A stretch of DNA of 37,243 bases, taken from positions 1-37,243 of the forward strand of contig JAAWQC010000024.1 in NCBI GenBank assembly GCA_022800315.1, written 5' to 3'. Positions 1 through 37,243 of the stretch are shown piece by piece. A program made the translations under genes and the position numbers. The notes under the pieces are model-generated. The model made no database searches. It was given only the letters and a program-made list of their open reading frames with translations, and was not told the DNA's origin. Within the stretch, counting starts at the first letter, position 1, and every line of letters starts with the position of its first letter. This DNA comes from Clostridiales bacterium (lineage in GTDB: Bacteria > Bacillota > Clostridia > Oscillospirales > Acutalibacteraceae).

Positions 1-28
1 GTCCCGCCAGAAAGGGGGGAAAGAGCGG

Positions 29-80
29 CTCAGGGGGCGCGCCGGTTATTATCATACGAATTATAGCGCGCCCCCTTGAG
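29..80. repeat. Imperfect inverted repeat, GC-rich arms
   Basis: The left arm CTCAGGGGGCGCGC (29-42) is complementary to 66-80 with one bulged base; the 23-nt loop is AT-rich. It could be the terminator of a gene lying before the window or part of a mobile-element end. There is no clear T-run after it, so a terminator role is uncertain. The stretch 81-164 shows nothing else. Confidence 0.45.
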
Positions 81-164
81 AATCCCCCGATCATCACAAG
101 AATAGCGTTATATACCGTGTAGAGGGATGAAGAACCTTTGGTCATAGCCATACGTGACCAGCCA

Positions 165-293
165 GGGTCCAGGGACGTAGTCCCTGGTCATGGTGGGGAG
201 GGGGTTTTAAGGGGGAACCCGTTTGAAAGGTTCCCCCTTAACGATTCTTTCCCACCACTTTCTTTTCGCAAAGAAAGTGGTGCCTGCGGAGCA
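165..293 (+). repeat. Dispersed 129-nt repeat, copy A
   Basis: This stretch is matched by 32049-32177, also 129 nt long and in the same orientation. Both hold the same three hairpins in order: one built on TCCAGGG/CCCTGG, one built on AAGGGGGAACC/GGTTCCCCCTT, and one built on ACTTTCTT/AAGAAAGT, each copy ending in GCCTGCGGAGCA. Loops differ while stems are kept, which suggests that the structure matters. No reading frame is shared. Confidence 0.8.
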
Positions 294-315
294 AAACAAA
301 ATCTATAAAAATCTC

Positions 316-335
316 ATGCCACAATATTGTGGCAT
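316..335. promoter_or_regulatory. Perfect 20-bp palindrome, operator-like
   Basis: ATGCCACAATATTGTGGCAT is a perfect palindrome. It ends 3 nt before the candidate -35 box of the next gene, a typical operator position. A similar half (ATGCCACA on the minus strand, within 31816-31840) lies upstream of the XRE regulator gene at 31555-31776. The link to that regulator is inference. Confidence 0.5.
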
Positions 336-338
336 TTC

Positions 339-368
339 CTGACACCCGCATTTCCTCTGTGTTATGGT
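339..368 (+). promoter_or_regulatory. Candidate promoter of the gene at 397
   Basis: CTGACA (339-344), an 18-nt spacer and TATGGT (363-368). The expected start point near 375 leaves a short leader containing the ribosome binding site GAGGGAG (382-388). Confidence 0.45.
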
Positions 369-396
369 GATGGAAACAACAGAGGGAGCGATAAAA

Positions 397-744
397 ATGA
401 TGAGAAAATCAGAAGAAGAAAACGTCCTGATCCTGTACCGCTGCCAGGCGAATCTATCCACCGCGGTCAGCGGCTATGTGGAAATCTCGCGGGAATACGC
501 GCCCCGCAGCATCGAGCTGCTGGAAACAGCCTTTTACGATTCCGCCACGGTGGGGGAGACGGTTGTCCGGCGCGGCGACCTGCTGTTCCATCAGGCGCGG
601 GACGACGCGGCCTGTTACTATGTGGGAGACGACCGGTTCCGCCGGGTGCGGCTCCGGGATGGCGACCTCGAAGCCCTGCTGCGGGAATGGAGCGAACGGG
701 AACGGGAATTCCTCATGAAACGGGAACAAGGCAAATATCTGTGA
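397..744 (+). CDS. Small unknown acidic/charged protein
   Basis: The product is 115 residues from the ATG at 397, chosen because GAGGGAG lies 8 nt upstream; the in-frame ATG at 364 overlaps the -10 box and has no ribosome binding site. No signal peptide or membrane segment is seen. The protein is rich in Arg and Glu, with a predicted helical charged end (EALLREWSEREREFLMKREQ). It reads as a compact alpha/beta cytosolic protein, but I do not recognise a family. The gene stands alone: upstream is a palindrome and repeat, downstream the thrS T-box promoter begins 92 nt after the stop. No terminator is obvious after it. A second start at ATG 400 is equally possible. Confidence 0.65.
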   Translation: MMRKSEEENVLILYRCQANLSTAVSGYVEISREYAPRSIELLETAFYDSATVGETVVRRGDLLFHQARDDAACYYVGDDRFRRVRLRDGDLEALLREWSEREREFLMKREQGKYL

Positions 745-836
745 TTGGTCCCCGCTGCGGTCAGGGGAATACCCACTTTTTGTCCCCCTGAAAGGGACGA
801 AAAAAGCCCTGCCTCTTGCGGCCGGCGGCGATACCC

Positions 837-865
837 TTGACAAGCGGGAACGCCGGTGTTAGTAT
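837..865 (+). promoter_or_regulatory. thrS promoter
   Basis: TTGACA (837-842), a 17-nt spacer and TAGTAT (860-865), close to the vegetative sigma consensus. The expected start near 872 opens the T-box leader. Confidence 0.8.
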
Positions 866-871
866 GAAGGG

Positions 872-1150
872 CATCAGGAACAATACGCTGAAGGGGAAAG
901 CCTTCCGGACAGCCTCACAGAGAGCGCCGCCCGTGATCTGCCGACGGCAGGACGCGGATGCTGTAAGCGGCGCAGGCAAAAAGGAAACCGCTACCGCCCC
1001 CGAGTGCGCGCCGAAAAGGGCAACGCCCGTTAAGACGCGCCGTCCGGCCCCGTTACCGGCCGCATGAGTGGGGAAACCGTCGGGTTTCCCTGTACCAGGG
1101 TGGAACCGCGAGGCAGTATGCCCCGCCCCTTTCGAGGGGCGGGGCTTTTT
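872..1150 (+). promoter_or_regulatory. T-box leader of thrS
   Basis: The T-box sequence AGGGTGGAACCGCG is at 1097-1110, followed at once by a terminator hairpin, GCCCCGCCCCT/AGGGGCGGGGC and T-run, ending at 1150. An AGAGAG-type motif at about 920-926 fits the base of stem I. Uncharged tRNA-Thr would pair with the specifier and the T-box bulge to favour the antiterminator. Two ACC triplets (987-989 and 993-995) lie where the specifier loop is expected; I cannot decide between them without folding. About 100 nt separate the terminator from the thrS start. Confidence 0.92.
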
Positions 1151-1253
1151 AGTTTTCCGCGTCAGAGTCCTGAGAATACAATCAGAGCCCGAGAGGGGCG
1201 ACAGGCGGGGAACCGGCCTCAGGTCGGTTCCCCCGTAAAGAAAGGAGACGGCT

Positions 1254-3197
1254 ATGTTACACATTACCCTGAAGGGCGGCGACGTTCGCGAGGTGGCGGA
1301 AAACACCACCATCGAAGCGCTGTGCCGTGACATTTCCATGGGGCTGTTCCGCGCCGCGTGCGCGGCCCGGGTGGATGGCCGGGTAACCGACCTGCGCGCC
1401 CCCCTGACCACCGACTGCACGCTGGAGATCCTCACCTTCGACGATGAGGACGGCAAAAAAGCGTACTGGCACACCACCTCCCACATCATGGCCCAGGCGG
1501 TCAAGCGCCTGTTCCCCGACGCGGTGCTGGCGATCGGCCCCGCCGTGGACAGCGGTTTCTATTACGACTTTGACCTGCCCCGGACGCTGACCCCCGAGGA
1601 CATGAACAAAATCGAAGCCGAGATGAAGAAGATCATCAAGGAGAACCTGCCTCTTGAACGGTTCGAGCTGGACCCCGCCGAGGCGAAGGCCCTCATGGAA
1701 CAGGACGGCCAGATTTACAAGATGGAGCTCATCGACGAGCATTCGGGCAAGGGGGAAAAGATCACCTTCTACCGGCAGGGGGACTTCACCGACCTGTGCG
1801 CCGGCCCCCATCTGATGAGCACCGGCGGCGTCAAGGCGGTCAAATTACTCAGCTGCACCGGCGCCTACTGGCGCGGGGACAGCACCAAAAAACAGCTGCA
1901 GCGCCTGTACGGCATCGCCTTCCCCAAGGCCGCCGAACTGGAAGCCCATCTCACCCGGCTGGAGGAAGCCAAAAAACGGGATCACAACGTGCTGGGCCGC
2001 CAGCTGGGGTATTTCACCACCTGTGACCTGATCGGCCAGGGGCTGCCCATCCTGCTGCCGAACGGCGCGCGGGTTATCCAGCTGCTCCAGCGGTTCGTGG
2101 AGGACGAGGAACAGAAGCGGGGCTGGCTGCTGACCAAGACCCCCTATATGGCCAAGAGCGACCTGTATAAGCTGTCGGGCCACTGGGACCACTATCAGGA
2201 CGGCATGTTCATACTGGGCGACGAGGAGAAGGACAGCGAGGTGTTCGCCCTGCGGCCCATGACCTGCCCCTTCCAGTATCAGGCCTACCTGAACCGCCAG
2301 CGTTCCTACCGCGACCTGCCACTGCGGTACAACGAGACCTCCACCCTTTTCCGCAACGAGGCGTCGGGCGAAATGCACGGCCTGATCCGGGTGCGCCAGT
2401 TCACCATTTCCGAGGGCCACCTGATGTGCCGTCCCGACCAGCTGGAGGACGAGTTCCGCAGCTGTCTGGAGCTGGCCATTTATATGCTGAAAACGCTGGG
2501 GCTGTACGAGGACGTGTCCTACCGCTTCTCCCAGTGGGACCCCGACGACCGCGGCAAATACATCGGCACGCCGGAGCAGTGGGACGAGGCGCAGAGCGTC
2601 ATGCAGAAAATCCTCGACCATCTGGAAATCCCCTATAAGATCGGCGTCGGCGAGGCGGCCTTCTACGGGCCCAAGCTGGATATCCAGATCAAAAACGTCT
2701 TCGGCAAGGAGGACACCCTCATCACCATCCAGATCGACCAGATGCTGGCGGAAAAATTCGGCATGGAGTACGTGGACGCCGACGGCAAAAAGAAAAATCC
2801 TTATATCATCCACCGTACCTCTATCGGCTGCTATGAACGCACGCTGGCCCTGCTGATCGAAAAATTCGGCGGCGCCATGCCCCTGTGGCTGGCTCCCGAG
2901 CAGGTGCGCGTGCTGCCCATCGCCGACCGGGTGGCCGATAAGGCTGCCGAAGCGGTGGAGCGGCTGCGGGCCGCCGGTTTCCGCGCGGAGGCGGACCAGC
3001 GCAACGAAAAGATCGGCTACAAAATACGCGAAGCACAGATGGAGAAAATCCCTTATATGCTGGTCATCGGGGACCGGGAAGCCGAGGCGGGCACCGTATC
3101 GGTCCGCTCCCGTTCCGGCGGCGACATGGGTGCCATGCCGCTGGACGACTTCCTCGCCATGGCGAAGGAAGAGGTCGACACCAAAGCGATCAAATAA
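1254..3197 (+). CDS. thrS: Threonine--tRNA ligase (ThrRS)
   Basis: This class II synthetase charges tRNA-Thr in the cytosol and edits Ser-tRNA-Thr. The 647 residues match the usual bacterial length. Domains in order: TGS at about 1-62; the editing domain with H73-x3-H77 and C182-x3-H186; the catalytic core at about 240-535 with motif 2 around FRNEASGEMHG (367-377) and zinc ligands C338, H375 and H520; and the anticodon-binding domain from about 545. The start has AAAGGAG 6 nt upstream. Motif 2 continues as RVRQFTISEGH rather than the more common RGFTQDDAH type, so this is a divergent but apparently intact enzyme. It is a single-gene unit controlled by the T-box. Between its stop and the tRNA promoter (3198-3264) only weak GC hairpins are seen. 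Confidence 0.98.
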   Translation: MLHITLKGGDVREVAENTTIEALCRDISMGLFRAACAARVDGRVTDLRAPLTTDCTLEILTFDDEDGKKAYWHTTSHIMAQAVKRLFPDAVLAIGPAVDSGFYYDFDLPRTLTPEDMNKIEAEMKKIIKENLPLERFELDPAEAKALMEQDGQIYKMELIDEHSGKGEKITFYRQGDFTDLCAGPHLMSTGGVKAVKLLSCTGAYWRGDSTKKQLQRLYGIAFPKAAELEAHLTRLEEAKKRDHNVLGRQLGYFTTCDLIGQGLPILLPNGARVIQLLQRFVEDEEQKRGWLLTKTPYMAKSDLYKLSGHWDHYQDGMFILGDEEKDSEVFALRPMTCPFQYQAYLNRQRSYRDLPLRYNETSTLFRNEASGEMHGLIRVRQFTISEGHLMCRPDQLEDEFRSCLELAIYMLKTLGLYEDVSYRFSQWDPDDRGKYIGTPEQWDEAQSVMQKILDHLEIPYKIGVGEAAFYGPKLDIQIKNVFGKEDTLITIQIDQMLAEKFGMEYVDADGKKKNPYIIHRTSIGCYERTLALLIEKFGGAMPLWLAPEQVRVLPIADRVADKAAEAVERLRAAGFRAEADQRNEKIGYKIREAQMEKIPYMLVIGDREAEAGTVSVRSRSGGDMGAMPLDDFLAMAKEEVDTKAIK

Positions 3198-3264
3198 GTA
3201 CAGGTCCGTATCGTCCGTCCACCGGACTCCCCGAAAACGGGCGGGCCCGGCGGACGAATGGCTC

Positions 3265-3293
3265 TTGATTTTTCCCTCATTCTGTGATACTAT
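3265..3293 (+). promoter_or_regulatory. tRNA-Gly promoter
   Basis: TTGATT (3265-3270), a 17-nt spacer and TACTAT (3288-3293), about 30 nt before the mature tRNA 5' end. Confidence 0.75.
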
Positions 3294-3324
3294 TTGGAGG
3301 CGGCCATTTGGCCGTCTTCCATGC

Positions 3325-3398
3325 GCAGGGTTAGTACATCGGTAGTGCGTCGGCTTCCCAAGCCGAACAGGCGGGTTCGACTCCCGTACCCTGCTCCA
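3325..3398 (+). tRNA. tRNA-Gly, anticodon CCC
   Basis: The acceptor stem GCAGGGT (3325-3331) pairs fully with ACCCTGC (3388-3394); discriminator T and an encoded CCA (3396-3398) follow. The D stem is 3334-3337/3345-3348, the anticodon stem TCGGC/GCCGA with loop TTCCCAA (3355-3361) gives CCC at 3357-3359, and the T arm has GGTTCGACT. The gene has its own promoter and a terminator directly after the CCA. Confidence 0.97.
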
Positions 3399-3436
3399 AA
3401 AAAGGATCGCTATCCGAACAGATAGCGGTCCTTTTT
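3399..3436 (+). terminator. Terminator of tRNA-Gly
   Basis: A 16-bp hairpin (3399-3414 with 3421-3436, one G-T wobble) with loop CGAACA and a T-run closes the tRNA unit. Confidence 0.9.
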
Positions 3437-3484
3437 CCGATAAGGGGGCGGAGCGGTGCTGATTTTCAGACCTGTTAAAAAACA

Positions 3485-3533
3485 TTGACAAGCTAGCGTT
3501 CACTAGCTATACTATGGCTAGTGAACGCTAGCT
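3485..3533 (+). promoter_or_regulatory. Promoter inside a 17-bp inverted repeat (TetR operator)
   Basis: TTGACA (3485-3490), 17-nt spacer and TATACT (3508-3513) form a near-consensus promoter. The spacer itself (3491-3507, AGCTAGCGTTCACTAGC) is repeated as a perfect inverse at 3517-3533, with 9 nt between. Each arm is also a small palindrome, GCTAG-6-CTAGC, so two operator sites flank the -10 box. Binding by the TetR protein encoded just downstream would block RNA polymerase; that this repressor is the ligand is inference from position. Confidence 0.85.
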
Positions 3534-3556
3534 TTGCTTTTGAAAGGAGGGATTGC

Positions 3557-4195
3557 ATGGCCTATACCGGGACGAAGGCACGGATACTGGACGCGGCGCT
3601 GGACCTGTTTTCGGTTCAGGGGTTCGAGGGGGTGTCGGTCAAACAGATCGCCGCTGCCGTGGGTATCAAGGACAGCTCGCTTTACAAGCATTTTGCCAGC
3701 AAGCGGGAAATCTTCGACACCCTGCTGGAGCAGATGAACGAGCGTTATGCGGAAACCGCCGCACTTTATCAGCTGCCCCAGGGCCAGATCGTCCAGATGG
3801 CGAAGGAGTACGGCCGTGGGGACCTGGTATGGCTGAAAAAGGGCTGTGAAGCGATTTTTCTCTTCTTTCTGAAGGATCCTCAGGCCTCCCGGTTCCGCCG
3901 AATGCTGATGATCGAGCAGTATAAAAACAGCGAAGCCTCCGCCACCTTTCAAAGCTGGTTTGTCGACAGCGCCCTCCATTTCCAGACGGCCCTCTTCGGC
4001 GAAATGAGCAAGCAGGGCTATTTTCGCCCTGCCAATCCCGAAACGATGGCTTTGCAATTTTACGCCCCTTTTTTCCTGCTGCTCTGCCAATACGACGGCA
4101 AGCCGGAAAAGGAAGGCGAGGCTGTGCGGCGGCTGATGGCCCATGTCGAGCAGTTCGCCGCCGTCTATCAGATCGAAAGCGGGGAAAACAGATGA
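3557..4195 (+). CDS. TetR/AcrR-family transcriptional regulator
   Basis: The 212-residue protein starts at the ATG at 3557, with AAAGGAGG 6 nt upstream; the in-frame ATG at 3521 lies inside the operator and lacks a binding site. Residues about 6-50 form the TetR helix-turn-helix (ARILDAALDLFSVQGFEG, then VKQIAAAVGIKDSSLYKHF), which binds palindromic DNA as a dimer. The remaining helical part is a ligand-binding and dimer domain of unknown ligand. It lies 23 nt from the double palindrome, so autorepression is likely. Its stop overlaps the start of the radical SAM gene by 4 nt (ATGA), showing translational coupling and making that enzyme the probable regulated target. Confidence 0.95.
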   Translation: MAYTGTKARILDAALDLFSVQGFEGVSVKQIAAAVGIKDSSLYKHFASKREIFDTLLEQMNERYAETAALYQLPQGQIVQMAKEYGRGDLVWLKKGCEAIFLFFLKDPQASRFRRMLMIEQYKNSEASATFQSWFVDSALHFQTALFGEMSKQGYFRPANPETMALQFYAPFFLLLCQYDGKPEKEGEAVRRLMAHVEQFAAVYQIESGENR

Positions 4196-5280
4196 ATCTC
4201 AACCTTTTTATGAAAAACGGCATACAGGGTATCCTGCGGTCGATGAGCCGCTTCTATCTGGGCGATCCGGTGGGCCGCGCCTTCCTGGTGAAAATGCTGC
4301 TGCAAAGCAAAAAAAGCGCCGAACAGAGGGAACGCCATGAAAAGGCGGGCACTCACATCCCGCCGTTTCTGATCGCCAGCATCGCTTCGCGGTGCAACCT
4401 CCGCTGTGCGGGCTGTTATGCGCGGGCGGGCGGCGCCTGTGGTGAGGACGGGGCGGCGCGGGAGCTGACCGCCGCGCAGTGGGCGGATATCTTTGGGCAG
4501 GCCGCCGAGCTGGGCGTCTCCTTCATTTTACTGGCCGGCGGCGAACCGCTGATGCGGCGGGATATCCTCGAGGCCGCGGCCGCCACCCCGATCGTTTACC
4601 CGATCTTTACCAACGGCACCCTGCTGGACGGGGACACGCTTTCGCTGTTTGAGCAGCACCGGAACCTGATCCCTGTCCTCAGTATCGAGGGCGGCAGAAC
4701 CGCCACCGACGCCCGACGGGGGGCGGGGGTCTACGATCAGGTGGACGCGGCCATAGCCCGGCTGAGAGAGCGCGGCCTGTTGTATGGCGTTTCCATTACG
4801 GTGACCAAAGAAAACCAGCCCGTCGTGATGCGAACAGACTTCGTTTCCCGTCTGGAAAAGCAGGGGTGCGGCGGCGTCATTTATGTGGAATACGTACCGG
4901 TGGAGGCGGGTTCCGAGCACCTGGTGCTCGACGAGGCCGATCGGGTGCGGGCCGCGGACAGCGCCCGTGAACTCAAAGATAGCTTCCCCCAGATGGTGAT
5001 CCTCTCCTTCCCTGGGGATGAGGAAGCGATAGGAGGCTGTCTGGCGGCTGGCCGGGGATTCTTCCATATCAATCCCGCCGGCGGCGCGGAACCCTGTCCC
5101 TTCTCCCCCTACGCCCGGCAGAATCTGCAGGAACACTCCCTGCTTGAGGTACTGGGCTCGGCGTATTTCCGCAGACTTCGTTCGATCAGCGAGGGTGCGG
5201 GCGACCCTGCCGGCGGCTGCACTCTCTTTCAGCACAAGGACGAGGTGGAAGCTCTTTTGGCCCAGGAGGGCTGTTTCTGA
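4192..5280 (+). CDS. Radical SAM protein, probable auxiliary-cluster type
   Basis: A 362-residue radical SAM enzyme. The C68-x3-C72-x2-C75 motif (in SRCNLRCAGCYAR) binds the 4Fe-4S cluster that cleaves S-adenosylmethionine. LAGGEPLMR is the GGE motif of the family. The C-terminal part carries further cysteines (GGCLA, EPCPFSP, GGCTLF, EGCF), in the style of SPASM/twitch auxiliary clusters; exact ligand assignment is not possible by eye. It is translationally coupled to the TetR gene. No precursor peptide gene is seen beside it, so the substrate is unknown. The N-terminal 55 residues are helical and basic and could contact membrane or partner. The next gene has its own promoter. Confidence 0.92.
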   Translation: MNLNLFMKNGIQGILRSMSRFYLGDPVGRAFLVKMLLQSKKSAEQRERHEKAGTHIPPFLIASIASRCNLRCAGCYARAGGACGEDGAARELTAAQWADIFGQAAELGVSFILLAGGEPLMRRDILEAAAATPIVYPIFTNGTLLDGDTLSLFEQHRNLIPVLSIEGGRTATDARRGAGVYDQVDAAIARLRERGLLYGVSITVTKENQPVVMRTDFVSRLEKQGCGGVIYVEYVPVEAGSEHLVLDEADRVRAADSARELKDSFPQMVILSFPGDEEAIGGCLAAGRGFFHINPAGGAEPCPFSPYARQNLQEHSLLEVLGSAYFRRLRSISEGAGDPAGGCTLFQHKDEVEALLAQEGCF

Positions 5281-5299
5281 AAACACGAGAAATTACCTG

Positions 5300-5327
5300 T
5301 TGCATAAATAAAGGATTATGGTATGCT
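5300..5327 (+). promoter_or_regulatory. Promoter of the acyltransferase gene
   Basis: TTGCAT (5300-5305), a 16-nt spacer and TATGCT (5322-5327), 33 nt before the start codon. Confidence 0.65.
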
Positions 5328-5359
5328 AAACCAATAAAGAATGAGGGAGGCCTATCGCC

Positions 5360-6604
5360 ATGACAATGGAACGAGTGCTTGAGGTCCTGGGGACCCCGGA
5401 GCTTTTTGAACGCTATACTCCCGGTTTGGAACGCTTCAACGCCCAATGGACCCCCGGGGAGAAGGAACCGGTACTGGAAACCGCCAAATTGGGCTGGATG
5501 GCGGAGCAGGGCTTTATCGACAGCGCCTGTTTTGAAGATGTGGATACCTGCCTGAAAATGGTGGCGGCGGATGAGGAACTGGATTTCGTCCTGCGGTTCC
5601 TCGCCGACATGCTGTTTATCAGCGGTAAACCGTGGGATATGGACGTCTACTTCACACCTTCGCCGCCCGCTCTGGGCAAGTATGGCCCCACCTTCGCCCT
5701 GATCCTGTTCCTCTGCGCGCTGGAGGGCGGCGTTACCCGCGCCCGCCGGCACGGTATCCCCGAAGACATGGTGGCGCAGATGAAGGGCCCCTTTTTCGAT
5801 ATTACCGGCGGCAAGCCCGATCCGGTATGGGGCGCCCGCGGCGGGTTCCACTGGAATGTCAGCTGCTCACAGGGAACCATGTTCTTTGTGGACACCTACC
5901 GGTATGAGCTGCACACCATGCCCGACGGTTACCGCCTGTACCGCCGCCGTTCGGATGGCAAGCTGCTGACCGTCTATACCGCTGCCAACCGATTCGACGA
6001 GTTCGGCCAGTTCGCGTGGAGTGACGAGCAGGTGGCCTTCCGCACCGAAGCTTTCGGCAAAAAGCCCGGTGGTTACCCCATCCATCCGGAGGGCCGTGTC
6101 GTCAACCGCCCCCTGGAACTGTCTGAGGACGAGTGGGAGCCGGTCTTCTGCGAAGGCGACCGGTCGCTTGGCTACCATATCCCCAGCAAAATCCCCTATA
6201 CCATCGAATCCCTCCAGCATTCCTTTCAGGAAGCGTTGGAATTCTACAAAAAGTATTATAGCAAGCTGAATGTACGGGGAATTCAGTGTTATTCCTGGCT
6301 GTACAGCCCTCAGATGCGGGAGATCATGTCCGCTGGCAGCGGCATCAACCGGCTGAATTCCCACCTGTACCTCAGTCCCGTACCGTCGGGTCCCGATGGA
6401 TTTTACGAATTTGCCTTCCACACTGAGGGGGAATTCGATCCGGACACCGCCCCCGCCGATACCTCCCTGCAGCGGGGATTTATTGATTATATCCGTAAGG
6501 GCGGTCGGGTGCATAACGGTTTTATGTTCCTCCCCGCCGCGGATGTACCGCGTTTGTGTGACGATCCCCGGTCGCTCTACTGTTACGACCTGTTTGAGGA
6601 CTGA
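5360..6604 (+). CDS. Acyltransferase-like protein (NAT_N / GNAT_C type)
   Basis: A 414-residue cytosolic protein without signal peptide or membrane segment. Length and general pattern (an N-terminal helical part at about 1-130 with MLFISG, a middle region with GFHWNVSCSQGTMFFVDTYR, then a C-terminal GNAT-like half with QEALEFYKKYYSKLN and the late HNGFMFLP) resemble Firmicutes proteins annotated as acyltransferase domain-containing, with NAT_N and GNAT_C domains. No acetyl-CoA loop (Q/RxxGxG/A) is clear, so activity is not shown. The start has GAGGGAGG 9 nt upstream. It has its own promoter and a strong terminator, and is therefore a single-gene unit rather than part of the TetR operon. Confidence 0.6.
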   Translation: MTMERVLEVLGTPELFERYTPGLERFNAQWTPGEKEPVLETAKLGWMAEQGFIDSACFEDVDTCLKMVAADEELDFVLRFLADMLFISGKPWDMDVYFTPSPPALGKYGPTFALILFLCALEGGVTRARRHGIPEDMVAQMKGPFFDITGGKPDPVWGARGGFHWNVSCSQGTMFFVDTYRYELHTMPDGYRLYRRRSDGKLLTVYTAANRFDEFGQFAWSDEQVAFRTEAFGKKPGGYPIHPEGRVVNRPLELSEDEWEPVFCEGDRSLGYHIPSKIPYTIESLQHSFQEALEFYKKYYSKLNVRGIQCYSWLYSPQMREIMSAGSGINRLNSHLYLSPVPSGPDGFYEFAFHTEGEFDPDTAPADTSLQRGFIDYIRKGGRVHNGFMFLPAADVPRLCDDPRSLYCYDLFED

Positions 6605-6647
6605 TAGAAACACCGGCGCGGGATTGATCCGCGCCGGTGTTTCTATC
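6603..6647. terminator. 19-bp terminator hairpin
   Basis: 6603-6621 is the exact inverse of 6629-6647 (loop ATTGAT... within 6622-6628). The stem overlaps the TGA stop of the acyltransferase gene and carries A/T-rich flanks in both directions. Confidence 0.85.
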
Positions 6648-6649
6648 GA

Positions 6650-7070
6650 TTCGCTTCCTCCGCCTGCTTTCAGCCGTTATCCCTGAATCAGAGCACCTGA
6701 TATTTTAATATGGTGCTTATATTTCACTTGTTAAGAGTACTCATATGTATCCCCGGTTTCAAAAACTTCCTCTGACCTACCGTACCCTCGATTTCTCCCG
6801 CTGCCCCGCCCCTTGTTAAGGGGGCGCTTTTCTTATGGGAACAGCCCGATTATGTCAGTGTGTCGGGGGTATCCCGTCCGACAATGTAAAGAAATAGTCG
6901 TCATGACCAAGAGGGGAGCAGGTCGCCAGGTCGGCCGCGAATGCGAAGGAATACTCTGTCGGCAGCTCTGTGGCGGGACTCGGGAGGGACCATGCTTCTC
7001 CCTTTCCTCCGTGTGTGACAAATCAAATTCTGTTATCCCTATCCGTAATCCGCACGTTTGGATCGATCGG
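6650..7070. other. Gene-free stretch
   Basis: About 420 nt with no convincing coding frame on either strand. It holds a small GC hairpin with T-run (CGCCCCTTGTTAAGGGGGCG-like, about 6805-6835). An open frame at 6813-7115 reads through, but its composition is unlike a protein and only its end resembles a gene (next entry). Confidence 0.5.
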
Positions 7071-7115
7071 CATCTGAAGTCTTGTGACTGGTTGCTCCCA
7101 TTGCAGGACAAATAA
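7071..7115 (+). pseudogene. Remnant 3' end of an XRE regulator gene
   Basis: The frame here reads HLKSCDWLLPLQDK and stops, almost identical to the end of the intact XRE gene at 7480-7728 (HLKSCDLLLPLQDR). The match continues through the terminator, so 7071-7168 and 7669-7764 are diverged copies of the same piece. Nothing upstream resembles the rest of the gene; the copy is a tail only, left by duplication and deletion. Confidence 0.6.
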
Positions 7116-7128
7116 CCGTCCTATACAG

Positions 7129-7168
7129 AAAAAGCCGCCCGGAAGGCAGAGCCTTCCGGGCGGCTTTT
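7129..7168. terminator. Bidirectional terminator, copy 1
   Basis: The 14-bp stem GCCGCCCGGAAGGC/GCCTTCCGGGCGGC has loop AGA, AAAAA before and TTTT after. It ends the minus-strand ribbon-helix-helix gene and any plus-strand transcript. The same hairpin recurs at 7731-7764. Confidence 0.9.
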
Positions 7169-7173
7169 AGTCT

Positions 7174-7374
7174 TCACTTTTCAGTGTCATTTTTTATTTC
7201 CAAGTCCACGTTTTGAATTTCACCATTCTCCACCTCATAATCATCAATACATTTTTGCGCTAAATACTCCATCTGTCCATTGAAAGACCGATGGTTCTTC
7301 TTTGCTATATACGTAATTTTTGACAGCATATCCGCTGTAAACCGTACTCCTGTTTGAATCTTACCGACAGGCAT
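7174..7374 (-). CDS. Ribbon-helix-helix (Arc-like) small protein
   Basis: A 66-residue protein, starting at the ATG at 7374 with AAGGGGTG just upstream; the ATG at 7404 lies too close to the promoter. The pattern GVRFTADMLSKITYIAKKNHRSFNGQMEYLAQKCIDDYE matches the beta-strand then two helices of ribbon-helix-helix DNA-binding proteins, which act as dimers on repeated short sites. An acidic tail follows. It is divergent from the XRE gene at 7480 and shares its regulatory region, where an inverted repeat covers the -10 boxes. Autoregulation or cross-regulation is likely but inferred. No toxin gene follows it, so an antitoxin role is not supported. Confidence 0.75.
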   Translation of the reverse strand: MPVGKIQTGVRFTADMLSKITYIAKKNHRSFNGQMEYLAQKCIDDYEVENGEIQNVDLEIKNDTEK

Positions 7375-7391
7375 TCTAACACCCCTTAAAC

Positions 7392-7452
7392 AGTATGATA
7401 ACATTCTAAACGAAATCTTCTTGACAATCTACAACCATAATGTTATCGTATT
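7392..7452. promoter_or_regulatory. Divergent promoters with near-palindromic operator
   Basis: Rightward: TTGACA (7421-7426), 17 nt, TATCGT (7444-7449). Leftward: TTGTCA on the minus strand (7427-7422) with TGTTAT about 18 nt on. AGTATGATAACATT (7392-7405) and AATGTTATCGTATT (7439-7452) are inverse in 12 of 14 positions and cover both -10 regions; another TGTTATC lies at 7452-7458. This is the geometry of a shared operator for the two small regulators. Confidence 0.6.
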
Positions 7453-7479
7453 GTTATCATTTATGAAGGGGGATGTCTG

Positions 7480-7728
7480 ATGATTAAAGAATCTACACTG
7501 CTTATCTTCTGCCGAAATGTCAAATGGCTGCGTGAATACTATTGTTTAAGCAAAGAGAAAATGGCCAAAATCATGGGAATCAGCGTCGCCTGTCTCCATC
7601 AAATAGAAGCGGGACAACTTCCCGCTTCGGTTCTGGTAGACTCCGTTTTTGAGTTGGCCTCGTATTTTCATCTAAAGTCCTGTGATTTGTTGCTCCCCTT
7701 GCAGGACAGATCACCATTCTTTACATAA
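7480..7728 (+). CDS. XRE-family helix-turn-helix protein
   Basis: An 82-residue protein: a Cro/C1-type helix-turn-helix covers about residues 8-62 (WLREYYCLSKEKMAKIMGIS, then CLHQIEAGQLP). The start has AAGGGGGA 6 nt upstream. There is no further domain, so it acts as a plain DNA-binding regulator. It is transcribed away from the ribbon-helix-helix gene and ends in a bidirectional terminator shared with rplL. AT-richer sequence than the flanking ribosomal genes suggests an acquired pair. Its last 15 codons and terminator are duplicated at 7071-7168. Confidence 0.85.
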   Translation: MIKESTLLIFCRNVKWLREYYCLSKEKMAKIMGISVACLHQIEAGQLPASVLVDSVFELASYFHLKSCDLLLPLQDRSPFFT

Positions 7729-7730
7729 AA

Positions 7731-7764
7731 AAACCGCCCGGAAGGCAGAGCCTTCCGGGCGGTT
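7731..7764. terminator. Bidirectional terminator, copy 2 (XRE gene and rplL)
   Basis: Stem AACCGCCCGGAAGGC (7732-7746)/GCCTTCCGGGCGGTT (7750-7764), loop AGA. An A-run at 7727-7733 serves as the T-run for minus-strand rplL transcripts. Confidence 0.9.
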
Positions 7765-7780
7765 CGATGTGAAAACAAAC

Positions 7781-8164
7781 TTATTTGAGTTCGACCTTGG
7801 CGCCGGCTTCTTCCAGCTTCTTCTTGATTTCCTCGGCATCGTCCTTGGAAGCGCCTTCCTTGACAGCCTTGGGAGCGCCGTCGACGACTTCCTTGGCTTC
7901 TTTCAGGCCCAGGCCGGTCACTTCGCGGACAACCTTGATGACGTTGATCTTGTTGGCGCCGACTTCGGCCAGGATCACGTCGAACTCGGTCTTCTCCTCA
8001 GCAGCGGGAGCGGCAGCGCCGCCGGCAGCGGGAGCAGCGGCCACGGCCACGGGGGCGGCGGCGGAAACACCGAACTCTTCTTCCAGAGCCTTAACCAGCT
8101 CGGACAGCTCCATAACGGTCAGAGCCTTGACGTCTTCGATCATCTTCAGTACTTTATCAGACAT
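7781..8164 (-). CDS. rplL: 50S ribosomal protein L7/L12
   Basis: 127 residues from the ATG at 8164 (GGAGG at 8173-8177). L7/L12 forms the multicopy stalk that recruits translation factors. The N-terminal dimer domain (about 1-33), the Ala/Pro-rich hinge (about 34-52) and the C-terminal factor-binding domain ([21 protein letters not shown], then [16 protein letters not shown]) are all seen, at normal length. It is the last gene of the cluster. In most Firmicutes rpoB follows; here the transcript ends in a terminator and accessory genes follow, so rpoBC must be elsewhere. A GGGGC/GCCCC hairpin (8195-8207) and a GCGCTGCA/TGCAGCGC hairpin lie between rplJ and rplL. Confidence 0.98.
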
Positions 8165-8232
8165 TGTAAAATCCTCCATTTTCATTTGTTTTAAGGGGCG
8201 GCGCCCCGTTTTTTCGCGCTGCATTGTGCAGC

Positions 8233-8264
8233 GCGCTTGGTCGCTTACGCGCTTGGTCGCTTAC
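8233..8264. repeat. 16-bp tandem duplication at the rplJ stop
   Basis: GCGCTTGGTCGCTTAC occurs twice in direct succession (8233-8248 and 8249-8264). The second copy holds the rplJ stop (8261-8263 on the minus strand); the first is an untranslated duplicate. Confidence 0.8.
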
Positions 8265-8788
8265 GCGCCCTGCTTCTCCGCGATCGCGTTCAGCGCTACG
8301 GCCAGGCCGCGCAGATTGGCGTTAAGCACACAGACGAAACCGCTGATCGGGGCGTTCAGGCCGCCGAGGGCCTTCGCCACCAGAACCTCCTTCGGAGGCA
8401 TTTTCGCGAGTTCCTTCACCTCACCGACGTCGATAACCTTACCCTCGACGAAACCGGCTTTGATCTCCAGCGCCTTGTTCTTCTCCGCGAACCCGCTGAG
8501 AATTTTGGCGGCGGCGACGTGGTCGGAGCTCAGCGCCAGGGCGGTGGTGCCCTTCAACACATTGTCCAGCCCTTCCAGGCCGGCGGCGGCGGCGGCACGG
8601 CTGAGCATGGTGTTCTTGATGACCGCATACTCGACGCCCGCGGCGCGCAGCTCCCGGCGGAGCTGGGTGTCGTCGGCTACCGTCAGGCCCTGATAGCTGA
8701 CAACCACGCCGGCGACGGCGTCCTTCAGCTTGCCGGACAGCTCCTTGACATACTCCTGTTTCTGCTGCAGAATCTTTTCACTTGGCAA
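8261..8788 (-). CDS. rplJ: 50S ribosomal protein L10
   Basis: 175 residues. L10 binds 23S rRNA and carries the L7/L12 dimers through its C-terminal helix; it also represses its own mRNA by binding the L10 leader. MPSEKILQQKQEYVKELSGKL and VVVSYQGLTVADDTQLRREL are typical. The start is TTG (8788-8786): AGGTGA sits 7 nt upstream and no ATG or GTG is available nearby, so this non-ATG start is well supported. The gene has its own promoter and leader separate from rplA. Confidence 0.97.
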   Translation of the reverse strand: MPSEKILQQKQEYVKELSGKLKDAVAGVVVSYQGLTVADDTQLRRELRAAGVEYAVIKNTMLSRAAAAAGLEGLDNVLKGTTALALSSDHVAAAKILSGFAEKNKALEIKAGFVEGKVIDVGEVKELAKMPPKEVLVAKALGGLNAPISGFVCVLNANLRGLAVALNAIAEKQGA

Positions 8789-8835
8789 ATCGTTTCACCT
8801 CCGCTCGTTTGGGGATCGCTTGCCGTTTTCCAACG

Positions 8836-8997
8836 AAAAAGCCCCTTCCGTGTGACCACAGAAGGGGCGAAATGACATGGACGCAGCCACAAACCTGTCA
8901 ATCAGGCGCGGCGGCTTCATGCTTTCGACCTCGGCGGGCGGAACCGGAGTCCCGTTAGGCGGCGATGCCGCGCCCGCTGTCTGTGGAAGAACAGCAA
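8836..8997 (-). promoter_or_regulatory. L10 leader with attenuator
   Basis: Between the rplJ promoter and rplJ, the minus strand carries GACAGCGGG, then GCCGCC and GCCGAGG elements typical of the Firmicutes L10 leader, the target of L10(L12)4 autoregulation. It ends in a hairpin GCCCCTTC (8861-8868/8841-8848) with a T-run at 8840-8836, an intrinsic terminator that could be the attenuator. Confidence 0.8.
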
Positions 8998-9002
8998 GAA
9001 TG

Positions 9003-9031
9003 AGTATAGCACAGGGGACAGCCCCTGTCAA
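9003..9031 (-). promoter_or_regulatory. rplJ-rplL promoter
   Basis: TTGACA (9031-9026), a 17-nt spacer and TATACT (9008-9003), near-perfect consensus. A GC hairpin (9032-9061) separates it from the end of rplA. Confidence 0.9.
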
Positions 9032-9080
9032 CCGCCCCCGGCGGAAAACCGGTGGGGGCGGAGGCTATCGTACGGAATGC

Positions 9081-9770
<690 letters not shown>

Positions 9771-9852
9771 TCGTTATCCTCCTGTTGAGTGGTAAAATCG
9801 GAAGTTAATTGTATCCTCCCACCCGGAGCGGGCCGCCCAAACGGCGGAATCG

Positions 9853-10278
9853 TCAGTCGACGACCTCGATACCCATGCTCCGCGCCGTGCCGGCCACCAT
9901 GCTCATAGCGGCTTCGACGCTGGCGGCGTTGAGATCGGGCATTTTGGTTTCGGCGATTTTCTGAACCTGCTCGCGCGTAATCTTGGCGACCTTCGTCTTG
10001 TTCGGGACGCCGGAGGCTTTCTCGATACCGCAAGCCTTTTTGATCAGGACGGCCGCGGGGGGCGTCTTGGTCACAAAGGTGAAGGAACGATCGGCATACA
10101 CGGTGATGATGACCGGAATGATCAGGCCCACATCGTTTTTCGTGCGCTCATTGAATTCCTTGGTGAAAGCCATGATATTGACGCCATGCTGACCGAGAGC
10201 CGGTCCGACAGGGGGCGCCGGCGTGGCCTTGCCGGCCGGAATCTGCAGCTTGATGTAACCGGTTACTTTCTGAGCCAT
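9853..10278 (-). CDS. rplK: 50S ribosomal protein L11
   Basis: 141 residues, normal length. L11 binds the GTPase-associated centre of 23S rRNA and is needed for the stringent response. The N-terminal [30 protein letters not shown] signature (proline-rich, here split: [16 protein letters not shown] then [11 protein letters not shown]) and the C-terminal rRNA-binding domain are intact. GGAGGTG lies upstream of the ATG at 10278. A 162-nt gap before it holds only GC-rich hairpin sequence, probably the untranslated junction with nusG. Confidence 0.98.
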
Positions 10279-10440
10279 TGTTAAATTGCACCTCCAAATA
10301 TTGTGGTAAACCTCGGAGCCGCCCGGCGGTTACCCGCGGCGGTTCCTCCCACATCCGGACGGACGCTCTGCACAGAGCGCCTCCGGCGCACAGGGAAAAG
10401 CGCCCTGCGGCGCAGTTGTGCCGATTGCAGACGGCGGAAA

Positions 10441-10962
10441 CTAGTCCATCCGTTCCACCTGGTCCAGCTCGAACTCCACGGGGGTTTCCCGCCCGAACAT
10501 GGAGAGGGTGGCGCGGACCATTTTTTTGTCGAGGTCGATCTCCTCCACAATGCCGGTGAAGCCGGACAGGGGGCCGTCGATGATGCTGACGGTATCCCCG
10601 ACCGCATAGTTGACTTCGATCTCCCGCTTTTCAACGCCCAGCGCGGCCACCTCCGCCTCGGTGAGGGGGATAGGCTTGCCGTTGGGGCCGACAAAGCCGG
10701 TGCAGCCGCGAGTGTTGCGCACCACGTACCAGGAATCATCGGTCATGACCATTTTGACCAGCACATAGCCGGGGAATATCTTTCTTTCCACCTCGTGCTT
10801 TTTGCTGTCTTTGATCTCGATGACGGTTTCGGTCGGAACGCGGATCTCCTGGATCCAGTCCTGGAGCTTCCGGTTCTCCACAATCTTTTCCAGATTGGTG
10901 GCCACCTTGTTCTCGTAGCCGGAATAGGTATGCACGACATACCACATTGCCTGTTCGGACAT
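10441..10962 (-). CDS. nusG: Transcription termination/antitermination factor NusG
   Basis: 173 residues from the ATG at 10962; GGGAGG lies 7 nt upstream, while the in-frame GTG at 10965 is only 4 nt away. The NGN domain that binds RNA polymerase (WYVVHTYSGYENKVATNLEK, later RIFPGYVLVKM-type sequence with IFPGYVLVKMVMTDDSWYVV) covers about 1-110, and the KOW domain (VGDTVSIIDGPLSGFTGIV) about 120-173. It lies between secE and rplK, the standard order. It acts in elongation, pausing and coupling to translation. Confidence 0.98.
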   Translation of the reverse strand: MSEQAMWYVVHTYSGYENKVATNLEKIVENRKLQDWIQEIRVPTETVIEIKDSKKHEVERKIFPGYVLVKMVMTDDSWYVVRNTRGCTGFVGPNGKPIPLTEAEVAALGVEKREIEVNYAVGDTVSIIDGPLSGFTGIVEEIDLDKKMVRATLSMFGRETPVEFELDQVERMD

Positions 10963-11009
10963 CACTGATCCTCCCTTGCGTGAAGCCGCGGTGAAACCGT
11001 GCTCCGGTT

Positions 11010-11288
11010 TTACAGCGACAGCATCAGATTGACCAGGGACGACAGCCCGAAGTCAAATAAGCAGATGAGCACGCCGAGCACGGCGCACATGGCCAGCGTC
11101 ACGCCGGTGTTGCGGGTGACCGTTTTAAGGGTCGGCCATACGATTTTTTTGAATTCGCCTCTGGTATCACGGAAAAACTTGACGAATCGCGTCCCCAGAC
11201 CGGGTCCTTTGCTCTTGGCGTTCTTGTCGGCATGTTTATCGACCTTGGCTTCCGCCTTTTTCTCAGCGGGCTTGTTATCCTCTGCCAC
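11010..11288 (-). CDS. secE: Preprotein translocase subunit SecE
   Basis: 92 residues. The start is taken as GTG at 11288, which has GGAAGG about 7 nt upstream; a longer in-frame ATG start at 11387 would run through the rpmG-secE junction and give a non-homologous extension. The N-terminal half is a charged, Lys/Ala-rich cytosolic stretch, then the SecE signature FFRDTRGEFKKIVWPT and a single C-terminal membrane helix (about 65-88). SecE is the essential clamp of SecY in the plasma membrane. It lies 47 nt upstream of nusG. Confidence 0.95.
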   Translation of the reverse strand: MAEDNKPAEKKAEAKVDKHADKNAKSKGPGLGTRFVKFFRDTRGEFKKIVWPTLKTVTRNTGVTLAMCAVLGVLICLFDFGLSSLVNLMLSL

Positions 11289-11341
11289 CTCGAACCCTTC
11301 CTTTCCTGAGCGCCTCACGGCGCGTGTTGGGATGCTCCGGA

Positions 11342-11491
11342 CTATTTGGTTTCCCGGTGAAGCGTGTGCTTCCGGCAGAAACGGCAATACTTGTTCATTT
11401 CCAGTCTGTCCGGATCGTTCTTCTTATTTTTCATGGTGTTGTAGTTGCGCTGTTTGCACTCCGTGCAGGCTAACGTGATTTTGACTCTCAT
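11342..11491 (-). CDS. rpmG: 50S ribosomal protein L33
   Basis: A 49-codon gene read directly from the sequence. It starts [13 protein letters not shown] and ends KHTLHRETK, typical of L33, a small protein near the E site. C9-x2-C12 and C36-x2-C39 make this the zinc-binding type. The ATG at 11491 has GGGAGGTG 5-6 nt upstream. It is the first gene of the rpmG-secE-nusG operon, the usual Firmicutes arrangement, and is 53 nt before secE. Confidence 0.96.
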
Positions 11492-11656
11492 AACGGCACC
11501 TCCCGATTGTCGGAATTTTCTGATATACGCCCGGCGCAGGGAAGTCCCGTCCGGCCGTATATGGCCTCCCTCAAACGGCCCGGGTCGATACGGGCCGGGG
11601 CGTTTGCGCGCCTAAAAATGGGCACAAAAAAAGAAACCCCTTTTGAGGTAAGTAAT

Positions 11657-11685
11657 ACTATAGCACAGCTTTGTCAAATGGTCAA
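11657..11685 (-). promoter_or_regulatory. rpmG-secE-nusG promoter
   Basis: TTGACC (11685-11680), a 17-nt spacer and TATAGT (11662-11657). An overlapping TTGACA 11 nt on could serve a second start. The 160-nt leader includes a CAAACG/CGTTTG hairpin at about 11572-11604. Confidence 0.75.
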
Positions 11686-11795
11686 GTTCTGTTTTGATGT
11701 CCGACAGCCTTTCCGATAATTGTGTACCATACAAACGCTTTTTGAGATAGTTTTCTCATATTTCCCTTATTTTTCCTTAATTTAACTATATGGGG

Positions 11796-11824
11796 TTTAC
11801 TTTTTCCGCGAAATCGTGTATAAT
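11796..11824 (+). promoter_or_regulatory. Promoter of the secreted-protein/ABC operon
   Basis: TTTACT (11796-11801), 17 nt, TATAAT (11819-11824), set in AT-rich DNA. It leaves a leader of about 145 nt before the first gene. Confidence 0.75.
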
Positions 11825-11974
11825 TTCAACAACACGTGCTTTTATAACATCTTTTCCCTATATTTTCCTTGTTTGTGCCATGAAACTCCAGCGCGTGTTT
11901 TGAAATATAGCCGCTTGGTTAGCGTACGGAACCGGCGGATTATATTAAAAAATATGATGTATATAAGGAGTGTA

Positions 11975-12415
11975 ATGAAAATGAAACGCAGCAAAAATCG
12001 GATGTCCAAAATTCTCTGCGGCCTGATGGCTGCGATGGCCCTGTGTTCGGCGGGTATGATGACCGTCAGCGCTTCCAACTACCATGACACCGACTTTGGG
12101 TTCCATTTTAACCGAGGATACAACAGGACTGAGGCACGGGCGAAAGAAGATGCTACCAGTGCGTTCATGAACTGCAAATGGGCAGATAACACCGTTTATA
12201 ATGCCCGTGTCTACGCCTCGCCTGACCTGACAGGTACCCCTTTCGACGTGTCCGGTGGTCATGTCTACCGTTTCACTCAAGGAACTCACGGCTATTTAAT
12301 CAATTATGCCTATGAAACAGCGCAACAATATGGCACCGATTGCTACGCCTTAATTCAGGGAGAACGGATAAGCGGTACTTTCGCCAACGGTACTTGGAGT
12401 CCCGACAGCATCTAA
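11975..12415 (+). CDS. Small secreted protein, DUF2712-like
   Basis: 146 residues from the ATG at 11975, with AAGGAG 4 nt upstream (ATG 11981 is an alternative with 10 nt). The N-terminus is a Sec signal: Lys/Arg region (KMKRSKNRMSK), hydrophobic core (ILCGLMAAMALCSAG), cleavage probably after TVSA, leaving a mature domain of about 111 residues. It has two cysteines (MNCKW, TDCYA) that could pair, a region of predicted beta structure, and the end GTWSPDS, which resembles Firmicutes DUF2712 proteins found beside ABC transporters; this family call is from memory of the pattern. It may be a bacteriocin-like or signalling product handled by the transporter downstream. No protein-tag or double-glycine leader is present. 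Confidence 0.75.
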   Translation: MKMKRSKNRMSKILCGLMAAMALCSAGMMTVSASNYHDTDFGFHFNRGYNRTEARAKEDATSAFMNCKWADNTVYNARVYASPDLTGTPFDVSGGHVYRFTQGTHGYLINYAYETAQQYGTDCYALIQGERISGTFANGTWSPDSI

Positions 12416-12427
12416 AGTTTTTTTAGG

Positions 12428-12473
12428 AAGGCGGCCGGCATGAGGCCTACATGTTTGCGCCGGCCGCCTTTTC
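12428..12473 (+). terminator. Partial terminator inside the operon
   Basis: AAGGCGGCCGGC (12428-12439) pairs with GCCGGCCGCCTT (12459-12470), followed by TT and then CC, a weak T-run. No promoter is clear before the next gene at 12500, so this looks like a leaky terminator making the first gene more abundant than the rest. Confidence 0.65.
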
Positions 12474-12499
12474 CTATATAAGTGAGAAGGAGGCGTTCG

Positions 12500-13345
12500 A
12501 TGAATAAGCCGAAACGTTGGATTCCCATCCTGCTTATTATGCTGGCGGTCTGCGTCTATACCTTTGTCTTTCATCCCGACGAAGAGCTGAAAGCCCTGCT
12601 TGACAATCCGTCTGCCCAGAATCCGCCCGGCGATTGGATGGATGACAGTGCAGCCTCCCTCGTTCAATCACCCGCACAAACCGGCGGCGAAATCGCCGCG
12701 TGGCGAACATCGGAGACCACCTCTTCCACCAACACCTCAGCAGATTCCACAACAACGACTCACACAGTCGACTCCACAACAGCCGAAACAGGAAGCCCGA
12801 CTGCCGCTGATTCTACCGTTGCATCAACAGTAGAACCGGCGCGAACCACCGCGCCGGTTCATATTGGTGGAGAGGGGTATCCCACCGTCTACACCCTCAA
12901 CACAGGGTACACGATCGGCCCCCTCCTGCTATCTAAAAGTCTGGAAGGCGCTAACCAGGGCAATTTTAACTATAATAAAAACAAGCAGCACGTAGATGAA
13001 CAGGGGACCCTGACCAGCGCCCATACCTACTGCTTCTTCGATATTACCATTGAAAACCTGGAGAACGCTGGGAGAGAATATCTGCTAAACAATATCTCTC
13101 TGTACGCAACCGAAAACGGAGCCAGGAAATACATTTATGAGCTGCGTTATTTCGATCAGGGGGCCGACCCCCATAAAACGGATTTTTTCCATGTGTTTGT
13201 GGCTGGCGGGGAAAAGGAGACCTACCGTGTGGGCCTGATTCTTGATGACGCGAGAATCCGCGAATACGGCTGGGTCCTTGCCATCAATCCGGAAGGGAAC
13301 CTGATGTTCGACTCAGCTCGCCTTATGTCCATTACCATGCCGTAA
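12500..13345 (+). CDS. Membrane-anchored extracytoplasmic protein, unknown
   Basis: 281 residues from the ATG at 12500 (AGAAGGAGG upstream). One N-terminal membrane helix (about 7-24) with positive residues before it places the rest outside. Residues about 60-120 are a Ser/Thr-rich linker (TTSSTNTSADSTTTT, then more), typical of cell-wall-spanning stalks. The C-terminal 155 residues look like a beta-sandwich of the DUF4352 kind (YCFFDITIENLENAGREYLLNNISLYA, then EKETYRVGLILDD), domains often found on anchored partner proteins of ABC systems. It is the first gene after the leaky terminator and 13 nt before the first permease. Function unknown; a substrate-binding or immunity role is possible. 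Confidence 0.7.
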   Translation: MNKPKRWIPILLIMLAVCVYTFVFHPDEELKALLDNPSAQNPPGDWMDDSAASLVQSPAQTGGEIAAWRTSETTSSTNTSADSTTTTHTVDSTTAETGSPTAADSTVASTVEPARTTAPVHIGGEGYPTVYTLNTGYTIGPLLLSKSLEGANQGNFNYNKNKQHVDEQGTLTSAHTYCFFDITIENLENAGREYLLNNISLYATENGARKYIYELRYFDQGADPHKTDFFHVFVAGGEKETYRVGLILDDARIREYGWVLAINPEGNLMFDSARLMSITMP

Positions 13346-13358
13346 GGAGGTCCCTCTC

Positions 13359-14183
13359 GTGAGAAAACTGCTGAAAATTGAGCTGCGGCGCGTCTTTGCC
13401 TCGCCTGCTCTCTGGGCCGCCCTGCTGGTGGGGCTGGCCATTGTCGTTGTGCAGTATGCGCAGGACGTATTGCCTATGGTCAATTATTTGGATCTCAGCG
13501 TGGGAGGAAAAGAACTGGGGATGTACCCCCATTCGGTTTTTAACAAGTGGATAGGGGGAGGTATGAGTTCCTTCACCCCGTATCTGTACTTTCTTTTGCT
13601 TCCGCTGCTGGCCACCATCCCGTTCGGCGGCTCCTTTTATGAGGATTTGAACAGTGGGCTGGTGAAAAACCTCTTTATTAAAACGGAAAAGAAAAACTAT
13701 TATGGCGCTAAGTATCTGGCCGTGTTTTTATCGGGCGGCTTGGTCATTCTAATCCCCCTGCTGGTCAATCTGGCCCTCACCGCCGCCACCCTGCCTTCTT
13801 TGCTGCCCGAAGTCGGAACCCAGCAGTTCCCTCTGTTCGCTACCAGTATGGGGGCCTCCCTGTTTTACTCCCATCCCTACGGATTTGTCTTCGCCTATCT
13901 GCTGCTGATTTTTGTTTTCAGCGGCTTTCTGGCAACCATCGCCCTGTGTGTCAGTTTTTACGTCAAGAACCGATTTGTGGTGGTACTGTCCCCTTTTATC
14001 CTTTGTCTGTTCGTCCATTCGCTGTGCCAGCTGCTCGGGAACTCCTCCTTGGACCCCACCGACTTTCTCAACCCCTCCAACGCCAATACCACTCTGCCGC
14101 TCGTTCTGGGTGAGCTAATCGTAATCGCCATACTGACCGTTTTTTTATTCGCTGTCAAGGGGAGCCGCGATGATACCTTCTAA
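13359..14183 (+). CDS. ABC-2-like membrane protein 1
   Basis: 274 residues with about six membrane helices: near 20-38, 68-90, 122-145, 175-205, 205-225 and 248-268. The soluble N-terminal MRKLLKIELRRVFASPALW is typical of ABC-2 type permeases, as is the amphipathic segment FYEDLNSGLVKNLFIKTEKKNYYGAKYLA between helices 2 and 3. The start has AAGGAGG upstream. It lies 13 nt after the anchored protein and overlaps the next gene by 14 nt, so the operon is translationally coupled. With the ATPase at 15837 it would form a transporter exporting a peptide or moving substrate out of the membrane. Confidence 0.8.
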   Translation: MRKLLKIELRRVFASPALWAALLVGLAIVVVQYAQDVLPMVNYLDLSVGGKELGMYPHSVFNKWIGGGMSSFTPYLYFLLLPLLATIPFGGSFYEDLNSGLVKNLFIKTEKKNYYGAKYLAVFLSGGLVILIPLLVNLALTAATLPSLLPEVGTQQFPLFATSMGASLFYSHPYGFVFAYLLLIFVFSGFLATIALCVSFYVKNRFVVVLSPFILCLFVHSLCQLLGNSSLDPTDFLNPSNANTTLPLVLGELIVIAILTVFLFAVKGSRDDTF

Positions 14184-14949
14184 AACGCGCGGCTTTATCC
14201 GCCGCATCGGGTACGCCTTTGGTTCTCTGCGCATGCTGTCCCTTTTTTACGCTTTCCTGATACCGCTGTTTCTATATATACGTTTTCATTTGGCGCTAAA
14301 GTCGGCGGTGTTCTACCACCTGCCCTTCAGTACGGCCGACGCCTTCGTCGCTGTGAGCGATCCTTCCTTTTTCGCTCTGATCCTGGTGCCGATGACCCTG
14401 TTTTTTGTCTGTTTACTTATTCGCCATGACTTCGCCCTCACCGCCGTTTTACGCGGACGGCATAAAGCCCGTATTTTCTTGAGGCAGGTCCTGACGATCG
14501 CTTTGTATCTCCTCGCCTTCATCCTGTATACCGGGGTGTGGACAGGCGTGTTCGCGCGGTTCTATTGCACCGGCGGAGTCAATTGGGATCAGCTGGCTAG
14601 CCTGTATTTTCTGAGTACGAAGCAAACCACCCTCCAGCCCCTCTGGCGTATCCTGCTTGCCTTTTTCATCTCCAGCTTTCTTTCTCTTCTGGCGGCCAAT
14701 GCCCTGCTGCTGCTGCTGCGATGGACGACCGACCGATATATTCTCTCCTGGATTCTGCTTCTTACCGTCTGCGTCGTCGATTCCAAGACCGAAAAGGGCC
14801 TGTTTTTCTTTCCCTCCGGCGTCTGGTATGACAATTGGGCGTCGCCCTGGCCGATCGAACGGGTTTTTCTGCTACCCCTCGTCTGCCTCGCAGCCATCTT
14901 GATCCTCGGGGTCTGGTATGCTAAACGGAAGGATTTTTTGCATGGATAA
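14170..14949 (+). CDS. Multi-pass membrane protein 2 of ABC operon
   Basis: 259 residues with about six hydrophobic segments (roughly 20-37, 65-85, 108-128, 158-178, 190-205 and 230-250). No recognised domain, but topology and gene position suggest an ABC-2 related permease or an accessory membrane partner. The start overlaps the previous gene by 14 nt; its stop overlaps the next start by 8 nt. A basic loop between helices 2 and 3 (RHDFALTAVLRGRHKARIFLRQ) resembles the coupling region of ABC-2 permeases. The presence of three different membrane proteins with one ATPase is unusual. Confidence 0.75.
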   Translation: MIPSKTRGFIRRIGYAFGSLRMLSLFYAFLIPLFLYIRFHLALKSAVFYHLPFSTADAFVAVSDPSFFALILVPMTLFFVCLLIRHDFALTAVLRGRHKARIFLRQVLTIALYLLAFILYTGVWTGVFARFYCTGGVNWDQLASLYFLSTKQTTLQPLWRILLAFFISSFLSLLAANALLLLLRWTTDRYILSWILLLTVCVVDSKTEKGLFFFPSGVWYDNWASPWPIERVFLLPLVCLAAILILGVWYAKRKDFLHG

Positions 14950-15811
14950 TCAACGCAAACCGGTGGGCGGCGTTACCCGTATGATACGGCAGATCCGGTA
15001 CGACTGTTCAGCCGGAATCGTGCGGGTATGGTATAAGTTCCTGCCGGTCTCACTCGTATTCTTATTAGCCGCCGCGCTCTTTTATCGGGAAGCCGATGCT
15101 TTGCGCTGTCAGCAGCTAACCGCTTCTGCCCCAACGCTTGCCGATCTGGTGATCCATATGTTTCAGGGGATGAAGGTCTACGATCCTTCCTCAGGCAGCG
15201 AATTCGACATACCGGTGGTCTACCTGTTTATCAGCCTCTACACCGCCTATCTCATCGGAAATTACGCGCAAAAAGACCTGCGCAGCCACGGTCTGTATAT
15301 ATTGCTTCGATCAAAAAAAAGGGGTCAGTGGTGGCTGAGCAAATGTGTCTGGAACGTTGCCACCGTCCTTGTTTTTTACCTTTTTGCCTATCTGGGTATC
15401 GTGCTGGCGGCGATGTTTACCGGTGCCCTGTCGTTTCAACCATCCGGTGATATCCATCGGATGGTAGCGGATATAGCGGAAGAGGTCTTTCAAAATAACA
15501 GGTGGGTCTTCATTGTCGTCCTGATGCCGATACTTACTTCTATTGCGCTGGCCCTCCTCCAGATGGCCCTCTCTTTTTTCCTCAAGCCGGTATTCAGCTT
15601 TATCGTCATCGTCTGTATCGTCGTTGTCTCCGCATATTACTGCTCACCCTTCTGGATCGGCAATTACGCCATGCTGCTGCGCAGCGATCTGGTCATCCCC
15701 GATGGCATCCCGATTTATGTGGCTGTGGTTACCGACGTGCTGGTCATAGCGGTGTCCATCGCAGTGGGTTACGGGTATTTCAGACGCTGCGATATTTTAG
15801 ATAAACAATAG
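14942..15811 (+). CDS. Multi-pass membrane protein 3 of ABC operon
   Basis: 289 residues from the ATG at 14942, which overlaps the previous stop. About six membrane helices, with the first near 35-55 and a cluster at about 180-285. The cytosolic N-terminus (QRKPVGGVTRMIRQIRYDCSAG) and the segment RSHGLYILLRSKKRGQWWLSK, like an ABC-2 coupling loop, support a permease role. It ends 25 nt before the ATPase gene, with GGAGCGG-type binding site material between. Residue identity to the two other membrane proteins is low by eye, so they are not recent duplicates. Confidence 0.75.
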   Translation: MDNQRKPVGGVTRMIRQIRYDCSAGIVRVWYKFLPVSLVFLLAAALFYREADALRCQQLTASAPTLADLVIHMFQGMKVYDPSSGSEFDIPVVYLFISLYTAYLIGNYAQKDLRSHGLYILLRSKKRGQWWLSKCVWNVATVLVFYLFAYLGIVLAAMFTGALSFQPSGDIHRMVADIAEEVFQNNRWVFIVVLMPILTSIALALLQMALSFFLKPVFSFIVIVCIVVVSAYYCSPFWIGNYAMLLRSDLVIPDGIPIYVAVVTDVLVIAVSIAVGYGYFRRCDILDKQ

Positions 15812-15836
15812 GAGCGGTGGGAAAGGACAATAGTTT

Positions 15837-16514
15837 ATGCTGATCGATATTAACGACTATACCAAAATCATCAACGGCGCTACCGTGCTGGATCACGTTA
15901 CCCTACATATGGAGGGCGGCCGCGTGTATGGCCTGAAAGGTCCGAACGGCAGCGGAAAAACCATGCTGATGCGGGCCGTCTGCGGCCTCATTAACCCGAC
16001 GAGCGGTTCGGTGGTCATTGACGGCGAGACACTGGGAAAGGATATTTCCTTTCCCCGAAGTATCGGCGCGCTGCTGGAAAATCCGGCGTTCATCTCCAGC
16101 TATACCGGCTTTCAGAATTTGAAGCTGATGGCTTCCATACAGGGTCTCATCGATGACCATATGGTGGAGGAAGCCATTGCCTGTGTCGGGCTCGATCCTC
16201 ACGATAAAAAGAAATACCGCAAATACTCTCTGGGGATGAAGCAGCGGCTGGGCATCGCCAATGCGATCATGGAAAATCCGGAGCTGCTCCTCCTGGACGA
16301 GCCGTTGAACGCCCTCGACAAAGGCGGCGTTGCGATCGTCCATCAGCTTCTCCACGAGTTCCGTGACCGAAAGGCGATTATTCTGTTGTCCTGTCACGAT
16401 TCACAGGAGCTTGTATCCCTGTCCGACGAAATCATCACGATTGAAAACGGCAGAATCGCCGGGCAGGAAACCGTGGATAAATCTAAAATGGAGACGGCGG
16501 GTGATGCACAATGA
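15837..16514 (+). CDS. ABC transporter ATP-binding protein
   Basis: 225 residues, one nucleotide-binding domain. Walker A is GPNGSGKT (35-42); the signature is YSLGMKQRLGIA, the LSxGMKQR form usual in peptide, bacteriocin and antibiotic exporters; Walker B with catalytic Glu is LLLLDEP; the H-loop is SCHDS. It powers transport by pairing two copies under the permeases. The start ATG at 15837 is supported by the family start; the stop overlaps the next gene by 4 nt. As the only ATPase in the operon, it probably serves all three membrane proteins. Confidence 0.95.
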   Translation: MLIDINDYTKIINGATVLDHVTLHMEGGRVYGLKGPNGSGKTMLMRAVCGLINPTSGSVVIDGETLGKDISFPRSIGALLENPAFISSYTGFQNLKLMASIQGLIDDHMVEEAIACVGLDPHDKKKYRKYSLGMKQRLGIANAIMENPELLLLDEPLNALDKGGVAIVHQLLHEFRDRKAIILLSCHDSQELVSLSDEIITIENGRIAGQETVDKSKMETAGDAQ

Positions 16515-17110
16515 CGAAGGGAAAACGCGCTGTAATCGCCTGTTTGGCGGCAGCAGGAGTTATTGCCTGTCTTGCCGCTTTTATCCCCCGTTATCAGCAA
16601 ATCAATCAAAAATACCCCCCTCCTCCTGTTGAGACATACGCTATCGGAGAGCCACTGTCTTACAAGGGGGTAGAGGTCACCGTACAGGAGTCTCTTATTG
16701 CCGCCTGGCCGGATATGCCCGCTCTGTTTCCTGACACCACGTTCACCTATAACCCGGTGACCAACGGGGAAGTCGGCGCCGAGGAACAGATGAAGCTGGT
16801 TCTCGTAACAGTGAATCTTAAAAACACCGGAGAGGAAAGTCAGAGCATCACTCTGTATACCATGGTAGCCAAAACGCTGACCTGGCGCAACGGACTGAAT
16901 CTGGAGCTTTTCATGGACCTCAACACCACCGCGGATCATACCCCCACGATCCGGCCCGCTCTGGCCCCCGGTGAGGAAATGACGGTTATTCTTCCCTACA
17001 CCGCGATTAAACAGCAGTTTCCTCCCGGTGAATGGGCCGCTTTTAAAGACCTTTCCTTTGAATTGCAGTTTGACCTGTATCCTGTAAAAAAGATATTTAA
17101 GCTTACCTGA
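16511..17110 (+). CDS. Lipoprotein-like or anchored protein, DUF4352-like
   Basis: 199 residues, coupled to the ATPase gene by ATGA overlap. The N-terminus has KGKR, then a hydrophobic stretch; VIAC ending at C20 fits a lipobox, so it may be lipidated, otherwise a single membrane helix. The mature part (about 40-199) has the pattern of a DUF4352-like beta-sandwich: YAIGEPLSYKGVEVTVQ, then KLVLVTVNLKNTGEESQSITLY. It resembles the domain in the protein at 12500, so two related anchored proteins bracket the transporter. A proline run (KYPPPPVE) forms a short stalk. Possible roles are substrate capture or self-protection. Confidence 0.7.
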   Translation: MTKGKRAVIACLAAAGVIACLAAFIPRYQQINQKYPPPPVETYAIGEPLSYKGVEVTVQESLIAAWPDMPALFPDTTFTYNPVTNGEVGAEEQMKLVLVTVNLKNTGEESQSITLYTMVAKTLTWRNGLNLELFMDLNTTADHTPTIRPALAPGEEMTVILPYTAIKQQFPPGEWAAFKDLSFELQFDLYPVKKIFKLT

Positions 17111-17112
17111 GG

Positions 17113-17150
17113 AAAAGCCGTGGAAAGAAGATTCTTTCCACGGCTTTTTT
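17113..17150. terminator. Operon terminator
   Basis: AAAAGCCGTGGAAAGAA pairs with its inverse ending in GGCTTTTTT, loop GA. It ends the plus-strand operon and may also stop minus-strand obgE transcripts. Confidence 0.9.
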
Positions 17151-17267
17151 AAATGATCTCCCGCTCATCCCGGCCGGGCAGGGCGGGGAAGGGCGCGGCG
17201 GGCAGGGTCTGGTACCCGCAGGCCACCGACACCCCCATCGGGATTCCTCTCTGCCGAACTTCACCGG

Positions 17268-18539
17268 TCAAACGACGAAGTCAAACTCAAAATCGTAAAT
17301 GCTCACCGTATCGCCCTCGGTGGCCCCCGCTTTTTCCAGCGCGTCGATCACACCGGCGGCACGGAGCACCCGCTCAAAATACTGCAGGCTTTCGTAATCG
17401 CCGAAGTTAACCCCCCGCATCACCTGCAGCAGCCAGTCGCCCTCCACGAAGTACACACCCTCATGCACCGTGACTGTCACCGACCGGTCACGCAGAGCGT
17501 CGGGATCTGGCCGCGCCTCCGGCTCCGGTTCGTAAGAGCGGATGGGGGGCAGCTCGCTGAGCAGGGCGGCACAGCGGTTCATCAGCGGTTCGGTGCCGTG
17601 GGCGATGGCCGCCATTAGGGGGAAAAACTCGTATCCCCGTCCCCGCACGGCGGCGGCGAACGCCTCCACCTGCTCATCGGAGGCCAGGTCGCATTTATTT
17701 CCCGCCACGATCATTGGGCGGGACGCCAGTTCGGGGTTGAAGGCCTCCAGCTCTTTGTTGATCGCCTCGAAATCCTCCAGCGGGTCGCGGCCCTCGCTCC
17801 CCGCCACATCCACCAGGTGGACCAGCAGGCGGCAGCGTTCGATGTGGCGCAGGAATTCATGGCCCAGCCCCACGCCCTCGCTGGCCCCCTCGATGATACC
17901 GGGGATATCCGCCATGACGAAAGAGGTCCCTTCCCCCACCCGCACCACGCCGAGGACGGGGGAGAGGGTGGTAAAATGATAATCTGCCACCTGCGGCTTC
18001 GCCTCGCTGACCACCGACAGCAGGCTGGATTTCCCCACGTTGGGGAACCCCACCAGCCCCACATCGGCCAGCAGCTTGAGCTCCAGCCGGATATCCAGCG
18101 CTTCACCGGGAGTCCCCGGTTTGGCAAAGCGGGGGGTCTGGCGGGTGGCGGTGGCAAAGTGGGAGTTACCCCAGCCGCCCCGGCCGCCCTTGGCGGCCAC
18201 AAAGGGCTCGTCCCCCGACAGGTCGGCCATCAGCCGCCCTGTCTGCTGGTCGTAGAGCAGGGTGCCCCGGGGCACCTTGACAATGAGGTCGGGGCCGGTT
18301 TTCCCCGAACAGCGCTTATGGCCGCCGTTCTGCCCGTTCTCGGCGATATATTTGCGGCGATAGCGGAAATCCGACAGAGTATTCACGCCGTCGTCCGCCA
18401 CGAACACGACGCTGCCACCACGGCCGCCGTCGCCGCCGTCCGGCCCGCCGGACGCGACGTATTTTTCCCGGTGGAAGGTGACGGCGCCGTTTCCGCCGTC
18501 CCCCGCCCGTACCTTGATCACTGCGGTATCGGTAAACAT
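17268..18539 (-). CDS. obgE: GTPase ObgE
   Basis: 423 residues from the ATG at 18539, with AAGGAGGG upstream; a longer in-frame start at 18560 is not needed. The essential GTPase acts in 50S assembly and stress control. The N-terminal Obg fold is glycine-rich (GGDGGRGGSVVFVAD); the G domain has GFPNVGKSSLLS (P-loop), DIPGI and NKCD; and the C-terminal OCT domain (about 345-423) is present. It follows rpmA after 160 nt containing a terminator, so it may be partly uncoupled from the ribosomal genes. Confidence 0.98.
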   Translation of the reverse strand: MFTDTAVIKVRAGDGGNGAVTFHREKYVASGGPDGGDGGRGGSVVFVADDGVNTLSDFRYRRKYIAENGQNGGHKRCSGKTGPDLIVKVPRGTLLYDQQTGRLMADLSGDEPFVAAKGGRGGWGNSHFATATRQTPRFAKPGTPGEALDIRLELKLLADVGLVGFPNVGKSSLLSVVSEAKPQVADYHFTTLSPVLGVVRVGEGTSFVMADIPGIIEGASEGVGLGHEFLRHIERCRLLVHLVDVAGSEGRDPLEDFEAINKELEAFNPELASRPMIVAGNKCDLASDEQVEAFAAAVRGRGYEFFPLMAAIAHGTEPLMNRCAALLSELPPIRSYEPEPEARPDPDALRDRSVTVTVHEGVYFVEGDWLLQVMRGVNFGDYESLQYFERVLRAAGVIDALEKAGATEGDTVSIYDFEFDFVV

Positions 18540-18621
18540 GGGAATCCCTCCTTGTATCAACAGGGTGGTCCGCCGGAGCGGGGGATATGCATGGCATCCG
18601 TCCGTTCCAGCCGTATTCTAT

Positions 18622-18654
18622 AAAAAAGATCCCTGCCGGGAACCGGCAGGGATC
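18622..18654 (-). terminator. Terminator between rpmA and obgE
   Basis: GATCCCTGCCGG (18628-18639) pairs with CCGGCAGGGATC (18643-18654), loop GAA; the A-run at 18622-18627 gives the U-run on the minus strand. It ends the rplU-prp-rpmA transcript or lowers read-through into obgE. Confidence 0.88.
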
Positions 18655-18699
18655 GCTTTTCCGTGTGGGAGCGCAAGCGCTCCCCGAACGCAAAAAGTC

Positions 18700-18987
18700 T
18701 TACTGGACGTTTTCCGCGTAGACGCTGACCTTTTTGCGGTCCTTGCCCACCCGCTCAAAGCGGACCTTGCCGTCCACCAAGGCGAACAGGGTGTCATCGG
18801 AACCGATGCCCACGTTGTTGCCGGGATGGATATGGGTGCCGCGCTGGCGGACCAGGATGTTGCCGGCCAGTACGAACTGCCCGTCGGCACGCTTGACGCC
18901 GAGGCGCTTGGACTCGGAATCACGGCCGTTTTTGGTGGAGCCGACGCCCTTCTTGTGAGCGAACAGCTGGATGTTTATCTTCAGCAT
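18700..18987 (-). CDS. rpmA: 50S ribosomal protein L27 (with cleaved leader)
   Basis: 95 residues. L27 reaches the peptidyl transferase centre with its N-terminus. The first residues MLKINIQLF are followed by AHKKG, the Firmicutes extension that Prp removes after F9 to expose the functional end. The remainder ([23 protein letters not shown]) is typical. The prp gene lies 3 nt upstream, so enzyme and substrate are made together. Confidence 0.98.
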
Positions 18988-18990
18988 GGA

Positions 18991-19317
18991 TTACACCTCC
19001 GTAATTGTGACTCGAATGTGATCGGGATACTGGGCTGCCAGTCCCTCCAAATGGAGCCGGAGCCCTTCCAGAAGGTCGGCGCACCGCGCCGCCTCGTCCG
19101 GACAGTCTGCCTTCAGGCGAAGAGAAAGGAACGCGTCCCGTTCCTCTACCGCGGCAGGGCAATGACAGACGTCGGTCAGGGTGTTGACGGTGAGGTAAGC
19201 CGCGGAGGAAACCGCCGCACACACGATGTCTTCGCCCTCGGCGCCTGCCCCGGCGTGTCCTGTCAGCTCAAAGCCGCAGAGCACACCCGAACAGCTGTAA
19301 AATTTACTGCGCGTCAT
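18991..19317 (-). CDS. prp: Ribosomal-processing cysteine protease Prp
   Basis: 108 residues from the ATG at 19317. Prp cuts the N-terminal extension of L27. H21 (in TGHAGAG) and C33 ([10 protein letters not shown]) match the catalytic pair of the family. The start overlaps the rplU stop by 14 nt, with no strong binding site, so translation is coupled. It sits between rplU and rpmA as in other Firmicutes. Confidence 0.95.
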
Positions 19318-19666
19318 CGGCGGCTTCCGCCTTGGCCTTGGCCGCGCGGGGAGCCTTGGCGCTGACGGCCTCAATCTGCACCTTGGTGTAGGGCTGACGA
19401 TGACCCAGCTTGCGTTGGCTGCCCTTCTTGGGCTTGTAGGTGAAGACGGTAATCTTCTTGCCCTTGCCGTTCTTGAGCACCTTGGCCTCAACGGTCGCAC
19501 CCTTGACGTACGGCGCGCCCAGCTTAAGCTCCTTGTCGTTATGGACGGCGATCACCTTGTCAAAGGTGACGGAGGAATCCTCGGCCGCATCCAGTTTTTC
19601 GATGAAGAGAACGTCGCCGTTCTGCACCTTGTACTGTTTGCCGCCGGTCTCGATAATGGCGTACAT
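19304..19666 (-). CDS. rplU: 50S ribosomal protein L21
   Basis: 120 residues from the ATG at 19666 (AGGTG upstream). L21 binds 23S rRNA. It opens with [21 protein letters not shown] and has [20 protein letters not shown] sequence near the end ([17 protein letters not shown]); the last 15 residues are an Ala/Lys-rich tail beyond the usual domain. It is the first gene of the rplU-prp-rpmA unit. Confidence 0.98.
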
Positions 19667-19757
19667 TTTCGAAGCACCTGCTTTTTTCAGTCTCGCTGCA
19701 CCGCGGGCGGGGCAAATCCCTAAAAAAGGGCCCACTTTCAGCCCGGGGCATGCGGCA
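19667..19757 (-). promoter_or_regulatory. Possible L21 leader region
   Basis: A roughly 90-nt untranslated leader with GC stems (GGGCCC.. and GCCCCGCCCGCGG) and an A-run before the binding site. Firmicutes often have a structured L21 leader here; the fold was not computed. Confidence 0.35.
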
Positions 19758-19763
19758 TCCGTC

Positions 19764-19792
19764 AGTTTATCACAGTTTTACCGGCCTGTCAA
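19764..19792 (-). promoter_or_regulatory. rplU-prp-rpmA promoter
   Basis: TTGACA (19792-19787), 17 nt, TAAACT (19769-19764), a strong sigma-70-type promoter. Confidence 0.88.
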
Positions 19793-20137
19793 GCTTACCC
19801 CCGGATTCCTCGCAGCACGCACGGTCCGCGTCGTTTTCGCCGGCGGCTTCCCCGCTGAGTCGGCCCCTCGCGCCAATATCGCCATCACTGCCGGCAGCAG
19901 CAGGGCGGCCGTCTTAATCAACAGTCGCCCATAATAAACTCCCAGGTACTCCATTGTGAGCGGCTGGAATAATGCCCGCCGAACCGACCGTTTTGTGTGC
20001 GGGATTGTTATTCTATACAATCGGGATAGATTTCCCATCCGCCAACGGACGGTTGAAAAGATTGTGGAAAGTGTAGAAAGTCGGGCCGAAAGACCGTCGA
20101 TTTGTCCATAGAATGTGGAAAACTTCCGCCAATCGGC
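19793..20137. other. Gene-free stretch before the SGNH gene end
   Basis: About 345 nt without a supported gene. A minus-strand open frame (to 20155) includes a hydrophobic stretch (LLIKTAALLLPAVMAILA) but lacks a binding site at any start. Two TTTCCACA-like words on the minus strand (near 20065 and 20115) resemble DnaA boxes, too few to mean an origin. Confidence 0.45.
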
Positions 20138-20173
20138 AAAAAGAAAGGCAGCCACCGGCTGGCAGCTGCCTTT
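20138..20173. terminator. Terminator of the SGNH hydrolase gene
   Basis: AAAGGCAGC (20144-20152) pairs with GCTGCCTTT (20065+100 offset, i.e. 20165-20173); A-rich sequence at 20138-20146 provides a U-run on the minus strand, and TTTTTT follows on the plus strand. Confidence 0.7.
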
Positions 20174-20194
20174 TTTCTCTTGGTATTGGACAGA

Positions 20195-22171
20195 TTATCT
20201 GGCCTTGGCTTTGCGTGTGAACAGCAGCACACCGGCAGAAGCCGCCAGCGTCAGAGCGCCAAGCAGCAGCCACGAGGTATTTTCACCGGTCTTTGGATTG
20301 TCGCCCTTGCCGGTGGTGGCCGAAGTGGCGGCTGTACCGTCCGTCGAAACGGTGGAATCGGTCGCGTCGGTCCCGGTCGGTTCAGTGGCGATGGGATCGG
20401 AAGGATCGGTTACGCTGGGTTCGGTGGGATCGGTGGGTTTCGGGTCGGTGGGGGCGGGCTTCTCCACCCGTTTCATGAGGGAGATATCGTTCCAGGTCAG
20501 GGCCCGGCCTGCATCGCCGTAAACCGACAGGGTGATTTTGGTCAGCCTGATCTTGCCGGTGCTGCCCAGCTTGTCGGACAGATTGAGGTATTCGTCGATG
20601 GCGCTGTCGATATCGGTTTCGGAGCCGTAAACCATCTGGGAAATCTGCACAGAATGCTCCTGGCCCTCTTCATCGGTATAGAAAAGATAGCCGTTGGCGG
20701 TGCCGCCGTCGGGGGTCATTTTCAGATGCAGATAGGGATTAGCGGACAAATCCACCTCCTGATCCAGCGCATAAGCGACGGAGGGCCAATCGATATCGCT
20801 GGCGGCGGCGCGGGTAAGGGTCAGGCTGCCGTCCTCGTTCAGGGTCACATCGGCCACACCCAGGTCAGGAGTAACAGCGTCGGCCGAGGCGGGCAGCAGG
20901 GAAGCGATCTGCTCGTAGGCCGGAGGCTCCGGGTCGGCATCGCCGGTTTTGGTCACGCTCAGTTCGCGGATAATGACCGGTTTGCCCTTGGCGCCCACGG
21001 CGAAAACCTTAACGCCGGAGAACAGGACGTTGCCATCCTCGTCAATAGCGGATGCCGGAATCCCCAGCTTAGAGAGGGGAATGGACCCCTTGACCGTCTG
21101 GCCAGCCACGACGTCGTCGCCGCTCAGCTGAAGGCTGGGATAAAATTTCTTGATCACGCGGGGCAACGACACATAATTCTGGTCATAGGCGAGGGTGGGA
21201 GTGGAACCATTCATGAACAGTACGATGTTTGTCCCCGCCCCGTCGGTGGTGAAATCAAAATTGAGAGTACTGCCCTCCACCGGGATGTTGACACCCTTGT
21301 CCAGGGAAGGGGAGTAGTGATAATCGGGCCACAGACCAGTGGTGTTGGCAACGTGCAGGGCACCGTCCACATTTTTCGCCTGAATCGAACCCTCCACAGG
21401 CTCCATCCAGTCGGCGGGGTCAAAAGAGATGATGCTCTTTGTCCACTGGCCGGGCTCCACGTCCGGCCGCTGAGGACGCTCCACCGGGGGGACGCTGGGG
21501 TCCCGGCGATAGTGTTCTTCCAGATAGGCGGTGAGGGTCGCGGCATAGGCGTCACGACCCACATCCGAGAGATGGACACCGTCAGCGACCAGGAATTCGC
21601 TGAGCTCATAGTCGGCGCACATCTTGCGCATATCCACCAGATCGACAGCTTTGGCCGCGGCAACCTCGCGGATCACGGCGTTATACTCGTCGAGGGCGGC
21701 GGTGATCCCCCCCTGTCCGTAATCGCCGGGATAGGCATCCTCGCGGACATAGGGCGCGGTGAACAGGACCGGCACCGCGTCCAGCGCCTCCACCTTATCG
21801 ACGATGGTCTCGATGTTCTTTTTAAAGTTGGGCAGGGATACCTTGGGCTGAGTGCCCGAAAGACGGACGAAATCGTTGGTGCCGAAGGCGATGGTGACGA
21901 AATCGGGGTCGTTCGCCGCCACGTCCCGTTCAAAGCGGGCCAGCCCGTCCGCCGACGTATTGCCGCCGATACCGGCGTTGACCAGCGCCATGTTCAGGTT
22001 TTCCGCCGCCAGCTGGGACCAGCTGCTCAGCGCGGTCAGGCTGTCGCCGAATGCGACCAGTGTCTTGCCATCCAGCACCGGCGCGTCCGCCGCGGGAGCG
22101 GCGGTGGCGGCCACGGCAGCGCCCGACGCCGCGATGACCAGCGCCATCGCGCTGGCAATCCATTTTTTCAT
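20195..22171 (-). CDS. Cell-wall-anchored SGNH/GDSL hydrolase
   Basis: 658 residues from the ATG at 22171 (GGGAGG 7 nt upstream). Signal peptide about 1-27. The SGNH esterase domain covers about 35-235: block I FGDS with catalytic S44, block II GGN (G70-N71), block III GTND with N99, block V DGVH with D197 and H200. Two beta-rich, probably carbohydrate-binding regions follow (about 240-400 and 425-570), then a Pro/Thr-rich wall-spanning linker with DPKPTDPTEPS-type repeats, and a sorting signal: NPKTG (625-629), hydrophobic helix and RKAKAR tail. NPKTG in place of LPXTG suggests a sortase of another specificity. It is probably a polysaccharide deacetylesterase at the cell surface. Its promoter is at 22221-22249. 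Confidence 0.9.
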   Translation of the reverse strand: MKKWIASAMALVIAASGAAVAATAAPAADAPVLDGKTLVAFGDSLTALSSWSQLAAENLNMALVNAGIGGNTSADGLARFERDVAANDPDFVTIAFGTNDFVRLSGTQPKVSLPNFKKNIETIVDKVEALDAVPVLFTAPYVREDAYPGDYGQGGITAALDEYNAVIREVAAAKAVDLVDMRKMCADYELSEFLVADGVHLSDVGRDAYAATLTAYLEEHYRRDPSVPPVERPQRPDVEPGQWTKSIISFDPADWMEPVEGSIQAKNVDGALHVANTTGLWPDYHYSPSLDKGVNIPVEGSTLNFDFTTDGAGTNIVLFMNGSTPTLAYDQNYVSLPRVIKKFYPSLQLSGDDVVAGQTVKGSIPLSKLGIPASAIDEDGNVLFSGVKVFAVGAKGKPVIIRELSVTKTGDADPEPPAYEQIASLLPASADAVTPDLGVADVTLNEDGSLTLTRAAASDIDWPSVAYALDQEVDLSANPYLHLKMTPDGGTANGYLFYTDEEGQEHSVQISQMVYGSETDIDSAIDEYLNLSDKLGSTGKIRLTKITLSVYGDAGRALTWNDISLMKRVEKPAPTDPKPTDPTEPSVTDPSDPIATEPTGTDATDSTVSTDGTAATSATTGKGDNPKTGENTSWLLLGALTLAASAGVLLFTRKAKAR

Positions 22172-22220
22172 GTTCATTCCTCCCATAAAATTGAAACTGT
22201 TGCCTGATTCCAACGGTTTT

Positions 22221-22249
22221 AGTATAGCAACCCTCTTTTCAAAAAACAA
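22221..22249 (-). promoter_or_regulatory. SGNH hydrolase promoter
   Basis: TTGTTT (22249-22244), a 17-nt spacer and TATACT (22226-22221). Confidence 0.7.
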
Positions 22250-22340
22250 TCGTTTATGATAGTTTCCCAGCCAATTTGTTATACTAAACTAATATGGGGA
22301 ACAAAATTTGGGCAGAGGAACAAAAATCCTACGGATTCGA

Positions 22341-22369
22341 TTGAGTTTCCCTCCGGTATGCGTTATGAT
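22341..22369 (+). promoter_or_regulatory. Promoter of the orphan gene at 22589
   Basis: TTGAGT (22341-22346), 17 nt, TATGAT (22364-22369). Transcription would start near 22376, exactly at the first repeat of the structured leader. A later TATAAT (22564-22569) lies after the repeats but lacks a good -35 box. Confidence 0.65.
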
Positions 22370-22377
22370 AAAATATA

Positions 22378-22555
22378 CGGGTTCCTATCCCTCTTTGCTA
22401 TGGGATACCTTTTGTGGAACCCGTATCGAAGAATTCCTTCCAGAATTCTTCCTTTCCCCTGCCCGTTTCCATATTCGGGTTCCTATCCCTCTTTGCTATG
22501 GGATACCTTTTGTGGAACCCGTATCGAAGAATTCCTCCCGGAATTCTTCCTCTCC
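22378..22555 (+). repeat. Two tandem copies of a two-hairpin leader element
   Basis: Copies start at 22378 and 22476, a period of 98 nt; the first 60 nt are identical and the next 20 nearly so. Hairpin 1: CGGGTTCC (22378-22385)/GGAACCCG (22416-22423) with inner TATCCC/GGGATA. Hairpin 2: GAAGAATTC (22428-22436)/GAATTCTTC (22443-22451). In copy 2 the base changes lengthen hairpin 2 by one C-G pair. Period 98 is not a multiple of 3, so it is not a coding repeat. Confidence 0.85.
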
Positions 22556-22588
22556 GTATATGTATAATTAAAGAAAGAGGGCGGTGCT

Positions 22589-23338
22589 ATGCCGGCGGAT
22601 TACGCAGTATTACAGTTGTATACGGACCGGGCCGGCGAAAATAGCCAATCCGCCCTCATCGGACATCTTACCGCCATGATGAAGCGGGAGGGACTGTCCC
22701 CCTGCGGTCGGGAGGAAGCGGAACAGACGGTGGCCTTTGCCCCCTGTGCCGCGGGGTGGGCCGTATACGACGACTGCGCGGAGCGCCTCTGTATCCCCTC
22801 GATGGACACCCTGGGGCGCGGCCTCAGCAGGCGACTGCGCTGCCGCGGGGCGGGCCTTCTGTTCTCAAACGGTGAGCTGTTGATGCGGCTGTACGCCAAC
22901 GGACGCACCCGGGATACCTACATCACCTCCCGCCAGATGTTCGGCGGTCAGATACGCCTGTATGCCTGGGCCGACTGCCGCCGCCACGCCCTGCACTGGC
23001 GTCCGCTGCTGAAGGAGCCGGCTGGCGTCCGCGAGTTGGCGGAGACCTTCTCCCAGGGACAGCATGCGGCAGGGCAGGAGGCGGAACCGCCTGTCTTTGA
23101 ACGGCTGCGAACGCTGCTGGGTATGGACCAGGCGGCCTGTTACGGCTTCAAGTCGCTGGAGCTGGAACAGCCGGAGGGGCTGGTCACCCTGTATTTTGCC
23201 TGCGACACCACCGTCAAGCAAAAGCTGACCGATCGCTTATTCGGTACTGCGCGCGGTGTGGGCACCACTGCCGGCGCCTGTCTGCGGCAGACGCAGCGGG
23301 CGGACGCGGGGGAAAACTCCCCGGCACCCAAGCATTGA
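22589..23338 (+). CDS. Unknown protein, 249 residues
   Basis: The ATG at 22589 has AAGAGGG 7 nt upstream. No signal peptide or membrane helix; cytosolic. The first part contains GWAVYDDCAERLCIPSMDTL and LLMRLYANGRTRDTYITS, the second TLLGMDQAACYGFKSLELEQ, spaced like a two-domain alpha/beta protein, with a low-complexity polar tail. I recall similar hypothetical proteins with a VYD motif, an NG turn and an LLG motif, but no function. Several cysteines (10) are scattered without a metal motif. It is a single gene with promoter, structured leader and strong terminator, so it appears individually regulated. Confidence 0.7.
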   Translation: MPADYAVLQLYTDRAGENSQSALIGHLTAMMKREGLSPCGREEAEQTVAFAPCAAGWAVYDDCAERLCIPSMDTLGRGLSRRLRCRGAGLLFSNGELLMRLYANGRTRDTYITSRQMFGGQIRLYAWADCRRHALHWRPLLKEPAGVRELAETFSQGQHAAGQEAEPPVFERLRTLLGMDQAACYGFKSLELEQPEGLVTLYFACDTTVKQKLTDRLFGTARGVGTTAGACLRQTQRADAGENSPAPKH

Positions 23339-23380
23339 CCGGCCGCTTCACCCCGTCTGCCGGCAATCGGATAACCATAA

Positions 23381-23415
23381 AAAACCCGCCGCCGGGGTAT
23401 CCCGGCGGCGGGTTT
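23381..23415. terminator. Bidirectional terminator
   Basis: 12-bp stem CCCGCCGCCGGG (23385-23396)/CCCGGCGGCGGG (23401-23412), loop GTAT, with AAAA before and TTT after. It serves the orphan gene and the converging htrA gene. Confidence 0.9.
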
Positions 23416-23442
23416 CCTTCTATCTCTTCTGTTTCTTCCCGG

Positions 23443-25134
23443 TTAACCCTTGGACTCGGTCAGGGTGACGGTGATTTCGAATTCGCTGGTCTGGCGGGTA
23501 CGAGAGTCTACCCGCAGCAGGGTCAGGGTCATCTGTTCCCCCACACTGTGCTTGGCCAGCTCGGCACGCAGCTCCTTCTGGTTCTGCACACGGACACCGT
23601 CGATCTTGGTGATAATGTCACCCACCTGGGCTTTGGTTCCACTGAGCACCGAATCGTCGTTGATGCTGCGGATCATGAAGCCCTCATAGCCGGTCTGGGT
23701 GACATCGCTGCCCGTGATGCCCAGCATGACGCGCCCCTTGACATAGCCGTATTTAACCAGGTCGTCGATGATGGGTTTCGCCTCATTGATCGGGATGGCG
23801 AAGCCCAGGTTCTCATACCCGCTCTTCACAATCTTGGCGGAGTTGACCCCGATCACCTGTCCCAGCCCGTTGAGCAGGGGGCCGCCGGAGTTGCCCGGGT
23901 TGATGGCCGCGTCGATCTGCAGGCATTTGATCGCGTAATCGCTGTTTTCATACACGTCGCGGTTCAGGCCTGAGACCACGCCCTGGCTGACCGAGCTTTG
24001 CAGTCCGCCCGCGTTGCCGATAGCGACCACCTTATCGCCCAGTTGCAGCTGAGTGGAGTCGCCGAACTCGGCGGGCACCAGATTGGCGGCGCTGACCTTG
24101 ATGACAGCCAGGTCGGTGTAGGTATCCGCGCCGATGATTTCGGCGTTCTCGAACACGGTGCCGTCGTTCATGGTGACGTCGATGCGGTCATAGGGCTGGT
24201 TGGTATCCTCGTTGATCACGCAGTGGGCGTTGGTGATGATATAGCCGTCGGCGGTCATGACGATGCCGGACGCGCCCCCCACCTCGGTGGGGGTAGAACC
24301 GCCGAAGCCGAAATTGTTGCTCTGCTGGTTCTGATACATGGTGATGACCACCGAGGAATTGATGTTTTTCTCCACGATCTCGCGGGTGGTCAGGCCGTTG
24401 GTGTCATCGGGGTCGTTGATTTGCAGGGTGGGGGCGTTGGCATTCACCCTGCTGGAGGAGCTGGAGCCGCCGCCCGAAGAGGAGCCGGAGCCCGAGCTGG
24501 GGGAGTTGCCGTTCACTTCCATGGCCAGCAGCACCGAGAGGGTGACGATGGCCGCAGCGCACAGCACACCTACCGAGGCGATGATGGCCGCCATGGGGCC
24601 TTTTTTCTTTTTAGGTCCTTTGGGAGGCTGGCCGCCCGGCGCGGGGGAATAGGAGGAAGAGGGCTGCTGATACTGCTGCCAGCCGTAGGGATCGTACCCG
24701 CTCTGGGAGCGGTAGCCTCCCGACGCACCGGGTGTGACTGGGTTCTGTCCGGCGGGATTCTGAGGGGAAGGGCTCTGCCCGCCGTCGCCGGAGGAATAGG
24801 GGGAGGCGCTCCCGGAGGTGTTTTGTCCGTAGCCGCCCGCCGGCGAGCCGTTTCCCGCCCCCGACTGCCAGGTGTACCCGCTCGAAGGGGTCCCCGCGTA
24901 GTAGGAGGGGTTGGGGTCGTCCGGTGTTTTGCCGCCGGACGAAAAACCCTGCCCTCCCTCGGAGGAGGTCCAGCCGGTATAGCCGGTGGTGTCCCCGACG
25001 CCGCCGTTCTGGGTGCCGCCGTCGGTGTCCTGAGCGGAAAATCCGCCCGTGGCCGGTTCGTTATTTTCGATTTGTTTGTCCTGAGGGTTTTCGGAGGGCT
25101 CGGGATGCCCGCCGTTCGTATACCAATCTGCCAT
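23443..25134 (-). CDS. Membrane-anchored HtrA-like serine protease with PDZ domain
   Basis: 563 residues from the ATG at 25134 (AAAGGTGA 9 nt upstream; a GTG at 25143 is possible). The first about 180 residues are a cytosolic low-complexity tail rich in Gly, Ser, Gln, Tyr and Pro, then KKKKGP and one membrane helix (about 181-206), a Ser/Gly linker, and an extracytoplasmic S1C protease with H304 (TNAHC), D341 (YTDLAVIKV) and S416 (GNSGGP), all intact. A C-terminal PDZ domain spans about 460-563. It degrades or refolds damaged envelope proteins. The adjoining sensor kinase and response regulator suggest joint envelope-stress control, although 146 nt and an inferred promoter separate them. Confidence 0.93.
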   Translation of the reverse strand: MADWYTNGGHPEPSENPQDKQIENNEPATGGFSAQDTDGGTQNGGVGDTTGYTGWTSSEGGQGFSSGGKTPDDPNPSYYAGTPSSGYTWQSGAGNGSPAGGYGQNTSGSASPYSSGDGGQSPSPQNPAGQNPVTPGASGGYRSQSGYDPYGWQQYQQPSSSYSPAPGGQPPKGPKKKKGPMAAIIASVGVLCAAAIVTLSVLLAMEVNGNSPSSGSGSSSGGGSSSSSRVNANAPTLQINDPDDTNGLTTREIVEKNINSSVVITMYQNQQSNNFGFGGSTPTEVGGASGIVMTADGYIITNAHCVINEDTNQPYDRIDVTMNDGTVFENAEIIGADTYTDLAVIKVSAANLVPAEFGDSTQLQLGDKVVAIGNAGGLQSSVSQGVVSGLNRDVYENSDYAIKCLQIDAAINPGNSGGPLLNGLGQVIGVNSAKIVKSGYENLGFAIPINEAKPIIDDLVKYGYVKGRVMLGITGSDVTQTGYEGFMIRSINDDSVLSGTKAQVGDIITKIDGVRVQNQKELRAELAKHSVGEQMTLTLLRVDSRTRQTSEFEITVTLTESKG

Positions 25135-25290
25135 TGTGTGCACTCACCTTTCCAGTGTTTGAGGCGTTTCTATTGCCGAGGGATATCGAGGAGGTTTCCC
25201 CGCCGTTCGTTGTGAGTTTATTGTACCCGCCCTATGTGTTCTTTTGTTGAAGAATTTGCGAGGAATTCATAAATAAATGCCGGACGGGGG

Positions 25291-26808
25291 CTATTTCGTG
25301 CGCCGCTTGGTCCCGGCGGGTTTGATCGTCTTCGGCGGTTTTTCCGTCGGCGGGAACTCGGCGGGGGGCACGGCGTCGGGCAGCCAGAAGGAAAATTCAC
25401 AGTACTCGCCGGCCACCGAACGCACCACGATTTCCCCGTGGTGCAGGCTGATGACCGTCTTCACGATATAGAGTCCCAACCCCACCCCGTTTTTATCCAG
25501 GCTGCGGGATTTATCCGATTTATAGAAGCGTTCGAACACATGGGGCATCTCTACGGCGGGGATGCCCGCGCCGGTATTGCGGATGGAGACGGTGGTGCGC
25601 CCGTCGGCGGGGACGTGCTCAATGCGGACGGTGATCTCGCCGCCCTCGTTGGTGAACTTCACCGCATTGTCCAGCAAATTGTAGCACACCTGCCCGATTA
25701 GGTCGTAATCGGCCATGACCTCCCGTCGGGGGCAGTCCTCCAGACCGGTGATCCGAATCTGCTTTTTCTCGATCCGCTGTTCAAAGGACAGCAGGGCGGT
25801 GCCGATGACCTCGGTCAGGTCGAAATTCACCGGCGTCACCTTCAGCTTGCCGCTGTCGATACGGGACAGGTCCAGCATGGTCTTGACCAGGCGGGACAGA
25901 CGCTTGACCTCGTCGGAAACAATCTTGAGATAATGGTCCCGCTTCTCCGTCGGGATGGTGCCGTCCAGAATACCGTCGATGAAACCGGCGATGGTGGTCA
26001 TGGGTGTTTTCAGCTCGTGGGAGACGTTGGCCACGAAGTCCCGGCGCATCCCCTCCACCGAGGAGAGGGAAACCGCCATCGAATTGAGGGCGGCGGCCAG
26101 CTCGGCCACCTCGTCCCTGCCGCTGACCGGTATGCGGTAGCTGAAGTCGCCTACCGCGAAGCTGCGGGTGGCGGCGGCCATCTGCCGCAGGGGGCGCACC
26201 AGACGGAAGGTCATGGCGTACAGGGCGATAAACGCCAGGGTCAGCACGCCGAGGGCGGACAGAAAAAACATCTGTAAATTATTGGTCAGATAAAAGCTCA
26301 GTCCCTCTGCCGGCGCGGAGACGAACACGTACCCGATAATCTGGCCGTTTTTGACCACCGAAACCCCCACGGTGTACTGGCGCTCCGCGTACAGGTCGTC
26401 CAGGGTGCCCACCGTGAAATACTCCTGTCCCTTTTGCTTGCGGAGCGTTTCCATCACCCCGGCGGACAGCTGCCGGCCCCGCATCAGCTCCGCGCTGTTG
26501 GCGGAATAGAGCAGTGCCTCCCCGTCGGTGTTGGTGAGGAATACGGCAGAGCCGATGGAATCGGAGAGGATATTGATAAAGTTGGAAAGCTCGTTTGTCT
26601 TGATCAGGTAATTCCCGTCGTCCACCTGGGTGGTGTTTTCGGCCGCACTCAGGGCGACGTTGCGGGCGTTTTCCTCCAGCAGGCTGCGTTTTTCCGACAC
26701 CCAGTAGCGGGTGGAAAACAGCATCTGCATACCGCCCAGCGCGGCAAAGCTGACCACAATAATCAGGGAAATCACCGAAAAATACTTGGCGAATATACTC
26801 TTAAACAT
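25291..26808 (-). CDS. Sensor histidine kinase (HAMP-HisKA-HATPase)
   Basis: 505 residues. Membrane helices at about 10-31 and 179-201 bracket an extracytoplasmic sensor of about 145 residues. HAMP at about 200-255, then the dimer domain with phospho-accepting H264 (NVSHELKTPM), and the ATPase domain with NLLDNAVKF, VGLGLYI and a Gly-rich lid. The end is a Pro/Lys-rich tail (PPTEKPPKTIKPAGTKRRTK). It lies 8 nt downstream of the response regulator, a two-component operon of the PhoR/WalK type. The signal is unknown. Confidence 0.96.
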   Translation of the reverse strand: MFKSIFAKYFSVISLIIVVSFAALGGMQMLFSTRYWVSEKRSLLEENARNVALSAAENTTQVDDGNYLIKTNELSNFINILSDSIGSAVFLTNTDGEALLYSANSAELMRGRQLSAGVMETLRKQKGQEYFTVGTLDDLYAERQYTVGVSVVKNGQIIGYVFVSAPAEGLSFYLTNNLQMFFLSALGVLTLAFIALYAMTFRLVRPLRQMAAATRSFAVGDFSYRIPVSGRDEVAELAAALNSMAVSLSSVEGMRRDFVANVSHELKTPMTTIAGFIDGILDGTIPTEKRDHYLKIVSDEVKRLSRLVKTMLDLSRIDSGKLKVTPVNFDLTEVIGTALLSFEQRIEKKQIRITGLEDCPRREVMADYDLIGQVCYNLLDNAVKFTNEGGEITVRIEHVPADGRTTVSIRNTGAGIPAVEMPHVFERFYKSDKSRSLDKNGVGLGLYIVKTVISLHHGEIVVRSVAGEYCEFSFWLPDAVPPAEFPPTEKPPKTIKPAGTKRRTK

Positions 26809-26816
26809 GGAACGGA

Positions 26817-27539
26817 TCAGGCCTTTCCGTCGGAGGCCGCGTTCGGGGAGGGCTCCCGCAGCTCAAATTTGTAACCCACGCCCCACACCGTTTTGAGCGT
26901 CCACTGGTCGGACACGCCGTCCAGCTTTTCCCGCAGACGCTTGACATGGACGTCCACCGTGCGGCTGTCGCCGTAGTACTCAAATCCCCATACCTCGTCC
27001 AGCAGCTGATCGCGGGTGTAAACCCGGTTGGGGTTGCTGGCCAGATGATAGATCAGCTCCATTTCCTTGGGCGGTGTGTCCACCTGCTGGCCCCTGACCC
27101 GCAGCTCGTAGTTCTCCATATTGATATACAGGCCGTCGTAGCTTACCTCTTTGGATTTCTTTTCACTCTGGATGCCGCTGCGGCGCATGACTGCCTTGAC
27201 CCGTGCCACGACTTCCTTGGCCTCGAAGGGCTTGACCACATAGTCGTCGGCCCCCAGCTCCAACCCCAGCACCTTGTCGAACACTTCGCCCTTGGCTGTG
27301 AGCATGATGATGGGACACTGGGACTTCTTGCGAATTTCCCGGCATACCTGCCAGCCGTCCAGCTGGGGCATCATGATGTCCAGCAGGATCAGGTCGGGCT
27401 TTTCCCTGTCGAACAGTTCCAGCGCCAGGGCGCCGTTTTCGGCCAGCACCGTGTCAAAGCCCTCTTTTTCCAGATACAGACGCAGCAGTTCGCAGATATT
27501 GCTGTCGTCGTCGGCCACCATAATTTTGCTGTTTGGCAT
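26817..27539 (-). CDS. OmpR/PhoB-family response regulator
   Basis: 240 residues. Receiver domain (1-120) with the acidic pocket D10-D12 and phospho-acceptor D54 (LILLDIMMP) and K in VVKPFEAKE; the C-terminal winged-helix domain binds direct repeats (YTRDQLLDEVWGFEYYGDSRTVDVHVKRLREKL in two pieces). It is paired with the kinase downstream. AGGAGG lies upstream of the start. The leader contains TATAAT (about 27596-27601 on the minus strand) without a convincing -35. Confidence 0.97.
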   Translation of the reverse strand: MPNSKIMVADDDSNICELLRLYLEKEGFDTVLAENGALALELFDREKPDLILLDIMMPQLDGWQVCREIRKKSQCPIIMLTAKGEVFDKVLGLELGADDYVVKPFEAKEVVARVKAVMRRSGIQSEKKSKEVSYDGLYINMENYELRVRGQQVDTPPKEMELIYHLASNPNRVYTRDQLLDEVWGFEYYGDSRTVDVHVKRLREKLDGVSDQWTLKTVWGVGYKFELREPSPNAASDGKA

Positions 27540-27789
27540 ACGTGATCCTCCTCCCGGCGGGAGTATTTTTCATTCTGCTATCAAAATTCCAATCGCATTA
27601 TATTGACTATTTTATCAGATAATGCCTGCGGTGTATGAACAGTCTTTAAATGTTTCACGGCGGCGTCTGAGGCAGTTTCGACGTATTGTTTTCCCTCTGT
27701 GGGGTTACAATAACCTGTAGAATCCTCACGGCGCCGCCCGCGGCGCCATTGACGGCGATCAGACGACGGAAAAGGCGGTGGGTACCGGC
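27540..27789. other. Divergent intergenic region
   Basis: About 250 nt between the response regulator and the PH-domain pair. It holds a GC palindrome (GGCGCCGCCCGCGGCGCC, about 27730-27747) and AT-rich promoter-like DNA around 27590-27650. No coding frame. Confidence 0.4.
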
Positions 27790-28224
27790 ATGGAATTTCG
27801 CGCGGGCGGGCGGGCCGCCGTGGTGCTGACCCTGTGGCTGCTCTTTCTCAGCCTGCCCCTGATGGCGGTGGCGGGGATCTGCGTCGCGCTGTTCGGCCCC
27901 CTGCTCTGGTTCGCTGTCGCCCTCCTCGGAGCCGTGCTGTGCTTCGCCATCGTCTGGTACCCGCCCCGGTACGCCGCCGCCCTGCGCGGCGATTTTGACG
28001 GCCGGGCGGTCCGTGCGGTCAAGGGGGTGCTGTGGGAGAAGCGGCTGTTCATCCCCATGACCGCGCTGCGCACCTTCGAATTCTGGGACTCCCCGCTGCA
28101 AAAAGCGCTGGGCTGCCGCACGCTGGTGATCCGTTTCGCCGGCGGGAGCGCCCTGCTGCCCCTGCTGGACGCGGAGCAGGCGGCGGCCCTTTCCTCCCAG
28201 CTGGAAAAGGCGGAGGAGGAATAG
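27790..28224 (+). CDS. Bacterial PH-domain membrane protein, YdbS-like
   Basis: 144 residues. The start at 27790 is tentative (GTG at 27778 is an alternative). Two membrane helices (about 9-30 and 32-53) precede a PH-like domain (bPH2, formerly DUF304): YPPRYAAALRGDF, RAVKGVLWEKRLFIPM, LRTFEFWDSPLQKALGCRTLVIRFAGG. YdbS/YdbT pairs are known in Bacillus, where they affect sensitivity to certain bacteriocins; that function here is inference. The partner follows after 43 nt. Confidence 0.85.
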   Translation: MEFRAGGRAAVVLTLWLLFLSLPLMAVAGICVALFGPLLWFAVALLGAVLCFAIVWYPPRYAAALRGDFDGRAVRAVKGVLWEKRLFIPMTALRTFEFWDSPLQKALGCRTLVIRFAGGSALLPLLDAEQAAALSSQLEKAEEE

Positions 28225-28267
28225 CCCGCCGCCCTGTCACCTTTGCGTGAAAGGACCGGTTTTGCCT

Positions 28268-29698
28268 ATGAAAACCAGTATTCCCGACTCGGTCGGCGGT
28301 ATGCGGCGGCAGCACGGCGCCTATTTCCTGTACGATGCCCGCAAATGGGTGTTCCTCCTGTTCATCCCGGTGCTCCGCGCTATCCTGACCCGGCCGGATA
28401 CCATCGCGGAAACGGTCAGTGCCCTGCTGGCTTTCCTGCGGGACTTCGGATTTGCCTGCCTGCTGGCGGGCTGGTTCGTGCTGCGCTGGCGGCGGGCCCT
28501 CTACCGGTTCCGCGGCAGCCTGACCACCCGCCGCGGCGTTTTCCTCACCCGCACCCTGCAGGTATCAATGGAGGACGCCGCCTCCATCGAGGTGGAATGC
28601 TCCCCGCTTTTGTGGGCGATGCGGTCTCGCCGCGTCCATGTGAACACTGCCGGGCTGCGCCGCCGGTCGGACGTCACCCTCTACCTGCCCGCCGACGAGG
28701 CGCGGCTATTCCTGCCCCCACGCGGGGCGGAAATCGACGGGCGGTTCGCTGCCAGTCCCTGGCCGGTGGCCGCCATGTCCGCCTCCAGCTCCAACGCGGC
28801 GCTGGGCCTGCTCACCCTGGCCCCCGCCCTCAAGCAGGCGGGAAATATCCTGGGCCGGGAGCTCCCCGCCGAGATGATGACGCTGGCCGACCGGCTGCTC
28901 AGCCTCGGACTGCCGCCCCTGCTGGAAACCACCGCCAACGTGCTGATCATCGGCTGGTCCTTCGCCTTCATCCGCAGCTTTTTTCGCTACGCGGGCTTCT
29001 GCGCCCGGCGGCAGGGTGGCTGCCTCCATCTGATCTCGGGGCTGATGACCCGGCGGGATGTGCTGGTGGACTGCCGCCGCATCACGGCGCTGGAGCTGCG
29101 CCAGACCCTCTTTATGCGGATTTTCCGCCTGTACACCGCCACCATCACGGCGGCGGGCTACGGGCGGGAACGGGGAGCCCGCCCGGTGGTGGTGCCCGCG
29201 GCGCGGGCGCGGGAGCTGTGCGCGGCGCTGGATACCCTGCTGGGGGATTATCCCCTGTGCTCCAGCGGTCTGCGGCCCGGCCGCCGGTCACTGGGGCGGT
29301 ATATCCTCCTGCCCCTGTGGGTGACGGCGGGGGCCCTGCTGCCCTTTCTGATGGGCGGGGTGTGGATCATGGCGGGGGTGGTGTGGCTGGCGGCGGGGCT
29401 GTGGTGGCTCGCTATCCGGTGGATGGGTTTTCACCGGGCCACCTTCGGGGTGGGGGACGATGCCGTCGTCCTGCGCTATTCCCGCGGGCTGGCCCTGTAC
29501 GAGGTCCATGTGCCGCTGGAGGTCGCGGACTGCCTGATCGTCACCCGCAGCCCGTGGCAGCGCCGGTCGGGAACCTGTACGGTGGAGCTGCGCTGCTACG
29601 GCGAAAAGCGGCGGCGGCACCGGGTGTGGGCGCTGCCCTACGACGCGGCGCTCCATCTGGCGGGACGCTTGACAATTAAACCGCCTACGGCGGTTTAA
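28268..29698 (+). CDS. Bacterial PH-domain membrane protein, YdbT-like
   Basis: 476 residues from the ATG at 28268. Repeated two-helix plus PH-like units: helices at about 22-40, 50-70, 210-240 and 340-385, each followed by PH-type beta sequence (LTTRRGVFLTRTLQVSMEDAASIEVE in two pieces; SGLMTRRDVLVDCRRITALELRQ). Membrane protein with the usual two to three bPH2 domains of YdbT. It lies 43 nt after the YdbS-like gene. The last codons and stop lie inside a 15-bp palindrome and a 46-nt direct repeat, so the gene end may have been remodelled by the repeat. Another long frame on the same strand (28243-29679) is a GC-driven shadow. Confidence 0.85.
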   Translation: MKTSIPDSVGGMRRQHGAYFLYDARKWVFLLFIPVLRAILTRPDTIAETVSALLAFLRDFGFACLLAGWFVLRWRRALYRFRGSLTTRRGVFLTRTLQVSMEDAASIEVECSPLLWAMRSRRVHVNTAGLRRRSDVTLYLPADEARLFLPPRGAEIDGRFAASPWPVAAMSASSSNAALGLLTLAPALKQAGNILGRELPAEMMTLADRLLSLGLPPLLETTANVLIIGWSFAFIRSFFRYAGFCARRQGGCLHLISGLMTRRDVLVDCRRITALELRQTLFMRIFRLYTATITAAGYGRERGARPVVVPAARARELCAALDTLLGDYPLCSSGLRPGRRSLGRYILLPLWVTAGALLPFLMGGVWIMAGVVWLAAGLWWLAIRWMGFHRATFGVGDDAVVLRYSRGLALYEVHVPLEVADCLIVTRSPWQRRSGTCTVELRCYGEKRRRHRVWALPYDAALHLAGRLTIKPPTAV

Positions 29699-29703
29699 TT
29701 GTC
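29671..29703. repeat. 15-bp palindrome over the YdbT-like gene stop
   Basis: GACAATTAAACCGCC (29671-29685) and its exact inverse (29689-29703), loop TAC. The stop TAA is at 29696-29698. It may act as a terminator, though no T-run follows. Confidence 0.8.
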
Positions 29704-29831
29704 TGGAAGAACGGCTTATCGGGGCGAACCCCCTCCGCGGCAAAGCCGCGCCAGCCCTTCTTCCCACGCACGATGTTCGACTATCCCGCCTGCGGCGGTT
29801 TAATTGTCTGGAAGAACGGCTTGTCGGGGCG
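29681..29831 (+). repeat. 46-nt direct repeat pair
   Basis: 29681-29726 and 29786-29831 are the same 46 nt with two differences, starting CCGCCT and ending TCGGGGCG. The second copy has no coding role; the first covers the last codons of the YdbT-like gene. A CGCGGC/GCCGCG hairpin lies between. Confidence 0.85.
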
Positions 29832-29892
29832 GGGATTTGGCATACCGCGCACGTGTCTTCCGCCAAAGTCGACTATAACGCCGAAATTGCCG

Positions 29893-30075
29893 CGGGAGGG
29901 GACAAAGCCCCTCCCCTACAAAGTTATCGTACATTTATGATAATTATACGCCCACGCTGTTTTCGCAGGTGCTTCCTATGGTTTATCAGCCATAAAAACC
30001 TCTAATAAATACCCCCATGATAAAAACTCCGATCACTTCTATCGTGTCAGCAGGGGAGGGGCATGTCCCCTCCCG
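29893..30075. repeat. Inverted pair of GC-rich palindromic units
   Basis: 29893-29919 (minus orientation) and 30050-30075 (plus) are the same 26-27-nt unit, GGGGAGGGG-N-CCCCTCCCG, each able to fold on itself. They flank about 130 nt of AT-rich, non-coding DNA. Related units are at 31396-31421 and 31456-31497. The layout resembles REP/BIME or small MITE-like elements. Confidence 0.7.
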
Positions 30076-30141
30076 AAAGGCCGGGACACCAATCTCTAAA
30101 TTGTTATGCCGCCGCCCTGACGGATGCTTATAGCCCCCCTG

Positions 30142-30258
30142 TTATACAACAAGTGCCGCGCATCGTCTGCTGCGGGTATCCTGAGGCGCCGATTTTCCTT
30201 CCGTTATGCCCCGCGCCTTTTCTTCCGTCTTTCCCTTTTGCTCTCCCTGTTGTATAAT
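30142..30258. promoter_or_regulatory. WYL regulator promoter with inverted repeat
   Basis: TATAAT (30253-30258) with preceding TTG lies 32 nt before the start codon; the -35 is weak (TTCCCT, 16 nt). TTATACAACA (30142-30151) and its inverse TGTTGTATAA (30248-30257) are 96 nt apart; the second overlaps the -10 box. The repeat could be an operator pair; that is inference. Confidence 0.45.
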
Positions 30259-30290
30259 CCTGTTGAAGGTGTAACAAGGAGGCGGTCCCC

Positions 30291-31277
30291 ATGCCGAAAC
30301 AACCCAATCAAAAGCTGCGCCTGCTCACCCTGATGTCCCTGCTGCTGGAACAGACCGACGAGGAGCATCCCCTGACGGTGCCCGAGCTGCTGGAACGGCT
30401 GGAGGCCCGCGGCCTGTCCGCCGAGCGCAAAGCGGTATACGACGATATCGAGGCGATGCGGGATTTCGGCCTCGACATCCTGTGCAACCGCAAAAAGCCC
30501 GCGGGTTATTTCGTAGGGGAGCGGCAGTTCGAGCTGCCGGAGCTCAAGCTGCTGGTGGACGCGGTCCAGTCCTCCAAATTCATCACCGGGCGCAAATCCG
30601 CCCAGCTGATCAAAAAGCTGGAATCCCTGACCAGCGCCCATCAGGCCGACCGGCTCCAGCGGCAGGTGTTCGTCCGCAGCCGGGTCAAGACCATGAACGA
30701 GAGCATCTACTACAATGTGGACCGGCTGTACGACGCCATTGCGGCCGACCGGCAGATCACCTTCAAATACATGGAATACGCGGTGGACAAGCAGCTGCGC
30801 TTCCGCCGGGACGGGGAGCGGTATGTCGCGTCGCCCTATGCCCTCGCGTGGGAGGACGAGAATTACTATCTCGTCACCTATTATGAAAAATACGGCTGCA
30901 TCAGCCACTTCCGGGTGGATAAAATGGCGGATATCCGCCTGTGCGAGACCCCGCGAATCGGGGGAGAGGCCTTCCGCGACTTCAATCTGGCGGAGCACGT
31001 CAAGTACACCTTCGGCATGTTCAGCGGCGAACAGCGGGAGGTGCTCATGCGGTTCGAGAACCGTCTGGCGGGGGTGGTTATCGACCGCTTCGGCAATCAG
31101 ACCGACATCCGCCGGGCGGACGACGGGCATTTCGACGTGCGGCTGCCGGTGGCGGTGAGCCCCGCCTTTTTCGCGTGGGTGTTTCAGTTCGGCGGGGGGA
31201 TACGGGTGCTGTCGCCCCCCGATGTGGTGGAACAGCTGAAAGAACGGGCGGAGGCCCTGCTGGAACAGTATCAATAA
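30291..31277 (+). CDS. WYL-domain transcriptional regulator
   Basis: 328 residues. The N-terminal winged helix-turn-helix (about 8-70: LRLLTLMSLLLEQ, VPELLERLEARGLSAERKAVYDDIEAM) binds DNA. The WYL domain (about 140-215) has the family signature RYVASPYALAWEDENYYLV and KMADIRLC; a WCX-like C-terminal domain follows (AEHVKYTFGMFSGEQREVLMRFENR in two pieces). WYL regulators often sense nucleic acid or nucleotide signals and control defence or DNA-damage genes. AAGGAGG lies before the ATG at 30291. No target operon is adjacent, so its regulon is unknown. Confidence 0.95.
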   Translation: MPKQPNQKLRLLTLMSLLLEQTDEEHPLTVPELLERLEARGLSAERKAVYDDIEAMRDFGLDILCNRKKPAGYFVGERQFELPELKLLVDAVQSSKFITGRKSAQLIKKLESLTSAHQADRLQRQVFVRSRVKTMNESIYYNVDRLYDAIAADRQITFKYMEYAVDKQLRFRRDGERYVASPYALAWEDENYYLVTYYEKYGCISHFRVDKMADIRLCETPRIGGEAFRDFNLAEHVKYTFGMFSGEQREVLMRFENRLAGVVIDRFGNQTDIRRADDGHFDVRLPVAVSPAFFAWVFQFGGGIRVLSPPDVVEQLKERAEALLEQYQ

Positions 31278-31395
31278 AGGGAAAGGGAGGATGTGTCATC
31301 CTCCCTTTATATTCGTTACGGCATTCCGATGCGTCCTCTTTTTCCTCTGCGAAAATACTACAGGTCGAATTGAATCAGGAGCATACGATGTATGC

Positions 31396-31497
31396 GTAGG
31401 GGAGGGGCCATGCCCCTCCCGCCAGCCTTCGAGAACAACTCTGTAATTGTGATTTCGGGAGGGGCTGTCGCGGACGGAACGTCCACGGCTCCCCTAC
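31396..31497. repeat. 102-nt element with 9-bp terminal inverted repeats
   Basis: GTAGGGGAG (31396-31404) and CTCCCCTAC (31489-31497) bound the element. Each end is a hairpin: 31396-31421 and 31456-31497, matching the units at 29893 and 30050. The middle is AT-richer and non-coding. The rest of 31278-31554 contains no gene. Confidence 0.65.
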
Positions 31498-31554
31498 AAC
31501 CATATCCAAGGCTCGGAGCTCTTCCCTGGCCGGTTCTTTTATTCACGTTCGTTT

Positions 31555-31776
31555 TTATCTTTTGACAATCCGCTTATCGGAATCGGACCTTTCCAGCAGA
31601 TAATCCATGCTGACACCGTAAATATCCGCCAGCTGGATTAAAACCGACAATGGGATTTCTCTTGCTCCCCGTTCATATGACGAATAGGTCCGTTGGTCGA
31701 TAAATAACTGCCGGGCAAGCTGCTGTTGTGTCCAATCATGATCTTCCCGAAGGTCGCGCAGACGGTGCAACTGCAT
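31555..31776 (-). CDS. XRE-family helix-turn-helix regulator
   Basis: 73 residues with a complete Cro/C1 helix-turn-helix (about 4-62: RLRDLREDHDWTQQQLARQL, then FIDQRTYSSYERGAREIP, LADIYGVSMDYLLER). It ends in a basic tail. GAGGGGG lies 6 nt before the ATG at 31776. Lone regulators of this size often belong to mobile or accessory regions, in line with the repeats around it. Its promoter region contains ATGCCACA, similar to the 20-bp palindrome at 316-335. Confidence 0.9.
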   Translation of the reverse strand: MQLHRLRDLREDHDWTQQQLARQLFIDQRTYSSYERGAREIPLSVLIQLADIYGVSMDYLLERSDSDKRIVKR

Positions 31777-31879
31777 GGAATCCCCCTCTTTTCATCCTTT
31801 TTCTATAGGATACCATCCCTTTATGCAAAAATGTGGCATATCGGACAAAGTAGTATAAAGTAGTAGGAATACCAATCGG

Positions 31880-32026
31880 ATGATAGATGGTCAGCCGGTG
31901 GTGGTTTTGGTGGGGGAAACGACCTTTGAGCGGCAGAATCCCGACGCCGGGCAGCGTCGGGCGCTGCTGCACATCTGGTTTGACTATATTACAGATGAAC
32001 TGTCAAATGTTCACCGATTTCCTTGA
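31880..32026 (+). CDS. Short ORF or gene fragment, 48 codons
   Basis: Read directly: MIDGQPVVVLVGETTFERQ then a region ending HIWFDYITDELSNVHRFP. An in-frame stop lies shortly before the ATG. A weak AGGA is 11 nt upstream. Amino-acid use is protein-like, better than the opposite-strand frame here. It could be a real small gene or the tail of a lost gene, cut where the dispersed repeat (32049) begins 23 nt later. Confidence 0.3.
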   Translation: MIDGQPVVVLVGETTFERQNPDAGQRRALLHIWFDYITDELSNVHRFP

Positions 32027-32048
32027 TTGCAGTCGGTACAGAGGGTGC

Positions 32049-32177
32049 GGGGTCCAGGGGCTCGCCCCTGGTCATGGTGGGGAGGGGGATTCAAGGGGGA
32101 ACCCGTTTGAAAGGTTCCCCCTTGACGCGTCTTTCCCCCGACTTTCTTCGCGACAAGAAAGTCGGGCCTGCGGAGCA
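32049..32177 (+). repeat. Dispersed 129-nt repeat, copy B
   Basis: Same length, orientation and hairpin order as 165-293 (see that entry). It abuts the 3' end of the glyoxalase-like gene, whose stop is at 32181. Confidence 0.8.
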
Positions 32178-32180
32178 TCC

Positions 32181-32549
32181 TCACTTGTTCGGTACGATCT
32201 CCAGCCAGTACCCGTCGGGGTCCTCGATAAAATAAATCCCCATCGCGGGATTCTCGAAGCAGATGCAGCCCATCGCCTGGTGCTTTTCATGGGCCGCGTC
32301 GAAGTCGTCGGGGCGGAAGGCCAGATGGAACTCGTTGTCCCCTAAATTATACGGCTCCTTCCGGTCGCGCAGCCAGGTCAGCTCCAGCTCGAAATCGCTC
32401 TCGTCGTTGCCGATATACACGATGAGATAGCTGCCGTCCGCCGGTTCGATGCGGTGGCGCTCGGTAAGGCCCAGCGCCTCCTCGTAAAAAGCCATTGACC
32501 GCTTCAGGTCGAACACATTGTAGTTCTCGTGGATCATCTTGAAGGTCAT
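32181..32549 (-). CDS. VOC-family protein, glyoxalase I-like
   Basis: 122 residues. The four metal ligands of glyoxalase I are in place: H7, E56, H75 and E117, as in the Ni/Co-type bacterial enzymes. Motifs: HENYNVFDLKRSMAFYEEALGL, NEFHLAFR, IYFIEDPDGYWLEIVP. The likely reaction is methylglyoxal hemithioacetal to S-lactoyl-thiol, although the thiol cofactor in this group is unclear. AAAGGA lies upstream of the ATG at 32549. It is the last gene of a minus-strand group with the nucleotidyltransferase and hemW. Confidence 0.92.
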   Translation of the reverse strand: MTFKMIHENYNVFDLKRSMAFYEEALGLTERHRIEPADGSYLIVYIGNDESDFELELTWLRDRKEPYNLGDNEFHLAFRPDDFDAAHEKHQAMGCICFENPAMGIYFIEDPDGYWLEIVPNK

Positions 32550-32573
32550 GGTAACCGTCCTTTCTCTCCCGTT

Positions 32574-33251
32574 TTATCCGTCCTGCCGGCTGCGGAGCAG
32601 GCCGCCGCACCAGTCGAGGAGGGCTTGCCGCGCCTCGGTGAGGGCCGCGGGGCTCCAGTCCCTCATCTGCGCCCGCTTCCCTTCGGTCTCCAATATCCGC
32701 CGGTCCGTGCCCTCCAGCAGGGGCAGCAGCTCCCGCCGGGAACCGGCGTAGACGCCGGTGCGGCAATAGGTATGGGCCTGCAGGATAAAAAAGGCGCCTT
32801 TATACAGACCCGGCAGGGCCGCCTCCGGGTCGCGGTCATACAGGGCGCTGTGGCAGGCCGCGTGGTAGAGGTTGGCCGCCCCGATGTGCACCGCCTGTGC
32901 CGCGTCGGCGGGCCCGGTGGGGGGAACCAGCCCCTCCAGCGACCCGATCAGGGGCCGGGTATCCCGTACCAGCTGGGACAGGTCGTAGCGGGGCCAGCCT
33001 GCCAGCTCCTCCCGCCCGCTGAGAAAGCCGCAGGCCCGCTCCCCGTCGGGCATGGCGGCCACCACGCCCCGGTAGACCAGCAGGTCGGCCGCCGAGACGG
33101 TGTCCAGCACACTCACCAGGTCGATGTCGCTGTGGTCGGTGGCCTCGCCCCTCTGAAAGCTCCCCTGCAGTCCCAAAAACAGCAGGCGGTCTCCAAAAAC
33201 GGCACACAGCTTTTCGGTCATTTCCGCCAGCCAGCGGTCGATGTCGAACAT
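32574..33251 (-). CDS. Nucleotidyltransferase-fold protein
   Basis: 225 residues. The N-terminal part shows the polymerase-beta-like signature GSFQRGEATDHSDIDLV (GS, then D-x-D at about 41-43), so Mg binding is plausible. The C-terminal part is helical, as in stand-alone aminoglycoside- or antitoxin-type nucleotidyltransferases. No HEPN partner lies next to it, so a toxin-antitoxin pair is not supported. AAGGAGG lies before the ATG. It is 18 nt after hemW and 24 nt before the glyoxalase-like gene, a likely operon. Confidence 0.85.
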   Translation of the reverse strand: MFDIDRWLAEMTEKLCAVFGDRLLFLGLQGSFQRGEATDHSDIDLVSVLDTVSAADLLVYRGVVAAMPDGERACGFLSGREELAGWPRYDLSQLVRDTRPLIGSLEGLVPPTGPADAAQAVHIGAANLYHAACHSALYDRDPEAALPGLYKGAFFILQAHTYCRTGVYAGSRRELLPLLEGTDRRILETEGKRAQMRDWSPAALTEARQALLDWCGGLLRSRQDG

Positions 33252-33269
33252 GTCGTCCTCCTTATGGTG

Positions 33270-34433
33270 TCAGAAGCCCAATACTTTCCCGATCAGGACG
33301 TTGGAGAGCAGGAACCCCGAACGGGTCAGGCGGATGCCCCCGCCGTCGCTGACGATCAGCTCCGCCGGCAGTTTTGCCGCCCGCTCCCGCCACAGCTGGG
33401 GCAGGGGATGGCCGAACCGGGCGGCAAACCCCGCCTCGGTGACCCCTTCGGTCAGCCGCAGGCGCAGCATGAGGTACTCGCTCTCCCCGTTTTCCAGTAA
33501 CGCGGCGTCCTGCCCTTCCTCCGCCTCGGCGGCAGGCCCCGCCCCGTCTAAAAAGGCCCGCAGGTCCCGCGGGTAATAAAACCGCCGCCCGCCCATAAAG
33601 GAATGGGCCGCGGGGCCGATGCCGAGATACTCGTCCCCCTGCCAGTACTTGAGATTGTGGCGGCTCTCGTCCCCCGGCCGGGCAAAGTTGGAGATTTCGT
33701 ACTGCCGGTAGCCGAAGGCCTCCAACGACGCGCAGGCGATCAGGTACCGCTCCGCCGCCTCGTCCTCGTCCGGCAGGTCAAGGGTGTCCCGCCGGTCAAA
33801 GTAGGGGGTGCCCTCCTCGATTTTCAGCAGATAGGCGGACACATGCCCCACGCCCAGTTCCGCCGCCGCCGCCGCCGAGGCGACGAGGGAGTCGGCGGTC
33901 TGTCCCGGCGTGGCCAGCATCAGGTCGAGGGAAAGGCTGCCGACGCCCGCTGCGCGGGCGTCGGCAGCGGCTCGGGCGGTCTGCTCAAAAGCGTGCCGGC
34001 GGCCCAGCGCCCGCAGCTCGCCGTCGTCCGCCGACTGCATGCCCAGTGACACCCGGTTGCCTCCCGCGGCGGCAAAGGCACACAGCGTCTCACGAAGGCC
34101 ATCGCCGGGATTGGCCTCCAGCGTGATTTCCGGCGGGTGTTCCCCGCCGAACAGATGGAACTCCGCGTCCGCCGCCCCGATGAGGCGGGCCAGCCGTTTC
34201 CCGCCCAGCAGGGAAGGGGTGCCCCCGCCGAAATACAGGGTGTCGGCCCGGCGGCCCTCCAGCCGCTGCGCCCAGCAGGCGATCGTGCCGCACAGGGCGT
34301 CGGTGTACCGGTCCAGCAGGGCATCGTCCCAGCCGTTTGCGCCCCGCGGCAGGGAGTAAAAATCGCAGTAGGGGCACTTGGACACACAGAAGGGGATGTG
34401 CAGGTACAGGCCGATAGAGGGCCGTTCGTTCAT
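33270..34433 (-). CDS. hemW: Radical SAM heme chaperone HemW
   Basis: 387 residues from the ATG at 34433, the second of two ATGs, with GAGGTG about 6 nt upstream. The cluster motif PFCVSKCPYCDFYS (C-x3-C-x2-C-D-F) is of the HemW type, not HemN, which has an extra Cys. The core GGGTPSLL and NPGDGLRETL follow. HemW binds heme and hands it to target enzymes; older names call it a coproporphyrinogen oxidase. It follows lepA, the classical Firmicutes order. A 13-bp hairpin (34474-34504) lies between lepA and hemW. Confidence 0.95.
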   Translation of the reverse strand: MNERPSIGLYLHIPFCVSKCPYCDFYSLPRGANGWDDALLDRYTDALCGTIACWAQRLEGRRADTLYFGGGTPSLLGGKRLARLIGAADAEFHLFGGEHPPEITLEANPGDGLRETLCAFAAAGGNRVSLGMQSADDGELRALGRRHAFEQTARAAADARAAGVGSLSLDLMLATPGQTADSLVASAAAAAELGVGHVSAYLLKIEEGTPYFDRRDTLDLPDEDEAAERYLIACASLEAFGYRQYEISNFARPGDESRHNLKYWQGDEYLGIGPAAHSFMGGRRFYYPRDLRAFLDGAGPAAEAEEGQDAALLENGESEYLMLRLRLTEGVTEAGFAARFGHPLPQLWRERAAKLPAELIVSDGGGIRLTRSGFLLSNVLIGKVLGF

Positions 34434-34473
34434 CATGTCCACCTCAACCGGTTCGAATCGTGCAGGGCGTATA

Positions 34474-34504
34474 ACGGGGAGGTTATCCGATATAACCTCC
34501 CCGT
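34474..34504. terminator. Hairpin between lepA and hemW
   Basis: ACGGGGAGGTTAT (34474-34486)/ATAACCTCCCCGT (34492-34504), loop CCGAT. No T-run on the minus strand, so it may only stabilise or attenuate the transcript. Confidence 0.5.
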
Positions 34505-34511
34505 CCGATCA

Positions 34512-36335
<1,824 letters not shown>

Positions 36336-36392
36336 AAGGATCACCTCGTTGTTGGATTGGGGCCTGTGCGGACGCCTCCGCTCTGAATGAGT

Positions 36393-36422
36393 AGTATACC
36401 ACGGGGAAAGCCCTGTCCGCAA
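36393..36422 (-). promoter_or_regulatory. lepA promoter
   Basis: TTGCGG (36422-36417), an 18-nt spacer and TATACT (36398-36393). Confidence 0.65.
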
Positions 36423-36498
36423 CAGGGGAAGAAAAATTGAGAGGAAGGGAACACCTGAACTATTTTTCACTCATACCGAACTCTCTAAAGCCAATTTA

Positions 36499-36540
36499 AA
36501 TAAAAGACCATGTCTGCGGTTAACTGCAGACATGGTCTTT
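36499..36540. terminator. 17-bp terminator hairpin
   Basis: 36499-36515 is the exact inverse of 36524-36540 (AAAAGACCATGTCTGC core), loop GGTTAACT, with A- and T-rich ends. It ends the NYN gene on the minus strand and works in both directions. Confidence 0.88.
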
Positions 36541-36593
36541 TATCCCTTGGAGTCACCGTGCTTATTCTCCTCAGTGGTCTCGCAAGGGGCGGG

Positions 36594-37243
36594 TTAGTTC
36601 TGTTTTTCTTTTGTTCTCAAATAGTCCGACTTAGTGCCAGGTTTAGGGGTTTTGTATTCAAGCCCATCAATATGCTCATGTAAACTGGGCCGAATGGTAT
36701 GCCACATAGGATCTAAAATAAAGTCGATCCCTTCCCTCCTGGCGTGTTTGGCCGCCGGCACAAAATCGCTATCTCCTGCAATAAGTATAATCTGATTGAC
36801 TAAGCGTTTGTATGCCAAGGAGGCTATATCAAGACCTATCTTCATATCCACGCCTTTTTGTTGAATATCCAAACGCAAATCCTTTATTGTTAGGGAATCC
36901 ACCGTTATTTTCCCGCTTAACAGTTCTTTTACTTTATCAGGTATTATTATATACGCTGCATTGCTATCATTTAATTCGCCCATCCGTAAAGCTAATTTGC
37001 GCCGTTTTCTTAATTCTCCTAGAAACTGTATTCTCCATTCATACTGTGGGGTTTTCATAAGCGAGACTGTCTTTTTATCAATGGGGTTGTAGACATTTTT
37101 ATCAGACGGAGGACAATCATAATAGAATATTCTATACAACTCTCGTTCTTCCGCTTTATGTTTTAAATGTCTATAGCAGTATTCTTCTAATTCATTCGCT
37201 CTATCCTGAGGTGATTTGTCGCCAAAAAGAGCATATGCTCTTT
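36594..37243 (-). CDS. NYN-domain (PIN-like) protein, 5' end outside window
   Basis: The frame is open to the window edge; about 215 codons are seen, and the start lies beyond 37243. The visible N-terminal part reads YALFGDKSPQDRANELEEYC and ELYRIFYYDCPPS, common in bacterial NYN proteins. GVDMKIGLDIASLA and LIAGDSDFVPA carry the conserved acidic residues of this PIN-like nuclease fold, so metal-dependent RNase activity is plausible; the N-terminal Asp motif (IDGxN) is expected outside the window. AT-rich coding unlike the neighbouring lepA suggests an acquired gene. It faces the terminator at 36499. Confidence 0.88.
   Translation of the reverse strand, partial: RAYALFGDKSPQDRANELEEYCYRHLKHKAEERELYRIFYYDCPPSDKNVYNPIDKKTVSLMKTPQYEWRIQFLGELRKRRKLALRMGELNDSNAAYIIIPDKVKELLSGKITVDSLTIKDLRLDIQQKGVDMKIGLDIASLAYKRLVNQIILIAGDSDFVPAAKHARREGIDFILDPMWHTIRPSLHEHIDGLEYKTPKPGTKSDYLRTKEKQN

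Follow-up and report, generated by a model that had tools for sequence, protein, structure and literature searches.

A DUF2712 operon encoding an ABC transporter and two membrane-anchored proteins in an Acutalibacteraceae genome: a candidate bacteriocin and immunity unit

What is accomplished by an operon that encodes a small protein with a secretion signal together with an ABC transporter and two proteins anchored outside the membrane? Such an operon lies in the window, as we call the whole stretch of 37,243 nucleotides analysed here (contig JAAWQC010000024.1, from a member of the Acutalibacteraceae). Does the transporter export the small protein, report its level, or protect the cell that makes it? 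Our best reading, to which we give about an even chance, is that the first gene, g1, encodes a secreted bacteriocin-like protein, from which the products of g2 to g7, an ABC transporter and two anchored proteins, likely protect the producer. The initial annotation of this DNA suggested a bacteriocin-like product with export or immunity; that class of explanation is the best supported, with export fitting less well than immunity.

The seven genes and their products

Seven open reading frames, all on the + strand, occupy positions 11975-17110, and sequence comparison indicates that they form a genuine conserved operon. Chance adjacency is an inadequate explanation, because the unit is conserved across genomes and the same genome carries its transporter part three more times. 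The flanking genes, read by eye, are translation genes (ribosomal proteins, NusG, SecE and Obg). Of the single promoter and strong terminator first said to bound the operon, the terminator stands, as a hairpin followed by T6 (17117-17150, + strand, z -7.6). The promoter-like site, TTTACT-17-TATAAT (11796-11824, + strand), agrees with 10 of 12 consensus positions, and is weak evidence since the eight such sites found in the region are not clearly above the 5.0 +/- 2.2 found in shuffles.

The g1 product (11975-12415) is a protein of 146 residues with a Sec-type signal, a predicted jelly-roll β-sandwich and a C-terminal GTWSPDSI, much as the initial annotation's Sec-secreted, small, DUF2712-like protein. 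Its AlphaFold model has a mean pLDDT of 84.8, and 95 of its 146 residues reach at least 90. Does g1 belong to the DUF2712 family (PF10916)? The window protein itself scores 13.3 bits, under the cut-off of 22. Two paralogues pass, with 35.0 and 29.9 bits, PF10916 is present in a protein 98% identical to g1, and all 69 matches of a g1 profile search carry it; by these comparisons g1 is a member of the family.

The two anchored extracytoplasmic proteins described earlier are again recognised, as g2 and g7, and they also match each other (97%). The g2 protein (12500-13345) has a Thr/Ser-rich linker and is of the DUF5027/DUF4352 type through its relatives, with DUF5027 in 6 of 11 family members (best 1.2e-22) and DUF4352 in 3 of 11; a Pfam search of window g2 itself gave no match. 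The g7 protein (16511-17110) has an N-terminal membrane helix and a DUF5028/DUF4352-type β-sandwich. There was cross-recruitment between g2 and g7, and between g4 and g5, in the last search rounds, and these labels were assigned by best score and position.

Are the three permeases unrelated, as was first thought? Their assignments again come largely from relatives. For g3 (13359-14183, GTG start), taken to be an ABC-2-type permease, 3 of 15 family members match ABC2_membrane_4 (best 1e-6) and one of 15 matches TIGR03733 lanti_perm_MutG (1.1e-3), with no match in a Pfam search of window g3 itself. For g5 (14942-15811), DUF2705 is matched by 8 of 15 members (best 7.8e-5), and by the window protein at 0.019, below the cut-off. 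The third permease-like protein, g4 (14170-14949), is probably homologous to g5 (hhalign to the g5 family, 96%) and g3 is possibly so (80%), with no relationship detectable by hhalign between g3 and g4 (0.6%); the three are thus unlikely to be wholly unrelated. While g3, g5 and g6 are all present in 16 of 16 operons compared, g4 is labelled at 10 of 21 g1 loci, and is reduced to a remnant in one of the paralogues (A) on contig C20. The ABC ATPase g6 (15837-16514; PF00005, 1.8e-28) has a Walker A motif at residues 35-42, an E loop with Glu81, and the signature SLGMKQR at residues 131-137, which contains the GMKQR reported before.

Overlapping starts had been taken to mean that the whole set is made together. 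Overlaps are confined to g3/g4, g4/g5 and g6/g7, and the 84 bp between g1 and g2 contain a terminator-like stem-loop with a short U run (12428-12474, + strand, z -3.8), likely a partial terminator or a 3' stabiliser of the g1 message. Of 16 operons compared, 14 have a stem at this position (100 shuffles; with 200 shuffles and the truncated G188 copy included, the count is 14 of 17, and L015 sits at the threshold for calling a stem), against 0 to 2 after g2, g3, g5 or g6 (g4 left out). Two further loci, folded without shuffles, gave a stem in Lachnospira eligens and none in Vescimonas. With a strong hairpin following it in most of these operons, g1 is probably transcribed in excess. With this gap and stem, co-production may hold for g2 to g7, and g1 is probably partly uncoupled from them.

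Linkage of g1 and the transporter

Is g1 ever found without the transporter? The initial annotation held that, were the first gene regularly found so, its proposal would fail. Among 200 genomes of the source family, a clear g1 (E<=1e-5) is present in 12 and the permease g5 in 19, and all 12 g1 genomes have g5, a co-occurrence valued at 8e-15 if the genomes were independent, which here they are not. The transporter adjoins g1 at 21 of 21 assessable g1 loci, 16 of them, the window included, reached through g1; the other five (L006, L012, L015, L098 and L099) could not have failed, as the search query was the transporter. The 21 take in truncated or split copies of g1 (G188:C41, L. eligens and G110). 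Left out were matches at a contig edge (G188:C62), on a 2-kb contig (G331:C122) and at a contig start (G331:C115, with the last 30 positions of g1 there and other genes on the single open side), and the remnant on C69.

The linkage is one-way. Since g5 occurs in 19 genomes and g1 in 12 of these, the transporter also exists without g1: no g1 was detected in 7 of the 19 genomes, nor at 12 of 16 named loci, at three of which (L003, L010 and L014) an upstream g1 could be missed because the locus starts fewer than 100 bases from the operon. This asymmetry is the pattern expected for immunity or resistance.

The copies turn over as well. Besides the window copy, the source genome carries a tandem pair on C20; on C43 there is a transporter that lacks g1, and C69 bears a decayed remnant. 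In one genome of the same genus the unit is retained at the same site, its g1 truncated at the 5' end, and in another neither g1 nor g5 was matched. Within one genus, a pair of genomes is 94% identical over the shared part and distinguished by g1 and a second g2, the two g2 copies being 91% identical. Farther afield, units with g1 are found in Collinsella, Eggerthella and Vescimonas, and the transporter alone in Olsenella and a Gemmiger relative.

Likeness to known systems

Which described systems does the unit resemble? The usual lantibiotic self-protection set, as described in PMC5786555, is LanI plus LanFEG. Like NisFEG-NisI and SpaFEG-SpaI, the window unit has an E-loop ATPase, unlike multi-pass permeases (one ATPase with two ABC-2 permeases, by the ABC2_membrane_4 and DUF2705 matches of some relatives), and a membrane-anchored extracytoplasmic β protein. 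The E loop, named as conserved in lantibiotic-immunity transporters in the title of Okuda 2010 (cited in PMC7038271), replaces the Q loop in 39 of 39 g6 rows, which represent 36 distinct ATPases since L005/L058, L009/L080 and L011/L084 are each one contig. It is not exclusive to g6: among 37 other ATPases encoded in the source genome, 6 have it too. That comparison set was 40 of the 87 ATPase matches in the genome, hand-picked outside the g6 family; three had no frame, in one the site falls in an alignment gap, and two others are probably misaligned since a Gln adjoins the site. The top NCBIfam match of g6 is TIGR03740 (lantibiotic protection), at 173.8 bits, under the curated cut-off of 309.75, and no lantibiotic precursor or modification genes were recognised among the neighbours, read by eye. 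The unit differs further in its third permease and two anchored DUF4352-type proteins, and in its candidate product, a folded protein about 110 residues long. As candidates for a LanI with the SpaI/NisI fold, anchored proteins are present, g7 matching DUF4352-type sandwiches. Among described proteins, YjhA, YxkC and YcdA, which are of the DUF4352 type, also come close.

A second resemblance is to the lactococcin-972 family, described in PMC12345188 and PMC11796350 as Sec-exported bacteriocins whose gene clusters include an ABC protein. As described, mediterrocin and streptococcin B resemble g1: each is a small β-structured protein that bears a Sec signal and is encoded alongside ABC and membrane proteins. 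In contrast, the seven window proteins have no DUF1430 match, g6 scores 91.9 against TIGR03608, far under the cut-off of 254.85, and 13 g1 relatives gave no Pfam match to the lactococcin-972 family at E<=1, with HMMER filters that drop weak matches.

The initial annotation knew of no system of exactly this composition. DUF2712 and DUF2705 are both matched in Bacillus subtilis, and YybN is presumably its DUF2712 protein. The published yybN operon of that species, yybNMLKJ, also has an ATPase with two separate permeases, and YybJ2KL has been modelled as an ABC exporter of type V; the descriptions available mention neither a DUF5027 nor a DUF5028 partner. The initial annotation is right in part on this point, the operon (yybN, yybM, yybL and yybK) being published as of unknown function. 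PMC2978689 lists yybN to yybK as one putative unit, and groups them with sboA, sunA and sdpA as Rok targets identified earlier; the operon is also postulated to be horizontally acquired. The names DUF2712, DUF2705, DUF5027 and DUF5028 were not found in the literature searched.

A protected weapon, and the alternatives

If g1 is a bacteriocin, how might the unit work? The protein would leave the cell by Sec, with signal peptidase cleaving near VSA-S, and the mature β-sandwich, about 110 residues in length, would act on the envelopes of Gram-positive cells nearby. A complex of two ATPases with g3 and g5, and g4 where present, would clear the protein from the producer's membrane, as LanFEG does with lantibiotics, and the g2 and g7 sandwiches on their anchors would capture it at the surface, in the role of LanI. 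The stem after g1 may end or trim many transcripts, so that the secreted protein is made in excess over the membrane complex. This reading is supported by the nearest named model of the ATPase and its invariant E loop, by the g1-g5 linkage, the asymmetry and the turnover of copies, by the stem as a matter of dosage, by the lactococcin-972 precedent, and by the company that the yybN operon keeps among Rok targets.

Might g1 instead be an autocrine signal, its level reported by the ABC unit and anchored sensors? Two anchored domains per unit would suit sensing, and regulators adjoin the unit in some relatives, an Agr-like module (AgrB, LytTR and a histidine kinase) in L. eligens and an ECF-type sigma factor with a DUF4367 protein in Vescimonas. 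We consider such envelope sensing or cell-cell signalling unlikely, as no kinase or regulator was recognised within the window operon, the stem points to a bulk product, and the transporter is retained where g1 is absent. Less likely still is a dedicated export or assembly machine, by which g1 would be secreted or anchored to serve as a surface or matrix protein; this the one-way linkage and the carbohydrate-binding modules among g1's weak fold matches would favour. Immunity is preferred over export because g1 itself bears a Sec-type signal and the ABC unit often occurs where g1 does not; nor did 12 g1-less transporter loci (L003, L010 and L014 lying outside the scan) offer a convincing replacement secreted reading frame. 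A general antimicrobial-peptide resistance operon with g1 as a secreted decoy or binding helper is the least probable: Cpr-type systems do have one ATPase and two 6-TM permeases, cprABC adjoins a lipoprotein gene (PMC5786555) and one transporter copy lacks g1, but the systems described there include no secreted protein with a stem of its own.

The initial annotation's account of the seven genes is thus confirmed in part, and its interpretation supported in part. A broader proposal, made tentatively and with less confidence than the bacteriocin reading itself, is that DUF2712 proteins make up a new and widespread bacteriocin class, Sec-secreted and folded as β-sandwiches, in gut Clostridia, in Coriobacteriia and in bacilli, the yybN operon included. 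Each would be encoded beside a dedicated LanFEG-like immunity complex, in which two or three permeases are joined by anchored Ig-like binders, and a conserved hairpin would set the stoichiometry of weapon to shield. Four families without a function, DUF2712, DUF2705, DUF5027 and DUF5028, are brought here into one testable unit. If the reading holds, a weapon-and-immunity system would be common to bacteria such as Collinsella, Eggerthella and Vescimonas, with the transporter alone in Olsenella and the Gemmiger relative, and a function would be supplied for the B. subtilis operon, where it could be tested in B. subtilis itself.

Linkage of g1 to the transporter

In the window, seven plus-strand open reading frames, g1 to g7 (11975-17110), lie between a modest promoter-like site at 11796-11824 and, at 17117-17150, a strong terminator (z -7.6), and both flanks hold translation genes, as labeled by eye (rplA, rplK, nusG, secE; obg, rpmA, rplU). 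The unit is real, conserved and uncharacterised. Its candidate product, g1, has 146 residues, with a signal region of the form basic-hydrophobic-VSAS. The window g1 falls short of the Pfam cut-off for PF10916/DUF2712, a domain carried by 69 of 69 proteins found with the g1 profile, and the family has in common a T-x-x-R-x-K-x-D-x-S-S-x-Y region and a terminal W-S-P-D-S. Elsewhere in the window, by eye, a radical-SAM-like gene is closely followed by a gene for a 414-residue protein without obvious family (4192-6604), and a GDSL-like secreted esterase (20195-22249) ends in an NPKTG-hydrophobic-basic tail resembling a sortase anchor.

Does g1 belong to the transporter? The initial annotation held that a first gene regularly found without the transporter would speak against a single system, and no such case was encountered: the transporter lies alongside in all 21 assessable g1 loci, 16 of them located through g1 (window included) and five through the transporter. 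The permease gene g4 is labeled in 10 of the 21. In a sample of 200 genomes of the window's family, its own counted, the g1 profile matches 15 at E<=1e-3, of which 12 are clear at E<=1e-5 and three match over the first 31-51 positions only. The g5 permease profile matches 19 of the 200, and all 12 clear g1 genomes fall within these 19. By Pfam alone DUF2712 is found in seven of the 200, six of them within the 19; in the remaining one, G164, a more typical DUF2712 sequence adjoins g6, g3 and two unlabeled membrane ORFs. Wider but thin samples, of the class and the phylum and with the window's genome included in each, give DUF2712 by Pfam in 2 of 391 genomes and the g1 profile in 2 of 398, respectively. 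A survey through g5, at one genome per species, gave 16 loci spanning Lachnospiraceae, Oscillospiraceae, Parasporobacterium, Eggerthella, Olsenella, Collinsella and others. All 16 have g3 and g5, an ATPase can be seen in 15 of them (the remaining locus, L001, stops at a contig edge there), and g1 is present in four.

Transporter, anchored proteins and hairpin

The multi-pass proteins g3, g4 and g5 accompany the ABC ATPase g6. ABC2_membrane_4 is matched by 3 of 15 g3 relatives, the MutG lantibiotic permease model, weakly, by one of the 15, and DUF2705 by 8 of 15 g5 relatives; g4 looks related to g5 by profile (96% match). The model nearest to g6 is a lantibiotic-protection ATPase, at a score under the model cut-off. 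All 39 aligned g6 rows (36 distinct) have Glu at the Q-loop site, E81 within ALLENPAF in the window. This E loop was named in lantibiotic-immunity transporters, according to the title of Okuda et al. 2010 as cited in PMC7038271. Among nine other ATPases of the same loci the site is Gln in eight. For a wider control, 40 of the 87 ABC hits of the window's genome were fetched and the frame was found for 37, of which 24 have Gln, six Glu, six another residue and one a gap. The E loop is thus constant in g6 and rarer in other ATPases, yet not exclusive to g6, because six of those 37 share it.

In both g2 and g7 a single membrane helix at the N terminus is combined with an extracytoplasmic domain, and their profiles match each other at 97%. 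DUF5027 is matched by 6 of 11 g2 family members, DUF5028 by 3 of 13 of g7, and DUF4352 in both sets. Predicted with high confidence (pLDDT 93.1), the g7 structure has its matches among DUF4352-type beta-sandwiches, YxkC and YjhA for example. Several g2 relatives start, by eye, with a lipoprotein-like signal.

A stem (12428-12474) lies directly 3' of g1. When the 80 nt 3' of each gene except g4 were folded, the threshold of z <= -2.5 was reached after g1 in 14 of 16 operons, after g2 in 1 of 15, g3 in 0 of 16, g5 in 1 of 16 and g6 in 2 of 16, and upstream of g1 in 1 of 16; after g7, where terminators are expected, it was reached in 7 of 15. Since the post-g1 stem sequences vary, and a U run follows only in some, it may cause partial termination in one set of operons and stabilise the 3' end of the message in another. 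With either role, g1 would be favored over the membrane genes.

Possible self-protection or signaling

Lantibiotic producers guard themselves in two ways (PMC5786555): the peptide is bound by LanI, a lipoprotein of the membrane, and is driven out of the membrane by the ABC transporter LanFEG. With its E-loop ATPase, dissimilar permeases and anchored beta-sandwich proteins, the window unit may fill both roles. The candidate product is a folded protein rather than a modified peptide. In this it resembles lactococcin-972-type bacteriocins, which are thought to exit by Sec and have ABC proteins encoded alongside, in partner roles that are termed putative or unverified (PMC12345188, PMC11796350). 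Sequence comparison found no connection to either family other than the ATPase and the one weak MutG match; the relation is therefore one of likeness, not membership. Bacteriocin plus immunity is the most likely reading, at roughly an even chance.

The main rival is signaling, and regulators near two relatives suggest settings that fit it as well as density- or stress-controlled weapons. In Lachnospira eligens (L098, NC_012780.1) the whole unit has an annotated cyclic-lactone autoinducer peptide on one side and genes for AgrB, LytTR and a kinase on the other; at L098:1764-2239 the autoinducer ORF overlaps an unannotated, signal-less DUF2712-like ORF that is read in a different frame. In Vescimonas fastidiosa (L099:2000-8051, NZ_AP023417.1) the unit is g1-g3-g5-g6-g7, with a sigma-70-family factor and a DUF4367 protein ahead of g1 and an S26 signal peptidase gene and site-specific integrase downstream; the record already labels the g7 homologue a DUF5028 protein. 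In Coriobacteriia the unit is immediately preceded by multi-pass proteins (L013:5596-8220, L012:51-824, L015:5572-7749) that are possibly its regulators, the first ending, by eye, in a LuxR-type helix-turn-helix.

DUF2712 and DUF2705 are both matched in B. subtilis. The loci sboA, sunA and sdpA are known antimicrobial loci. All three also stand in the Rok target table of PMC2978689, and the yybN operon is described as bound by Rok, with a postulated horizontal origin and a function still unknown (PMC2978689, PMC11841835). A model of YybJ2KL makes it a type V exporter, again with unknown function (PMC11466899). The one phenotype found is that a yybN strain is moderately sensitive to dipyridyl (PMC6212828), and yybN appears in PMC4591507 only as a table entry. 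Our literature search found no paper using the names DUF2712, DUF2705, DUF5027 or DUF5028. Because the uncharacterised yybN operon is the closest published system, the kind of unit is already known; what this analysis adds is the hairpin and the anchored partners.

Gain, loss and decay of copies

The window's genome has three further transporter copies: a tandem pair on contig C20, both with a g1 of their own, and one on C43 without g1. A decayed copy on C69 (L024:5320-6078) retains a g1 end with an internal stop, followed by a palindrome, and an isolated g7-like gene. Within the genus, G069 matches neither g1 nor g5, and in G188 (assembly 78% complete) the unit occupies the same place in the chromosome, with g1 truncated 5' and g3 matches falling into two frames, a state that may reflect decay or an assembly error. 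The order is g2-g1-g2-g3 in G070 versus g2-g3 in its congener G189: g1 lies between two g2 copies at L056:8170-10297, and the congener locus, L078:11895-12596, has one g2 and no g1. The G070 g2 copies share 91% identity over 796 bp, and the remaining part common to both genomes is 94% identical over 4.6 kb, which suggests that gain or loss of g1 goes along with a g2 repeat. Loss of the presumed weapon with retention of the presumed shield is a pattern that would fit a bacteriocin locus.
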